Shown: positions 1-40,882 of the stretch, piece by piece
Position numbering within the stretch: the first letter of the stretch is position 1
Layout of the letters: every line of letters begins with the position of its first letter
Virus record (IMG/VR): IMGVR_UViG_3300044712_000925
Location: 1-40,882 of that record
Strand: one strand, 5' to 3'
Length of the DNA: 40,882 nt
DNA from: a virus
Translations under genes and position numbers: made by a program
Notes under the pieces: model-generated
What the model was told of the DNA's origin: nothing
What the model saw: only the letters and a program-made list of their open reading frames with translations
Databases searched by the model: none

Positions 1-93
1 CCGCAATGTTACGACGCGGCGCGCAAGGACTGCAATTCAGCAAAGGGGGAGACCGTCGAGACCAAATGCAAAAAGGCCAACCACCGTTGGTGA
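1..93 (+). CDS. C-terminal fragment of an unidentified protein
   Basis: The frame is open from the first base to TGA at 91-93 and gives 30 residues ending KKANHRW. Cysteines lie at residues 3, 11 and 20, and codon use looks coding. The gene lies outside the prophage boundary (116), so it belongs to the host or to another element. A stem-loop overlaps its stop codon, which supports a real gene end here. Too little is present to name a family. Confidence 0.5.
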   Translation, partial: PQCYDAARKDCNSAKGETVETKCKKANHRW

Positions 94-101
94 TTGGCCT
101 T
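73..101 (+). terminator. stem-loop at the end of the left flanking gene
   Basis: AAGGCCAA pairs with TTGGCCTT, and an inner CACC/GGTG stem brackets a 3-base loop, giving about 12 pairs with one mismatch. It overlaps the stop codon at 91-93. Only a weakly T-rich tail follows, so this is a probable rather than certain intrinsic terminator. It would insulate the prophage from left-flank transcription. Confidence 0.5.
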
Positions 102-115
102 CCTGGTCTTGCGTT

Positions 116-176
116 TGGTTGCGGGGGGACGATTTTGTTTCCAGAATCGCTGCCGCGCCGCGTTCGGCTCAAGTAG
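116..176 (+). other. attL: core repeat plus phage-borne integrase tail
   Basis: Bases 116-127 read TGGTTGCGGGGG, identical to 39131-39142. Similarity continues to the right for about 50 bases and stops abruptly to the left of the core. In the frame starting at 117 the sequence encodes GCGGTILFPESLPRRVRLK and a stop at 174-176, close to the last residues of the integrase at 39185 (GCGGAILHPEPRRFRLK). The single indel between the copies is 6 bases and keeps the frame. On circularisation the integrase gene would continue into this sequence and regain its own 3' end. The core position is inferred from where the similarity starts. Confidence 0.7.
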
Positions 177-186
177 CCACACCGCT

Positions 187-495
187 TCAGTCCTTTTCCC
201 CTACCAGCTTCCCCGTCGAATGGCCTGGCGGCGTCGGACAGCGCTCTCGCCATGCGTACCAAGCCTGCATCATGGCGTCGATACGGGCCTTGTCACGATC
301 GGCGTCCAGGTGCCGCGTTATCTCGATCGTCGCCCAGCCTGACGCCAGCGCCAGCCTCGCCGGATGATCTGCCGGCAGATCCTCGAGGACCTGGCGCAGC
401 TCTGACCTTAGTTTCTCGTCCTCGGAGTGCGGGTATGGCTTCCTGGGCTCTTCTTCCCACCATTTCCGGCCCGACGTCTCGATCGCCTTCTTCAT
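187..495 (-). CDS. small hypothetical phage protein
   Basis: A 102-residue product starting MKKAIETSGRKWWEEEPRKP, acidic and helix-rich, with no membrane segment. The frame stays open upstream to 678, but that extension is Arg/Phe-rich and is translated from the AAAGGTAAC repeat region, so the ATG at 495 is preferred. No strong ribosome binding site is visible. It is the leftmost gene of the prophage, reading toward attL. I do not recognise the family. Confidence 0.5.
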   Translation of the reverse strand: MKKAIETSGRKWWEEEPRKPYPHSEDEKLRSELRQVLEDLPADHPARLALASGWATIEITRHLDADRDKARIDAMMQAWYAWRERCPTPPGHSTGKLVGEKD

Positions 496-633
496 GTGGC
501 CATGGTACCGCCGCTGGCCATCACCATGGCGACGGCGGCCGCCGTCGAGATCTTCGGCGCCGAGAACGATAGACGCGTGCGCGCCCGCCCGCGTCATGCG
601 TGCGCGAAATCGAAAGTCGTGGGGCCATCGGAA

Positions 634-915
634 AAAGGTAACAAAGGTAACTAACGCGAAGAATCGGCAGCAAAGCAAGACGCTGCGGCGCTCTACGACA
701 TATAGATAAAGGTAATTTCTTAGTTACATATAGGTAATCTGGTTACCGTCTCTGACAGTCATTTTTCTTAATTTCACAAGCCAATAGAATCAATCACTTG
801 CCAATAAATTACCTTTTCAGTTACCTCAAATCACCTTTGAAAGGTAACCTCTCTCGCCATTACAAATCAATGACTTGCGATTGATCACGAAGCCTCGTTA
901 CCTAAATTACCTTTT
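634..915. repeat. cluster of AAAGGTAAC-like repeats, candidate origin
   Basis: About eleven copies of (A)AAGGTAA(C/T) occur on both strands in an AT-rich island. Forward copies start at 634, 643 (tandem), 708, 730 and 840. Reverse copies lie at 741-747, 808-817, 820-826, 831-838 (variant), 897-903 and 906-915. Two opposed copies form the palindrome ACCTTTGAAAGGT at 833-845. Iteron-like clusters of this kind bind initiators or repressors; the phage P4 alpha primase-helicase binds GGTGAAC-type repeats at its origin. Here a primase-helicase is encoded at 27501. An origin role is inference; an operator array is the alternative. Confidence 0.6.
788..878 (+). repeat. 14-bp direct repeat pair inside the AT-rich island
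   Basis: AATCAATCACTTGC (788-801) recurs as AATCAATGACTTGC (865-878), 13 of 14 identical and 77 bases apart. Each copy is followed by inverted GTTACCT/ATTACCTTTT motifs, so a larger unit looks duplicated. This strengthens the reading of the island as a replication or regulatory site. Confidence 0.55.
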
Positions 916-940
916 CCCGACGTCAAAACCGCGAACAGGC

Positions 941-1283
941 ACCGGTGGTGCTGAATTGGCCCCCTGCATCAGGGCGCATCCCATGGCTGCACGGTTTCGC
1001 ATCGGATTCTGGACGGCGCCATGGGCGGCAAAGGCCAGGCGCCGCGGCGCTCCCGTGGGTGCTTGCGCCTGCACGATTTCCGGCCCCTAAAGCGGGCAGG
1101 CGGGGCGGGGTCCCGACCGCGCGGCGGGGGGAGACGTGCCCCTTCTTTGTGCGGATCTGGCGGAGCGAGGGGCGAGCGAAGGCCTGCGGCCGGCGCGTGG
1201 CGGGCCGCTGTGCTGCGATCAGGGTGTGGCTGGGGTGTTGGGGCCTGCGCCGCGGCGCGCGCAGCGCAGGCGGTCCTGGTGGG
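941..1283. other. GC-rich non-coding stretch, candidate cos region
   Basis: No convincing gene is present; the open frames here are Arg/Gly/Ala-rich in all directions. Bases 1095-1140 are very G-rich. They include GGCAGGCGGGGCGGGG (1095-1110) and GCGGCGGGGGGAGACGTGCC (1121-1140), which resemble the G-rich cos overhang of P2-type phages (GGCGAGGCGGGGAAAGCAC). In P2 the cohesive end lies beyond the portal gene on this side, so the location fits. The resemblance is by eye and approximate. Confidence 0.3.
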
Positions 1284-2054
1284 TCAGGCGGGGTAGTTCG
1301 TGATGATCAGTTCGCCGGTCTTCCCGGCGCGGCCGGAGCCGCCGACCCGGTAGGTGATGTCGGCGGTCTCGATCGCCAGCCCCTTGAATGCCCGGCGCAT
1401 CTCCGGGATGTCATTGACGCTGATCACCATCTTCCCCTGGATGGTCCGCGCCAGCTCGGCCATGGCGTCGTACTGCTCGAGGCCGAACTCGACGTCGTAG
1501 CCTTCGGTGCCCCAGTAGGGCGGGTCGCAGTAGAAGAGGGTGTGGGGTCGATCGTAGCGCCGGATGCATTCCTGCCAGGGCAGGTGCTCGATGGTGGCAT
1601 GAGCCAGGCGAAGGTACGCCTGGCTGAGATCCTCCTCGATGCGCAGCAGGTTCAGCTTCGGCGGGGTGAGGGTGGCGGTGCCGAAGGTGCGGCCCTCGAC
1701 CTTTCCGCCGAAGCCCTGGCGCTGCAGGTAGTAGAAGCGCGCCGCGCGCTGGATGTCCGTCAGCGTTTCGGGCTTCGTCATGTTGAGCCAGCCGTACATC
1801 TGCCGGCTCACCAGCGCCCACTTGAATTGCTTGACGAACTCGTCAAGGTGGTGCTGGACGACGCGGTAGAGATTGACGAGGTCGCTGTTGATGTCGTTGA
1901 GCACCTCGGCCTTGACCGGTTCCTTTCGGAAGAACAGCGCGGCGCCGCCGGCGAAGGCCTCGACGTAGCAGGTGTGCTCGGGGAACAGGGGAAGGATGCG
2001 CTTTGCGAGACGAGTTTTCCCGCCGATCCACGGGACGATTGGGTTGGCTTTCAT
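1284..2054 (-). CDS. DNA adenine methylase, Dam/D12 class
   Basis: An N6-adenine methyltransferase of 256 residues. Class features are WIGGK near residues 9-13, the SAM-binding stretch around FAGG (34-37), the acidic LNDIN motif near 52-56, and the catalytic DPPY at about 177-180. It should methylate adenine in phage or host DNA, giving restriction avoidance or regulation; the target (GATC in classical Dam) cannot be read from sequence. The ATG at 2054 matches the short N terminus of the family. A GTG at 2063 is in frame with GGAG closer to it and could be the true start. It reads toward attL beyond the portal gene. Both ends of the family are present. Confidence 0.88.
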   Translation of the reverse strand: MKANPIVPWIGGKTRLAKRILPLFPEHTCYVEAFAGGAALFFRKEPVKAEVLNDINSDLVNLYRVVQHHLDEFVKQFKWALVSRQMYGWLNMTKPETLTDIQRAARFYYLQRQGFGGKVEGRTFGTATLTPPKLNLLRIEEDLSQAYLRLAHATIEHLPWQECIRRYDRPHTLFYCDPPYWGTEGYDVEFGLEQYDAMAELARTIQGKMVISVNDIPEMRRAFKGLAIETADITYRVGGSGRAGKTGELIITNYPA

Positions 2055-2063
2055 GTGTAACAC
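2055..2063. promoter_or_regulatory. GTGTAACAC motif at the dam start
   Basis: GTGTAACAC lies immediately upstream of the methylase ATG. The same 9-mer recurs at 24988-24996 and 25919-25927, each time near the start of a transcription unit. It is nearly palindromic and may be an operator. Binding is inferred only from recurrence. Confidence 0.35.
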
Positions 2064-2093
2064 TATGCTCCGTTCATGCTAGCCTTTGGCCCG

Positions 2094-2187
2094 CCGTCGC
2101 GACGGTGCGGTGCCTTGGCTGAACGCAGCTCACCCTGCGGGAAGTGGCCGCGTCGGGTGTTAGCGCACCCGGCGCGGTCGCACCGTC
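2094..2187. other. structured spacer between portal and dam
   Basis: This spacer holds a perfect 12-bp palindrome CCGTCGCGACGG (2094-2105) and a stem-loop CGGGTG/CACCCG (2154-2171). A long-range inverted repeat pairs GACGGTGCG (2101-2109) with CGCACCGTC (2179-2187). It follows the stop of the leftward portal gene. It could be a transcription terminator, part of cos, or a small structured RNA; the sequence alone does not decide. Confidence 0.4.
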
Positions 2188-2188
2188 T

Positions 2189-3286
2189 TTACTTGACCAG
2201 CGGCGGCGCGGACGGCGCCTGTTTCGCTAGGGTGTAGGGCTCGAACTTGATAATCTCCTCGCCCATCCATTCGTTGAGCTCGCTGAAGCGTGCCTGCAGC
2301 GGCTGGATCTCGTTCGCTTCGAACACCATCGCGGCCTTCTCGGCGTCGCCGAAGGAGGCGTTCTGCTGCGGCATGATTCCCATCAGCTGGGGCGGCACGC
2401 GATGCGCCGCCAGCTGGTCGTCGCGCGTCACGTTCTTGATGTCCGCGAACTCGTCTTTGGCGGCCACCTCGCTCACGGGGATCAGCTGGATGCCGTCCTT
2501 CTTTCCGTTCGGCGAGTACATGAACAGGTTGCGGAAATTCCCCGGCCCCTTGGAGTTCTTCAGCGCCTCGCGCATCGCGGTGACGTCCTCTTCCTTCTGG
2601 GCGGGGTCCGTCATGTAGAGGATGAACCCGGCGTGGCTGCCGTTCTTGTAGTACTTGCGCCGGAACAGCGTCGCCGCCTCGTTGAGCCATGCCGAGTGCA
2701 GCGCGGGGATGTAGTCAGGCAGGCCGTAGATTTCCTGATTGATGTCCGGCTCCATCAGGTGGAAGACCTTGCCCTTCGGGAATTCGTGCTCCTGCTTCCA
2801 GTTGATGACGAACCAGTAGGTGTCCAGGTCGGCGCCGCGGCGCACGTAGCGCGCCAGCGCCGGCTCGAGCGACATCACCTTCGCGGTCCGCGCGTCGCGG
2901 CGCTCGAGGTAGCCGTTGCCGAACACCAGGTAGTCGAGCACCCAGCGAGCAAACGCCGTGCGCGTCAGCAGGGGATGCGGAACGAACGTCGAGACCAGCA
3001 CGTTCCGCTTGACGATGATGGCGCTCGCGTGATGCACCGCCGACCGAAAGCTCTTGCCAAGGCCGTCCATGGAGATCGGCGGCTCATACCAGCGGTCCAT
3101 CAACGGGCACTCCAGGTAATCCAGGATCTCGCGCGCGTCGAGCACCGCCTCCGGGTCGCCAAAGGTGAAGGCCATCGCGCCTGCGCGATCCTCCGCCGCG
3201 GGAGCCACCGCCGGCACCGGCAGCGTTTCAGGTGCCGCAGCCGCGGCCGTGGCGAAGCGGCGATTGCCGCGATGACGTTTGCTCAT
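2189..3286 (-). CDS. Q: portal protein, P2 gpQ family
   Basis: A 365-residue PBSX/P2-type portal, the dodecameric ring at the capsid vertex through which DNA is packaged and to which the tail attaches. Recognisable stretches include YYKNGSHAGFILYM, the conserved VPPQLMGIMPQQNASFGD segment and a C-terminal region of mixed charge. Its ATG overlaps the terminase stop in ATGA (3283-3286), indicating translational coupling. A longer upstream in-frame start is unlikely because it would run into the terminase gene. Length matches the roughly 340-residue P2 family. Confidence 0.93.
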   Translation of the reverse strand: MSKRHRGNRRFATAAAAAPETLPVPAVAPAAEDRAGAMAFTFGDPEAVLDAREILDYLECPLMDRWYEPPISMDGLGKSFRSAVHHASAIIVKRNVLVSTFVPHPLLTRTAFARWVLDYLVFGNGYLERRDARTAKVMSLEPALARYVRRGADLDTYWFVINWKQEHEFPKGKVFHLMEPDINQEIYGLPDYIPALHSAWLNEAATLFRRKYYKNGSHAGFILYMTDPAQKEEDVTAMREALKNSKGPGNFRNLFMYSPNGKKDGIQLIPVSEVAAKDEFADIKNVTRDDQLAAHRVPPQLMGIMPQQNASFGDAEKAAMVFEANEIQPLQARFSELNEWMGEEIIKFEPYTLAKQAPSAPPLVK

Positions 3287-5076
3287 GAGTAGATCTCCAC
3301 GATGTTGGAATTGCGCGCGGTCTGGCCCTCGAGGGGCTCGTTCGCCAGCGCGTGCATGCAAGCCCACGCCAGGTCGGCGTGGCTGATTTCTTCGGAACGT
3401 CCGGAATCGAAAGTTACCTGCCGTCCGCTTGGAGTCGTCGCCTTGCTTATGGCCATGAACGACTGCACAACGTCAGACCAACCAGCGTCGAATTCAAGGC
3501 GGCCCTTCTCGATCACGTTGAGGGCCTTGAGCACCAGGCGAACCTTGACGTCAGGGTTGTAGGTGAAGCCGCGCGCGGCCGGGAAGAACTTTGTCACCAG
3601 CTGATAGACGGCTGATCCGATGCCCGTCATATCGATTCCGATGTAGGTGACGTGGTAGCGCTCGGTGACCTTGCGGATGGCTTCTGCCTGCGCCTCGTAG
3701 TCCATGCCAAGCAGCTGGATCTTCTCGAGGACGCGGAACTTTCCGCCTGGCACCAGCGGCGGCGCCAGAACGACCAGCGCCGCCTTGTCGCCTCTGCCAG
3801 ACGACCCGTTTGGGTCGTAGCCGAGCCACACCTCCCGATACCCAAGAGGGCGCGGCGCAAACGGCTTGAAGTCATCCCACACCACCCACGAATCCACCAT
3901 GCAGCGCTGCATCAGCGCCAGCGGGAACACCGACATCGAATCGTCGATGAACATGCAGCGGAACAGGTTTTCGAACTCCGCCGGCGAGTACTCGAGCAGC
4001 AGCTGCTCGAGGTCGAACAGCGTGCACCCGCCCGCGAGCGCATCCTCGACCGTGACGATCTGTCGCCACTGGCCATCCGCGCAGCGCATCCCCTTGGCCA
4101 GCGCCGTGTGCGAGATATCGATCTGCACGCGCTGATCCTTCGGCCGACCCTTGTTGAACAGCGCCCCGGTCCAGAACGGATAGGCATCGTGCAGCAGGCT
4201 CGACGGCGTCGAGAAGTAGGTCTGCCGCCAATGGCGATGGGCCGCCATGCCGGAGGCCACCTTCCGCAGCTCCTGGAACTTCTGAATCCAGAAGTACTCG
4301 TCGATGTACAGGTTGCCGTGGTAGCTCTGCGCCGTGCGGCTGTTCGTGCCCAGGAAGTGCAGCTGCGCATCGTTCGGCAGGATGATCGGATCGCCGCGCA
4401 GCTCGACGTCGGCCGCGTCCTTCGCGAACTGCTGGATGTATTGCTTGAAGACGTGCGCCTGCGCCTTCGACGCCGACAGGAAGATCTGATTGCGCGCCGT
4501 GCGCAGCGCATCGTCGAGCGCCTCGCGGGCGAAATACCACGTCGCGCCGATCTGCCGGCTCTTGAGGATGTTGCGGATCCGCTCGACCAGCCCGGCCTGA
4601 TACCAGGTCTTCTGGTAATCGAACAGCGAATCCTTGAAGGCCTCGTGCAACCGCGCCTGCTGTTCCTCGCTGAACTCGTTGCGCGTCGGCGCCTTCTTCT
4701 TCCCGCTGTTGCGGTTCGCCACCTTCGGATTGAGGTCGGCCTCGTTGCCGCCGGCGTTGAACTTGCGCACCCGTGCCGTGCGCTCGAGCTGGCGCCCGAG
4801 CAGGTCGATCTCCTTCAGGTCGCGGCCGTCCTTGTCGGCCTTCGCCACCAGGTGGATAAGCCGCGCCTCGATCGCATCTTCGACCCGATCGAGCGGGTGC
4901 GTTTCATTCCACTTGTCACGACGCTTCCAGCTGGATACCGTTGTCGCCTTCACGCCAAGCGTGCGTGCGATGTACGAGATCGGGTAGCCCTGCCAATACA
5001 GCGAGCGCGCGCGCCGGCGCGGGTCTTGCGCATTGGCCTCGGCTGTCGTCTCGGTGGGGGTTACCGGCATGTCCAT
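3283..5076 (-). CDS. P: terminase large (ATPase) subunit, P2 gpP family
   Basis: A 597-residue packaging motor ATPase/nuclease. An N-terminal helix-turn-helix-like segment (about residues 20-55, YWQGYPISYIARTLGVKATT) precedes a Walker A variant SRQIGAT (173-179), Walker B LYIDE (256-260) and the coupling motif STPSS (289-293). The nuclease half has acidic residues in GYDPN (419-423) and IGIDMTG (479-485). It translocates concatemeric or circular DNA and cuts cos. It is the first gene of a leftward P-Q unit diverging from the O operon, with a dyad for the late activator between them. Full length. Confidence 0.95.
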   Translation of the reverse strand: MDMPVTPTETTAEANAQDPRRRARSLYWQGYPISYIARTLGVKATTVSSWKRRDKWNETHPLDRVEDAIEARLIHLVAKADKDGRDLKEIDLLGRQLERTARVRKFNAGGNEADLNPKVANRNSGKKKAPTRNEFSEEQQARLHEAFKDSLFDYQKTWYQAGLVERIRNILKSRQIGATWYFAREALDDALRTARNQIFLSASKAQAHVFKQYIQQFAKDAADVELRGDPIILPNDAQLHFLGTNSRTAQSYHGNLYIDEYFWIQKFQELRKVASGMAAHRHWRQTYFSTPSSLLHDAYPFWTGALFNKGRPKDQRVQIDISHTALAKGMRCADGQWRQIVTVEDALAGGCTLFDLEQLLLEYSPAEFENLFRCMFIDDSMSVFPLALMQRCMVDSWVVWDDFKPFAPRPLGYREVWLGYDPNGSSGRGDKAALVVLAPPLVPGGKFRVLEKIQLLGMDYEAQAEAIRKVTERYHVTYIGIDMTGIGSAVYQLVTKFFPAARGFTYNPDVKVRLVLKALNVIEKGRLEFDAGWSDVVQSFMAISKATTPSGRQVTFDSGRSEEISHADLAWACMHALANEPLEGQTARNSNIVEIYS

Positions 5077-5122
5077 GCGCGGAGTCTGCCCACCGCGCGC
5101 ACCCCGCCCTAGCCGGCCACGA

Positions 5123-5141
5123 TGTAAGCCAAAGACCTACA
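5123..5141. promoter_or_regulatory. Ogr-type late activator site between P and O
   Basis: TGTAAGCCAAAGACCTACA is a hyphenated dyad (TGT-N13-ACA) in the 144-base gap between divergent P and O. P2-family late promoters carry a related TGT...ACA dyad about 55 bases upstream of the start, and this centre is 89 bases before the O start codon. The same geometry occurs at 12981-12999 and 17782-17800. The zinc-finger protein at 27119-27418 is the likely ligand. Confidence 0.55.
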
Positions 5142-5220
5142 ACCGCCCCTTGTTGTCTCTGCGCGCGCGTCCGCCGACCATGCGCCTGTCAATTCCGCAC
5201 ACCAGCACGAGGGACAGGAC

Positions 5221-6024
5221 ATGTCGAAAATCTCCAAGCCGTTTGTCATCGCCACCGAAGGCCAGACGATCGACGGCCGCAACATCAGCCGCGACTGGAT
5301 CAAGCAGATGGCGGCCTCCTACGACCCGAAGGTCTACACCGCTGTTGTCAACCTCGAGCACCTCCTGTCGCTCTCACCCGACAGCCTCTTCAGCGCCTAC
5401 GGCAAGGTCGTCTCCCTGGGAACCCAGGAAGCCACCATCCTGGGCGAGAAGAAGCTGCAGCTCACCGCCGTCGTAGAAGCCGACGACGCCGTCGTCGCGA
5501 TGCAGAAGGCCGGCAAGAAACTCTTCGCCTCCATGGAGGTCGCCGCGAACTTCGTCGGCAAGGGCATCGCCTACCTGACCGGCCTCGCCTTCACCGACAC
5601 GCCTGCGAGCCTCGGCACCGAGACCATGAAATTCTCGGCCAGCAAGGAAGGCGTCTATTCCTTCGACGGCGAGCTCGACATCGAGTGGGAAGCCGACAAG
5701 CCCGGCGCCAAGGACGGCGAAACCCTCTTCGCCAAGGTCGTCGGCATGTTGAAGGGCGAAGGCAAGAAGGTCGAAGAGCGCTTCTCCGACACCGGCAAGG
5801 CCGTCGAAGCCATCGCCGGCGCCCAGCGCGATCTGCTCGACAAGTTCTCCGCGCTGCAGGACGAGCTCGCCGCCGCCACCGCAAAGATCGCCGCCGCCGA
5901 AGCTACCGCCAAGGCCGACCGCGAAGCCTTCGCCGCGCTGAAGACCCAGCTCGACAAGGACCCCGCCGACACGAAACGCCCGCCCGCCGCCGGCGGCAAC
6001 GGAACCATCCTCACCGACTGCTGA
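5221..6024 (+). CDS. O: capsid scaffolding serine protease, gpO family
   Basis: A 267-residue GPO-family protein acting both as internal scaffold and as maturation protease. The catalytic triad reads as D18 (IDGR), H47 (NLEHL) and S104 (ASMEV), matching the P2 order. The C-terminal half is an Ala/Lys/Glu-rich coiled coil (about 195-245), which is the scaffold. The ending GGNGTILTDC is like the conserved P2 tail. A GAGGGACAGG ribosome binding region precedes the ATG. It is the first gene of the rightward head operon. Confidence 0.94.
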   Translation: MSKISKPFVIATEGQTIDGRNISRDWIKQMAASYDPKVYTAVVNLEHLLSLSPDSLFSAYGKVVSLGTQEATILGEKKLQLTAVVEADDAVVAMQKAGKKLFASMEVAANFVGKGIAYLTGLAFTDTPASLGTETMKFSASKEGVYSFDGELDIEWEADKPGAKDGETLFAKVVGMLKGEGKKVEERFSDTGKAVEAIAGAQRDLLDKFSALQDELAAATAKIAAAEATAKADREAFAALKTQLDKDPADTKRPPAAGGNGTILTDC

Positions 6025-6076
6025 TCGCCACCAGCCGCCTGCAGAGCAAACCCGACATCACCCGGAGCCAAACACC

Positions 6077-7093
6077 ATGCGCAACGAAACCCGAGTCCTC
6101 TTCAACGCCTACATGGCGCAACTGGCCGTGCTCAATGGCATCGCCCTGGCGGAGAGCCAGAAGTTCACCGTCAATCCGACCATCCAGCAGAAGCTCGAGG
6201 ACAAGATCCAGGAGTCGAGCGGCTTCCTGACCAAGATCAACAACGTCCCCGTCACCGAACAGGCAGGCGACAAGATCGGCCTGGGTATCGGCGCACCGAT
6301 CGCAAGCACCACCAACACGGCCACCACTGACCGGGCTCCCAGCGACCCGACGTCGCTGGACGAAACCGGCTACGCCTGCACGAAGACCGACTTCGATACC
6401 TTCATCACGTACCAGAAGCTCGACATGTGGGCCAAGTTCAAGGACTTCCAGGCCCGTATCCGCAACGCCATCATTCTCCGGCAAGCCCTGGACGTCATCA
6501 CCATCGGTTTCAACGGCACCAGCCGCGCCGCCACCTCCGACAAGGTCGCGAACCCGCTGCTGCAAGACGTGAACATCGGCTGGCTGCAGAAGTACCGCGC
6601 CAACGCCGCCGCCCGCGTCATGACGGGTGGCGCAACCGCCGGCCACGTCAAGATCGGCAGCGCCGCCAACAGCGGAGATTACCGAAACCTCGACGCCCTG
6701 GTGTTCGATGCGGTGAACAGCCTCATCGATCCGTGGTATCGCGAAGACACAGAACTGGTGGTGCTGCTCGGCCGGGACCTGCTGGCCGACAAGTACTTCC
6801 CGTTGATCAATACGGATCAAGCTCCGACCGAACAGGCCGCGGCGGAGTTGATCATCAGCCAGAAGCGAGTCGGCGGACTGCAGGCTGTCCGCGCGCCCTA
6901 CTTCCCCACCGGGAAGCTGATGATCACCCGCCTCGACAACCTGTCGCGCTACTACCAGGAAGGCGCCCGACGCCGCACCATCGTCGACAACGCCAAGCGC
7001 GACCGCATCGAGAACTACGAGTCCAGCAACGACGCCTACGTCGTCGAAGACTACGGCCTGGGCTGCGTCGTCGAGAACATCGAGTTCGTCTGA
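6077..7093 (+). CDS. N: major capsid protein, P2 gpN family
   Basis: A 338-residue HK97-fold capsid subunit of the P2 N family. Typical stretches are the N-terminal FNAYMAQLAVLNG, the DETGYACTKTDFDTFITYQKLD region and the central N-x-IGWLQKYR segment. The first roughly 30 residues are probably removed by the gpO protease, as in P2 (inference). A GGAG sequence precedes the ATG, and only two bases separate its stop from the next gene. Length is close to the P2 protein (357). Confidence 0.94.
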   Translation: MRNETRVLFNAYMAQLAVLNGIALAESQKFTVNPTIQQKLEDKIQESSGFLTKINNVPVTEQAGDKIGLGIGAPIASTTNTATTDRAPSDPTSLDETGYACTKTDFDTFITYQKLDMWAKFKDFQARIRNAIILRQALDVITIGFNGTSRAATSDKVANPLLQDVNIGWLQKYRANAAARVMTGGATAGHVKIGSAANSGDYRNLDALVFDAVNSLIDPWYREDTELVVLLGRDLLADKYFPLINTDQAPTEQAAAELIISQKRVGGLQAVRAPYFPTGKLMITRLDNLSRYYQEGARRRTIVDNAKRDRIENYESSNDAYVVEDYGLGCVVENIEFV

Positions 7094-7095
7094 CC

Positions 7096-7803
7096 ATGAC
7101 GCGGCCCCACAGCCCGGCGCGGGCGCACTTCGAACGCGTCTGCGCCGAACAGCGACAGTCGGCTGAGAAGCCCGCCACGCGCGCCGACGCCACCGCCTAC
7201 GAGCTCATGCTCGCCATGCTCACCGAGCACAAGCGGCGCCTGCACGACATCCAGTCGATCGAGCGCCGCATCGAGATCAAGCGCCAGCTGCTGCCCGAGT
7301 ACGGGCCGTGGATCGACGGCGCGCTCGAGGGCGACCAGGGCGTACAGGACGACGTCCTCATGACGGTGATGGTCTGGAGCATCGACGTCGGCGACCTCGC
7401 CGCGGCCCTGCGCATCGGCGCCTACGCGCTCAAGCACAAGCTCGCGATGCCCGACCAGTACAAGCGCACCACCGGCTGTCTGCTCGCCGAGGAATTCGCC
7501 GACCAGGCCATGCGCGACCTAGCCGCCGCCGACCCGAGGCCGGAAGACAGTGCGGCGATGGCGAATGTCCTGCAAACCGTCATCGGCATGACGGCCGAAG
7601 AAGACATGCCGGACGAAGTGCGCGCCAAGCTGATCAAGGCCCACGGCTACGCCCTCACCGGCATCGACAAACCGGCCGCCGTCGAAGCGCTCAAGCGCGC
7701 GCTGGCGTTGCACGACAAGGTCGGCGTCAAGAAGGACATCGAGCGCCTCGAGCGCGAAATCAAGAACTCGGCACCGCCGCCCGGATCACCGGCCGGCAGC
7801 TGA
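7096..7803 (+). CDS. M: terminase small subunit, gpM family
   Basis: A 235-residue gpM-type small terminase that recognises the packaging site and delivers DNA to gpP. It shows the conserved internal segment LLPEYGPWIDGALEGDQGVQDDVL, followed by the helical body with DVGDLAAALRIGAYALKH. The extended C terminus ends in a charged helix. The ATG lies two bases after the capsid stop. The frame is open upstream through the capsid gene but that is antisensical out-of-frame sequence. Next comes a stem-loop and then non-P2 genes. Confidence 0.92.
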   Translation: MTRPHSPARAHFERVCAEQRQSAEKPATRADATAYELMLAMLTEHKRRLHDIQSIERRIEIKRQLLPEYGPWIDGALEGDQGVQDDVLMTVMVWSIDVGDLAAALRIGAYALKHKLAMPDQYKRTTGCLLAEEFADQAMRDLAAADPRPEDSAAMANVLQTVIGMTAEEDMPDEVRAKLIKAHGYALTGIDKPAAVEALKRALALHDKVGVKKDIERLEREIKNSAPPPGSPAGS

Positions 7804-7833
7804 CAACGAGCGGACCCCGCACCCGGGCGGCTC

Positions 7834-7873
7834 GGGGGCCATCCTTGGACGTCTCCTCCAAGGTGAAGCCCCC
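7834..7873 (+). other. strong stem-loop after gene M
   Basis: GGGGGC (7834-7839) pairs with GCCCCC (7868-7873), and inside it CCTTGGA pairs with TCCAAGG around a 7-base loop. No T tract follows, so it is not a classical intrinsic terminator. It lies where a non-P2 gene block joins the head operon and may set transcript stability or partial termination. Confidence 0.45.
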
Positions 7874-7904
7874 GACCACCGCCCAACACTGACAGGAAAC
7901 GAAC

Positions 7905-8384
7905 ATGGCACTCGGCGACCTCTTCTCCCTTCCCGGCGATCGGTGGACGGACGACCCGACCAGGGGCCCGGCGAAGCGCTTGAAGAAGAGGGCGGACGGA
8001 ACCTTCGCCGAAGGCGTCTATGTCGAAGAACTTGAAACACTGAACACCGCCATCGGTGCGCCGGCGGATCCTGCTGTCGTCGGAGATGCGCCGGGCACCC
8101 TGAAATCCGCCATCCGCGGGATAGGGAAGATCTTCGCGGACGTGTGGAACGCGGCGCTGCACATGCTGATGATCGGCGACGCCCCGATGAATTCGATCGT
8201 CGACTCAACCACGACGCCAGGCTACATCTATCAGTGCGAAGCGCCGCCAGGGACGGCGACGAATGCGGCGGCCTGGCGCATCTCGCGCACGTCGACCTCG
8301 GGGGTCATGATCAGGACTTGGGCCGGCGGCGACGGTCAGTTCGACAAGGTCGCCGATAACCGTGCGGCGCTGAACTACAGCTAG
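7905..8384 (+). CDS. phage structural-type protein of unknown function
   Basis: A 159-residue protein. The C-terminal part (about residues 103-159) carries a motif seen in many tailed-phage genomes beside structural genes: GYIYQCEAPPGTATNAAAWR, then a WAGGDGQFDKVADNRAALNY ending. The N-terminal part is unlike anything I recognise. An AGGAAA ribosome binding site precedes the ATG. P2 has no equivalent at this position. It may be a capsid decoration or fibre-associated protein, or a chaperone for the following gene; none of these is proven. Confidence 0.7.
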   Translation: MALGDLFSLPGDRWTDDPTRGPAKRLKKRADGTFAEGVYVEELETLNTAIGAPADPAVVGDAPGTLKSAIRGIGKIFADVWNAALHMLMIGDAPMNSIVDSTTTPGYIYQCEAPPGTATNAAAWRISRTSTSGVMIRTWAGGDGQFDKVADNRAALNYS

Positions 8385-8397
8385 GAGGCCCAGCACC

Positions 8398-9309
8398 ATG
8401 AACCCAATCGACGTAGCAATGCTGGCCTCCAGCCGCTGGAAGATCATCACCACGGCGACCAATCCAAACCGGCTATTCACTGTTTCCGAATCGGGCATTC
8501 CGATCCCGCCCAATGCGCCGATGCTCATCCTCGACATGTGCTCGGGTGGCCTGGGCGGCGCGGGCGGGGGTACGGGCGCTCTCAACATGGCGGGCGGCGG
8601 TGGTGGTGGGTCTGGCATGTTCCTCTGGAACCTCACGGTTCCGGTCCCGCCCGGCGCTGTAACGATGGACTTGGTTCTTGGCGCAGGCGGTAATGGTGGC
8701 GCGGCGGGCGCCGGAGGGACCAGCGGAGGAACCAGCACGCTGACGTTCAGAAACGCCGTAGGTACGCAGGTCGGCGACGTGATCACCTGCTTCGCGAGCG
8801 GAACGAGCGCGACAGCGGGCGGCGCCTCTGCGGCGGGCGTTGCGTGTACCGGTGGTGCTGGGGCCACCGCCGCTGGGTACCAGGGTAGTTCCGCGGCGGG
8901 CGTTAGCGGAGCTGCGGGAAACAGCGGCGCGACTATCGTATCGCAACGGGGGTGGGGCTCAGTCTTCGGCACGACGGGCGGCGCTGGTGGGGGAGTTGAT
9001 GCAGGCAATGCCGGGAAGTCAGGAGGCGCTTGCCAATTCGTACTCATGGGTACGGGGACGCTAGTCACGGGGGCGGGCGGCAACGGCGCTGCCAACATCG
9101 GTGGCGGCGGCAGCGGCGGCCGTGGCCTCTTCTGTGGGGACCAATACACCACTGCGGGAGGCTCTGGGTCCGGCGTGGCCGGTACCAACTCCGACACGTC
9201 CGGCGCGGGCGGCACACCGAACTACGGCGCGGGTGGCGGCGGCGGCGCTGGCAACGGCGCGGGCGGCAAGGGCGGCCGTGGTGCCGCTCGCATCTACTAC
9301 GAGGGCTGA
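8398..9309 (+). CDS. glycine-rich phage surface protein
   Basis: A 303-residue protein. A normal-composition N terminus (about 1-45, with KIITTATNPNRLF) is followed by long Gly/Ala/Ser tracts with blocks of GGGGGG type, interrupted by short hydrophobic strands such as MFLWNLTVPVPPGAVTMDLV. It ends GGRGAARIYYEG, the usual close of glycine-rich phage tip proteins. Such domains resemble the polyglycine tips of T-even gp38 adhesins and of some decoration proteins. It lies 13 bases after the previous gene. Its place inside the head operon, not beside the tail fibre, leaves the role open: capsid decoration or adhesin. Confidence 0.75.
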   Translation: MNPIDVAMLASSRWKIITTATNPNRLFTVSESGIPIPPNAPMLILDMCSGGLGGAGGGTGALNMAGGGGGGSGMFLWNLTVPVPPGAVTMDLVLGAGGNGGAAGAGGTSGGTSTLTFRNAVGTQVGDVITCFASGTSATAGGASAAGVACTGGAGATAAGYQGSSAAGVSGAAGNSGATIVSQRGWGSVFGTTGGAGGGVDAGNAGKSGGACQFVLMGTGTLVTGAGGNGAANIGGGGSGGRGLFCGDQYTTAGGSGSGVAGTNSDTSGAGGTPNYGAGGGGGAGNGAGGKGGRGAARIYYEG

Positions 9310-9314
9310 CCCAT

Positions 9315-9458
9315 ATGGAATTCATCATCATTCGCGAAGGCGTGGTCGAGAACATCATCATTGCCGCGAGTCTGGAAGATGCGCAGAAGCTTTTTCCCGA
9401 CTGCATGGTGGTAGAGCGCGGCGCTTCGCTGCGCAACATCGGCGAAGTGTGGGGCTAG
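9315..9458 (+). CDS. small phage protein following the Gly-rich gene
   Basis: A 47-residue product starting MEFIIIREGVVENIIIAASL. This is a compact beta-hairpin-like start common in short proteins that accompany phage fibre or glycine-rich genes. It begins five bases after the preceding stop and is in the same orientation. The role is unknown; it may be an assembly helper for the Gly-rich protein. Confidence 0.6.
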   Translation: MEFIIIREGVVENIIIAASLEDAQKLFPDCMVVERGASLRNIGEVWG

Positions 9459-9477
9459 TAATCCGCGCCTCGACACC

Positions 9478-9945
9478 ATGTCCTTCACCGCCACGTCCCC
9501 TCCCGTAGTCGCCGACGAACCCGAGATCGAGAACGCGCCGTTCTTCCCCTCGATCGATCCGGAAGACATCCGCGCTGCGCAGCGCATCGATGGCACCATC
9601 ACCGCCGAGCGCCTGGCCGAATGCCTGATGGAAGCCATGGCCAGCGTCAACAAAGAGCTTTCCTCCTGGAAGTCGACGCAGATCGCCGCCGGCCATGCCA
9701 CGCTCTCCGATGTCCCGGCCGACCAGATCGGCGGCACCTCGATCCACGTCCGCCGCTACCTGCGCGCGGTCGGCTGCTTCACCAAGGCAAACCTCGTCGA
9801 GCGCTACCGCGACTTCGACACCACCGCCCGCGGCGACCGCAAGGCGGACGTGCTAGACAACCCGATCGACGATCTGCGTCGCGACGGCCGCTGGGCGATC
9901 AGCGACATCCTCGGCGTCTCCCGCACCGTGGTGGAACTCATCTGA
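9478..9945 (+). CDS. L: head completion protein, gpL family
   Basis: A 155-residue gpL-type protein, which stabilises filled heads and prepares the portal for tail joining. The family core is visible: FFPSIDPEDIRAAQRIDGT at the start, then RLAECLMEAMASVN, and the Y-R-DFDTTARGD segment near residue 110. The stop overlaps the next start in TGATG. Its separation from gene M by three accessory genes is not the P2 arrangement. Confidence 0.9.
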   Translation: MSFTATSPPVVADEPEIENAPFFPSIDPEDIRAAQRIDGTITAERLAECLMEAMASVNKELSSWKSTQIAAGHATLSDVPADQIGGTSIHVRRYLRAVGCFTKANLVERYRDFDTTARGDRKADVLDNPIDDLRRDGRWAISDILGVSRTVVELI

Positions 9946-10151
9946 TGCGCGTCACCGCACACCAGGGCGACACGCTCGACCTCCTCTGCTTCCGGCACCT
10001 CGGCCGCACCGCCGGCGCCGTCGAGTCCGCCCTCGAGGCGAACCCAGGCCTGGCCGCGCTCGGCCCGGTGCTGCCCATGGGCACGTCCGTCGACCTTCCC
10101 GATTCCGCGCCGGCCACGGCGCAGACCAAACTCGTTCAACTCTGGGACTGA
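9945..10151 (+). CDS. X: tail protein X, LysM-like
   Basis: A 68-residue protein of the gpX family. It has a LysM-like fold: HQGDTLDLLCFRHLG at the start, an N-x-GL-A-LGPVLPMGT middle and a VDLP close. gpX is needed for tail completion. ATG overlaps the gpL stop (TGATG), so translation is coupled. Confidence 0.88.
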   Translation: MRVTAHQGDTLDLLCFRHLGRTAGAVESALEANPGLAALGPVLPMGTSVDLPDSAPATAQTKLVQLWD

Positions 10152-10153
10152 CC

Positions 10154-10522
10154 ATGGCCGAACCGACCTCTACCCTGCCCCTCGCCATCAGCCTCCTGCC
10201 CGTGGCGATCCTCTCGATGCTGCCCGGCGTGGATCCGTCGATGGTGCTCGGCGCCTTCTCCGGCGCCGTCGTGTTCGTCATGTCGTCCGACGAATTGTCC
10301 ACGCGCAAGAAGCTCGGCTTCTTCCTCCCTTCCTTCGGCGGCGGCCTGCTGGCCGCGCCCATGGTCACCGGGCTGCTCACCTGGATGCTGCCCGACAAGG
10401 TTGCCGTCAGCCTGGGCGTCGGCTCGCTGATTGCCTCGGCCATCGTCGTCAAGACGCTGCTCTGGATCATTGCCAACGACCCCGCCAGCCTCGTCGACAT
10501 GATCAAGGGGATGCGGCGATGA
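10154..10522 (+). CDS. holin-like membrane protein
   Basis: A 122-residue protein with about three hydrophobic segments (about residues 10-45, 55-85 and 88-112) and a basic end KGMRR. It sits in the gpY holin slot between gpX and the endolysin. This placement, with the small size and membrane segments, supports a role in timing inner-membrane permeabilisation. Its stop overlaps the next start. The following gene is also holin-like, so one of the two may be an antiholin. Confidence 0.75.
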   Translation: MAEPTSTLPLAISLLPVAILSMLPGVDPSMVLGAFSGAVVFVMSSDELSTRKKLGFFLPSFGGGLLAAPMVTGLLTWMLPDKVAVSLGVGSLIASAIVVKTLLWIIANDPASLVDMIKGMRR

Positions 10523-10827
10523 TCGCCCTCGACGCCCTCATTTGCGCCGCGATCTGCCTGCGCGTCATCTTCTTCAGCCGGCAGGGCGCCGTGCATAGAC
10601 CGATCGCCGGCGTGGTCGCCTACATCATCGTCATCGCCGCCGGCGCCGTGCCGCTGCGCGCTGCGATGGGCGACCTGCCCGAGCCCACCGTGCCCGCCGT
10701 CGTCCTGCACGCCGTGCTGGCCCTCGCCATCTTCGCCGCGCGCGGCAACGTCGTCGAGCTGTTCCACACCTCGGCCGCCGAGAACTGCGTCTATCGCCTG
10801 ATCAGGAGAACCCGCCATGTCCAGTAG
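10519..10827 (+). CDS. second holin-family membrane protein
   Basis: A 102-residue protein with three predicted membrane segments (about 3-18, 28-50 and 62-78). It carries the HRPIAGVVAYIIVIAAG stretch typical of small phage holin-family proteins in P2-like betaproteobacterial phages. The start overlaps the preceding stop (ATGA) and its end overlaps the endolysin start. It could be the true holin or the antiholin of the pair. Confidence 0.75.
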   Translation: MIALDALICAAICLRVIFFSRQGAVHRPIAGVVAYIIVIAAGAVPLRAAMGDLPEPTVPAVVLHAVLALAIFAARGNVVELFHTSAAENCVYRLIRRTRHVQ

Positions 10828-11422
10828 CCTCACGCGTGCCGACATCGAGCGCGCCGCCGCAGAGCTCGGCGTCGAAGCCGCGGCCATCCTCGCCATCACC
10901 GAGGTCGAAGCCCCGGGCGGCGGCTTCCTCTCCGATGGTCGTCCGAAGATCCTCTTCGAGCGCCACGTCATGTACAAGCGGCTCAAAGCCGCCGGCCACG
11001 ATGCGGACGCGCTGGCTGCCAAGTTTCCCGCCCTCGTCAATCCCGAGCGCGGCGGGTACAAGGGCGGCGCGCAGGAGTGGTATCGCATCACCCTCGCGCG
11101 CCAGATCGACGCCACCATCGCCGACGAGTCGGCGAGCTGGGGCCGCTTCCAGATCATGGGCTACCACTGGAAGGGCTGCGGCTTCGCCGACGTCGCCGCC
11201 TTCGTCGACGCGATGATGGCCGGAGAAGCGCAGCAGCTTGACGTCTTCGTCAAGTTCGTTGCCGGGGACAAGGCGCTGTGCAAGGCGCTCAAGGCCTGCA
11301 AGTGGGCCGACGTCGCCAAGCTCTACAACGGCCCGGCCTACAAGGACAACCGCTACGACGAGAAGCTGGCCGAAGCCTACGCGCGCCACGCCGGCGCGAC
11401 CACCGACGAGGCCCCGGCATGA
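10817..11422 (+). CDS. N-acetylmuramidase-type endolysin (DUF3380)
   Basis: A 201-residue peptidoglycan hydrolase. The family signature AITEVEAPGGGFLSDGRPKI puts the likely catalytic Glu at about residue 31. It continues with ILFERHVMYKRL, then SWGRFQIMGYHW and the C-terminal FVKFVAGDKAL and YNGPAYKDNRYDEKL stretches. It has no signal peptide, so it depends on the holin for release. AGGAG precedes its ATG. The stop overlaps the spanin start (ATGA). It is a different enzyme class from the lysozyme of the neighbouring element at 39274. Confidence 0.92.
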   Translation: MSSSLTRADIERAAAELGVEAAAILAITEVEAPGGGFLSDGRPKILFERHVMYKRLKAAGHDADALAAKFPALVNPERGGYKGGAQEWYRITLARQIDATIADESASWGRFQIMGYHWKGCGFADVAAFVDAMMAGEAQQLDVFVKFVAGDKALCKALKACKWADVAKLYNGPAYKDNRYDEKLAEAYARHAGATTDEAPA

Positions 11423-11790
11423 AGGAACTCATCATTGCTGCTGTGCTCGTCATCGTCGGCGCTGCCGGCGGCGCCTGGCTGGCCGCGCGCCACTACGAGC
11501 CGCAGCTCGCCGAGGCCAACCGCAAGGCCGGCGAGAACGACCAGGCCCTCAAGACCTGCGTCGCGGCCAGCACCAGCCAGAACGCAGCCATCGAAGCCCT
11601 GCGCGACGACGCCGAGAAGCGACGCCTGCGCGACATCGCCGCAGCGAAACAGGCCCATGGCGTAGCGATCGACTACTTCCGCGAGGGGCAGATCATCCTC
11701 GGCCTGCGCCCACCGTCTGGCGCCGATCCGTGCAAGTTCGCGCGCGACGCCTTCGACGACGAGCTCCGCGACGAAAGGGGAAAGCGATGA
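11419..11790 (+). CDS. inner-membrane spanin (Rz/LysB-like)
   Basis: A 123-residue protein with one N-terminal membrane segment (about residues 4-24, IIAAVLVIVGAAGGAWLA), then a charged coiled-coil region (about 30-80) and a Cys in SGADPCKF. This is the i-spanin layout used to fuse inner and outer membranes at the last step of lysis. The start overlaps the endolysin stop, and the stop overlaps the o-spanin-like gene, so the three are coupled. Confidence 0.85.
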   Translation: MKELIIAAVLVIVGAAGGAWLAARHYEPQLAEANRKAGENDQALKTCVAASTSQNAAIEALRDDAEKRRLRDIAAAKQAHGVAIDYFREGQIILGLRPPSGADPCKFARDAFDDELRDERGKR

Positions 11791-12056
11791 CGGCGAATAA
11801 GTTGATGACCCTGCTGGTGATCTCTGCCGCGCTCGCCGGCTGCGTCACCACCGGCACCGCGCCCGTCGTCTATACCGTCGAGGTCCCCATCGCCGAGAAG
11901 TGCGACGCCCCGGTGCCGCAGCGCCCCGCCTTCGCCGTCGACGCCCTGCCCATAGGCGCCTCCATCGACGAGCAGATGCGCTCGCTGCGCGCCGAGCGCC
12001 TGCAGCGCAAGGGCTACGAGATCGAGCTCGAAGCCGCCGTTCAAGCCTGCCGCTGA
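11787..12056 (+). CDS. outer-membrane lipoprotein spanin (Rz1/LysC-like)
   Basis: An 89-residue lipoprotein. The signal peptide ends in lipobox LAGC with Cys19 as the acylation site. The mature part has a Pro-rich stretch and then a helical segment (EQMRSLRAERLQRKGYEIEL). It overlaps the i-spanin gene by only four bases, unlike the embedded Rz1 of lambda. A 33-residue mature helix would reach the partner coiled coil. Confidence 0.82.
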   Translation: MTANKLMTLLVISAALAGCVTTGTAPVVYTVEVPIAEKCDAPVPQRPAFAVDALPIGASIDEQMRSLRAERLQRKGYEIELEAAVQACR

Positions 12057-12057
12057 C

Positions 12058-12531
12058 ATGCAGAAGCTGCGCGCCATCCGCGAGCACCTGGCCGAGACGG
12101 TCCCCAGCCTCAAGAAGAACCCGGACAAGCTGCACGTCTACATCGAGAAGGGCGGGCTCGCCTGCCGCTACGGCGGCCAGTCGTTCGAATACCGCTTCGA
12201 AGCGAAGATCATGGTCGAGGATTTCGCCGACGAGGTCGATACCCTGATCATTCCCCTGCTCGTCTGGCTCAAGCAGAACCAGCCCGATCTGCTGCTCAAC
12301 CCCGACAAGTCCGACAACGTCATCCGCTACGTGGCCGAGCTCATCGACCACGAGAAGGCCGACGTCGAGCTCTCGATCGACGGCCTCACCGAGCGCGTCG
12401 TCGTCACCGAAGACGCCGGGATCTACACCGCCACGCACGTCGCCGAACCGAACCCTGCGGATCTCGAAGGAGACGCCAGCGAGGAAGCCGGCTGGGGCGC
12501 GCCGTTCGCCGGCGTTGAAATCGTCCCGTGA
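12058..12531 (+). CDS. R: tail completion protein, gpR family
   Basis: A 157-residue gpR-type protein that caps the tail end joining the head. The recognisable core is HVYIEKGGLACRYGGQSFEY, then the FEAKIMVEDFADEVDTLIIP and LLVWLKQNQPDLLLNPDK stretches. It starts two bases after the spanin stop, and its end overlaps gpS (GTGA). Confidence 0.9.
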   Translation: MQKLRAIREHLAETVPSLKKNPDKLHVYIEKGGLACRYGGQSFEYRFEAKIMVEDFADEVDTLIIPLLVWLKQNQPDLLLNPDKSDNVIRYVAELIDHEKADVELSIDGLTERVVVTEDAGIYTATHVAEPNPADLEGDASEEAGWGAPFAGVEIVP

Positions 12532-12980
12532 GCGACCTGGCCGCCTTCGATACGCGCCTCACCGCGCTGATCTCGGCGACCCTTCCCGCCGCGCGTCGGA
12601 CGCTCGCCCGCACCATCGCCGACCGGCTGCGCGCCAGCCAGGCGAAACGCATCGCCGGCCAGCTCAACCCGGACGGCACGCCCTACGCCGAGCGCAAGAC
12701 ACGCCTGCGCCGCAAGAAGGGCTTCGTCCGCCGGCAGATGTTCGTCAAGCTGCGCACCAGTCAATGGATGAAGGTCGAGGCCACGCCGGAATCCGCCGTC
12801 GTCACCTTCGTCGCCCAGGTGCAGCACATGGCGCAAGTGCACCAGGAAGGCCTGCGCGACCGCGTCAACCGGCGCGGCGGCCCCGAGATCAAGTATCCCG
12901 AGCGCAAGCTGCTCGGCCTCACCGAAGCCGAAGTCGCCGACATCGAGGACGCCGTGCTGGCGCACCTCGCTGCGTCCTGA
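12528..12980 (+). CDS. S: tail completion protein, gpS family
   Basis: A 150-residue virion morphogenesis protein of the gpS family, acting with gpR in head-tail joining. Typical features are the basic DRLRASQAKRIAGQLNPDGT region and PYAERKTRLRRKKGF. Next come LRTSQWMKVEATPESAVVTF and the FEYPxRxLLGLTEAE-like close, seen here as YPERKLLGLTEAEV. The GTG start overlaps the gpR stop. It ends the head/lysis operon just before a late-promoter dyad. Confidence 0.9.
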   Translation: MSDLAAFDTRLTALISATLPAARRTLARTIADRLRASQAKRIAGQLNPDGTPYAERKTRLRRKKGFVRRQMFVKLRTSQWMKVEATPESAVVTFVAQVQHMAQVHQEGLRDRVNRRGGPEIKYPERKLLGLTEAEVADIEDAVLAHLAAS

Positions 12981-12999
12981 TGTAGCGAGCACCATGACA
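12981..12999 (+). promoter_or_regulatory. Ogr-type late activator site before V
   Basis: TGTAGCGAGCACCATGACA has the TGT-N13-ACA geometry of the site between P and O and starts right after the gpS stop. The dyad is weaker on the right (GACA). P2 has a late promoter before V. A -10-like CATAGT at 13034-13039 would place the transcript start very near the V start codon, so the leader would be very short. Confidence 0.45.
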
Positions 13000-13049
13000 A
13001 CGACCGCGACACCGTCACGCGCGGGCGCGACGGCATAGTGGCGGCGACC

Positions 13050-13601
13050 ATGCCCAACGCCGAACTCAACCGCCAAATCGAGAACCTGATCCGGATCGGG
13101 ACCGTCTTCGCCATCGACCACGGCGCGCGCCGCGTGCGTGTGAAGAGCGGCGGCGTTGACACCAACTGGCTCAAGTGGCGCGTCGGCCGCGCCGGCGCCA
13201 CCCGCACCTGGGACCCGCCGACCATCGGCGAGCAGGTGATGATTCTCTCGCCCAGCGGCGTCCTCGACAACGGCATCGTCATGCCGTCGATCTTCAGCGA
13301 CGAGTTCGACGCGCCGAGCGACAACCCGGACGAGCACGTCGTCGATTACCCGGACGGCGCGCGCATCACCTACAACCATGAGAGCGGCGCGCTCAGCGCC
13401 ACCGGGATCAAGACCGCCGCTGTCGTCGCCTCTGATGAAATTCGCCTCGAGGCAAAGAAGATCCACATCTACGCGTCTGAACGCTACGTCTTCGAGTGCA
13501 ACGGACACGGGCAGGAATGGCTTCACGATCGCGTCAACACCTGGCAGATCGGAGAAGTGGCCGGGACGTCCCACCCGATATCTCCGCCGGAGATCGCCTG
13601 A
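13050..13601 (+). CDS. V: baseplate assembly/spike protein, gpV family
   Basis: A 183-residue gpV-type baseplate spike, the trimeric membrane-piercing needle. The OB-fold start NRQIENLIRIGTV, the WRVGRAGATRTWDPPTIGEQ stretch and VMILSPSGVLDNGIVMPSIF are diagnostic. The beta-helix tail is shorter than in P2 (211 residues) and I see no clear HxH metal motif, although it ends GTSHPISPPEIA. The ATG at 13050 matches the family; an in-frame GTG at 13038 is possible. The stop overlaps gpW. Confidence 0.91.
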   Translation: MPNAELNRQIENLIRIGTVFAIDHGARRVRVKSGGVDTNWLKWRVGRAGATRTWDPPTIGEQVMILSPSGVLDNGIVMPSIFSDEFDAPSDNPDEHVVDYPDGARITYNHESGALSATGIKTAAVVASDEIRLEAKKIHIYASERYVFECNGHGQEWLHDRVNTWQIGEVAGTSHPISPPEIA

Positions 13602-13945
13602 TGTCAGGCATGAGCGCCACCACCGGCCGCGCGCTGGACGACATGGACCACATCCGCCAGAGCGTGCGCGACATCATCACCACGCCGCAGGGATCGCGCG
13701 TCGCACGTCGTGACTATGGCTCGCTCATCCCGCAGCTCATCGACCACCCGGCCAACCCCGCCACGCGGCTGCGGCTGATGGCTGCATCCGTGGGCGCCAT
13801 CGCGCGCTGGGAGCGTCGTATCCGCATCACCCGCGCCGACTTCTACGTCGACGACACCGGCACCGCGCTGATCGACATGGAAGCCGTCCGCGTCGACGGC
13901 CCGCGCACCGGGCAAGCCGTGAGCATGGCGGTACGAGCCTCATGA
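13601..13945 (+). CDS. W: baseplate wedge protein, gpW family
   Basis: A 114-residue lysozyme-like-fold wedge protein (T4 gp25 family). Characteristic pieces are HIRQSVRDIITTPQGSRV, RRDYGSLIPQLIDHP and RLMAASVGAIARWERRIR. It starts with ATG overlapping the gpV stop and ends with TGA overlapping gpJ, so translation of the baseplate genes is coupled. Confidence 0.93.
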   Translation: MSGMSATTGRALDDMDHIRQSVRDIITTPQGSRVARRDYGSLIPQLIDHPANPATRLRLMAASVGAIARWERRIRITRADFYVDDTGTALIDMEAVRVDGPRTGQAVSMAVRAS

Positions 13946-14838
13946 CGATCGACCTTTCCCTGCTGCCCGCGCCGGAAGTCATCGATACGCTGTCGCTCGA
14001 AGCGCTGATTGCCGAGTACAAGGCCGACTTCGTCGCCCGCTACCCGGCCGCCGCCGACACCATCGACCTCGAGTCCGAGCCCATCGTCAAGCTGCTCGAA
14101 GTCGCCGCCTACCGCGAGACCGTCCTGCGCGCGCGTTACAACGACGAAGCGCGCGCCCTGCTGCTGGCCCATTCCACCGGAACGGATCTCGACCACATCG
14201 GCATCACCTACTACGACGGCGAAGAGCGGCTCGTCATCACCCCGGCTGATCCGCTCGCCGTCCCGCCCGTCGCAGCGGTGTATGAACTCGACGCCGACTT
14301 CCGCACGCGCCTGGCGTTGAAGCCCGAGTCCTATTCCGTCGCCGGCCCGACCGGCGCCTATCTGTTCCACGCCTTGTCGGCCTCCGGACAGGTAAAAAGC
14401 GCCTCGGTCACCAGCCCGCACGGCGGAACCACCGAAGTATTCATCCTGTCGCGCACCGGATCCGGCGTACCCGACCAGGCGCTGCTCGACGTCGTCGCCG
14501 CGGCGCTCAATGACGAGTCCATCCGGCCGCTCTCCGAAGAGGTGATCGTCAGCCCGGCGGAAGTGGTGAACTACACGATCGACGTCTCGCTGATCCTGTA
14601 CCCCGGCCCCTCCGGCGAGATCGTCCTGCAGGCCGCGCAGACGGCGCTGGCCAAACTCGCTGCCGCACAGCACCGGTGCGACGGCGACGTCATCGATACC
14701 GCCATCGACGCGGCCGCGCACCAGACCGGCGTCAAGAAGGTCATCAAAAATAGCCCGGCCGCCGACGTCGTCTGTGGCCCCGGCCAGGCGCCATACTGCA
14801 CCGGCATCACCGTCACCATCGCAGGAGTCGAAGCGTGA
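13942..14838 (+). CDS. J: baseplate assembly protein, gpJ family
   Basis: A 298-residue gpJ-type wedge protein. Typical segments are the acidic start with SLEALIAEYKADFVARYP, then LLAHSTGTDLDHIGITYY, GAYLFHALSASGQVKSASV and SRTGSGVPDQALLDVVAAAL. It forms the peripheral baseplate with gpW and gpI. Both ends overlap the neighbouring genes by four bases. Confidence 0.93.
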   Translation: MTIDLSLLPAPEVIDTLSLEALIAEYKADFVARYPAAADTIDLESEPIVKLLEVAAYRETVLRARYNDEARALLLAHSTGTDLDHIGITYYDGEERLVITPADPLAVPPVAAVYELDADFRTRLALKPESYSVAGPTGAYLFHALSASGQVKSASVTSPHGGTTEVFILSRTGSGVPDQALLDVVAAALNDESIRPLSEEVIVSPAEVVNYTIDVSLILYPGPSGEIVLQAAQTALAKLAAAQHRCDGDVIDTAIDAAAHQTGVKKVIKNSPAADVVCGPGQAPYCTGITVTIAGVEA

Positions 14839-15407
14839 GCCACCTGCTGCCGCGCAACTCGACGCCGCTCGAGCGCGCCGCCTCGCTCGCCATCGGCCGG
14901 TTCAATCCGCCCAAGATCGTGCCGAGCCTCTGGAACGCCGCCACCTGCCCACCCGCCGTGCTGCCGTTCCTCGCCTGGGCGCTGTCGGTCGACGAGTGGG
15001 ACCACGACTGGTCGATCGACAAGAAGCGCGCCGTCATCGCCGCCGCGCGCCAGATCCACAAGAAGAAGGGCACGCCGTTTTCGGTGCGCACCGCGCTGGC
15101 ATCCCTCGGGCAGCCGGACGCCGAGATCCTCGAGCGCGCCGACTGCATCAGGCGCAACGGGGTAGCGATCAGGAACGGCGTGCACCGCCGCAGAGGGCTC
15201 GCCGGCTGGGCGACCTATCGCGTCATCCTCAAGCGCCCCGTCACCATCGACCAGGCATTCCAGATCAAGCGCCTGCTCGCAGCCGTGCAGAGAAACTGCA
15301 TCGAGCTGCTCGCCATCGACTACTCGCAGGCCGCCATCCGCCGAAACGGCCTCGTGCTGAGAGATGGCAACTACACGCGCGGCGTCGTCAACACCAGCAT
15401 TACCTAG
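14835..15407 (+). CDS. I: tail protein I, gpI family
   Basis: A 190-residue gpI-type protein connecting baseplate and tail fibre. Family features are LPRNSTPLERAASLAIGRF, LPFLAWALSVDEWDHDW and KKGTPFSVRTAL. The C terminus has an unusual run of RRNGVAIRNGVHRRRG and ends IRRNGLVLRDGNYTRG, two similar IRRNG-containing segments. The GTG start overlaps the gpJ stop. TAGGAG at its end provides the ribosome binding site for the fibre. Confidence 0.9.
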   Translation: MSHLLPRNSTPLERAASLAIGRFNPPKIVPSLWNAATCPPAVLPFLAWALSVDEWDHDWSIDKKRAVIAAARQIHKKKGTPFSVRTALASLGQPDAEILERADCIRRNGVAIRNGVHRRRGLAGWATYRVILKRPVTIDQAFQIKRLLAAVQRNCIELLAIDYSQAAIRRNGLVLRDGNYTRGVVNTSIT

Positions 15408-15415
15408 GAGCCAAC

Positions 15416-16792
15416 ATGTCCAATCTCCCGGAAACCTCCGCCGCACTCGATGAACTCAACAACTGGATCGAAGGTATCTATCAGCTCGAGACCGATGACG
15501 TCGTCGAAGGCGGCCCCGATGGCATCGACAACCTCCAGGCCAAGAAACTCCTCGCCCGGATCAACCTGCTCAAGACGCTCGTCCTCGCGCTCGGCACCGA
15601 CAAGCAACCCGTCGACGCGCTCCTCACCGCGCTCGCCGCCCTCGTCACTTCCGCCGACAAGACGATCTACTTCACCGGCCCCGACACCGTCGCCCTGACG
15701 CCGCTTACCGCCTACATTCGCGGCCTGTTCGGCGCCGCCGATGCCGCCGCGGCACGCGCCACGCTGGGCGCCACCTCTCCGGCCGACGTCGCTTCCGCCG
15801 TCGCTGCCCTGGTGGATTCTTCTCCGGCGACACTCAACACGCTCAACGAGTTGGCGACGGCGCTCGGCGACGACCCGAACTTCGCCGCGACGGTGACGGC
15901 TGCACTAGGACAGAAGGCTCCTCTCGCGTCACCAGCGCTTACCGGCGTTCCAACCGCTCCTACGGCGGATCCTGGAACAAACACGACTCAACTCGCGACC
16001 ACGGCATTCATTCAAGCGGCCATCGCAGCTATCGCAGCAGCCGCTGGCATACAGGGATCATTCAGGAATCTCGCCGGGGCAGCTACAGGAACAAGCGCAG
16101 TCGTCTCCTACTCGATCGACGAGCTGACGACGGGAGATGGGGCCGGAAACTATCAGACGACGCGCGCATGGAACAAGACCATCACCATGACGACCGCAGG
16201 CGCTGGAGGCCTTGATACGGGGGCGGTGGCAGCGAACACGTGGTATTACGCATTCGGGATCACGAAGGCGGACGGCACACAAGCATGCATCGCGTCTCTC
16301 AATAGCACGGCTCCTATCCTTTCGGGCGGATATACGAAGTTTGCACGCATTGGTGCATTTCGCACGGATGGCACAGCCAATAAGCACCCGCTGTCGTTCA
16401 AGCAGTTCGGGCGGAGCGTTCAATATGTGCCGACCGCCGGTAGCAATTTGCTTGCGCTTCCTGTTATTCAATCGGGGAATACAGGCAATGTGTCGACGCC
16501 GACGTGGACGGCGGTTTCTCTGTCTGCTGTAGTCCCAGCCACCGCAAGTGCTGCGGTGTTGTCGCTTGGCGTTAACGGGAATTCGTCGGCGATGGTGGCC
16601 CCCAACAATTCCTATGGGGGATTGACAAGTGCGACCAACCCGCCGCCTGTAGCTTGTTGCCCGAACCCCACGGCAGGTTACGTCGTTAATCAACTCGCCC
16701 GGTTCTATCTCGAATCCGCGAACGTCTATGTCGCAGCAACCGGAAGCGGCACCAATCAGCTTGCGGTATTTGGATGGGAGGACAACCTGTGA
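15416..16792 (+). CDS. tail fibre protein, gpH position
   Basis: A 458-residue fibre. The N-terminal 100 residues should bind the baseplate. The middle contains the common shaft motif SADKTIYFTGPDTVALTPLT followed by AYIRGLFGAADAAAARATLG and ASPALTGVPTAP, typical of phage fibres. The C-terminal half (from about 16040) has visibly lower GC and different codon use, suggesting exchange of the receptor-binding part. It contains the CC pair in VACCPNP. It lacks the much longer P2 H organisation. A DUF4376 gene follows with overlap (GTGA). Confidence 0.85.
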   Translation: MSNLPETSAALDELNNWIEGIYQLETDDVVEGGPDGIDNLQAKKLLARINLLKTLVLALGTDKQPVDALLTALAALVTSADKTIYFTGPDTVALTPLTAYIRGLFGAADAAAARATLGATSPADVASAVAALVDSSPATLNTLNELATALGDDPNFAATVTAALGQKAPLASPALTGVPTAPTADPGTNTTQLATTAFIQAAIAAIAAAAGIQGSFRNLAGAATGTSAVVSYSIDELTTGDGAGNYQTTRAWNKTITMTTAGAGGLDTGAVAANTWYYAFGITKADGTQACIASLNSTAPILSGGYTKFARIGAFRTDGTANKHPLSFKQFGRSVQYVPTAGSNLLALPVIQSGNTGNVSTPTWTAVSLSAVVPATASAAVLSLGVNGNSSAMVAPNNSYGGLTSATNPPPVACCPNPTAGYVVNQLARFYLESANVYVAATGSGTNQLAVFGWEDNL

Positions 16793-17295
16793 GCTACGCT
16801 ATCAGAGAAGATGGAAAGGGCTGGCGCGCCGTCAATGGCGATAATGAAGTCGGCCCTGGCGAGGTATTTTCAGAGACGCTGCCGTTGCAATCGCCCGGTC
16901 AGATCCGTGCCGATAAATGGGAAAAGATCAAGGCGCAGCGCGAATCCATCAAGGTCGGAGGCGTCAAGGTCGGAACGAAGTGGTACCACACCGACACAGA
17001 CTCCCGCATCCAGCACCTTGGCCTCAAGGACCACGCGCGCGACCTCATCGCGGACGGACAGCCTGACAGCACTAGCCTGCAGAAGCTCGGCCATGATGTG
17101 CGCTGGAAAACGATGGACGGATCGTTCATCTATCTCACGGTGAAGCACGCGTTCGACATCGTCGCGGCAATAGGCGACCTCGACGCGGCTGCATTCGCCA
17201 CGGCTGAAACGCACAAGGCCGCTATGGAGCAATCGGAAGATCCGTCCTCCTACGACTTCTCTACCGGGTGGCCGGATATATACACGCCGTCATGA
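16789..17295 (+). CDS. fibre-associated protein with DUF4376
   Basis: A 168-residue protein. Residues about 42-150 match the DUF4376 pattern: RADKWEKIKAQRESIKVGGV, then KVGTKWYHTDTDSRIQHLGL and WKTMDGSFIYLTVKHAFDI. Such proteins follow tail-fibre genes and probably help fibre assembly or form its tip; the function is not established. The GTG start overlaps the fibre stop. An ATG 15 bases upstream is in frame but lies inside the fibre gene. Confidence 0.8.
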   Translation: MSYAIREDGKGWRAVNGDNEVGPGEVFSETLPLQSPGQIRADKWEKIKAQRESIKVGGVKVGTKWYHTDTDSRIQHLGLKDHARDLIADGQPDSTSLQKLGHDVRWKTMDGSFIYLTVKHAFDIVAAIGDLDAAAFATAETHKAAMEQSEDPSSYDFSTGWPDIYTPS

Positions 17296-17774
17296 CTTCA
17301 GAGCACAACGACGCCCTCGACGAGCTCGCGCTCAACCGCTGGCCGTTCCTGCTGGACGAGTCCAGCGTCAAGCCAATCGCGGAGGTCGAGTATGGGGCTA
17401 ATCCTCTATCCTCCGCCCGGCCGGACCTGGGGCGACTCACGATCCGCATCGGCGACGGCTGCCAGACACGCAGCCTGTTCCGCAATGGCCTGGTGTATGC
17501 CCGGCTCCTGTTTCCCGGCGGCGTGCTCGGTCTGCTGCTGGCGTGGGGCGCTCTCTTCGCGCTCACTGGCTGGCTTGTCCCTGTTGGGCTTTTCGTTCAT
17601 GTGCGCTGGTGCGGCGCTGGCTGCCGCCGCGCATTCCTCCAGGCCGGGCTCGGCTGGAAGCTGAACGGGCGCTTCGGGATCCTGCTGCGCATCCAGTCCG
17701 ATGCCTCGGCCGCCGCCGGCGTGAATGGACCGAACCTCTGCCAGGCCAGCGGCTGGCGCGAAGGCGACCACTGA
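17292..17774 (+). CDS. hypothetical membrane protein of P2-like phages
   Basis: A 160-residue protein with the pattern DELALNRWPFLLDESS, then GDGCQTRSLFRNGLVYARLL, a hydrophobic stretch (about 73-105) and WKLNGRFGILLRIQSDASAA. It ends with GVNGPNLCQASGW. I recall similar proteins after fibre genes in P2-like betaproteobacterial phages, but without a known role. Tail-fibre assembly, immunity or superinfection exclusion are possible. Start and preceding stop overlap (ATGA). Confidence 0.7.
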   Translation: MTSEHNDALDELALNRWPFLLDESSVKPIAEVEYGANPLSSARPDLGRLTIRIGDGCQTRSLFRNGLVYARLLFPGGVLGLLLAWGALFALTGWLVPVGLFVHVRWCGAGCRRAFLQAGLGWKLNGRFGILLRIQSDASAAAGVNGPNLCQASGWREGDH

Positions 17775-17781
17775 TGTCCGC

Positions 17782-17800
17782 TGTACGCCGCGCCACTACA
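17782..17800 (+). promoter_or_regulatory. Ogr-type late activator site before FI
   Basis: TGTACGCCGCGCCACTACA is the third TGT-N13-ACA dyad, here with TGTA/TACA arms like the P/O site. It lies 68 bases before the sheath start, at the expected distance for a late promoter of the FI operon as in P2. Confidence 0.55.
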
Positions 17801-17867
17801 CCCACCCACACGCCCGCCCCGCGCGCGCGTCGTCCATCATCGCACCACTTACTGACCGGAGGCCACC

Positions 17868-19022
17868 ATGCCCACTGACTACCACCATGGCGTACGCGTC
17901 GTCGAAGCGAGCGACGGCGTCCGACCGATTCGCGTCGTATCCACCGCCGTCATCGGCTTCGTCGCCACCGCGTCCGATGCCGATGTCACCGTCTTTCCGC
18001 TCGACACGCCGGTGCTTGTCACCAGCATCAACGCCGCCATCGGAAAGGCAGGCGTCCAGGGCACGCTGAGCAAGGTACTCAAGGCGATCGCCGACGAGGG
18101 CAACGCCATGTGCGTCATCGTCCGCGTGGCCGAAGGACAGGACGCCGCGGCCACCAGCGAAAACGTCATCGGCACCGTCACCGCCGGCGGCGCCTACACC
18201 GGCATGAAGGCCCTGCTCACCGCCAAGGCGAAGCTCGGCGTCAAGCCACGCATCCTCGCCTGCCCCGGCCTCGATACGCTCACCGTCGCCACGGCGCTCG
18301 CCGGCATCGCGCAGCAGCTTCGCGCCTTCGCCTACGTCGACGCGCACGGCGCCGCCACGAAGGAAGAGGCCAACACCTATCGCGAGAACTTCGGCCAGCG
18401 CGAAATCATGGTGCTGTGGCCCGAGTTCCTCAACGGCGACGCGACCGTCTGGGCCACCGCCAAGGCGCTCGGCCTGCGCGCCAAGCTCGACGAGCAGATC
18501 GGCTGGCACAAGACGATCTCCAACATCCCCGTCAACGGCGTCACCGGCATCAGCAAGGACGTGTTCTGGGATCTCCAGGACCCCGCCACAGACGCCGGCT
18601 ATCTCAACCAAAACGAGATCACCACGCTGATCCGCGAGGAGGGCTTCCGCTTCTGGGGCTCGCGCACTTGCACGATCGACCCGCTCTTCGCCTTCGAGAA
18701 CTACACGCGCACCGCCCAGGTGCTGGCCGACACGATCGCCGATGCGCACATGTGGGCGGTCGACAAGCCCCTCACGCCCAGCCTCACCAAGGACATCATC
18801 GAAGGTGTCAACGCCAAGTTCCGCGAGCTGAAGGCCCTGGGCTACATCATCGACGGGCAGGCATGGTACGACCCCGACGTGAACAGCGTCACCACGCTCA
18901 AGGCCGGCAAGCTGTACATCGACTACGACTACACGCCCGTCCCGCCGCTGGAGAACCTGCAGTTCATCCAGAAGATCACCGACCGCTACCTGGCTGACTT
19001 CGCGTCGTCCATCGGCAAGTAA
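17868..19022 (+). CDS. FI: contractile tail sheath protein, gpFI family
   Basis: A 384-residue sheath subunit of a contractile (myovirus) tail. Recognisable parts are [18 protein letters not shown] at the start and the [20 protein letters not shown] segment. The C terminus contains [20 protein letters not shown]. Length agrees with P2 FI (396). The stop codon falls within the first copy of a 14-bp triplicated sequence (19009-19050). Confidence 0.95.
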
Positions 19023-19050
19023 CCATCGGCAAGTAACCATCGGCAAGTAA
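19009..19050 (+). repeat. triplicated 14-bp unit at the FI stop
   Basis: CCATCGGCAAGTAA is repeated three times without interruption. The first copy contains the last FI codons and its TAA stop (19020-19022). Copies two and three extend the spacer and repeat the CAAGTAA end. Slippage amplification is the simplest origin. The spacer still leaves an AGGAGAA ribosome binding site before FII. Confidence 0.9.
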
Positions 19051-19065
19051 CCCAGGAGAACCGAA

Positions 19066-19575
19066 ATGCTTCCCAGCGTCCTCAAGAATTTCAACATCTT
19101 CAACGACGGCCAGTCCTACATGGGCATCGCCGACGAGGTGAAGCTCCCGAAGCTCAAGCGCAAGATGGACGAGCTGCGCGCCGGCGGCATGAACGGCCCG
19201 GTGAAGGTGGATCTCGGCCAGGAAGGCCTCGAGATGGAATTCACCTGCGCCGGCATCGACAAGGGCGTGCTCGTCCAGTACGCCAAGGCCAAGGTCGACG
19301 GCGTGATGCTGCGCTTCGCCGGCGCCTACCAGCGCGACGACACCGCCGCCGTGCAGGCCGTCGAGATCGTCGTGCGCGGTCGCCACGAGGAGATCGACCC
19401 GGGCGACGCCAAGGCCGGCGACAAGGGCAAGACCACCGTCAAGAGCACGCTGAGCTACTACAAGCTCTCGATCGACGGCAAGGAAGTCATCGAGATCGAC
19501 CTGCTCAACTTCATCGAGAAGGTCGACGGCACCGACATGCTCGCCGCCCAGCGCAAGGCCATCGGCCTGGCGTAA
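19066..19575 (+). CDS. FII: major tail tube protein, gpFII family
   Basis: A 169-residue tube subunit. Diagnostic segments are LKNFNIFNDGQSYMGIADEV, then KLPKLKRKMDELRAGGMNGP and the beta strands around LEMEFTCAGID and MLRFAGAYQRDD. AGGAGAA precedes the ATG. It is probably one of the most highly expressed late genes, and two stem-loops follow it. Confidence 0.94.
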   Translation: MLPSVLKNFNIFNDGQSYMGIADEVKLPKLKRKMDELRAGGMNGPVKVDLGQEGLEMEFTCAGIDKGVLVQYAKAKVDGVMLRFAGAYQRDDTAAVQAVEIVVRGRHEEIDPGDAKAGDKGKTTVKSTLSYYKLSIDGKEVIEIDLLNFIEKVDGTDMLAAQRKAIGLA

Positions 19576-19600
19576 CGAACACCACCCCGCCGCCGACAAG

Positions 19601-19663
19601 GCCCTGGGAGACGGCTACCAGGGCGGAAGCGCTCAAAGGCCGCCGCCGTTCATGAGGCGGCCT
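19601..19663 (+). other. two stem-loops between FII and E
   Basis: GCCCTGG/CCAGGGC (19601-19607 with 19618-19624) and AGGCCGCC/GGCGGCCT (19637-19644 with 19656-19663) each pair perfectly. Neither is followed by a T tract. They may attenuate or stabilise the 3' end of the abundant tube message relative to E and T. Confidence 0.5.
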
Positions 19664-19685
19664 GCTGAAGATCCTGGAGACGACC

Positions 19686-19982
19686 ATGCAAACGAAGACC
19701 ATCCCCCTCGACACGCCGCTCTTTCGCGGCGATACCAATATCACCGAAGTCACGCTGCGCAAGCCGACCGCGGGCGAGCTGCGCGGCACCAGCCTCACCG
19801 AACTGCTGCAGATGGACGTCGGAACGCTCATCAAGGTGATTCCGCGCGTCAGCAGCCCCACGCTCACCGAGGCGGAAGTCGCCGCCATGGACCCCGCCGA
19901 CCTCACGCAGCTGGGAGGCACCGTCGCCAGTTTTTTGCTGCCGAAGGCGGCCCTGGGCGACACCCAATCCCCGACCGCGTAG
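19686..19982 (+). CDS. E: tail assembly chaperone, gpE
   Basis: A 98-residue chaperone (unshifted product). The family pattern is the ITEVTLRKPTAGELRGTSLT start and the LTQLGGTVASFLLPK end. GGAG precedes the ATG. Tail assembly in P2 also requires a frameshifted E+E' form, and the slippery site is present here. Confidence 0.88.
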   Translation: MQTKTIPLDTPLFRGDTNITEVTLRKPTAGELRGTSLTELLQMDVGTLIKVIPRVSSPTLTEAEVAAMDPADLTQLGGTVASFLLPKAALGDTQSPTA

Positions 19983-20107
19983 AGTCCGCCATCGCGGACG
20001 TCGCCGCCATCTTCCACTGGCCGCCCGAGATCTACGACACCATGCCGATCGAAGATCTGGCGATGTGGCGCGAAGAAGCCCGCAAGCGCAGCGGAGTTGA
20101 AGAGTGA
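19686..20107 (+). CDS. E+E': frameshifted tail assembly chaperone gpE+E'
   Basis: A -1 shift at the T TTT TTG heptamer (19931-19937) joins the first 84 codons of E to 56 residues of the overlapping frame. Those residues start AAEGGPGRHPIPDRVESAIA and end MWREEARKRSGVEE. The E' part has the conserved FHWPPEIYDTMPIEDLAMWR stretch. The fused product of about 140 residues matches P2 gpE+E' in size. E' has no good start of its own. The T gene GTG overlaps its stop. Confidence 0.85.
19931..19937 (+). promoter_or_regulatory. -1 ribosomal frameshift slippery site
   Basis: T TTT TTG in the gene E reading frame (AGT TTT TTG), the same heptamer as used by P2 E/E'. Six T residues in otherwise GC-rich DNA are conspicuous. 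A stimulatory RNA structure downstream was not evident by eye. Confidence 0.85.
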
Positions 20108-22554
20108 GCACCGAAAAGCTCAAGCTCGAGGTGCTGCTCTCGGCGATCGACAAGGTCACCGGACCGTTCAAGACGATCGCGAAGGGCAGCGGCGACGCCG
20201 CCCGCGCGCTGCGTGCCGCCAAGGACGAGCTCAAGGCGCTGCAGAAGCAGCAGGCCAACATCGCCGCCTTCAAGGAAGCCGACAAGGCCGCGGCCATCAC
20301 GGCCAACATGTTCAAGGCCGCCCAGGAGCGCGTCCGCCTGCTCAAGGAAGAGATGGGTAAGGTCGGGGTTCCCACCAAGGCCATGACGCGCGCGCTCGCC
20401 GAGGCAGGCAAGGAAGCCGACGATCTCAAGCGCCGCCACGCGGGCCTGATGGATCGCCAGCAGGCCCTCTTCGCGCAGATGAAGGCCGGCGGCATCGACA
20501 CCCGCAACCTGGCCAACCACAGCCGGGATCTAGCCACGCGCCAGATCGCCGCCGCGGGGTCGGTGCAGAAGCTCTCCGTCGCGCTCGAGGCGCAGAACAA
20601 AACGCTGGCCAGGATGCACGCCGCCCGGGCGAACTACGACAAGTCGATGGCGACGGCCGGAAAGCTCTCCGGCGCGGGCACCAAGGCGCTGATGGCCGGC
20701 ACCGCCATCAACGCCGCAGCGGCCATACCCGTCATCGCGTACGCCAAGGCCGAAGACTCCGCCACGCAGCTCAAGGTCGCGCTCATGACGAGCGGCGGCA
20801 AGATCCACGAGCAGTTCCAGGAGATCAACGACCTCGCCGAGAGGCTCGGCAACCGCCTGCCAGGCACCACCAGCGACTACCAGGACATGATGACGATGCT
20901 CCTGCGCCAGGGCATGCCGGTGAAGGCGCTGCTCGGCGGCCTGGGTGAAGCCACCGCCTACCTCGCGGTGCAGCTCAAGATGGCGCCCACGGCCGCGGCC
21001 GAGTTCGCCAGCAAGCTGCAGGACGCCACGCGCGCCACCGACAAGGAAATGATGGGCCTGATGGACACGATCCAGAAGACCTACTACCTCGGCGTCGATC
21101 AGAACAACATGCTGCAGGGCTTCGCCAAGCTCTCGCCGGCGCTCTCCATCCTGCGCACCGAAGGCCTGGCCGCCGCCAAGGCGCTCGCCCCGCTCCTGGT
21201 GATGGCGGATCAGTCCGGCATGGTCGGCGAAGCGGCCGGCAACGCCTATCGCAAGATCTTCCAGATGTCGCTCGATGCGAAGAAGGTCGCGAAGGCAAAC
21301 GCGGCGCTCTCCGGTACCGGCATCAAGCTCGACTTCAGCAACGGCAAGGGCGAGTTCGGCGGCCTGGAGAATATGTACACGCAGCTCGAGCGGCTCAAGG
21401 GCGTCGACACCCAGCGGCGCCTGGCCGTCCTTAGGAAGATTTTCGGCGACGACGCCGAGACGCTCCAGGCCCTCACGATCATGATCGAGAAGGGCGCGGA
21501 CGGCTACCGCCAGGTGCAGGCCAAGATGGAAGCGCAGGCCAACATCCAGGAGCGCGTGAACCTGCAGCTCAAGACCTTGAAGAACCTGTGGGACGCCGCC
21601 ACCGGAACCTTCACCAACGCGCTCGTCGCCTTCGGAGAATCCATCGCGCCCGAGCTGCACGCCACGGCCGAATGGCTGGGCAGAGTGGCCGAGGCCACGC
21701 AGCGCTGGGCGAAGGAGAACCCAGGCCTATCCGCCGCGCTGATGCACCTGGTGAAGTGGGCCGGAATGCTGGTGCTCGCGCTCGGCGGCCTGCTGATCGC
21801 AGCCTCGGCGATCCTTGCGCCGCTCGTGATGATGAAGTTCGGCCTCGCGGCGATCGGCGTTTCCGGCAGCGCGGCCGCGGCGGGCGTCTGGGCGCTGCTG
21901 CGCCCCGTCCTCATGATCGGCAGTGCCTTCGCCGTGGGCTACGCGATAGGCACCCTGCTCGACGAAAAGCTAAGCGCCCTGGTGTCGCGCATCGCCGGCT
22001 ACAAGACCAACCTCGGCGGCTTCGTCTTCGACGTCATCCAGGCGTTCAAGAACGGCGAATGGAGCAAGATCGGCGGGTGGATCCTGGCGGGCTTCGAAGC
22101 CGGCCTCGATCTCTTGAGCGGCGGCCTCTACTCGAAGGTCAAAGAGATCGCCGGGAACGTGGTGGCCGCGGCCAAGTCGGCGCTCGGGATCAAGTCACCC
22201 TCGCGCGTTTTCGCCCAGATCGGCAGCTACACCATGGAAGGCCTCGAGCAGGGCATCCTCGGCGGCAAGGATGGCCCGCTGGGCGCCATCATGGACACGG
22301 CAAAGCGCATCACCGCGATCGGTGCCGGCATGCTGGTCGGCGGCTCTGCGCTCGCCGGCGAGCTGCCGAGCATCGATGCCCGCCCGGCCATGGCCGCAAT
22401 GTCTTCCATGGCGCCGATGCAGGTCACCATCAACATCTATCCGCAGCCCGGGCAGTCGCCCGAAGAGATCGGCCGCGAAGTCGCGCGCCAGCTGCAGCAG
22501 CTCGAAGGCCAGCGCGCCGCACGCGGCCGCAGCCGCCTCGCCGATAGCGAGTAG
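20104..22554 (+). CDS. T: tape measure protein, gpT family
   Basis: An 816-residue tail length-determining protein. The N-terminal about 180 residues are a charged coiled coil. The phage_min_tail-like domain follows with TSGGKIHEQFQEINDLAERL, MDTIQKTYYLGVDQNNML and YRKIFQMSLDAKKVAKA. Hydrophobic segments lie around 545-620, and a C-terminal KSALGIKSPSRVFAQIGSY motif (typical of tape measures) precedes the end. It directs tail length and may form a channel during DNA injection. The GTG start overlaps the E' stop. Length resembles P2 gpT (815). Confidence 0.95.
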   Translation: MSTEKLKLEVLLSAIDKVTGPFKTIAKGSGDAARALRAAKDELKALQKQQANIAAFKEADKAAAITANMFKAAQERVRLLKEEMGKVGVPTKAMTRALAEAGKEADDLKRRHAGLMDRQQALFAQMKAGGIDTRNLANHSRDLATRQIAAAGSVQKLSVALEAQNKTLARMHAARANYDKSMATAGKLSGAGTKALMAGTAINAAAAIPVIAYAKAEDSATQLKVALMTSGGKIHEQFQEINDLAERLGNRLPGTTSDYQDMMTMLLRQGMPVKALLGGLGEATAYLAVQLKMAPTAAAEFASKLQDATRATDKEMMGLMDTIQKTYYLGVDQNNMLQGFAKLSPALSILRTEGLAAAKALAPLLVMADQSGMVGEAAGNAYRKIFQMSLDAKKVAKANAALSGTGIKLDFSNGKGEFGGLENMYTQLERLKGVDTQRRLAVLRKIFGDDAETLQALTIMIEKGADGYRQVQAKMEAQANIQERVNLQLKTLKNLWDAATGTFTNALVAFGESIAPELHATAEWLGRVAEATQRWAKENPGLSAALMHLVKWAGMLVLALGGLLIAASAILAPLVMMKFGLAAIGVSGSAAAAGVWALLRPVLMIGSAFAVGYAIGTLLDEKLSALVSRIAGYKTNLGGFVFDVIQAFKNGEWSKIGGWILAGFEAGLDLLSGGLYSKVKEIAGNVVAAAKSALGIKSPSRVFAQIGSYTMEGLEQGILGGKDGPLGAIMDTAKRITAIGAGMLVGGSALAGELPSIDARPAMAAMSSMAPMQVTINIYPQPGQSPEEIGREVARQLQQLEGQRAARGRSRLADSE

Positions 22555-22556
22555 CG

Positions 22557-23093
22557 ATGATCAGCGTCAAGGACATCATCGGCGATCGACTCGGCAAGGT
22601 GGTCGGCAATGCCGCCGTCTCGGCTGCCGTCAGCCTGGCGCGCACCGCCCTGCCGCAGATGTCGCTGATGATGGCCCTGGGCCTCTTCGTCTTCGGCATC
22701 AAGACCATCCCCTACCAGCAGCTGCAGCGCCAGCGCCAATGGCGCCACCCTTCAGCCTCGCGCGTCGGTCGCCGGCCGGCGCGGCAATTCACCGGCCCGG
22801 GCGACGACACCATCACGCTATCCGCCACGCTCTATCCCGAGATCACCGGCGGCAAGGTGTCGATCGCACTGCTCTCCGCCATGGCCGACACCGGCAAGGC
22901 CTGGACGCTGCTGCAGGGCGACGGCACCTTCTACGGGCATTACGTCATCGAGGACATCTCCGAAACCGCGAGCATCTTCTTCACGGACGGCAGCGCGCGA
23001 AAGATCGACTTCAGCCTCAAGCTCTCGCGCGTCGACGATGACGACATCGACATGCTCGGCGAAATCACCAAGGACCTGATGGCGCTCATATGA
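22557..23093 (+). CDS. U: tail terminator-type protein, gpU family
   Basis: A 178-residue protein. From residue 35 (MSLMMALGLFVF) it follows gpU closely: RVGRRPARQFTGPGDDTITL, LYPEITGGKVSIALL and TASIFFTDGSARKIDFSLKL. The first 34 residues are an extra helix that P2 gpU lacks. The true start could be Met35 (22659), but the ATG at 22557 lies two bases after the T stop and would avoid a gap. gpU acts at the tail end in assembly. Confidence 0.9.
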   Translation: MISVKDIIGDRLGKVVGNAAVSAAVSLARTALPQMSLMMALGLFVFGIKTIPYQQLQRQRQWRHPSASRVGRRPARQFTGPGDDTITLSATLYPEITGGKVSIALLSAMADTGKAWTLLQGDGTFYGHYVIEDISETASIFFTDGSARKIDFSLKLSRVDDDDIDMLGEITKDLMALI

Positions 23094-24445
23094 CGTCCTA
23101 CGCCAGCCCGGCCTGGACGCTCACCGTCGACGGCAACGACATCACCGCCGACGTCGCCGACCGTCTCTCCAGCCTGACCCTCACCGACAACAAGGGCTTC
23201 GAGGCCGACCAGCTCGATATCGTCCTGGACGACAGCGACGGCCTGCTTGATCTGCCGCCCAAGGGCGCCGTCATCGCCCTGTCGCTCGGCTGGTCGGCGG
23301 ATGGCAAGAAGACGCTGGTGGACAAGGGCACGTACACCGTCGACGAGATCCAGCACAGCGGCGCGCCCGACCAGCTCACCATCCGCGCGCGCAGCGCGGA
23401 TCTGCGCTCCGGGCTCACCACCCAGCGCGAGCGCTCGTTCCACGACGTCACGGTCGGCGACATCGTCCGCACCATCGCCGACGAGAACGGGCTGGTGGCG
23501 GTGGTCTCGCCGGCGCTCGATACCCAGGCCATCGACCACATCGACCAGACCAACGAATCGGCGGTCAACCTGCTCACGCGCATGGCGCGCATGTTCGACG
23601 CCATCGCTACCGTGAAGAACGGCCGCCTGCTGTTCGTCCATGCCGGCGCCGGCGCCAGCGCCAGCGGCAAGGCCTTCGAGCCCATCGTCATCGAGCGCAA
23701 GGACGGCGACCAGCACAACTTCCAGATCGCCGACCGCGACAGCTACACCGGCGTGCGCGCCACCTACAACGACATTGGCAAGGCAGAGAAGGGCGAAGTG
23801 CTCTGGGGCAAAACCGAAGACACCGCCGAGACCCAGCGTCACACGCCCGTGGCTGCGCCGACGCCCGAGGCGAAGGATGCCTACAAGGCCGTGGGAAGCC
23901 GGCCCGCCAAGAGCCGCGCAGCCGCCCTGCGCTACGCCCACAAGGAATGGAAGCGGCTGTCGAAAGACAAGAACTTCCGCGAGCACTATGCCGGCGTCGA
24001 AGTGGCCTACGACGATCGCAATCTCAAGGTCCAGGGCGAAGTGACCTACGGCCGCGCCGATGACGACAAGAAGCAGCGCAGCGCCTCACGCCTGGCCACC
24101 CACGACGCCGAAGCCGAGCGCGCGAGGTCCGGGCCCCAGGTGGCGCTCGACGGCAGCGCCGACAACATCAAGACGCTGCGGCACGTCTACGCCTCGAAGG
24201 AAAACGCCCGCCGCGGCGCCCGGGCCGAGTGGCGCCGCCTGCAGCGCGGCGTCGCCACCTTCTCAATCACGCTGGCGCTCGGCCGCCCCGAGATCATCCC
24301 CGAGACGCCCGCCACCGTGCGCGGCTGGAAGCCCGCGATCGATAACACCGACTGGCTGGGATGCCGGATCGTGCACAACGTCACCGACGCCGGCTACACG
24401 ACGCAGATCGAGCTCGAGGTCAGGGCGACGGAGATACCGGGGTAG
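23090..24445 (+). CDS. D: tail/baseplate protein D (late control D family)
   Basis: A 451-residue gpD-type protein forming part of the baseplate hub. Landmarks are TLTVDGNDITADVADRLSSL, DNKGFEADQLDIVLDDSDG, TRMARMFDAIATVKNGRLLF and GWKPAIDNTDWLGCRIVHNV. A Lys/Ala-rich insertion (about 240-355) with VGSRPAKSRAAALRYAHKEW is longer than in P2 gpD (387 residues). ATG overlaps the gpU stop. Its 3' end overlaps the leftward gene at 24420 by 26 bases. Confidence 0.93.
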   Translation: MTSYASPAWTLTVDGNDITADVADRLSSLTLTDNKGFEADQLDIVLDDSDGLLDLPPKGAVIALSLGWSADGKKTLVDKGTYTVDEIQHSGAPDQLTIRARSADLRSGLTTQRERSFHDVTVGDIVRTIADENGLVAVVSPALDTQAIDHIDQTNESAVNLLTRMARMFDAIATVKNGRLLFVHAGAGASASGKAFEPIVIERKDGDQHNFQIADRDSYTGVRATYNDIGKAEKGEVLWGKTEDTAETQRHTPVAAPTPEAKDAYKAVGSRPAKSRAAALRYAHKEWKRLSKDKNFREHYAGVEVAYDDRNLKVQGEVTYGRADDDKKQRSASRLATHDAEAERARSGPQVALDGSADNIKTLRHVYASKENARRGARAEWRRLQRGVATFSITLALGRPEIIPETPATVRGWKPAIDNTDWLGCRIVHNVTDAGYTTQIELEVRATEIPG

Positions 24446-24647
24446 GCTTCGGCGCCAGGCCCAGGAACACGCGGCAGTCCTTCTTTGACTGGCTCACCGA
24501 TCCATCACGGCAGATGAACTGCCGACCCACGCAGTGCGAGATGCCGAGCTTCTTTCCGGTGCATGGCTTGTTCTTCGGGTGATAGGCGGCAACGGTGGAC
24601 GTTGACAGCAGCGCTGCGACAGATCCGACGATGAACGCTCTGATCAC
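24420..24647 (-). CDS. small exported Cys-rich protein
   Basis: A 75-residue product starting GTG, with an N-terminal signal peptide (AFIVGSVAALLSTSTVAA) and a mature part of about 54 residues with four cysteines (CTGKKLGISHC, then FICRDGS and KKDC), suggesting two disulfides. GTG overlaps the stop of the lipoprotein upstream (GTGA), so the two are coupled. An in-frame TTG at 24665 is possible. It ends inside gene D, tail to tail. It may act in the periplasm, for example in superinfection exclusion; this is inference. Confidence 0.68.
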   Translation of the reverse strand: MIRAFIVGSVAALLSTSTVAAYHPKNKPCTGKKLGISHCVGRQFICRDGSVSQSKKDCRVFLGLAPKPTPVSPSP

Positions 24648-24961
24648 TTTCGCTGGTCCAGGCAAAGCTGCATCGCCCTTTCCGTAAAGTCGGCCATGAA
24701 CACGTTGTTGACGTCCCTGCGAATCTCATCGGGTCGTGGCAATCCGTCTCGCAGCGCCTTGCCGTTGAGGGCATAGCGCTTTCCGTTCGCCTCAATGTAC
24801 GCCGTTGACGGTGGGGTGCAGCCGAGTCTCGCATCCGCCGTATTCAACGGCCACTTGTCACCGTACTCAGCTGCCGTGACGACGACGACACCGGGCTTCT
24901 TTTCCTCGGCGCACCCGGAGGCAAGCGCCACAGCCGCAATCACGCATAAGATTCTGAGCAT
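24644..24961 (-). CDS. lipoprotein of DUF2511 (YebY-like) type
   Basis: A 105-residue protein. A lipoprotein signal ends in ASGC with Cys17 as anchor. The mature region has the DUF2511 pattern VTAAEYGDKWPL, C-x-P, a YALNGKAL stretch and the close FTERAMQLC, similar to E. coli YebY. It lies on the opposite strand from the late genes, between the tail operon and the repressor, where temperate phages often carry lysogeny-expressed accessory genes. Surface exclusion or host fitness are possible roles; neither is shown. Confidence 0.8.
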   Translation of the reverse strand: MLRILCVIAAVALASGCAEEKKPGVVVVTAAEYGDKWPLNTADARLGCTPPSTAYIEANGKRYALNGKALRDGLPRPDEIRRDVNNVFMADFTERAMQLCLDQRK

Positions 24962-24986
24962 CGGTCACCCCATATCGATGCGTCAT

Positions 24987-24997
24987 AGTGTAACACT
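24987..24997. promoter_or_regulatory. AGTGTAACACT palindrome-like site before the lipoprotein
   Basis: An 11-bp near-palindrome 26 bases before the lipoprotein start. It contains the same GTGTAACAC as the dam start and the early promoter. The reverse strand gives TTACACTATGACG, where TACACT could be a -10 element, so binding would block transcription. Inference from position. Confidence 0.4.
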
Positions 24998-25001
24998 CGC
25001 C

Positions 25002-25220
25002 CTATCGATGCCCGATGATCTCCCGCAGGACGAAGCGCGCCAGGCCAAGCAGCATGCGGGACGAGAGGGGATTGCAGGCGCCGACCTCGGCCACGCCTAC
25101 GGAGTCGCCGCGGTCCTCGAAGCAGAGGACGCCGCGCACTTCGCCTTTTCTTGCGTCGTCGGACAGTTCCTGTGCGTAACGCTGGACCTGGACCGGTCCT
25201 GTCTCAATCGTTTGTGCCAC
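25002..25220 (-). CDS. small phage hypothetical protein
   Basis: A 72-residue product (GTG start) with the pattern AQELSDDARKGEVRGVLCFE, RGDSVGVAEVG, then an SRMLLGLARFVLREIIG helix. Short proteins with this RG-x-x-x-hydrophobic plus C-terminal helix layout are frequent in early or regulatory regions of proteobacterial phages. No role is known. No clear ribosome binding site; its start lies within the end of the 53-residue ORF upstream, so coupling is likely. Confidence 0.6.
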   Translation of the reverse strand: MAQTIETGPVQVQRYAQELSDDARKGEVRGVLCFEDRGDSVGVAEVGACNPLSSRMLLGLARFVLREIIGHR

Positions 25221-25365
25221 GGTACCGGAAGATGGGAGGCGGAGCGGATTCGTTGGGCTCGGCGGGAAGCGGCAGCCTGGTGCGAGCGATGCCGCCAGCC
25301 ATTCTCAGGGGCCGGAGCAGGAATCGCAGCAGGAACGGAAGGAGCCGCAGTCGCATGCGGAACAT
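25204..25365 (-). CDS. possible short basic amphipathic protein
   Basis: A 53-residue ORF starting MFRMRLRLLPFLLRFLLRPL, a strongly basic and hydrophobic N-terminal helix, then a Pro-rich tail. It begins 45 bases after the repressor stop on the same strand and overlaps the next start by 17 bases. The composition could suit a membrane-active peptide. It is short, so it may be chance. Confidence 0.35.
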   Translation of the reverse strand: MFRMRLRLLPFLLRFLLRPLRMAGGIARTRLPLPAEPNESAPPPIFRYRGTND

Positions 25366-25410
25366 ACTACCATCCGCATAGGACCAAATATATACGCTGG
25401 CTGTAGGGAA

Positions 25411-25872
25411 TTAGGCGGACTTCTTCTGTCCGCTGGTACCAGAGTCGCGGCGCCGCTTGACCTCGTGGGGCGCCTTGGCATTGTCCGCAGTCGCCGGCAT
25501 CTCCATTCTGGTCCGCCCGCGTGAATCTTCCACCGCGTTGCTGTCGAGCCTTTTCGCAAAGGAAAGCAGCAGATCGGCATCCGCCTGCGACAGAGCCATC
25601 GCAGCGATGTCGCCGGCCAGTTGCCTCGCCGGGGTCACATAGTCCGCGCGCTGCTGCTCGGCAGCAAACGGCGCCCGGTGTCCGGTAACAACGTAAAGAA
25701 CATCGACACCTATTCCCGCGATGCGCGCGAGGTAGTCGACATCCGGGGACCTTTCGTCCTTTTCGTAGTTGATTTGGGCGTGCTTCCCCACGCCGCCGAC
25801 GCCGCCGAACGCCTCCTGGCTCATGTTCCGGAGGATGCGCTCTTCCTTGAGCCGGTGCCCAATGGTCGTCAT
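25411..25872 (-). CDS. XRE-family (CI-like) lysogeny repressor
   Basis: A 153-residue protein. The N-terminal helix-turn-helix (about 2-65) has GHRLKEERILRNMSQEAFGG as its start, and then INYEKDERSPDVDYLARIAG and GVDVLYVVTGHRA. This is the typical layout of short P2/CTX-type repressors without a LexA-like cleavage domain. The remaining part is helical and probably dimerises. It is transcribed divergently from the early operon, with inverted repeats in between. The ATG at 25872 is chosen because the sequence upstream runs through the operator region. Without a peptidase domain, SOS cleavage is not expected. Confidence 0.85.
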   Translation of the reverse strand: MTTIGHRLKEERILRNMSQEAFGGVGGVGKHAQINYEKDERSPDVDYLARIAGIGVDVLYVVTGHRAPFAAEQQRADYVTPARQLAGDIAAMALSQADADLLLSFAKRLDSNAVEDSRGRTRMEMPATADNAKAPHEVKRRRDSGTSGQKKSA

Positions 25873-25887
25873 TCGACAAATAACCCC

Positions 25888-25917
25888 TTGACAAGTAGTC
25901 AAACGACTACCTAGAAT
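25888..25917 (+). promoter_or_regulatory. early promoter with overlapping operators
   Basis: -35 TTGACA (25888-25893) and -10 TAGAAT (25912-25917) with an 18-base spacer form a near-consensus sigma70 promoter for the rightward early genes. Between them lies a perfect inverted repeat GTAGTC-AAAC-GACTAC (25895-25910). A second, overlapping one is TTGAC-AAGTA-GTCAA (25888-25902). The divergent repressor gene starts 16 bases away. This is the expected place for repressor binding that blocks the early operon. Confidence 0.85.
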
Positions 25918-25918
25918 T

Positions 25919-25927
25919 GTGTAACAC
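25919..25927. promoter_or_regulatory. GTGTAACAC motif at the early transcript start
   Basis: The third copy of the 9-mer seen before dam (2055) and the lipoprotein (24988). It lies immediately downstream of the -10 element, about positions +1 to +10 of the early transcript. Confidence 0.4.
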
Positions 25928-25945
25928 CTTACCGAAGCCCGAAAC

Positions 25946-26218
25946 ATGACACAGCAGGACGCCTCTCGCAAGCCCGCGAGACTGGTAAAAGAAAAGCCGA
26001 TCGCCCTCCGGCTTACGCAGGACGAGCTGGCTGATGCAGAGCGCATCGCCGCCCAAGAGGGCATGTCCAAGTCGGCCCACGGCCGTAAGTGCTATCTGCT
26101 CGGCAAGTCCATCCTCTATCCGTCTTCTCCTCAGCCGGCCACAAAGCCGGTCCCGCGAAAGCGGGTTACGCGCGGGAGCGGGGGTCGTTCCTCCGCTCCC
26201 CGCTCATCTTCTCGGTAA
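25946..26218 (+). CDS. ribbon-helix-helix-like early regulator
   Basis: A 90-residue basic protein, the first gene of the early operon. Residues about 18-55 (KPIALRLTQDELADAERIAA, then EGMSKSAHGRKCYLLGKSI) read as a ribbon-helix-helix fold: a beta strand and two helices. The tail is Pro/Arg/Ser-rich and is encoded by a stem-loop-rich segment. By position it is analogous to Cro/Cox-type switch proteins. A DNA-binding role is inferred from fold reading, not a clear family match. Confidence 0.65.
   Translation: MTQQDASRKPARLVKEKPIALRLTQDELADAERIAAQEGMSKSAHGRKCYLLGKSILYPSSPQPATKPVPRKRVTRGSGGRSSAPRSSSR
26135..26205 (+). other. three consecutive stem-loops in an early gene
   Basis: CCGGC/GCCGG (26135-26150), CCCGC-GAAA-GCGGG (26152-26165, a GNRA-type tetraloop) and GAGCGGGG/CCCCGCTC (26176-26205) follow one another in the 3' end of the preceding gene. 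They may attenuate or process the early transcript before the next gene. No T tract follows, so complete termination is unlikely. Confidence 0.45.
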
Positions 26219-26244
26219 GCGTAGCCAAGGGAGACAACAAAAAC

Positions 26245-26526
26245 ATGCAGCACGCGACGCACGAAACCAGCCAGACGAAGCGCTTCTTCATCAACACCCG
26301 CGGCGAGCTCGTCGACCGCAGCAGCGCAACGCATCGTCGCACCGGCTACAGCATCACCGCGAGCAATGCGTCGCGCAGCGAAATGCAGCTGCTCGCCGAC
26401 ATGCTCAATGAGCCCGCTCATCAGAGCGCCTACGACAACGGCGAAGACCCGACATGGAAGTGGGCAGCTCGCATCGCCGATTACGAGACCGCGATGTTCC
26501 CCCAAGCGTTCGGGTGCCCAGCATGA
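26245..26526 (+). CDS. hypothetical early phage protein
   Basis: A 93-residue product starting MQHATHETSQTKRFFINTRG. A well-placed AAGGGAGA ribosome binding site decides the ATG at 26245 over upstream in-frame starts. The pattern RTGYSITASNASRSEMQLLA is unfamiliar. It ends overlapping the next start (ATGA). No fold is assigned. Confidence 0.6.
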   Translation: MQHATHETSQTKRFFINTRGELVDRSSATHRRTGYSITASNASRSEMQLLADMLNEPAHQSAYDNGEDPTWKWAARIADYETAMFPQAFGCPA

Positions 26527-27122
26527 CAATCGACCTCACCGCCATCGGCATCATCCGCGACCACATCGAATCCTGGCGCCGCTCCAACAGCTGGAGCCGC
26601 GAGACGACGGCGCAGACCATCGTCGAGACGCACGAGCGCCTCGGCTTCGATCGCGTCAGCAGCATCGCCTTCGACCCGCCGACGCGCGACACCTTTGAGC
26701 GCCAGCGCGTCAACGCCGACCGCATCTTCCGCTGGCTCGACGACACGACCAAGGACCGCAACCTGCTGCCGGTCAACTTCCTGCTCTCGATCCTCGCCGC
26801 GCTACCGATGGACCGCCGTATCGCGCTGGTCGACGAGCTGCTGGAGCCGGTAGGCCTCGGTGCTCGCGAGGAAGCGACGTTCATCGGCATGGACCCGGGC
26901 GCCGGCGACGACAAGACCGTCGTCGTCATGCACTTCCAGGACGTGCTGAGAACCGGCACCGAGGCCCAGGTGCATATGTCGAAGCTGCTCGACGGCGTCG
27001 ATCCCGGCGAGCCGGAGGCGGCGAAGGCGAAGCTGTCGGTCGCCATGGCCGCATTCAACCGCGCTCGATCGCTGATGGGCCGGATCGTTCGCCGCCGCGG
27101 CTGCCCCGGAGCCAAGCCATGA
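26523..27122 (+). CDS. YdaT/CII-like phage early protein
   Basis: A 199-residue protein. The N-terminal half (about 8-115) contains IRDHIESWRRSNSWSRETTA, RQRVNADRIFRWLDDTTKDR and LLSILAALPMDRRIALVDEL. The IFRWLDDTTKD segment followed by helices ending in a mean-length acidic helix resembles the YdaT/CII-type early regulators of lambdoid phages. It may regulate the early transcript or host functions. Similarity is partial and by eye. Both ends overlap neighbouring genes (ATGA). Confidence 0.6.
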   Translation: MTIDLTAIGIIRDHIESWRRSNSWSRETTAQTIVETHERLGFDRVSSIAFDPPTRDTFERQRVNADRIFRWLDDTTKDRNLLPVNFLLSILAALPMDRRIALVDELLEPVGLGAREEATFIGMDPGAGDDKTVVVMHFQDVLRTGTEAQVHMSKLLDGVDPGEPEAAKAKLSVAMAAFNRARSLMGRIVRRRGCPGAKP

Positions 27123-27418
27123 CGATGCGCATCAAGTGCCCGCACTGCGGCACCGCCGCGATCATCCGCACCAGCCGCGCCATGAGCGAGACGGTGCTGG
27201 AGCAGCAGCTGCAGTGCCAGAACGTCGAATGCGCCCACACCTGGGTCGCCCACACGGCCGCCGTGCGCACCATCGCGCCGTCGATGACGCCGAACCCGAA
27301 GGTCTACATCCCGCTGTCGCCGAGATCGCCCGCCGCGAAGCTGCCTGAAGGCGCGCAACTCGGCCTCACGCTCGAAGAACCGCCGCATCCCCGTGCGATG
27401 GCCGTGAATACCAGCTAA
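27119..27418 (+). CDS. ogr: Ogr/Delta-type zinc-finger late activator
   Basis: A 99-residue protein with the Ogr/Delta signature MRIKCPHCGTAAIIRTSR, then LQCQNVECAHTWVAH. The zinc ligands are Cys7, Cys10, Cys33 and Cys38. In P2 this factor contacts RNA polymerase and binds TGT-N-ACA dyads to start late transcription; three such dyads lie before P/O, V and FI. In P2 the gene follows D; here it is in the early operon, a clear change in timing logic. The C-terminal extension after residue 60 is Pro-rich. Confidence 0.9.
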   Translation: MTMRIKCPHCGTAAIIRTSRAMSETVLEQQLQCQNVECAHTWVAHTAAVRTIAPSMTPNPKVYIPLSPRSPAAKLPEGAQLGLTLEEPPHPRAMAVNTS

Positions 27419-27500
27419 GCGCAGCTCGGCGCCCTTCCAACACCGAACGACAACGACATGCCCATCCGGGCGTGCGAGGACTTTTTTTGCCTGAAATCTG

Positions 27501-30176
27501 ATGGACCAACGACTACACGCCGACATCGTTTCACGCCTCGAAGCCGACTATGGCTTCAAGGCCGCGGGCAACTGGCTGCGCAAGGGCAAGTGCCCCGCCT
27601 GCGGCAAGAAGGAGATGTTCACCAACGCCGAGCATCCCTGGGTGCTGCGCTGCGCCCGAGCCAACAAGTGCGGCGTCGAGTACCACGTCAAAGAGATCTA
27701 TTCCGACCTCTTCGCGAGTTGGTCCGACCGCTACAAGCCAACGCCTGAAGTCCCGAACGCCTCGGCCGACGCCTACCTGCGCAGCGCCCGCGGTTTCGAT
27801 CTCGCCAAGATTGCCGGCTGGTACAAGCAGGAAAGCTACTACGACGGAGAGCGCAAGGCCGGCACCGCGACCGTGCGCTTCCAGCTCACCGACGCCGTGT
27901 GGTGGGAACGCCTGATCGACCGGCCGGAGCGCTTCGACCGGAAGGCCAACTTCCGCGGCCAGTACGGCGGCTCCTGGTGGCTGCCGCCGTCCATCACCGA
28001 GATCCCGGAGGAGCTGTGGATCGTCGAGGGCATCTTCGACTCGATCGCGCTCCTGCATCACGACATCCCCGCCGCCTCGGCGATGAGCAGCGTCAACTAC
28101 CCGGCCGCCGCGCTGAAGGCGCTGGCCGAGCGCTGCCTTGCCGAAGACAAGCCGCGGCCGAAACTGGTGTGGGCGTTCGACGGCGGTCGCGCCGGCCGCA
28201 GCGCCTCGCGCAAGTTCCACCAGCGCAGCGTCGAGGACGGCTGGGAAGCCTCGGCGGCGATGATCCCGATGGAGGGCAAGAAGGAACCCGACTGGAACGA
28301 CATGCACCAGCGCGGGCGCCTCGAGAAGAAGCACCTCGACGAGTACCGCTACCAGGGCTCCATCCTGCTGGCCGCCAGCGCGCAGGAAAAGGCGCTGCTG
28401 ATGTACAAGCGCAACGGCTGGAACGCCTTCAGTTTCGAGTTCGACAGCCGGCTGTTCTGGTTCAAGCTGGACATGGAGAAATATTCCAAGGTCCGCGAGC
28501 AGTACAACGACGACAAGACCAAGACGGACGAAGAGAAGCGCGACCTGGCGCTGGCCGAGTCGAACAGCGTCACCGAGATCGCCAACTGCTACCCCACGGC
28601 GCTCTACTACCAGGCGAACGCGCTCACCGACGAGAGCTGGTACTACTTCCGCATCGACTTCCCGCACGACGGCCCCTCGGTGAACAACACCTTCACCGGC
28701 GCGCAGCTGTCGTCCGCCTCCGAATTCAAGAAGCGCCTGCTCGGCATCGCCGCCGGCGCCGTCTTCACCGGCAACGCCGGACAGCTCGACGCCATGCTCA
28801 AGCGCTGGCTCGCGCGCATCAAGACCGTCGAGACCGTCGACTTCATCGGCTACAGCCGCGACCACGGCACCTGGGTCTTCAACGACGTCGCCGTCAAGGA
28901 CGGCAAGACGGTCCCGCTCAACGACGAGGACTTCTTCGACATCGGCAGGCTGTCCATCAAGAGCCTCAACCGTTCCGTCGACCTCGCGATCAATTCCGAT
29001 CTGAAGGAGTTCGGCACCGAGTGGGTCGGCCTGCTCTGGCAGTGCTACCACCACAAGGGAATCGCCGCCCTTGCCTTCTGGCTGGGCAGCCTCTTCGCCG
29101 AGCAGATCCGCCAGCGGCACAAGTCCTTCCCCTTCATCGAGCTCGTCGGCGAGCCCGGCGCCGGCAAGTCGACGCTGATCGAATTCCTCTGGCGCCTGTG
29201 CGGCCGCTCCGACTACGAGGGCTTCGACCCGAGCAAGTCGACGATGGCCGCGCGCGCGCGCAACTTCAGCCAGGTGTCCAACCTTCCCGTGGTGCTGATC
29301 GAGGGCGACCGCACCGACGAGGACCGCGCCAAGCAGAAGGGCTTCGATTGGGACGAGCTCAAGCCGCTCTACAACGGCCGCAGCGTCTATAGCCGCGGCG
29401 TGAAGAACAGCGGCAACGAGACCTACGAGCCGCCCTTCCGCGGCGCCCTGGTGATCAGCCAGAACGCGCCGGTGATGGCCTCGGACGCGATCATGCAGCG
29501 CATTTGCCATATCGGCTTCGACCTGGCGTCGCACACGCCGGATTCCAAGGCCGCGGCAGACGCGCTCGGGCAGATCGGCGTCGACAAGCTGTCGGGCTTC
29601 GTCCTCAAGGCGACGACGGCCGAGAAGGACGTCCTGGGCATGTTCGAGGACAGGCTCCAGCATCACGAGAAGCGCCTGCTCAACGTGCCGGGCGTGCGCA
29701 ACCTGCGCATCGTGAAGAACCACGCGATGCTTGCCTCGCTGGTCGACGCGCTGGTGTGCGTGATCCCGCTCAGCAAGGCAGACCTGCAAGAGACCCAGTC
29801 CTTCATCGAGGAGATGACGGCCGAGCGCCAGGAGGCCATCAACGCGGACCATCCCATCGTCCAGGAGTTCTGGGAGACCTACGACTTCCTCGACGGCGAC
29901 AACCGGCTCAACCACTCACGCGGCGGAGACACCATCTCCATCAGCCTGCCGCACTACATCAAGGTTGCCGCCGAAGCGCGGCAGCAGCTACCGGACATCG
30001 CCCAACTCAAGAAGGCCCTGCGCACCAGCCGCGTGCGCAAGTTCGTCAACTACCGGCCCGTCAATTCCGCGCTCAACGCGGCCTGGAACAAATCCAATTG
30101 CCCGCCCAACGACGAACGGTCGCTGACCGTGAAGTGCTGGGTGTTTCAAACCGCCGCATCCCGCGGCAATTCGTAA
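27501..30176 (+). CDS. Toprim primase-helicase (replication protein)
   Basis: An 891-residue replication protein. An N-terminal zinc finger (Cys31, Cys34, Cys51, Cys57) is followed by a Toprim domain with VEGIFD (E176) and VWAFDGGRAGR (D227). A long central region comes before a helicase ATPase with Walker A GEPGAGKS (550-557), LPVVLIEGDR (595-604) and sensor-like SQNAP (Asn656), and an Arg667 that may act as arginine finger. It should prime and unwind phage DNA, as P4 alpha does, instead of the P2 gpA nicking mechanism. The start at 27501 fits family N termini though no ribosome binding site is evident. A hairpin and a T7 run precede it. Confidence 0.9.
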   Translation: MDQRLHADIVSRLEADYGFKAAGNWLRKGKCPACGKKEMFTNAEHPWVLRCARANKCGVEYHVKEIYSDLFASWSDRYKPTPEVPNASADAYLRSARGFDLAKIAGWYKQESYYDGERKAGTATVRFQLTDAVWWERLIDRPERFDRKANFRGQYGGSWWLPPSITEIPEELWIVEGIFDSIALLHHDIPAASAMSSVNYPAAALKALAERCLAEDKPRPKLVWAFDGGRAGRSASRKFHQRSVEDGWEASAAMIPMEGKKEPDWNDMHQRGRLEKKHLDEYRYQGSILLAASAQEKALLMYKRNGWNAFSFEFDSRLFWFKLDMEKYSKVREQYNDDKTKTDEEKRDLALAESNSVTEIANCYPTALYYQANALTDESWYYFRIDFPHDGPSVNNTFTGAQLSSASEFKKRLLGIAAGAVFTGNAGQLDAMLKRWLARIKTVETVDFIGYSRDHGTWVFNDVAVKDGKTVPLNDEDFFDIGRLSIKSLNRSVDLAINSDLKEFGTEWVGLLWQCYHHKGIAALAFWLGSLFAEQIRQRHKSFPFIELVGEPGAGKSTLIEFLWRLCGRSDYEGFDPSKSTMAARARNFSQVSNLPVVLIEGDRTDEDRAKQKGFDWDELKPLYNGRSVYSRGVKNSGNETYEPPFRGALVISQNAPVMASDAIMQRICHIGFDLASHTPDSKAAADALGQIGVDKLSGFVLKATTAEKDVLGMFEDRLQHHEKRLLNVPGVRNLRIVKNHAMLASLVDALVCVIPLSKADLQETQSFIEEMTAERQEAINADHPIVQEFWETYDFLDGDNRLNHSRGGDTISISLPHYIKVAAEARQQLPDIAQLKKALRTSRVRKFVNYRPVNSALNAAWNKSNCPPNDERSLTVKCWVFQTAASRGNS

Positions 30177-30199
30177 CCCGCATGCAAAGGCGACCAACC

Positions 30200-31024
30200 A
30201 TGCACGATAAGACAACCCACGACCCGGCCACATGGATACGGCCGCTGTGGCTGTGCTTCGGACCCGATGGCGTAGCCGCGCTCGCTTTCTGGCTAGGCAG
30301 CCTCGTAGCAGAAGACATCCGCGCCCGCCATGGATCGTTCCCGATCCTGCAAATCACCGGCGAGCCGGGAAGCGGGAAGACGACGCTTATCGACTTTCTG
30401 TGGCGTCTGTTCGGAAGGCCTAGCTACGAAGGCTTTGCCCCGGAGAGATCAACGCAATCCGCGCTGAACGTGAAGGTTTGCGAGAACGAGAACCTGCCTC
30501 TCGTCCTTCTCGACATCGAACGTCTCGACGAGTTCAAGAGCCACGTGTTCAAGCCCCTTTACAACGGCGAGTGCCCTGTTCTTAAGACGAGCCATGGGTG
30601 CGAACCGGCCACCGTATTTCGCGGAGCGCTGGTCCTATCGCAACAAGAGCCGCATTCGTCTTTCGCCATGCTTGAGCGTTGCTTATGCATCCACCTGACC
30701 GTGGATTCGCACACGGCAGCGACACGAAATGCAGCGCACGAGATCTGGGAAATGGACGACGAAGCCCTCTCCGGTTTCATCGCTACCGCCAATTCGTCGA
30801 AGGACCGACTGCTGGAAGTCTTCGACGAGAGATTCCCGCACTACATGGCCGCACTCGATGACTTCGGTAAGCCGGTCAACAACTTACGAAAGCTCAAGAA
30901 CCACGCCCAACTTGCTGCGCTCGTCGACGCACTCGAATGCGTCGTTCCACTCGGCAGGGACGAGAAGCAAACGACCCTCGTCCTGATCTCTGAAATGTTC
31001 TCCGCCGTCGGCGGAAACCAGTAG
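30200..31024 (+). CDS. stand-alone paralogue of the helicase domain
   Basis: A 274-residue protein homologous to residues about 511-800 of the preceding primase-helicase. For example, VAALAFWLGSLVAEDIRARH aligns with IAALAFWLGSLFAEQIRQRH. Walker A GEPGSGKT (54-61) is intact, LPLVLLDIE (99-107) retains an acidic position, and the arginine at 160 is kept. The sensor-like Asn is replaced by Gln (SQQEP). It lacks the zinc finger, Toprim and the last about 95 residues. Codon use is visibly less GC-biased than its neighbour. It could be a helicase modulator, a mixed-ring subunit, or a decoy against host interference. Confidence 0.88.
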   Translation: MHDKTTHDPATWIRPLWLCFGPDGVAALAFWLGSLVAEDIRARHGSFPILQITGEPGSGKTTLIDFLWRLFGRPSYEGFAPERSTQSALNVKVCENENLPLVLLDIERLDEFKSHVFKPLYNGECPVLKTSHGCEPATVFRGALVLSQQEPHSSFAMLERCLCIHLTVDSHTAATRNAAHEIWEMDDEALSGFIATANSSKDRLLEVFDERFPHYMAALDDFGKPVNNLRKLKNHAQLAALVDALECVVPLGRDEKQTTLVLISEMFSAVGGNQ

Positions 31025-31046
31025 CACCAACCCAAGGAGACCAACC

Positions 31047-31490
31047 ATGCGAACCCGCTACATCGTTGCAGACCAGTCCGACATCATCGCCCTGATGGAC
31101 CTCACCAGCTCGCTGCTGCACTGCGATCCGAGCGAGGAAGACAAGCAGCGCGCCCACGACTCCGTCGAGACCGTGCGCGAGCTGATCGTCAACGGCGCCA
31201 GCCCCTTCATCGCGTACCGCAACGAGATCCTCGGCCACTACAGCACCGCCCGCCGGCTGCAGGACCTCACCCTGCACCTGTGGAACAGCGGCAACCCCCT
31301 GCGCCTCTCCGACCTGCTCATGAACGCCGACACCCGGCACCGCCTCATCGCGCTCGAGATGATCGCCAGCTATTCGAGCCTCGGCGAGAACGATCCGGAC
31401 TTCATGCGCCTGGCCGACGAGATCCGCGACATGCGCGAAGCGGAGAAGGCGCGCGCCGCAGAGCAGCCGCTCGAAAGCGCCTACGCCTGA
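31047..31490 (+). CDS. hypothetical phage protein, DUF7673-like
   Basis: A 147-residue product. The segment STARRLQDLTLHLWNSGNPL, then RLSDLLMNADTRHRLIALEM resembles the small DUF7673-type phage proteins; the match is uncertain. It has an acidic N-terminal half and a Glu/Ala-rich tail. A GGAGA ribosome binding site precedes the ATG. Unknown function. Confidence 0.65.
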   Translation: MRTRYIVADQSDIIALMDLTSSLLHCDPSEEDKQRAHDSVETVRELIVNGASPFIAYRNEILGHYSTARRLQDLTLHLWNSGNPLRLSDLLMNADTRHRLIALEMIASYSSLGENDPDFMRLADEIRDMREAEKARAAEQPLESAYA

Positions 31491-31512
31491 AAAACCCTCC
31501 AGGAGGAAAGCG

Positions 31513-31728
31513 ATGTCCAAGCCGACCGCCCACGAAGTCCTCACCCAGGCGCTCTCCCTTGCCCGCACGAATGGCATGTACGTCGTGCCGTGCCAAGACA
31601 AGGGCGAGCCGGTGCACGTGCTGTACCGCGCCATTCCCGGCCGCTCGCACGGCACGCGCCTGGGCCGGTGCCGCTCGCCCGCGGCGCTGCTGCGCAAGGT
31701 GAAGCGCTGCGCGGTGGTGACCAAGTGA
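31513..31728 (+). CDS. small hypothetical phage protein
   Basis: A 71-residue basic protein, with a strong AGGAGG ribosome binding site. The pattern GMYVVPCQDKGEPVHVLYRA and the ending AALLRKVKRCAVVTK suggest a small alpha/beta fold. I do not recognise it. A GTG overlaps its stop (31725) and opens a frame leading into the next gene. Confidence 0.65.
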   Translation: MSKPTAHEVLTQALSLARTNGMYVVPCQDKGEPVHVLYRAIPGRSHGTRLGRCRSPAALLRKVKRCAVVTK

Positions 31729-31847
31729 GCCCGGCCGCCCGCGACTGGCTCGACGCCATGCTCGGCATCGCCCTCCTATCCGCTGTGTGCACGGCGCTGG
31801 AACCCGCCCACGCAGCCACCGCAGACCGGTTCCATACGGAGACGACC

Positions 31848-32168
31848 ATGCATCACAGCCCCGGCCCATTCACGGCCACCACCGAGAGCCCCTCCGGCTA
31901 CTCGACCATCAAGGACAACGAAGGCCGCACCATCGGCGCCTCTGTGTCCGGCAACGACGGACGCGCCCTGCCGGCGCACGTCGTCCGGGAAAACGGGCGA
32001 CTGTTCGCCGCCTCCGCGACGCTGTTCGACTCTGTCAAGGATTACCAGCAAGGCGTCGACGTCGCGCTGACGGCCGGCGCCTTCACGCCGGAGATTCTCG
32101 AGCAGCTCGACCGCGCCCGCACCAGCGCCGAGGCCGCCTTCGCCATCATGGACGGGCGGACGCCATGA
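31848..32168 (+). CDS. small phage protein of the HTPGPW type
   Basis: A 106-residue protein starting MHHSPGPFTATTESPSG, matching the frequent HTPGPW-type opening of small phage proteins, followed by DNEGRTIGAS. The ATG at 31848 has GGAG at good distance. The frame is open upstream to a GTG at 31725, which overlaps the previous stop and would add a signal-peptide-like LGIALLSAVCTALEPAHA segment; this longer form is possible. The role is unknown. Confidence 0.65.
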   Translation: MHHSPGPFTATTESPSGYSTIKDNEGRTIGASVSGNDGRALPAHVVRENGRLFAASATLFDSVKDYQQGVDVALTAGAFTPEILEQLDRARTSAEAAFAIMDGRTP

Positions 32169-32644
32169 GCCCCGACCTGATCAACGGCGTCATGCAGGCA
32201 GGCCTCGGCGCTGCGGTGCTCAATCACTGCTGGACGCTGTACATCGACAAGGAAGTGCGCGGCGTTTCGGCCGTCAGCACCGCGCTGTTCACCTTGTACG
32301 GAATCTGGACGCTCTACTTCTACCCCTACCTCGGGCAGTTCTGGAGCTTCGCCGGCGGCCTGTTCATCACCGTCGCCAATGCGCTCTACGTCGGCATGCT
32401 CATCGCCTACAGCCGCCACCCCGCGGCGCAGTGGATCAAGCGGAACATGGTGTGCCGGTTCCTCGGCCATCGTAACGACGCGCCCTACTTCCAGCCGTCG
32501 CATCGCCTCTACCCCTGCGTCCGCTGCGGCGACGAACTCTTCGGCCGCTCGCTGGACCACCTGCGCACGATGCCGCCGCTCGAGCAAGACGACCTGGACG
32601 AAGTCCGGCTAAGCATCATGGCGGATGCGGAGGGGAGATCATGA
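32165..32644 (+). CDS. membrane protein with C-terminal CxxC
   Basis: A 159-residue protein. Two hydrophobic segments (about 33-55 and 59-82) form a small membrane domain starting VSAVSTALFTLYGIWTLYFY. A soluble tail follows with Cys97 and CVRC (118-121), a possible metal site. It is coupled on both sides by ATGA overlaps, and the methyltransferase follows directly. I do not recognise a named family for the membrane part; two-helix PQ-loop-like folds look similar. Confidence 0.7.
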   Translation: MSPDLINGVMQAGLGAAVLNHCWTLYIDKEVRGVSAVSTALFTLYGIWTLYFYPYLGQFWSFAGGLFITVANALYVGMLIAYSRHPAAQWIKRNMVCRFLGHRNDAPYFQPSHRLYPCVRCGDELFGRSLDHLRTMPPLEQDDLDEVRLSIMADAEGRS

Positions 32645-34434
32645 TCAAGCGCACCTACAACGTCTTCGGCATGTGCTCCGGCCTCGGCGGCGGCATCAAG
32701 GGCATCATCAAGTCCATTTCCAAAGTCCGCAACATGGAGGCGCGCTGGCGCTGCATCGGCGGCATCGACATCGATCCGGCCGCAGCTCGGGACCACGTTC
32801 GCCTTGTCGGCACGCCGATCACCGTCATGGACCTCATGACGCGCGAGCAATACATCGCATTCAACGGTCACGAGCCTCCGCACGGATGGCGCGAAGCGAC
32901 GCCTGCCGACATCAAGAAGGCGGCCAACAACGAACACCCGCACGCGATGGTGATCAGCAGCCCATGCAAGGGCGCCAGCGGCCTGCTGTCGGAAACGAAG
33001 AGCCTGACGCCAAAGTATCAAGCGTTGAACGAGCTGACGCTGCGTTGCATCTGGCTCATGTGCGAGACCTGGAAGGACGATCCGGTCGAACTGCTGGTTT
33101 TCGAGAACGTCCCGCGCCTCGCGACCCGCGGCCGGCATCTGCTCGACCAGATCATTCAGGTCCTGCAGTACCACGGGTACGCGGTGCATGAGACCAAGCA
33201 CGACTGCGGAGAGCTTGGCGGGCTCCCGCAGAGCCGAAAGCGCATGCTGCTGGTCGCGCGTCACATGGCGAAGGTTCCGGCGTTCCTATACGAGCCGGAA
33301 AAGAAGACGCTGCAGGGCGTCGGAACCGTGCTGGGCCGAATGCCGCTCCCCGGAGACCCCGCCGGCGGTCCTATGCATCGCATCCCGTCGCTGTCCTGGA
33401 AGACGTGGGTTCGGTTGGCCTTCGTGCGGGCTGGCAGCGACTGGCGAAGCCTCAACGAATTGGCGATCGAGAACGGCCACCTGCGTGACTACCTCATCGT
33501 CCCCGAGAACCGCCACCGCGGATTCCTGGGCGTGCATCGCTTTGAAGACACGACGGGCACCATCACAGGACGCTCAGCGCCTACGACGGGCGCCTTCGCC
33601 GTGGCCGACATGCGCGCTCCAGCCGGCGCCGGTCAGTATCAGCAGTACGGCGTGCTGAACATGGCCGAACACGTCGGCGCCGTCACCGCCGGCACGAACC
33701 CAGGACAAGGCGCGTTCAGCGTTGCGGATCCTCGTACCGGCATAAAGCACAACAACTGCTTTCGCGTAGTTGAGTTCGACCACCACGCCGGAGTCATCAC
33801 GGGCGGGACGGGACCGAGCGCCGGCGGTCAGGCCGTCGCAGATCCGAGGCCGTCCTGGGAAGGTCGTTTCGGCCCCCTTGCCGTGATGGACTGGGAGCGG
33901 CATGCCAATACCGTTATCGCCGGCGGGAAAGGCGTGCAAGGCGGGTGGATGTCGGTCGCTGATCCGCGGCCGAACATGAACCGCGGAAAGGGAGACCACT
34001 ACCTCACCGGCGGCCACTACGGCGTCGTTCCCTTCGATGCGTCGGCCGGCGCCGTCTCGGCATCAGCGTGCCACGACAACGGCCGGTGGTCCGTCGCCGA
34101 TCCTCGCATGCCGCGCATGGACGAGAAGCTGATCGCCATCATCCGGTCGATGGACGGCACGTGGCACCGGCCTTTCACCACATTGGAACTGGCCGCCATC
34201 CAATCGCTGATCGAGCCGGAGGAATACCTCGAGCTCGACGGTCTATCAGATCAGGCGTGGCGCGAACGCATCGGAAACGCCATCCCGCCGGCCGCCTTCG
34301 AGGCCGTTGGTGAAGTCATGGGAACCACGCTGTTGCTGGCTGAAAGCGGCGAGACGTTCGCACTGTCGGCGACGCCCATCTGGGTGCGTCCGGTGGCGAT
34401 TGCGCTGTCGCTTGCGCAGGGGGATCAATCATGA
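32641..34434 (+). CDS. C5-cytosine methyltransferase with repeated target domain
   Basis: A 597-residue DNA (cytosine-5) methyltransferase. Motif I is FGMCSGLGGG (9-18), motif IV has the catalytic Cys109 in SSPCKGAS, motif VI is FENVP (154-158), motif VIII is QSRKR (197-201), and motif X-like RIGNAIPP (543-550) closes the fold. Where the target recognition domain should be, five repeats with the consensus TGxxxPxxGxxxVADPR occupy residues about 298-490. It probably methylates phage DNA against restriction; the target cannot be deduced. GlyProCys is replaced by SerProCys in motif IV. The gene overlaps both neighbours by four bases. Confidence 0.93.
   Translation: MIKRTYNVFGMCSGLGGGIKGIIKSISKVRNMEARWRCIGGIDIDPAAARDHVRLVGTPITVMDLMTREQYIAFNGHEPPHGWREATPADIKKAANNEHPHAMVISSPCKGASGLLSETKSLTPKYQALNELTLRCIWLMCETWKDDPVELLVFENVPRLATRGRHLLDQIIQVLQYHGYAVHETKHDCGELGGLPQSRKRMLLVARHMAKVPAFLYEPEKKTLQGVGTVLGRMPLPGDPAGGPMHRIPSLSWKTWVRLAFVRAGSDWRSLNELAIENGHLRDYLIVPENRHRGFLGVHRFEDTTGTITGRSAPTTGAFAVADMRAPAGAGQYQQYGVLNMAEHVGAVTAGTNPGQGAFSVADPRTGIKHNNCFRVVEFDHHAGVITGGTGPSAGGQAVADPRPSWEGRFGPLAVMDWERHANTVIAGGKGVQGGWMSVADPRPNMNRGKGDHYLTGGHYGVVPFDASAGAVSASACHDNGRWSVADPRMPRMDEKLIAIIRSMDGTWHRPFTTLELAAIQSLIEPEEYLELDGLSDQAWRERIGNAIPPAAFEAVGEVMGTTLLLAESGETFALSATPIWVRPVAIALSLAQGDQS
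33532..34110 (+). repeat. five coding repeats in the methyltransferase
   Basis: Five units of about 35-45 residues end in VADMRAP, VADPRTG, VADPRPS, VADPRPN and VADPRMP. Before each lies a short G/T-rich turn such as TITGRSAP, AVTAGTNP or VITGGTGP. The units are diverged at protein and DNA level, so they are old duplications kept by selection, not recent slippage. They lie in the target recognition part. Confidence 0.85.
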
Positions 34435-35423
34435 ACGAGAGCAAAATCACCTGGACGGAAACGACCTGGTCGCCCGTCATCGGCTGCACCAAGGTCAGCC
34501 AGGGCTGCAAGCACTGCTACGCCGAGCGCGAGGTCGAGACGCGCTGGAGCAAGAACCCGAAAAGCATCTGGTACGGGCGCAGCTTCGGCGACGTGCTGTG
34601 CCGGCCGGAAGTACTCTCCGGCGCCCGCAGCCCGATGAAGTGGAAGAAGCCGCGCCGGATCTTCGTGTGCCCGCGCGCGGACCTGTTCCACGACGAGGTG
34701 CCGGACCACTTCCTCGATCGCGTGTTCGCCGTCATGGCTGCATGCCCCGACCACACCTTTCAGGTGCTGACGAAGCGGCCGGCGCGGATGCTGTCCTACC
34801 TCTCCGGAATAGACCCGACGCCGGCCCACCACAACTTCGGGAGGACGCCGAAGCGCCTGACGGACGTGCAGCAGTCGTGGCCCCGCGTGGCAAAGACCTG
34901 GCCGCTGCCGAACGTCTGGCTCGGCGTGTCGATCGAGGATCAGGCGACGGCCGACGAGCGCATCCCGCTACTGCTCGAGACGCCCGCGGCGGTGCGCTGG
35001 GTAAGCGCGGAGCCATTGCTGGGGCCGGTCGATATTCGGCCCTACCTCGATTGGTCTTTCGCGGGCGCCGACATGAGCCGGCCGGATGTGGATTGGGTCG
35101 TCGCCGGCGGCGAATCCGGCCCCCAGGCGCGTCCGATGCACCCGCGCTGGGTTCAATCCCTGCGCGACCAGTGCGCAGCAGCTGGCGTGCCGTTTCTGTT
35201 CAAGCAATGGGGCGAATGGGTGAGATGGTCAACAGCCTTCCCAGCAACAGGCGTTCGCCACATGTCGGCCGAAGACGGGAAGATGGGAGACAGCCCAGGC
35301 TATGTCGACGGAGATCGTCACGTTCGCTGCGACACAGAGCCAATGGCTCGGGTTGGTGTCCGCAATGCCGGCCGCCTGCTCGACGGCGTGCTACACGACG
35401 CCTACCCGGAGGTGCAGCCATGA
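34431..35423 (+). CDS. DUF5131 (phage Gp37/Gp68) family protein
   Basis: A 330-residue protein starting ITWTETTWSPVIGC. It has a CX6CX2C motif (Cys19, Cys26, Cys29: GCTKVSQGCKHCYA) reminiscent of a radical-SAM [4Fe-4S] site. Other landmarks are FVCPRADLFHDEVPD, FQVLTKRPARML, LPNVWLGVSIEDQATADERI, VSAEPLLGPVD and WVVAGGESGPQARPMHP, all typical of Gp37/Gp68 proteins. The biochemical role is unknown. The family is common in phages beside methyltransferases and nucleases. It overlaps both neighbours by four bases. Confidence 0.9.
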   Translation: MNESKITWTETTWSPVIGCTKVSQGCKHCYAEREVETRWSKNPKSIWYGRSFGDVLCRPEVLSGARSPMKWKKPRRIFVCPRADLFHDEVPDHFLDRVFAVMAACPDHTFQVLTKRPARMLSYLSGIDPTPAHHNFGRTPKRLTDVQQSWPRVAKTWPLPNVWLGVSIEDQATADERIPLLLETPAAVRWVSAEPLLGPVDIRPYLDWSFAGADMSRPDVDWVVAGGESGPQARPMHPRWVQSLRDQCAAAGVPFLFKQWGEWVRWSTAFPATGVRHMSAEDGKMGDSPGYVDGDRHVRCDTEPMARVGVRNAGRLLDGVLHDAYPEVQP

Positions 35424-35809
35424 TCCCCGTCATATCAATCCGCCAGCCATGGGCCTGGCTCATCGTCAACGGCCACAAGGACATCGAGAATCGCACCTGG
35501 GGAACCAAGTTCCGCGGGATCGTGCTGATCCACGCCGGCAAGACGAAGCCCGATTGGGACGACGAGGAATACGAGTTCTGCGAAGAGGAGTACGGCATCA
35601 TCGTCCCGCGCCAAGGCCTCGACCTCGGCGGCATCGTCGGCTCCGCACGCATCGTCGACTGCGTCGAGCGCTCCGACAGCAAGTGGTTCAACGGTCCCTA
35701 CGGATTCGTCCTGACCGAGCAGAGGACAGGGCCGTTCGTTCCCCTGCGCGGCATGCTCGGCTTCTTCAACGTGGCGCCAGAAGTGATGCCAGCGGAGTAT
35801 CGGCCATGA
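35420..35809 (+). CDS. ASCH-domain protein
   Basis: A 129-residue ASCH (PUA-like) protein. SIRQPWAWLIVNGHKDIENR is the canonical start; WGTKFRGIVLIHAGK and LGGIVGSARIVDCVERSDSKW follow. ASCH domains bind RNA or modified bases, and some remove acyl groups from N4-acetylcytidine. The Lys in GHKD and the Trp of IRQPWA are kept. Lying between a radical-SAM-like and a PP-loop gene, it might read or edit a modified base. That role is inference. Confidence 0.9.
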   Translation: MIPVISIRQPWAWLIVNGHKDIENRTWGTKFRGIVLIHAGKTKPDWDDEEYEFCEEEYGIIVPRQGLDLGGIVGSARIVDCVERSDSKWFNGPYGFVLTEQRTGPFVPLRGMLGFFNVAPEVMPAEYRP

Positions 35810-36231
35810 GCCGCCGCCATAAGCGCACCCCGCGCCCCGCGCGCTGCCCGACGCTGGTCGCCATGCACCTGGCGCCAGAGGTCAGCATCACCGAGCGCCT
35901 GGCCGTCGAAGCCCTCGTCGGCGGATGGGCGCAGCCCCACCACTTCAACGTGCTGTCCGACTGCCACGCTCTGCTCGCGCTCGCGGCCGACTACAAGGAC
36001 GACAAACAGACGCTGGCCGTCGTCGAGCTCTCCGCCTTCGCCCTGCTCAACATAAAGGACCGCTTCATCGCGCGCAGCGTGTTCGGCGCCACCGGCGACG
36101 AGCTGCAGGCGCTGCGCGTGCTGGTCGACGTGTCGGAAGACTTCTGGAAGCGCCAGAGCGGAGAACTGTTCCGCGCCGCGAACGCTGAGCTCGATCGCGC
36201 GCGCGGCTTCGATTGGAGGGCGGCGGCGTGA
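35806..36231 (+). CDS. hypothetical protein within the modification operon
   Basis: A 141-residue mostly helical protein with a basic N terminus (SRRHKRTPRPARCP) and no membrane segment. The stretch FNVLSDCHALLALAADYKDD followed by VVELSAFALLNIKDRF is typical of small phage helical proteins; I do not assign a family. It is tied by ATGA/GTGA overlaps to the ASCH gene and to the DndC-like gene. Confidence 0.65.
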   Translation: MSRRHKRTPRPARCPTLVAMHLAPEVSITERLAVEALVGGWAQPHHFNVLSDCHALLALAADYKDDKQTLAVVELSAFALLNIKDRFIARSVFGATGDELQALRVLVDVSEDFWKRQSGELFRAANAELDRARGFDWRAAA

Positions 36232-37436
36232 GCGCACGCGACCTTTCCCTCTTCGAGTCAGGCGCCAGGCTGCAGATGACAGAGTCAATCGAATTGACCG
36301 TGCAGAGCCTGAAGGCGCATGGCTACGACCACGACCATTGGGTCATTGCATGGTCTGGCGGGAAAGACAGCAGCGCCACGCTGACGCTGATCGTCTGGCT
36401 GATCGTCAGCGGCATGGTCAAGGCGCCGAAGCGGCTGACCGTGCTCTACGCCGACACACGCATGGAGCTTCCGCCTCTGGCCATCGCAGCGCAGGAGATC
36501 ATGGACGAGCTGGCCGAGCGTGGCATCGAATTCCGCATCGTTCGCGCACCGCTAGATAAGCGCTTCCTGGTCTATATCCTCGGCCGCGGCGTTCCTCCTC
36601 CCAACAACAACACGCTGCGCTGGTGTACGCGCCAGATCAAGGTTGATCCCATGGCGGCGGCGATCGCCGAAAGTCTCGGAGACGGCAATGCTCTGACCAT
36701 CACCGGCGTGCGCCAGGGCGAGAGCGCTATCCGCGACCGGCGCATCGAAATGTCGTGCGGCAAGGACGGGGCCGAGTGCGGACAGGGCTGGTATCAGCAG
36801 GTGCTACCGGACTCGAAAGGCGTCCGAGGTCGCATCGCCACTCTGGCGCCGCTGCTGCACTGGCGCGTCTGCCACATCTGGGAATGGTTGCGCCATTGGG
36901 CGCCGCTCGAGCAGTACGGAGGCTGGCCGACCGAGATCATCGCCGACGCCTACGGCGGCAATGAGGCTGAAGAGATCAACGCGCGCACTGGCTGCGTTGG
37001 CTGCCCGCTGGCGCAGGAAGAGAAGGCCCTGGACAGCATCATCGCCATGCCGCGCTGGGGCCACCTGACGCCACTGCACGAACTCAAACCGCTGTACCGA
37101 TGGCTCCGCGAGCCGGCGCAGCGCTTGCGCAAGTCTGGCATCGAACGTCTGAAGGATGGGTCGATCGGAAAGAACCCTCAGCGCATGGGGCCGCTGACGC
37201 TGGAGGCTAGGCTGACCGCGCTCGACAATATCCTCGACATCCAGCGACGCGTCGGCGACAGCCGTTTCTGCCTACTCGACGCTGAAGAAGAGGTGCGCAT
37301 CCGCGAACTGATCGCTGCCGAGACCTGGCCAGATGGCTGGGATGGCGACGAGCCGCACGCCGACGTGTTCCAACCGATAACGATCTACGGCAACGGCGCC
37401 GAGCAGCACGACCTTTTCGGACTTGAAGAAGCATGA
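36228..37436 (+). CDS. DndC-like PP-loop/Fe-S (PAPS reductase family) protein
   Basis: A 402-residue PAPS-reductase-like ATP pyrophosphatase. PP-loop SGGKDSS (43-49), YADTRME (75-80), RWCTRQIK (131-138) and TGVRQGESAIR (159-169) follow the order in DndC, the sulfur-activating subunit of DNA phosphorothioation. Cysteines 133, 177, 184, 256 and 259 (CVGCP) could hold an iron-sulfur cluster. The C-terminal EEKALDSII stretch after CVGCP again parallels DndC. No DndA, DndD or DndE genes are present, so it either uses host sulfur delivery or performs another reaction. The GTG start overlaps the preceding stop. Confidence 0.9.
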   Translation: MSARDLSLFESGARLQMTESIELTVQSLKAHGYDHDHWVIAWSGGKDSSATLTLIVWLIVSGMVKAPKRLTVLYADTRMELPPLAIAAQEIMDELAERGIEFRIVRAPLDKRFLVYILGRGVPPPNNNTLRWCTRQIKVDPMAAAIAESLGDGNALTITGVRQGESAIRDRRIEMSCGKDGAECGQGWYQQVLPDSKGVRGRIATLAPLLHWRVCHIWEWLRHWAPLEQYGGWPTEIIADAYGGNEAEEINARTGCVGCPLAQEEKALDSIIAMPRWGHLTPLHELKPLYRWLREPAQRLRKSGIERLKDGSIGKNPQRMGPLTLEARLTALDNILDIQRRVGDSRFCLLDAEEEVRIRELIAAETWPDGWDGDEPHADVFQPITIYGNGAEQHDLFGLEEA

Positions 37437-37615
37437 CGCCCGCCATATCAAGAGAATTCGCCCTTGCGCGCATCGCCGACCTTGTCTTCGAGCGGGTCGT
37501 GGCGGACTATCTTGAGCGTATGGCAACGCTTGAGCCGGCCGAGACGCCGGCGGACAATGTGACACATGACAAACGCGACCACCCAACAGCGCGCCGGCAC
37601 CTACAGCCGGTATAG
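37433..37615 (+). CDS. short ORF overlapping the integrase start
   Basis: A 60-residue product starting MTPAISREFALARIADLVFE, helical at the N terminus. Its ATG overlaps the DndC-like stop (ATGA), the pattern used throughout this operon. Its last 50 bases overlap the integrase start in another frame. It may be a real small partner or only a translational bridge that delivers ribosomes to the integrase. Confidence 0.45.
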   Translation: MTPAISREFALARIADLVFERVVADYLERMATLEPAETPADNVTHDKRDHPTARRHLQPV

Positions 37616-39185
37616 CTCAGACAATCAGCTCGAAACGTCGATCGAGGACCAGGAGCGGCTGCAGGACCGCCGCGCCGACCAGGACGGCATCGCCATCGTC
37701 GCGCGCTTCTCTGACATGGAGGTATCTGCGTCGGTGCCGACCATGCTTCGGCAGGGCGGCCGAGCGATGGTCGCCGCAGCCTTGCGCGGGGATTTCGACG
37801 TGTTGCTGATCGAAGGCCTCGATCGCTGCTGGCGCGACATCGTCGACCAGGAACAGATGATTCGCGAGCTCGAGTTCGCCGGAATCCGCATCATCGGCAT
37901 TTCTGACGGCTACGACACGCGGCACGAGGGGCGCGAGCTCACGCGCGGCGTGCGCGGCGTCGTGAATCAGGACTACCTGCGCGACCTGGCGAAGAAGGTG
38001 CACCGCGGCCTGTCTGGCCAGATCGCCCGCGGCGGCCACGCCGGCGGGATTTCCTTCGGGTATCGGTCGATCGAGGCCGGGAAGGTGCGCCACCTCGAGG
38101 TCGAGGACGAGCCGGCCACCTGGGTGCGCTGGATCTTCGATCGCTATGCCGAGGGCTGGAGCTGCCAGCACATCGCCTCGGAACTCAACCGCAAGGGCGT
38201 GAAGACGCGCAAGGGCGGAACGTGGTCGGTCTCTGCCCTCTACGGCAGCCCGAACAAGGGAAGCGGCGTGCTCAACAACGAGATCTACATCGGCCGCTAT
38301 ATCTGGAACCGGTCGCGGTGGGTGAAACACCCGAAGACGCACAAGTGGGTGCGCCTGGTGCGGCCTGAGAACGAATGGGTGATCGAGCAGCGGCCCGAGC
38401 TCCGCATCGTTTCGGACGAGCAATGGGCGGCCGCCAGGGAGCGCATGGACGCCGGCCGGCTCGGCATAGGCGTCAAGGGCAGCGGAAGCCGCGCGCGCTC
38501 TCTATTCGGCGGCCTGATGGTGTGCGGGGAGTGCGGCGGCGCCGTGGTCGCGGTGTCCGGCAGCACCTACGGCTGCGCGGCGCGGAAGGACCGCGGCACG
38601 ACGGTATGCACTGGCGTCCGCGTCGGTCGCGATGCCACCGATCGCCGTCTCCTGGCGGTGCTGCGCGAGGATCTGCTCTCGCCGGCGTCCGTCTCCAGGA
38701 TGCGGGAAAGCGCCGCGGCCTTCGTCGATCGACACCGCAAGGGCACGGCGGCAGCCGCGCGCCAGGCCTCGGCAGCGCTGGAAACGGTCCAAACCGAGAT
38801 ATCGCGCTTGGTGGATGCCATAGCCGCCACCGGCCACTCGGACGCCCTGCTGACCCGCCTGCGCGAAGCCGAGGCACGCAAAGAGGCGCTGGCCATCCAG
38901 ACGGTGCAGCGGCCGGTGGTGCAGATTCGAGTGGATGCCCTGATGGCGGCCTACCGCCGCCAGCTGCTGACCCTCGAAGAAGCCCTGAAGGCCGACTTCG
39001 AGAAGGCGCGGCCCCTGCTGCGCGAGTACTTCGGCGAGATCAAGATCGAGGAAACCACCGACAGCGCCTGGGCAGCCTTCGCTGCGGATCCAGGGCGCCT
39101 GCTACTGAAAGCGGTCGGTGATTCTAGAAGTGGTTGCGGGGGAGCGATTTTGCACCCAGAACCGCGCCGCTTCCGTCTCAAATAG
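37566..39185 (+). CDS. int: large serine recombinase (phage integrase)
   Basis: A 539-residue integrase. The catalytic region is YSRYSSDNQ with Ser17 as nucleophile and Arg15, and LDRCWRD (Arg87, Arg90). The recombinase domain (about 160-275) and zinc ribbon (Cys320, Cys323, Cys337, Cys348) are followed by a coiled coil (about 365-440) that controls directionality. It cuts att sites with 2-base overhangs. The last residues (SGCGGAILHPEPRRFRLK) are encoded by the right att sequence, so integration changes the C terminus. Reading into attR places it at the extreme right end. No excisionase (recombination directionality factor) was recognised. Confidence 0.93.
   Translation: MTNATTQQRAGTYSRYSSDNQLETSIEDQERLQDRRADQDGIAIVARFSDMEVSASVPTMLRQGGRAMVAAALRGDFDVLLIEGLDRCWRDIVDQEQMIRELEFAGIRIIGISDGYDTRHEGRELTRGVRGVVNQDYLRDLAKKVHRGLSGQIARGGHAGGISFGYRSIEAGKVRHLEVEDEPATWVRWIFDRYAEGWSCQHIASELNRKGVKTRKGGTWSVSALYGSPNKGSGVLNNEIYIGRYIWNRSRWVKHPKTHKWVRLVRPENEWVIEQRPELRIVSDEQWAAARERMDAGRLGIGVKGSGSRARSLFGGLMVCGECGGAVVAVSGSTYGCAARKDRGTTVCTGVRVGRDATDRRLLAVLREDLLSPASVSRMRESAAAFVDRHRKGTAAAARQASAALETVQTEISRLVDAIAATGHSDALLTRLREAEARKEALAIQTVQRPVVQIRVDALMAAYRRQLLTLEEALKADFEKARPLLREYFGEIKIEETTDSAWAAFAADPGRLLLKAVGDSRSGCGGAILHPEPRRFRLK
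39131..39185 (+). other. attR: core repeat within the integrase 3' end
   Basis: TGGTTGCGGGGG (39131-39142) equals 116-127. To its right the sequence GATTTTG, CCAGAA and CGCCGC match attL with substitutions and a 6-base in-frame gap. To its left (phage side) there is no similarity. The right part would be host or adjacent-prophage sequence and provides the last residues of the integrated integrase gene. Confidence 0.7.
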
Positions 39186-39273
39186 CCCCGCCGAGGGCGC
39201 AGGATAACTCAGCAGCTGGGGCGATACCATCCTCGACGAAGCCTGACGGCGAGACGGCGCAATAGGCTTGACC

Positions 39274-39693
39274 TCATGACATCAACGCCGCTTCGACCTG
39301 CCGGCGGATCACAAGGCCGGGGAGAACTCGCCCCCCGCCTCGGACCCATTTCAGCATTTCGGCCTTCGCGCCGGCGACGTCGCCGGCGTTGATCTTCCGG
39401 CGCAACGTCGAGCCGGCCAGGCGCGTGGCGCCGAGGTTGTAGGCGAAGTCGGCCAGGGCAGCGAGGTTGTCGCCGCGCTGCCCTGGGCAGAGCTTCCGAG
39501 TAGCAACGGTGAAGCGCGCCGCATCGAGCGCCATGCGCGCTTCGGCCTGATCTTTCGTCCAAGCCGTGTCGGGCTTGATATCCGGCCCCGTCGAGCCGTA
39601 TCCGCACGTCAGCACGCCGGCCGGGCACACGTAGGCCCGCAGGCGCAGGCCCTCGAAGCGGCGGATCAGATCTGGCAGGGCAGGGGGAACCAT
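39274..39693 (-). CDS. T4-type lysozyme (GH24) endolysin
   Basis: A 139-residue muramidase. Glu14 (RRFEGLRL), Cys23 and Thr29 (VLTCGYGSTG) have the spacing of the T4 catalytic Glu-Asp-Thr, with Cys in place of Asp as in a known subset of phage lysozymes. AALADFAYNLGATRL and WVRGGGRVLPGLVIRRQVEA complete the family. It lacks an N-terminal anchor, so release needs the holin. ATG overlaps the holin stop (TGATG). Confidence 0.92.
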   Translation of the reverse strand: MVPPALPDLIRRFEGLRLRAYVCPAGVLTCGYGSTGPDIKPDTAWTKDQAEARMALDAARFTVATRKLCPGQRGDNLAALADFAYNLGATRLAGSTLRRKINAGDVAGAKAEMLKWVRGGGRVLPGLVIRRQVEAALMS

Positions 39694-40226
39694 CAGCGGC
39701 CCTGCTGCTTACGGATCGAGCGATCGACGAACCAGAAGCCGAGGATCATCGCGAGAATTCCGGCATCCTGCGGCGTCCAGACGCGATCCGCGTAGGTCGT
39801 CAGCGCCGGACCAAAGGCGAGGATGCCCTCGGCAACCTTCAGCGCTGCATACAGCTCGAGCGTGGCCACGATGATCATCACGACCTTGTAGATCGTCAGC
39901 AGCGTCATCCACCAGTAGGTCACCACCGGCCGCACGCTGGCGTTGAGCGCATCTACCCATGCCACGCCAGTCGGATTGCCTTGGCCCTTGAGCGCCTCGA
40001 TGTACGCCTGCATTTCGCCCGCCAGCGCCGTCGCCTCGCCTTGTGCATGTACCAGGTCGATCGCCTGACCTGCGCGCGCCTTATCGATGTCGAGCTGCAA
40101 CTGCGTCATCCGGTACTCGTGCTCGCGATCGCGGTGCTCGGTAAAGAGCTTGAGGATCTCCGGCACGAAGCGCAGCGCGCCGCCAAGGCCGCCGCCGAGC
40201 AGGGTGAGAATCGTCGTCAGCATCAT
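39693..40226 (-). CDS. holin-like membrane protein (3TM type)
   Basis: A 177-residue protein. The start MMLTTILTLLGGGLGGALRF is hydrophobic. A charged region (about 28-75) follows, then membrane segments near 102-125 and 150-168, and a basic RSIRKQQGR end. This corresponds to the three-segment holins of Mu-like and related phages. It precedes the lysozyme with TGATG overlap and follows TAATG. Upstream in-frame starts lie inside the neighbouring gene. Confidence 0.75.
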   Translation of the reverse strand: MMLTTILTLLGGGLGGALRFVPEILKLFTEHRDREHEYRMTQLQLDIDKARAGQAIDLVHAQGEATALAGEMQAYIEALKGQGNPTGVAWVDALNASVRPVVTYWWMTLLTIYKVVMIIVATLELYAALKVAEGILAFGPALTTYADRVWTPQDAGILAMILGFWFVDRSIRKQQGR

Positions 40227-40594
40227 TAATCTCCCTCTTCCTTCTTCTTGAATCCATCGGCCAGCGCGCGGATCAGCTTCTGGTACTCCTCCTGCAGCTC
40301 GCTCTTCGTCGGCGGCATGACGCCCTCGCACTGACATTGCGCGATGTAGGCCATGCACTTCGTCGTAAAGCCGAACATCTGGTTGCGCGCCAACTCGACG
40401 TCAGCCAGGCGGCCATCGAGTTCCTCGACACGATTCAGCAGGCGGGTGTAAGCATCACGATCGGCAGCATCTGCCGACAGCGTGATCATGTCTTTGCTCG
40501 CTCGCAGACCGATCTTGCGCAGGATCGCCAGGCCGAGGAACAACAGCCCCGCAATCGCACCACCCTTGCCTTCCGGTGTCAGGTTCTCCAGCAC
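40226..40594 (-). CDS. membrane-anchored coiled-coil protein
   Basis: A 122-residue product with one hydrophobic segment (about 15-30), then a coiled coil (about 36-65) and Cys-rich C-terminal part (TKCMAYIAQCQCEG). The GTG at 40594 is supported by an AGAGAGGGG ribosome binding site. The layout resembles the small spanin- or DUF2730-like proteins in Mu-type lysis regions. Identification is uncertain. Confidence 0.6.
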   Translation of the reverse strand: MLENLTPEGKGGAIAGLLFLGLAILRKIGLRASKDMITLSADAADRDAYTRLLNRVEELDGRLADVELARNQMFGFTTKCMAYIAQCQCEGVMPPTKSELQEEYQKLIRALADGFKKKEEGD

Positions 40595-40596
40595 GG

Positions 40597-40882
40597 CTAC
40601 CCCTCTCTCACATACTCGAAATGCGCCGTGGCGCGCTGCTTCAACCACTGCACCCAATCGCACGGGCTGGGCTCCGGTTCATCAGCCCCGCCCAGCTCGA
40701 GCCAGCCGCGCGCCGCGCCCATGTCGCGGATGCGGCCAGAGCAGACCCGTCCGGCGAAGTTCGGCGTCGACTTGCCCACGGCGTGGAACAGCGGCCGCAG
40801 CGCGAACATCGTGTAGTCGCGCCAGCCGTAGAGCGTGCGCGCCAGGCGCTGCCACATCGAGCCGCTGCTGTCGCAGATCGCA
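40597..40882 (-). CDS. hypothetical protein, 5' part beyond the window
   Basis: The frame stays open to the right edge, so the start is probably outside; an internal ATG at 40857 would give 86 residues. The visible part has WQRLARTLYGWRDYTMFALR and ends ATAHFEYVREG. It is two bases upstream of the coiled-coil gene, in the same leftward operon. Family not recognised. Confidence 0.55.
   Translation of the reverse strand, partial: AICDSSGSMWQRLARTLYGWRDYTMFALRPLFHAVGKSTPNFAGRVCSGRIRDMGAARGWLELGGADEPEPSPCDWVQWLKQRATAHFEYVREG

What the first reader, a model, noticed from the sequence alone, without database searches (positions are those of the whole stretch)
634..915. AAAGGTAAC repeat array as a possible P4-type replication origin
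About eleven copies on both strands, a 13-bp palindrome and a 14-bp duplicated flank sit in the only AT-rich island of the left end. The phage replicates with a primase-helicase, and P4 alpha (same functional type) binds GGTGAAC-like repeats. The distance from the gene (about 27 kb, or closer on the circle) also resembles P4, where origin and initiator gene are separate.
Basis: partly seen in the sequence, partly recalled or inferred. Interest (0 to 1): 0.6.

Follow-up and report, generated by a model that had tools for sequence, protein, structure and literature searches.

The report
Conserved phage replication start site
A roughly 300-base, AT-rich stretch of repeats near one end of this virus is most likely where its DNA copying starts: the same piece, laid out almost to the base, goes with one particular copying enzyme through many bacterial viruses, even in one that packages its DNA with unrelated machinery.

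Summary
Window 623-920 is a non-coding, 39% GC island (window 65%) with ten RGTAAY sites on both strands at 637-911; shuffles of the island give 0.7. It is a conserved element: four repeat clusters in a fixed 275-bp frame, outer pairs inverted to each other, IHF-consensus sites at fixed positions between them. I found it in 96 further contigs and genome loci. It goes with the toprim primase-helicase (27501-30176), which is in all 37 element-bearing viral records of 32 kb or more. It is absent from 18 records with a similar terminase but other replication genes. In an Azospirillum phage-plasmid with unrelated packaging genes the same frame recurs with a changed motif (GGTCAC/GGTGAC). Other primase-helicase phages carry arrays of quite different motifs, some just 3' of the primase gene. 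The same blind scan recovers the known crr and ori of phage P4. The element is therefore most likely the replication origin, iterons plus IHF sites read by the primase-helicase. Packaging, integrase-arm and operator readings fit worse. It works like P4 ori, but the protein is not demonstrably a P4-alpha family member. No binding or replication was shown.

The parts
623..920 (.). Whole element: proposed replication origin, about 39% GC, non-coding, with inverted end boxes CATCGGAAAAA... / ...TTTTCCCGA
637..651 (+). Left outer iteron pair GGTAACaaaGGTAAC (offsets +0, +9)
711..747 (.). Inner left iteron cluster: 711+, 733+, 742- (offsets +74, +96, +105); relatives also have a copy at +85
788..800 (+). 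IHF-consensus site AATCAATCACTTG at the conserved offset +151
808..848 (.). Inner right iteron cluster: 808-, 820-, 843+ (offsets +171, +183, +206), including the palindrome ACCTTTGAAAGGT
865..877 (+). IHF-consensus site AATCAATGACTTG at the conserved offset +228
897..911 (-). Right outer iteron pair, inverted to the left pair (offsets +260, +269)
1099..1117 (+). cos site by similarity (GGCGGGGCGGGGTCCCGAC); neighbour, not part of the origin
   Evidence: cos of Smp131 from PMC3931495
27501..30176 (+). Toprim primase-helicase (PHROG 1139), proposed initiator
29829..30173 (+). C-terminal domain of the primase-helicase (residues about 777-891), winged-helix-like in the model; proposed iteron reader
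30200..31024 (+). Helicase-only paralogue of primase-helicase residues 508-772, lacking the C-terminal domain; possible modulator

Best explanation
Window 623-920 is the vegetative replication origin of this P2-like phage. Protomers of the phage's toprim primase-helicase bind the RGTAAY iterons, most likely through their C-terminal winged-helix-like domain. IHF bends the DNA between the clusters (788 and 865), so that the four clusters are gathered into one complex of fixed geometry. The AT-rich DNA in or beside it opens, the helicase loads and the primase primes, and theta-type replication proceeds without a gpA nick. Shown here: the array, its fixed geometry, the IHF-consensus positions, linkage to the primase-helicase, independence of terminase, cos and integrase type, and motif change inside a constant frame. 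Inferred: protein binding, IHF binding, strand opening and origin function.
For: (1) Of 45 viral records found by the inner-cluster pattern alone, 38 encode the primase-helicase: all 37 of 32 kb or more and one of 21.9 kb. Six without it are fragments under 25 kb; the 30.8-kb record G071 ends 3.6 kb beyond gpD and matches only through an antirepressor domain. (2) 28 of 32 bacterial genomes with the element encode the gene; the other four hold contig-truncated or degraded prophages. (3) Sampling by terminase similarity instead: RGTAAY array in 12 of 20 primase-A records, plus a GGTTAC variant and one array cut by the contig end, against 0 of 14 primase-B and 0 of 4 other records. (4) Geometry: most of 101 elements span 275 bp within a few bases; IHF consensus in 52 of 67 distinct elements against 2.3 expected, at three fixed offsets. 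(5) Azospirillum phage-plasmid NZ_CP039641: primase-helicase, no relative of the P2 terminase, yet sites at +0, +96, +105, +169, +180, +205, +269 and IHF at +150, +227 as in the window, with the motif changed to GGTCAC/GGTGAC. (6) phi3, PaBSM and Carl1 carry arrays of other motifs directly 3' of the primase gene. (7) The same blind scan recovers P4's annotated crr and ori as its two top hits.
Against: No binding, footprint or replication data. The Foldseek matches of the C-terminal domain are not significant (best E 0.37), although winged-helix proteins are prominent among them. Fusion of the same domain to antirepressors leaves open a role other than reading the origin. In many relatives cos lies at a nearly constant distance, which a packaging site would also show. 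GC skew does not turn at the element. Six primase-A records of the terminase sample show no array; their contigs end 1-5.5 kb beyond the portal gene with no recognisable cos, so the region is probably missing, but this was not proved.
Confidence: 0.86

Rival explanations
1. Packaging site: the repeats are a cosB-like terminase (gpM/gpP) binding array next to cos, with IHF between the repeats as in phage lambda cosB.
For: The element lies about 170-200 bp from a recognisable cos in the window, Dobby, phiCTX, Hal4908 and many relatives. Lambda cosB also combines repeats with an IHF site (general knowledge).
Against: Phages whose terminase is closer to the window's (Carl1 66%, Mana and AP3 65%, Fels-2 64%) lack it, while D14A/Dobby (58%), Hal4908 (57.5%) and 2F_1 (46%) have it or a variant. 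It is present with an unrelated terminase in the Azospirillum phage-plasmid, far from the terminase genes. Arrays in phi3, PaBSM and Carl1 lie by the primase.
Confidence: 0.05
2. Operator, centromere or antirepressor-controlled regulatory array rather than an origin; the shared C-terminal domain would be a regulator-binding module.
For: The C-terminal domain of the primase-helicase recurs in AntA, Bro-N and P22_AR_N antirepressors, some in the same phages. No annotated CDS fixes the function.
Against: Linkage is to the primase-helicase; most element-bearing records show no separate antirepressor copy of the domain. Ten sites with IHF in a 275-bp frame are unusual for an operator, and P4's proven origin gives the same kind of signal.
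Confidence: 0.06
3. Integrase or excisionase arm sites of attP (the element lies between attP and cos in phiCTX).
For: In phiCTX the array starts about 170 bp from the attP core; attP sites also combine repeats and IHF.
Against: The window phage has a large serine recombinase, not a tyrosine integrase, yet the element is the same. In Smp131 the predicted attP (30,738-30,783) is 2.3 kb from the array.
Confidence: 0.02

Closest known systems
Bacteriophage P4 ori/crr with alpha protein
   Same: Repeats on both strands, some about 9-11 bp apart, read by a toprim primase-helicase with a C-terminal DNA-binding domain; ori separate from the gene, crr just 3' of it; both are the top two hits of the scan used here.
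   Different: Motif GGTGAACA rather than RGTAAY; P4 has two cis regions, the window one; no IHF consensus in P4; Pfam D5_N and Pox_D5 found in alpha and not in the window protein.
Bacteriophage P2 gpA origin
   Same: P2-like virion genes, cos region and gene order.
   Different: P2 has a nick site inside gene A; no gpA match in the primase-A records and no such array in gpA phages.
phiCTX attP-cos region (D13409) and Dobby/Smp131 intergenic region
   Same: The same element, spans of 273-277 bp.
   Different: Unannotated in those records; the Smp131 paper does not discuss a phage origin in the passages found.
Iteron plasmid origins with IHF (pSC101 and R6K type)
   Same: Iteron clusters plus IHF bends plus AT-rich DNA (general knowledge).
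   Different: Iterons on both strands in four clusters; initiator is a primase-helicase, not a Rep protein.

Membership tests
P4-type replicon (alpha, ori, crr) | Single protein with primase (toprim), helicase and C-terminal origin-binding domain | tested here: inconclusive
   Toprim_2 E 2.6e-9; DUF5906 helicase only 0.018; C-terminal domain winged-helix-like but Foldseek not significant
P4-type replicon (alpha, ori, crr) | Sequence homology to alpha across primase, D5_N helicase and Pox_D5 C-terminus | tested here: not met
   hhalign only residues 146-270 (toprim), probability 86%; no D5_N or Pox_D5 hit in the window protein, both present in alpha
P4-type replicon (alpha, ori, crr) | Type 1 repeats TGTTCACC/GGTGAACA | tested here: not met
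   Window repeat is RGTAAY
P4-type replicon (alpha, ori, crr) | Two cis regions, ori and crr | tested here: not met
   Only one array above background in the window; two in P4
Iteron-type replication origin | Clustered short repeats in AT-rich non-coding DNA | tested here: met
Iteron-type replication origin | Host bending-protein (IHF) sites between the repeats | tested here: met
   52 of 67 distinct elements against 2.3 expected, at fixed offsets; consensus only, binding not shown
Iteron-type replication origin | Linked inheritance with a cognate initiator gene | tested here: met
Iteron-type replication origin | Autonomous replication of a fragment with the initiator | not testable with these tools
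   needs a plasmid assay
cosB-like packaging site | Follows the terminase gene and lies beside cos | tested here: not met
Tyrosine-integrase arm-site array | Goes with a tyrosine integrase and its attP | tested here: not met
   Window phage has a serine recombinase

The most novel reading that the evidence does not exclude
A modular initiator-origin cassette in which the recognition motif has switched many times (RGTAAY, GGTTAC, GGTCAC, GTCACA/ATCACA, TGTCAG, ACGGTA) while a frame of about 265-275 bp, and in several lineages the IHF offsets, stayed constant. The reader domain is shared with phage antirepressors, so antirepressors or the helicase-only paralogue may compete at, and regulate, the origin.
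Probability: 0.35. Interest if true: 0.72.

Novelty: new variant of a known kind. Interest (0 to 1): 0.62.

Why it matters
P2-like phages without gpA (phiCTX, Dobby, Smp131 and relatives in Pseudomonas, Stenotrophomonas, Xanthomonas, Cupriavidus and Ralstonia) have no assigned origin in the records and papers I could reach. This gives a precise 300-bp candidate and a named initiator that can be tested in a laboratory strain. The natural series of changed motifs in one constant frame would show how an initiator and its origin change specificity together, and the small module could serve as a plasmid origin.

Tried and rejected
GC-skew inflection: cumulative skew follows gene strand, no turn at the element. 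Two pattern scans returned nothing because I had miscounted a spacer; the corrected pattern worked. A looser pattern over primase records was useless. Covariation of the C-terminal domain with the motif: its identity to the window is 40-47% in three phages of the same clade and 28-36% in those with other motifs, but the rest of the protein diverges too, so this does not discriminate. PDB sequence search with the C-terminal profile: nothing. Foldseek: winged-helix proteins prominent but none significant. The 33-bp match of the Dobby element to Azotobacter plasmids lies in an ACTGAT array beside mobI; not pursued. The blind scan misses the Azospirillum element and gives one coding false positive in P2 (8.7).

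Full report
OBSERVATION. The window is one IMG/VR viral record of 40,882 bases. It is a P2-like phage (portal, terminase P, scaffold O, Ogr) with a large serine recombinase and a toprim primase-helicase at 27501-30176 (PHROG 1139). The island at 623-920 is 39% GC in a 65% GC window and holds ten RGTAAY sites, 637-911, five on each strand; shuffles of the island give 0.67. An unbiased scan of all 6-mers ranks it first, with -log10 p 12.2 against 6.6 at most in simulated windows. The island is a large imperfect dyad: the arms 628-651 and 897-920 are 83% complementary over 24 nt, and the element profile hits relatives on both strands.

RELATIVES. blastn finds the right half in phiCTX, Dobby, Sirocco and D14A. 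In the phiCTX record it lies between the annotated attP core and cosR, with no annotation of its own. Aligned elements of the window, Dobby, phiCTX, Hal4908 and Smp131 share four clusters. A degenerate pattern of the inner left cluster only found 63 viral contigs and 33 bacterial genome loci. In about nine of ten of the 101 elements the first-to-last repeat distance is 275 bp within a few bases, although the outer pairs were not part of the pattern. Where a cos motif was recognised, it nearly always lies 373-400 bp from the cluster start. Among 67 distinct elements, 52 carry an exact IHF consensus (WATCARNNNNTTR) against 2.3 expected, at offsets -26, +79 and +156 from the core; the window has the last two, at 788 and 865.

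LINKAGE TO THE PRIMASE-HELICASE. The gene is in 28 of 32 bacterial genomes with the element. The four others hold a prophage with a truncated terminase, a contig that ends inside the tape-measure gene, an integrase-only remnant, or no recognised prophage gene in the stretch read. Of 45 viral records, 38 encode the gene, among them all 37 of 32 kb or more; six without it are fragments under 25 kb. The 30.8-kb record G071 matches only through an antirepressor that shares the C-terminal domain; its contig ends 3.6 kb beyond gpD, before the place of the primase gene. In the reverse direction, primase records read as whole contigs carry the element when the region before cos is inside the contig (G079, G083 and a degenerate copy in G086); G078, G082 and G085 end at dam or the portal gene.

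INDEPENDENCE FROM THE TERMINASE. Sampling 38 records of at least 30 kb by terminase similarity gave 20 with this primase, 14 with a second primase type (Carl1-like), one gpA-like and three unassigned. RGTAAY arrays were found in 12 of the 20 (11, G121), with a GGTTAC array in L180 and an array cut by the contig end in L187, and in none of the other 18. Six of the 20 show none; their contigs end 1-5.5 kb past the portal gene with no cos recognised. The element profile found nothing in P2, Fels-2, M16-3, Alfacinha3, Mannheimia 1127AP1, Carl1, Mana, Menos or AP3.

THE PHAGE-PLASMID. Azospirillum sp. TSH100 p2 carries the primase-helicase (46.6%) but a terminase of another Pfam family, with no detectable relation to the P2 one. 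At about 28971-29275 of L279 (33.4 kb in the record) it has the flank CATCGGAAAAAGGTAAC, as in the window. Its sites lie at +0, +9/10, +96, +105, +169, +180, +205, +269 with IHF sites at +150 and +227; the window has +0, +9, +96, +105, +171, +183, +206, +269 and +151, +228. The motif is GGTCAC/GGTGAC at most sites instead of GGTAAY. It was found by looking at the most AT-rich window; the 6-mer scan did not rank it, and the profile sees only its left end (E 0.05).

OTHER MOTIFS. More distant primase-helicase phages carry arrays of other motifs: ESSI2 GTCACA/ATCACA with the same CATCGGAAAAA flank, PfPro TGTCAG, 2F_1 GGTTAC, JY29 ACGGTA with a long inverted terminal repeat, and phi3 GGAACA and PaBSM TGGAAG just 3' of the primase gene. 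Carl1 (second primase type) has CCACGG, also 3' of its primase. As positive control, the scan applied to phage P4 returns its annotated crr (14.3) and ori (10.0) as the two best hits. gpA phages stay near background, except one coding false positive in P2 (8.7).

MECHANISM. The likely reader is the C-terminal domain, residues about 777-891. AlphaFold gives it pLDDT 86 with the order H-E-H-H-E-H-E, and winged-helix DNA-binding proteins (TcpK of pCW3, HSF) are prominent in the Foldseek list, though not significantly. For P4 alpha, binding of origin repeats by a winged-helix domain is reported (PMC4234260, citing Yeo et al. 2002). I propose that the primase-helicase binds the clusters, IHF folds them together, and helicase loading and priming follow. 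All steps after the sequence facts are inferred.

FILING. It works like P4 ori. Sequence membership in the alpha family fails: only the toprim region aligns, and D5_N and Pox_D5 are absent. I call it a new variant of the iteron-type origin. My literature search covered only open PubMed Central papers, so an earlier description (for example in the phiCTX papers) cannot be excluded.

Noticed in passing
window 30200-31024 (+): A 274-aa helicase-only paralogue of primase-helicase residues 508-772 (44% identity) follows the primase gene and stops where the C-terminal domain would begin; similar second copies occur in G005, G010, G018, G028 and G052. It may modulate the initiator.
   Followed up: partly
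L151 1447-2307 (-), L152 946-1785 (+), L153 1000-1791 (+): The C-terminal domain of the primase-helicase is also the C-terminus of antirepressors with three different N-terminal domains (AntA, P22_AR_N, Bro-N).
   Followed up: partly
window 116-181 and 39131-39187: Imperfect repeat starting TGGTTGCGGGGG at the left end and at the 3' end of the serine recombinase gene: probable prophage ends. On the circle the primase is then about 9.5 kb from the element, not 27 kb. Lysozyme and other reverse-strand genes to the right look foreign to the prophage.
   Followed up: partly
L279 28971-29275: Phage-plasmid of Azospirillum sp. TSH100 with a plasmid RepA and this phage-type origin: apparently two replicons in one element.
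   Followed up: partly
CP075758 and NZ_CP077991 (not fetched beyond hits): Two P. aeruginosa records deposited as plasmids (36.7 and 47.5 kb) carry the primase-helicase and an element 93-95% identical to Dobby's: probably phiCTX-like phage circles.
   Followed up: no
L278 2397-2696: Azotobacter plasmid pAcX50d has an ACTGAT array beside mobI that includes a 33-bp box nearly identical to part of the Dobby element.
   Followed up: no
L145 757-795, L137 5494-5532: Elements left behind with few or no phage genes around them in P. fluorescens PS858 and Stenotrophomonas sp. SY1.
   Followed up: partly
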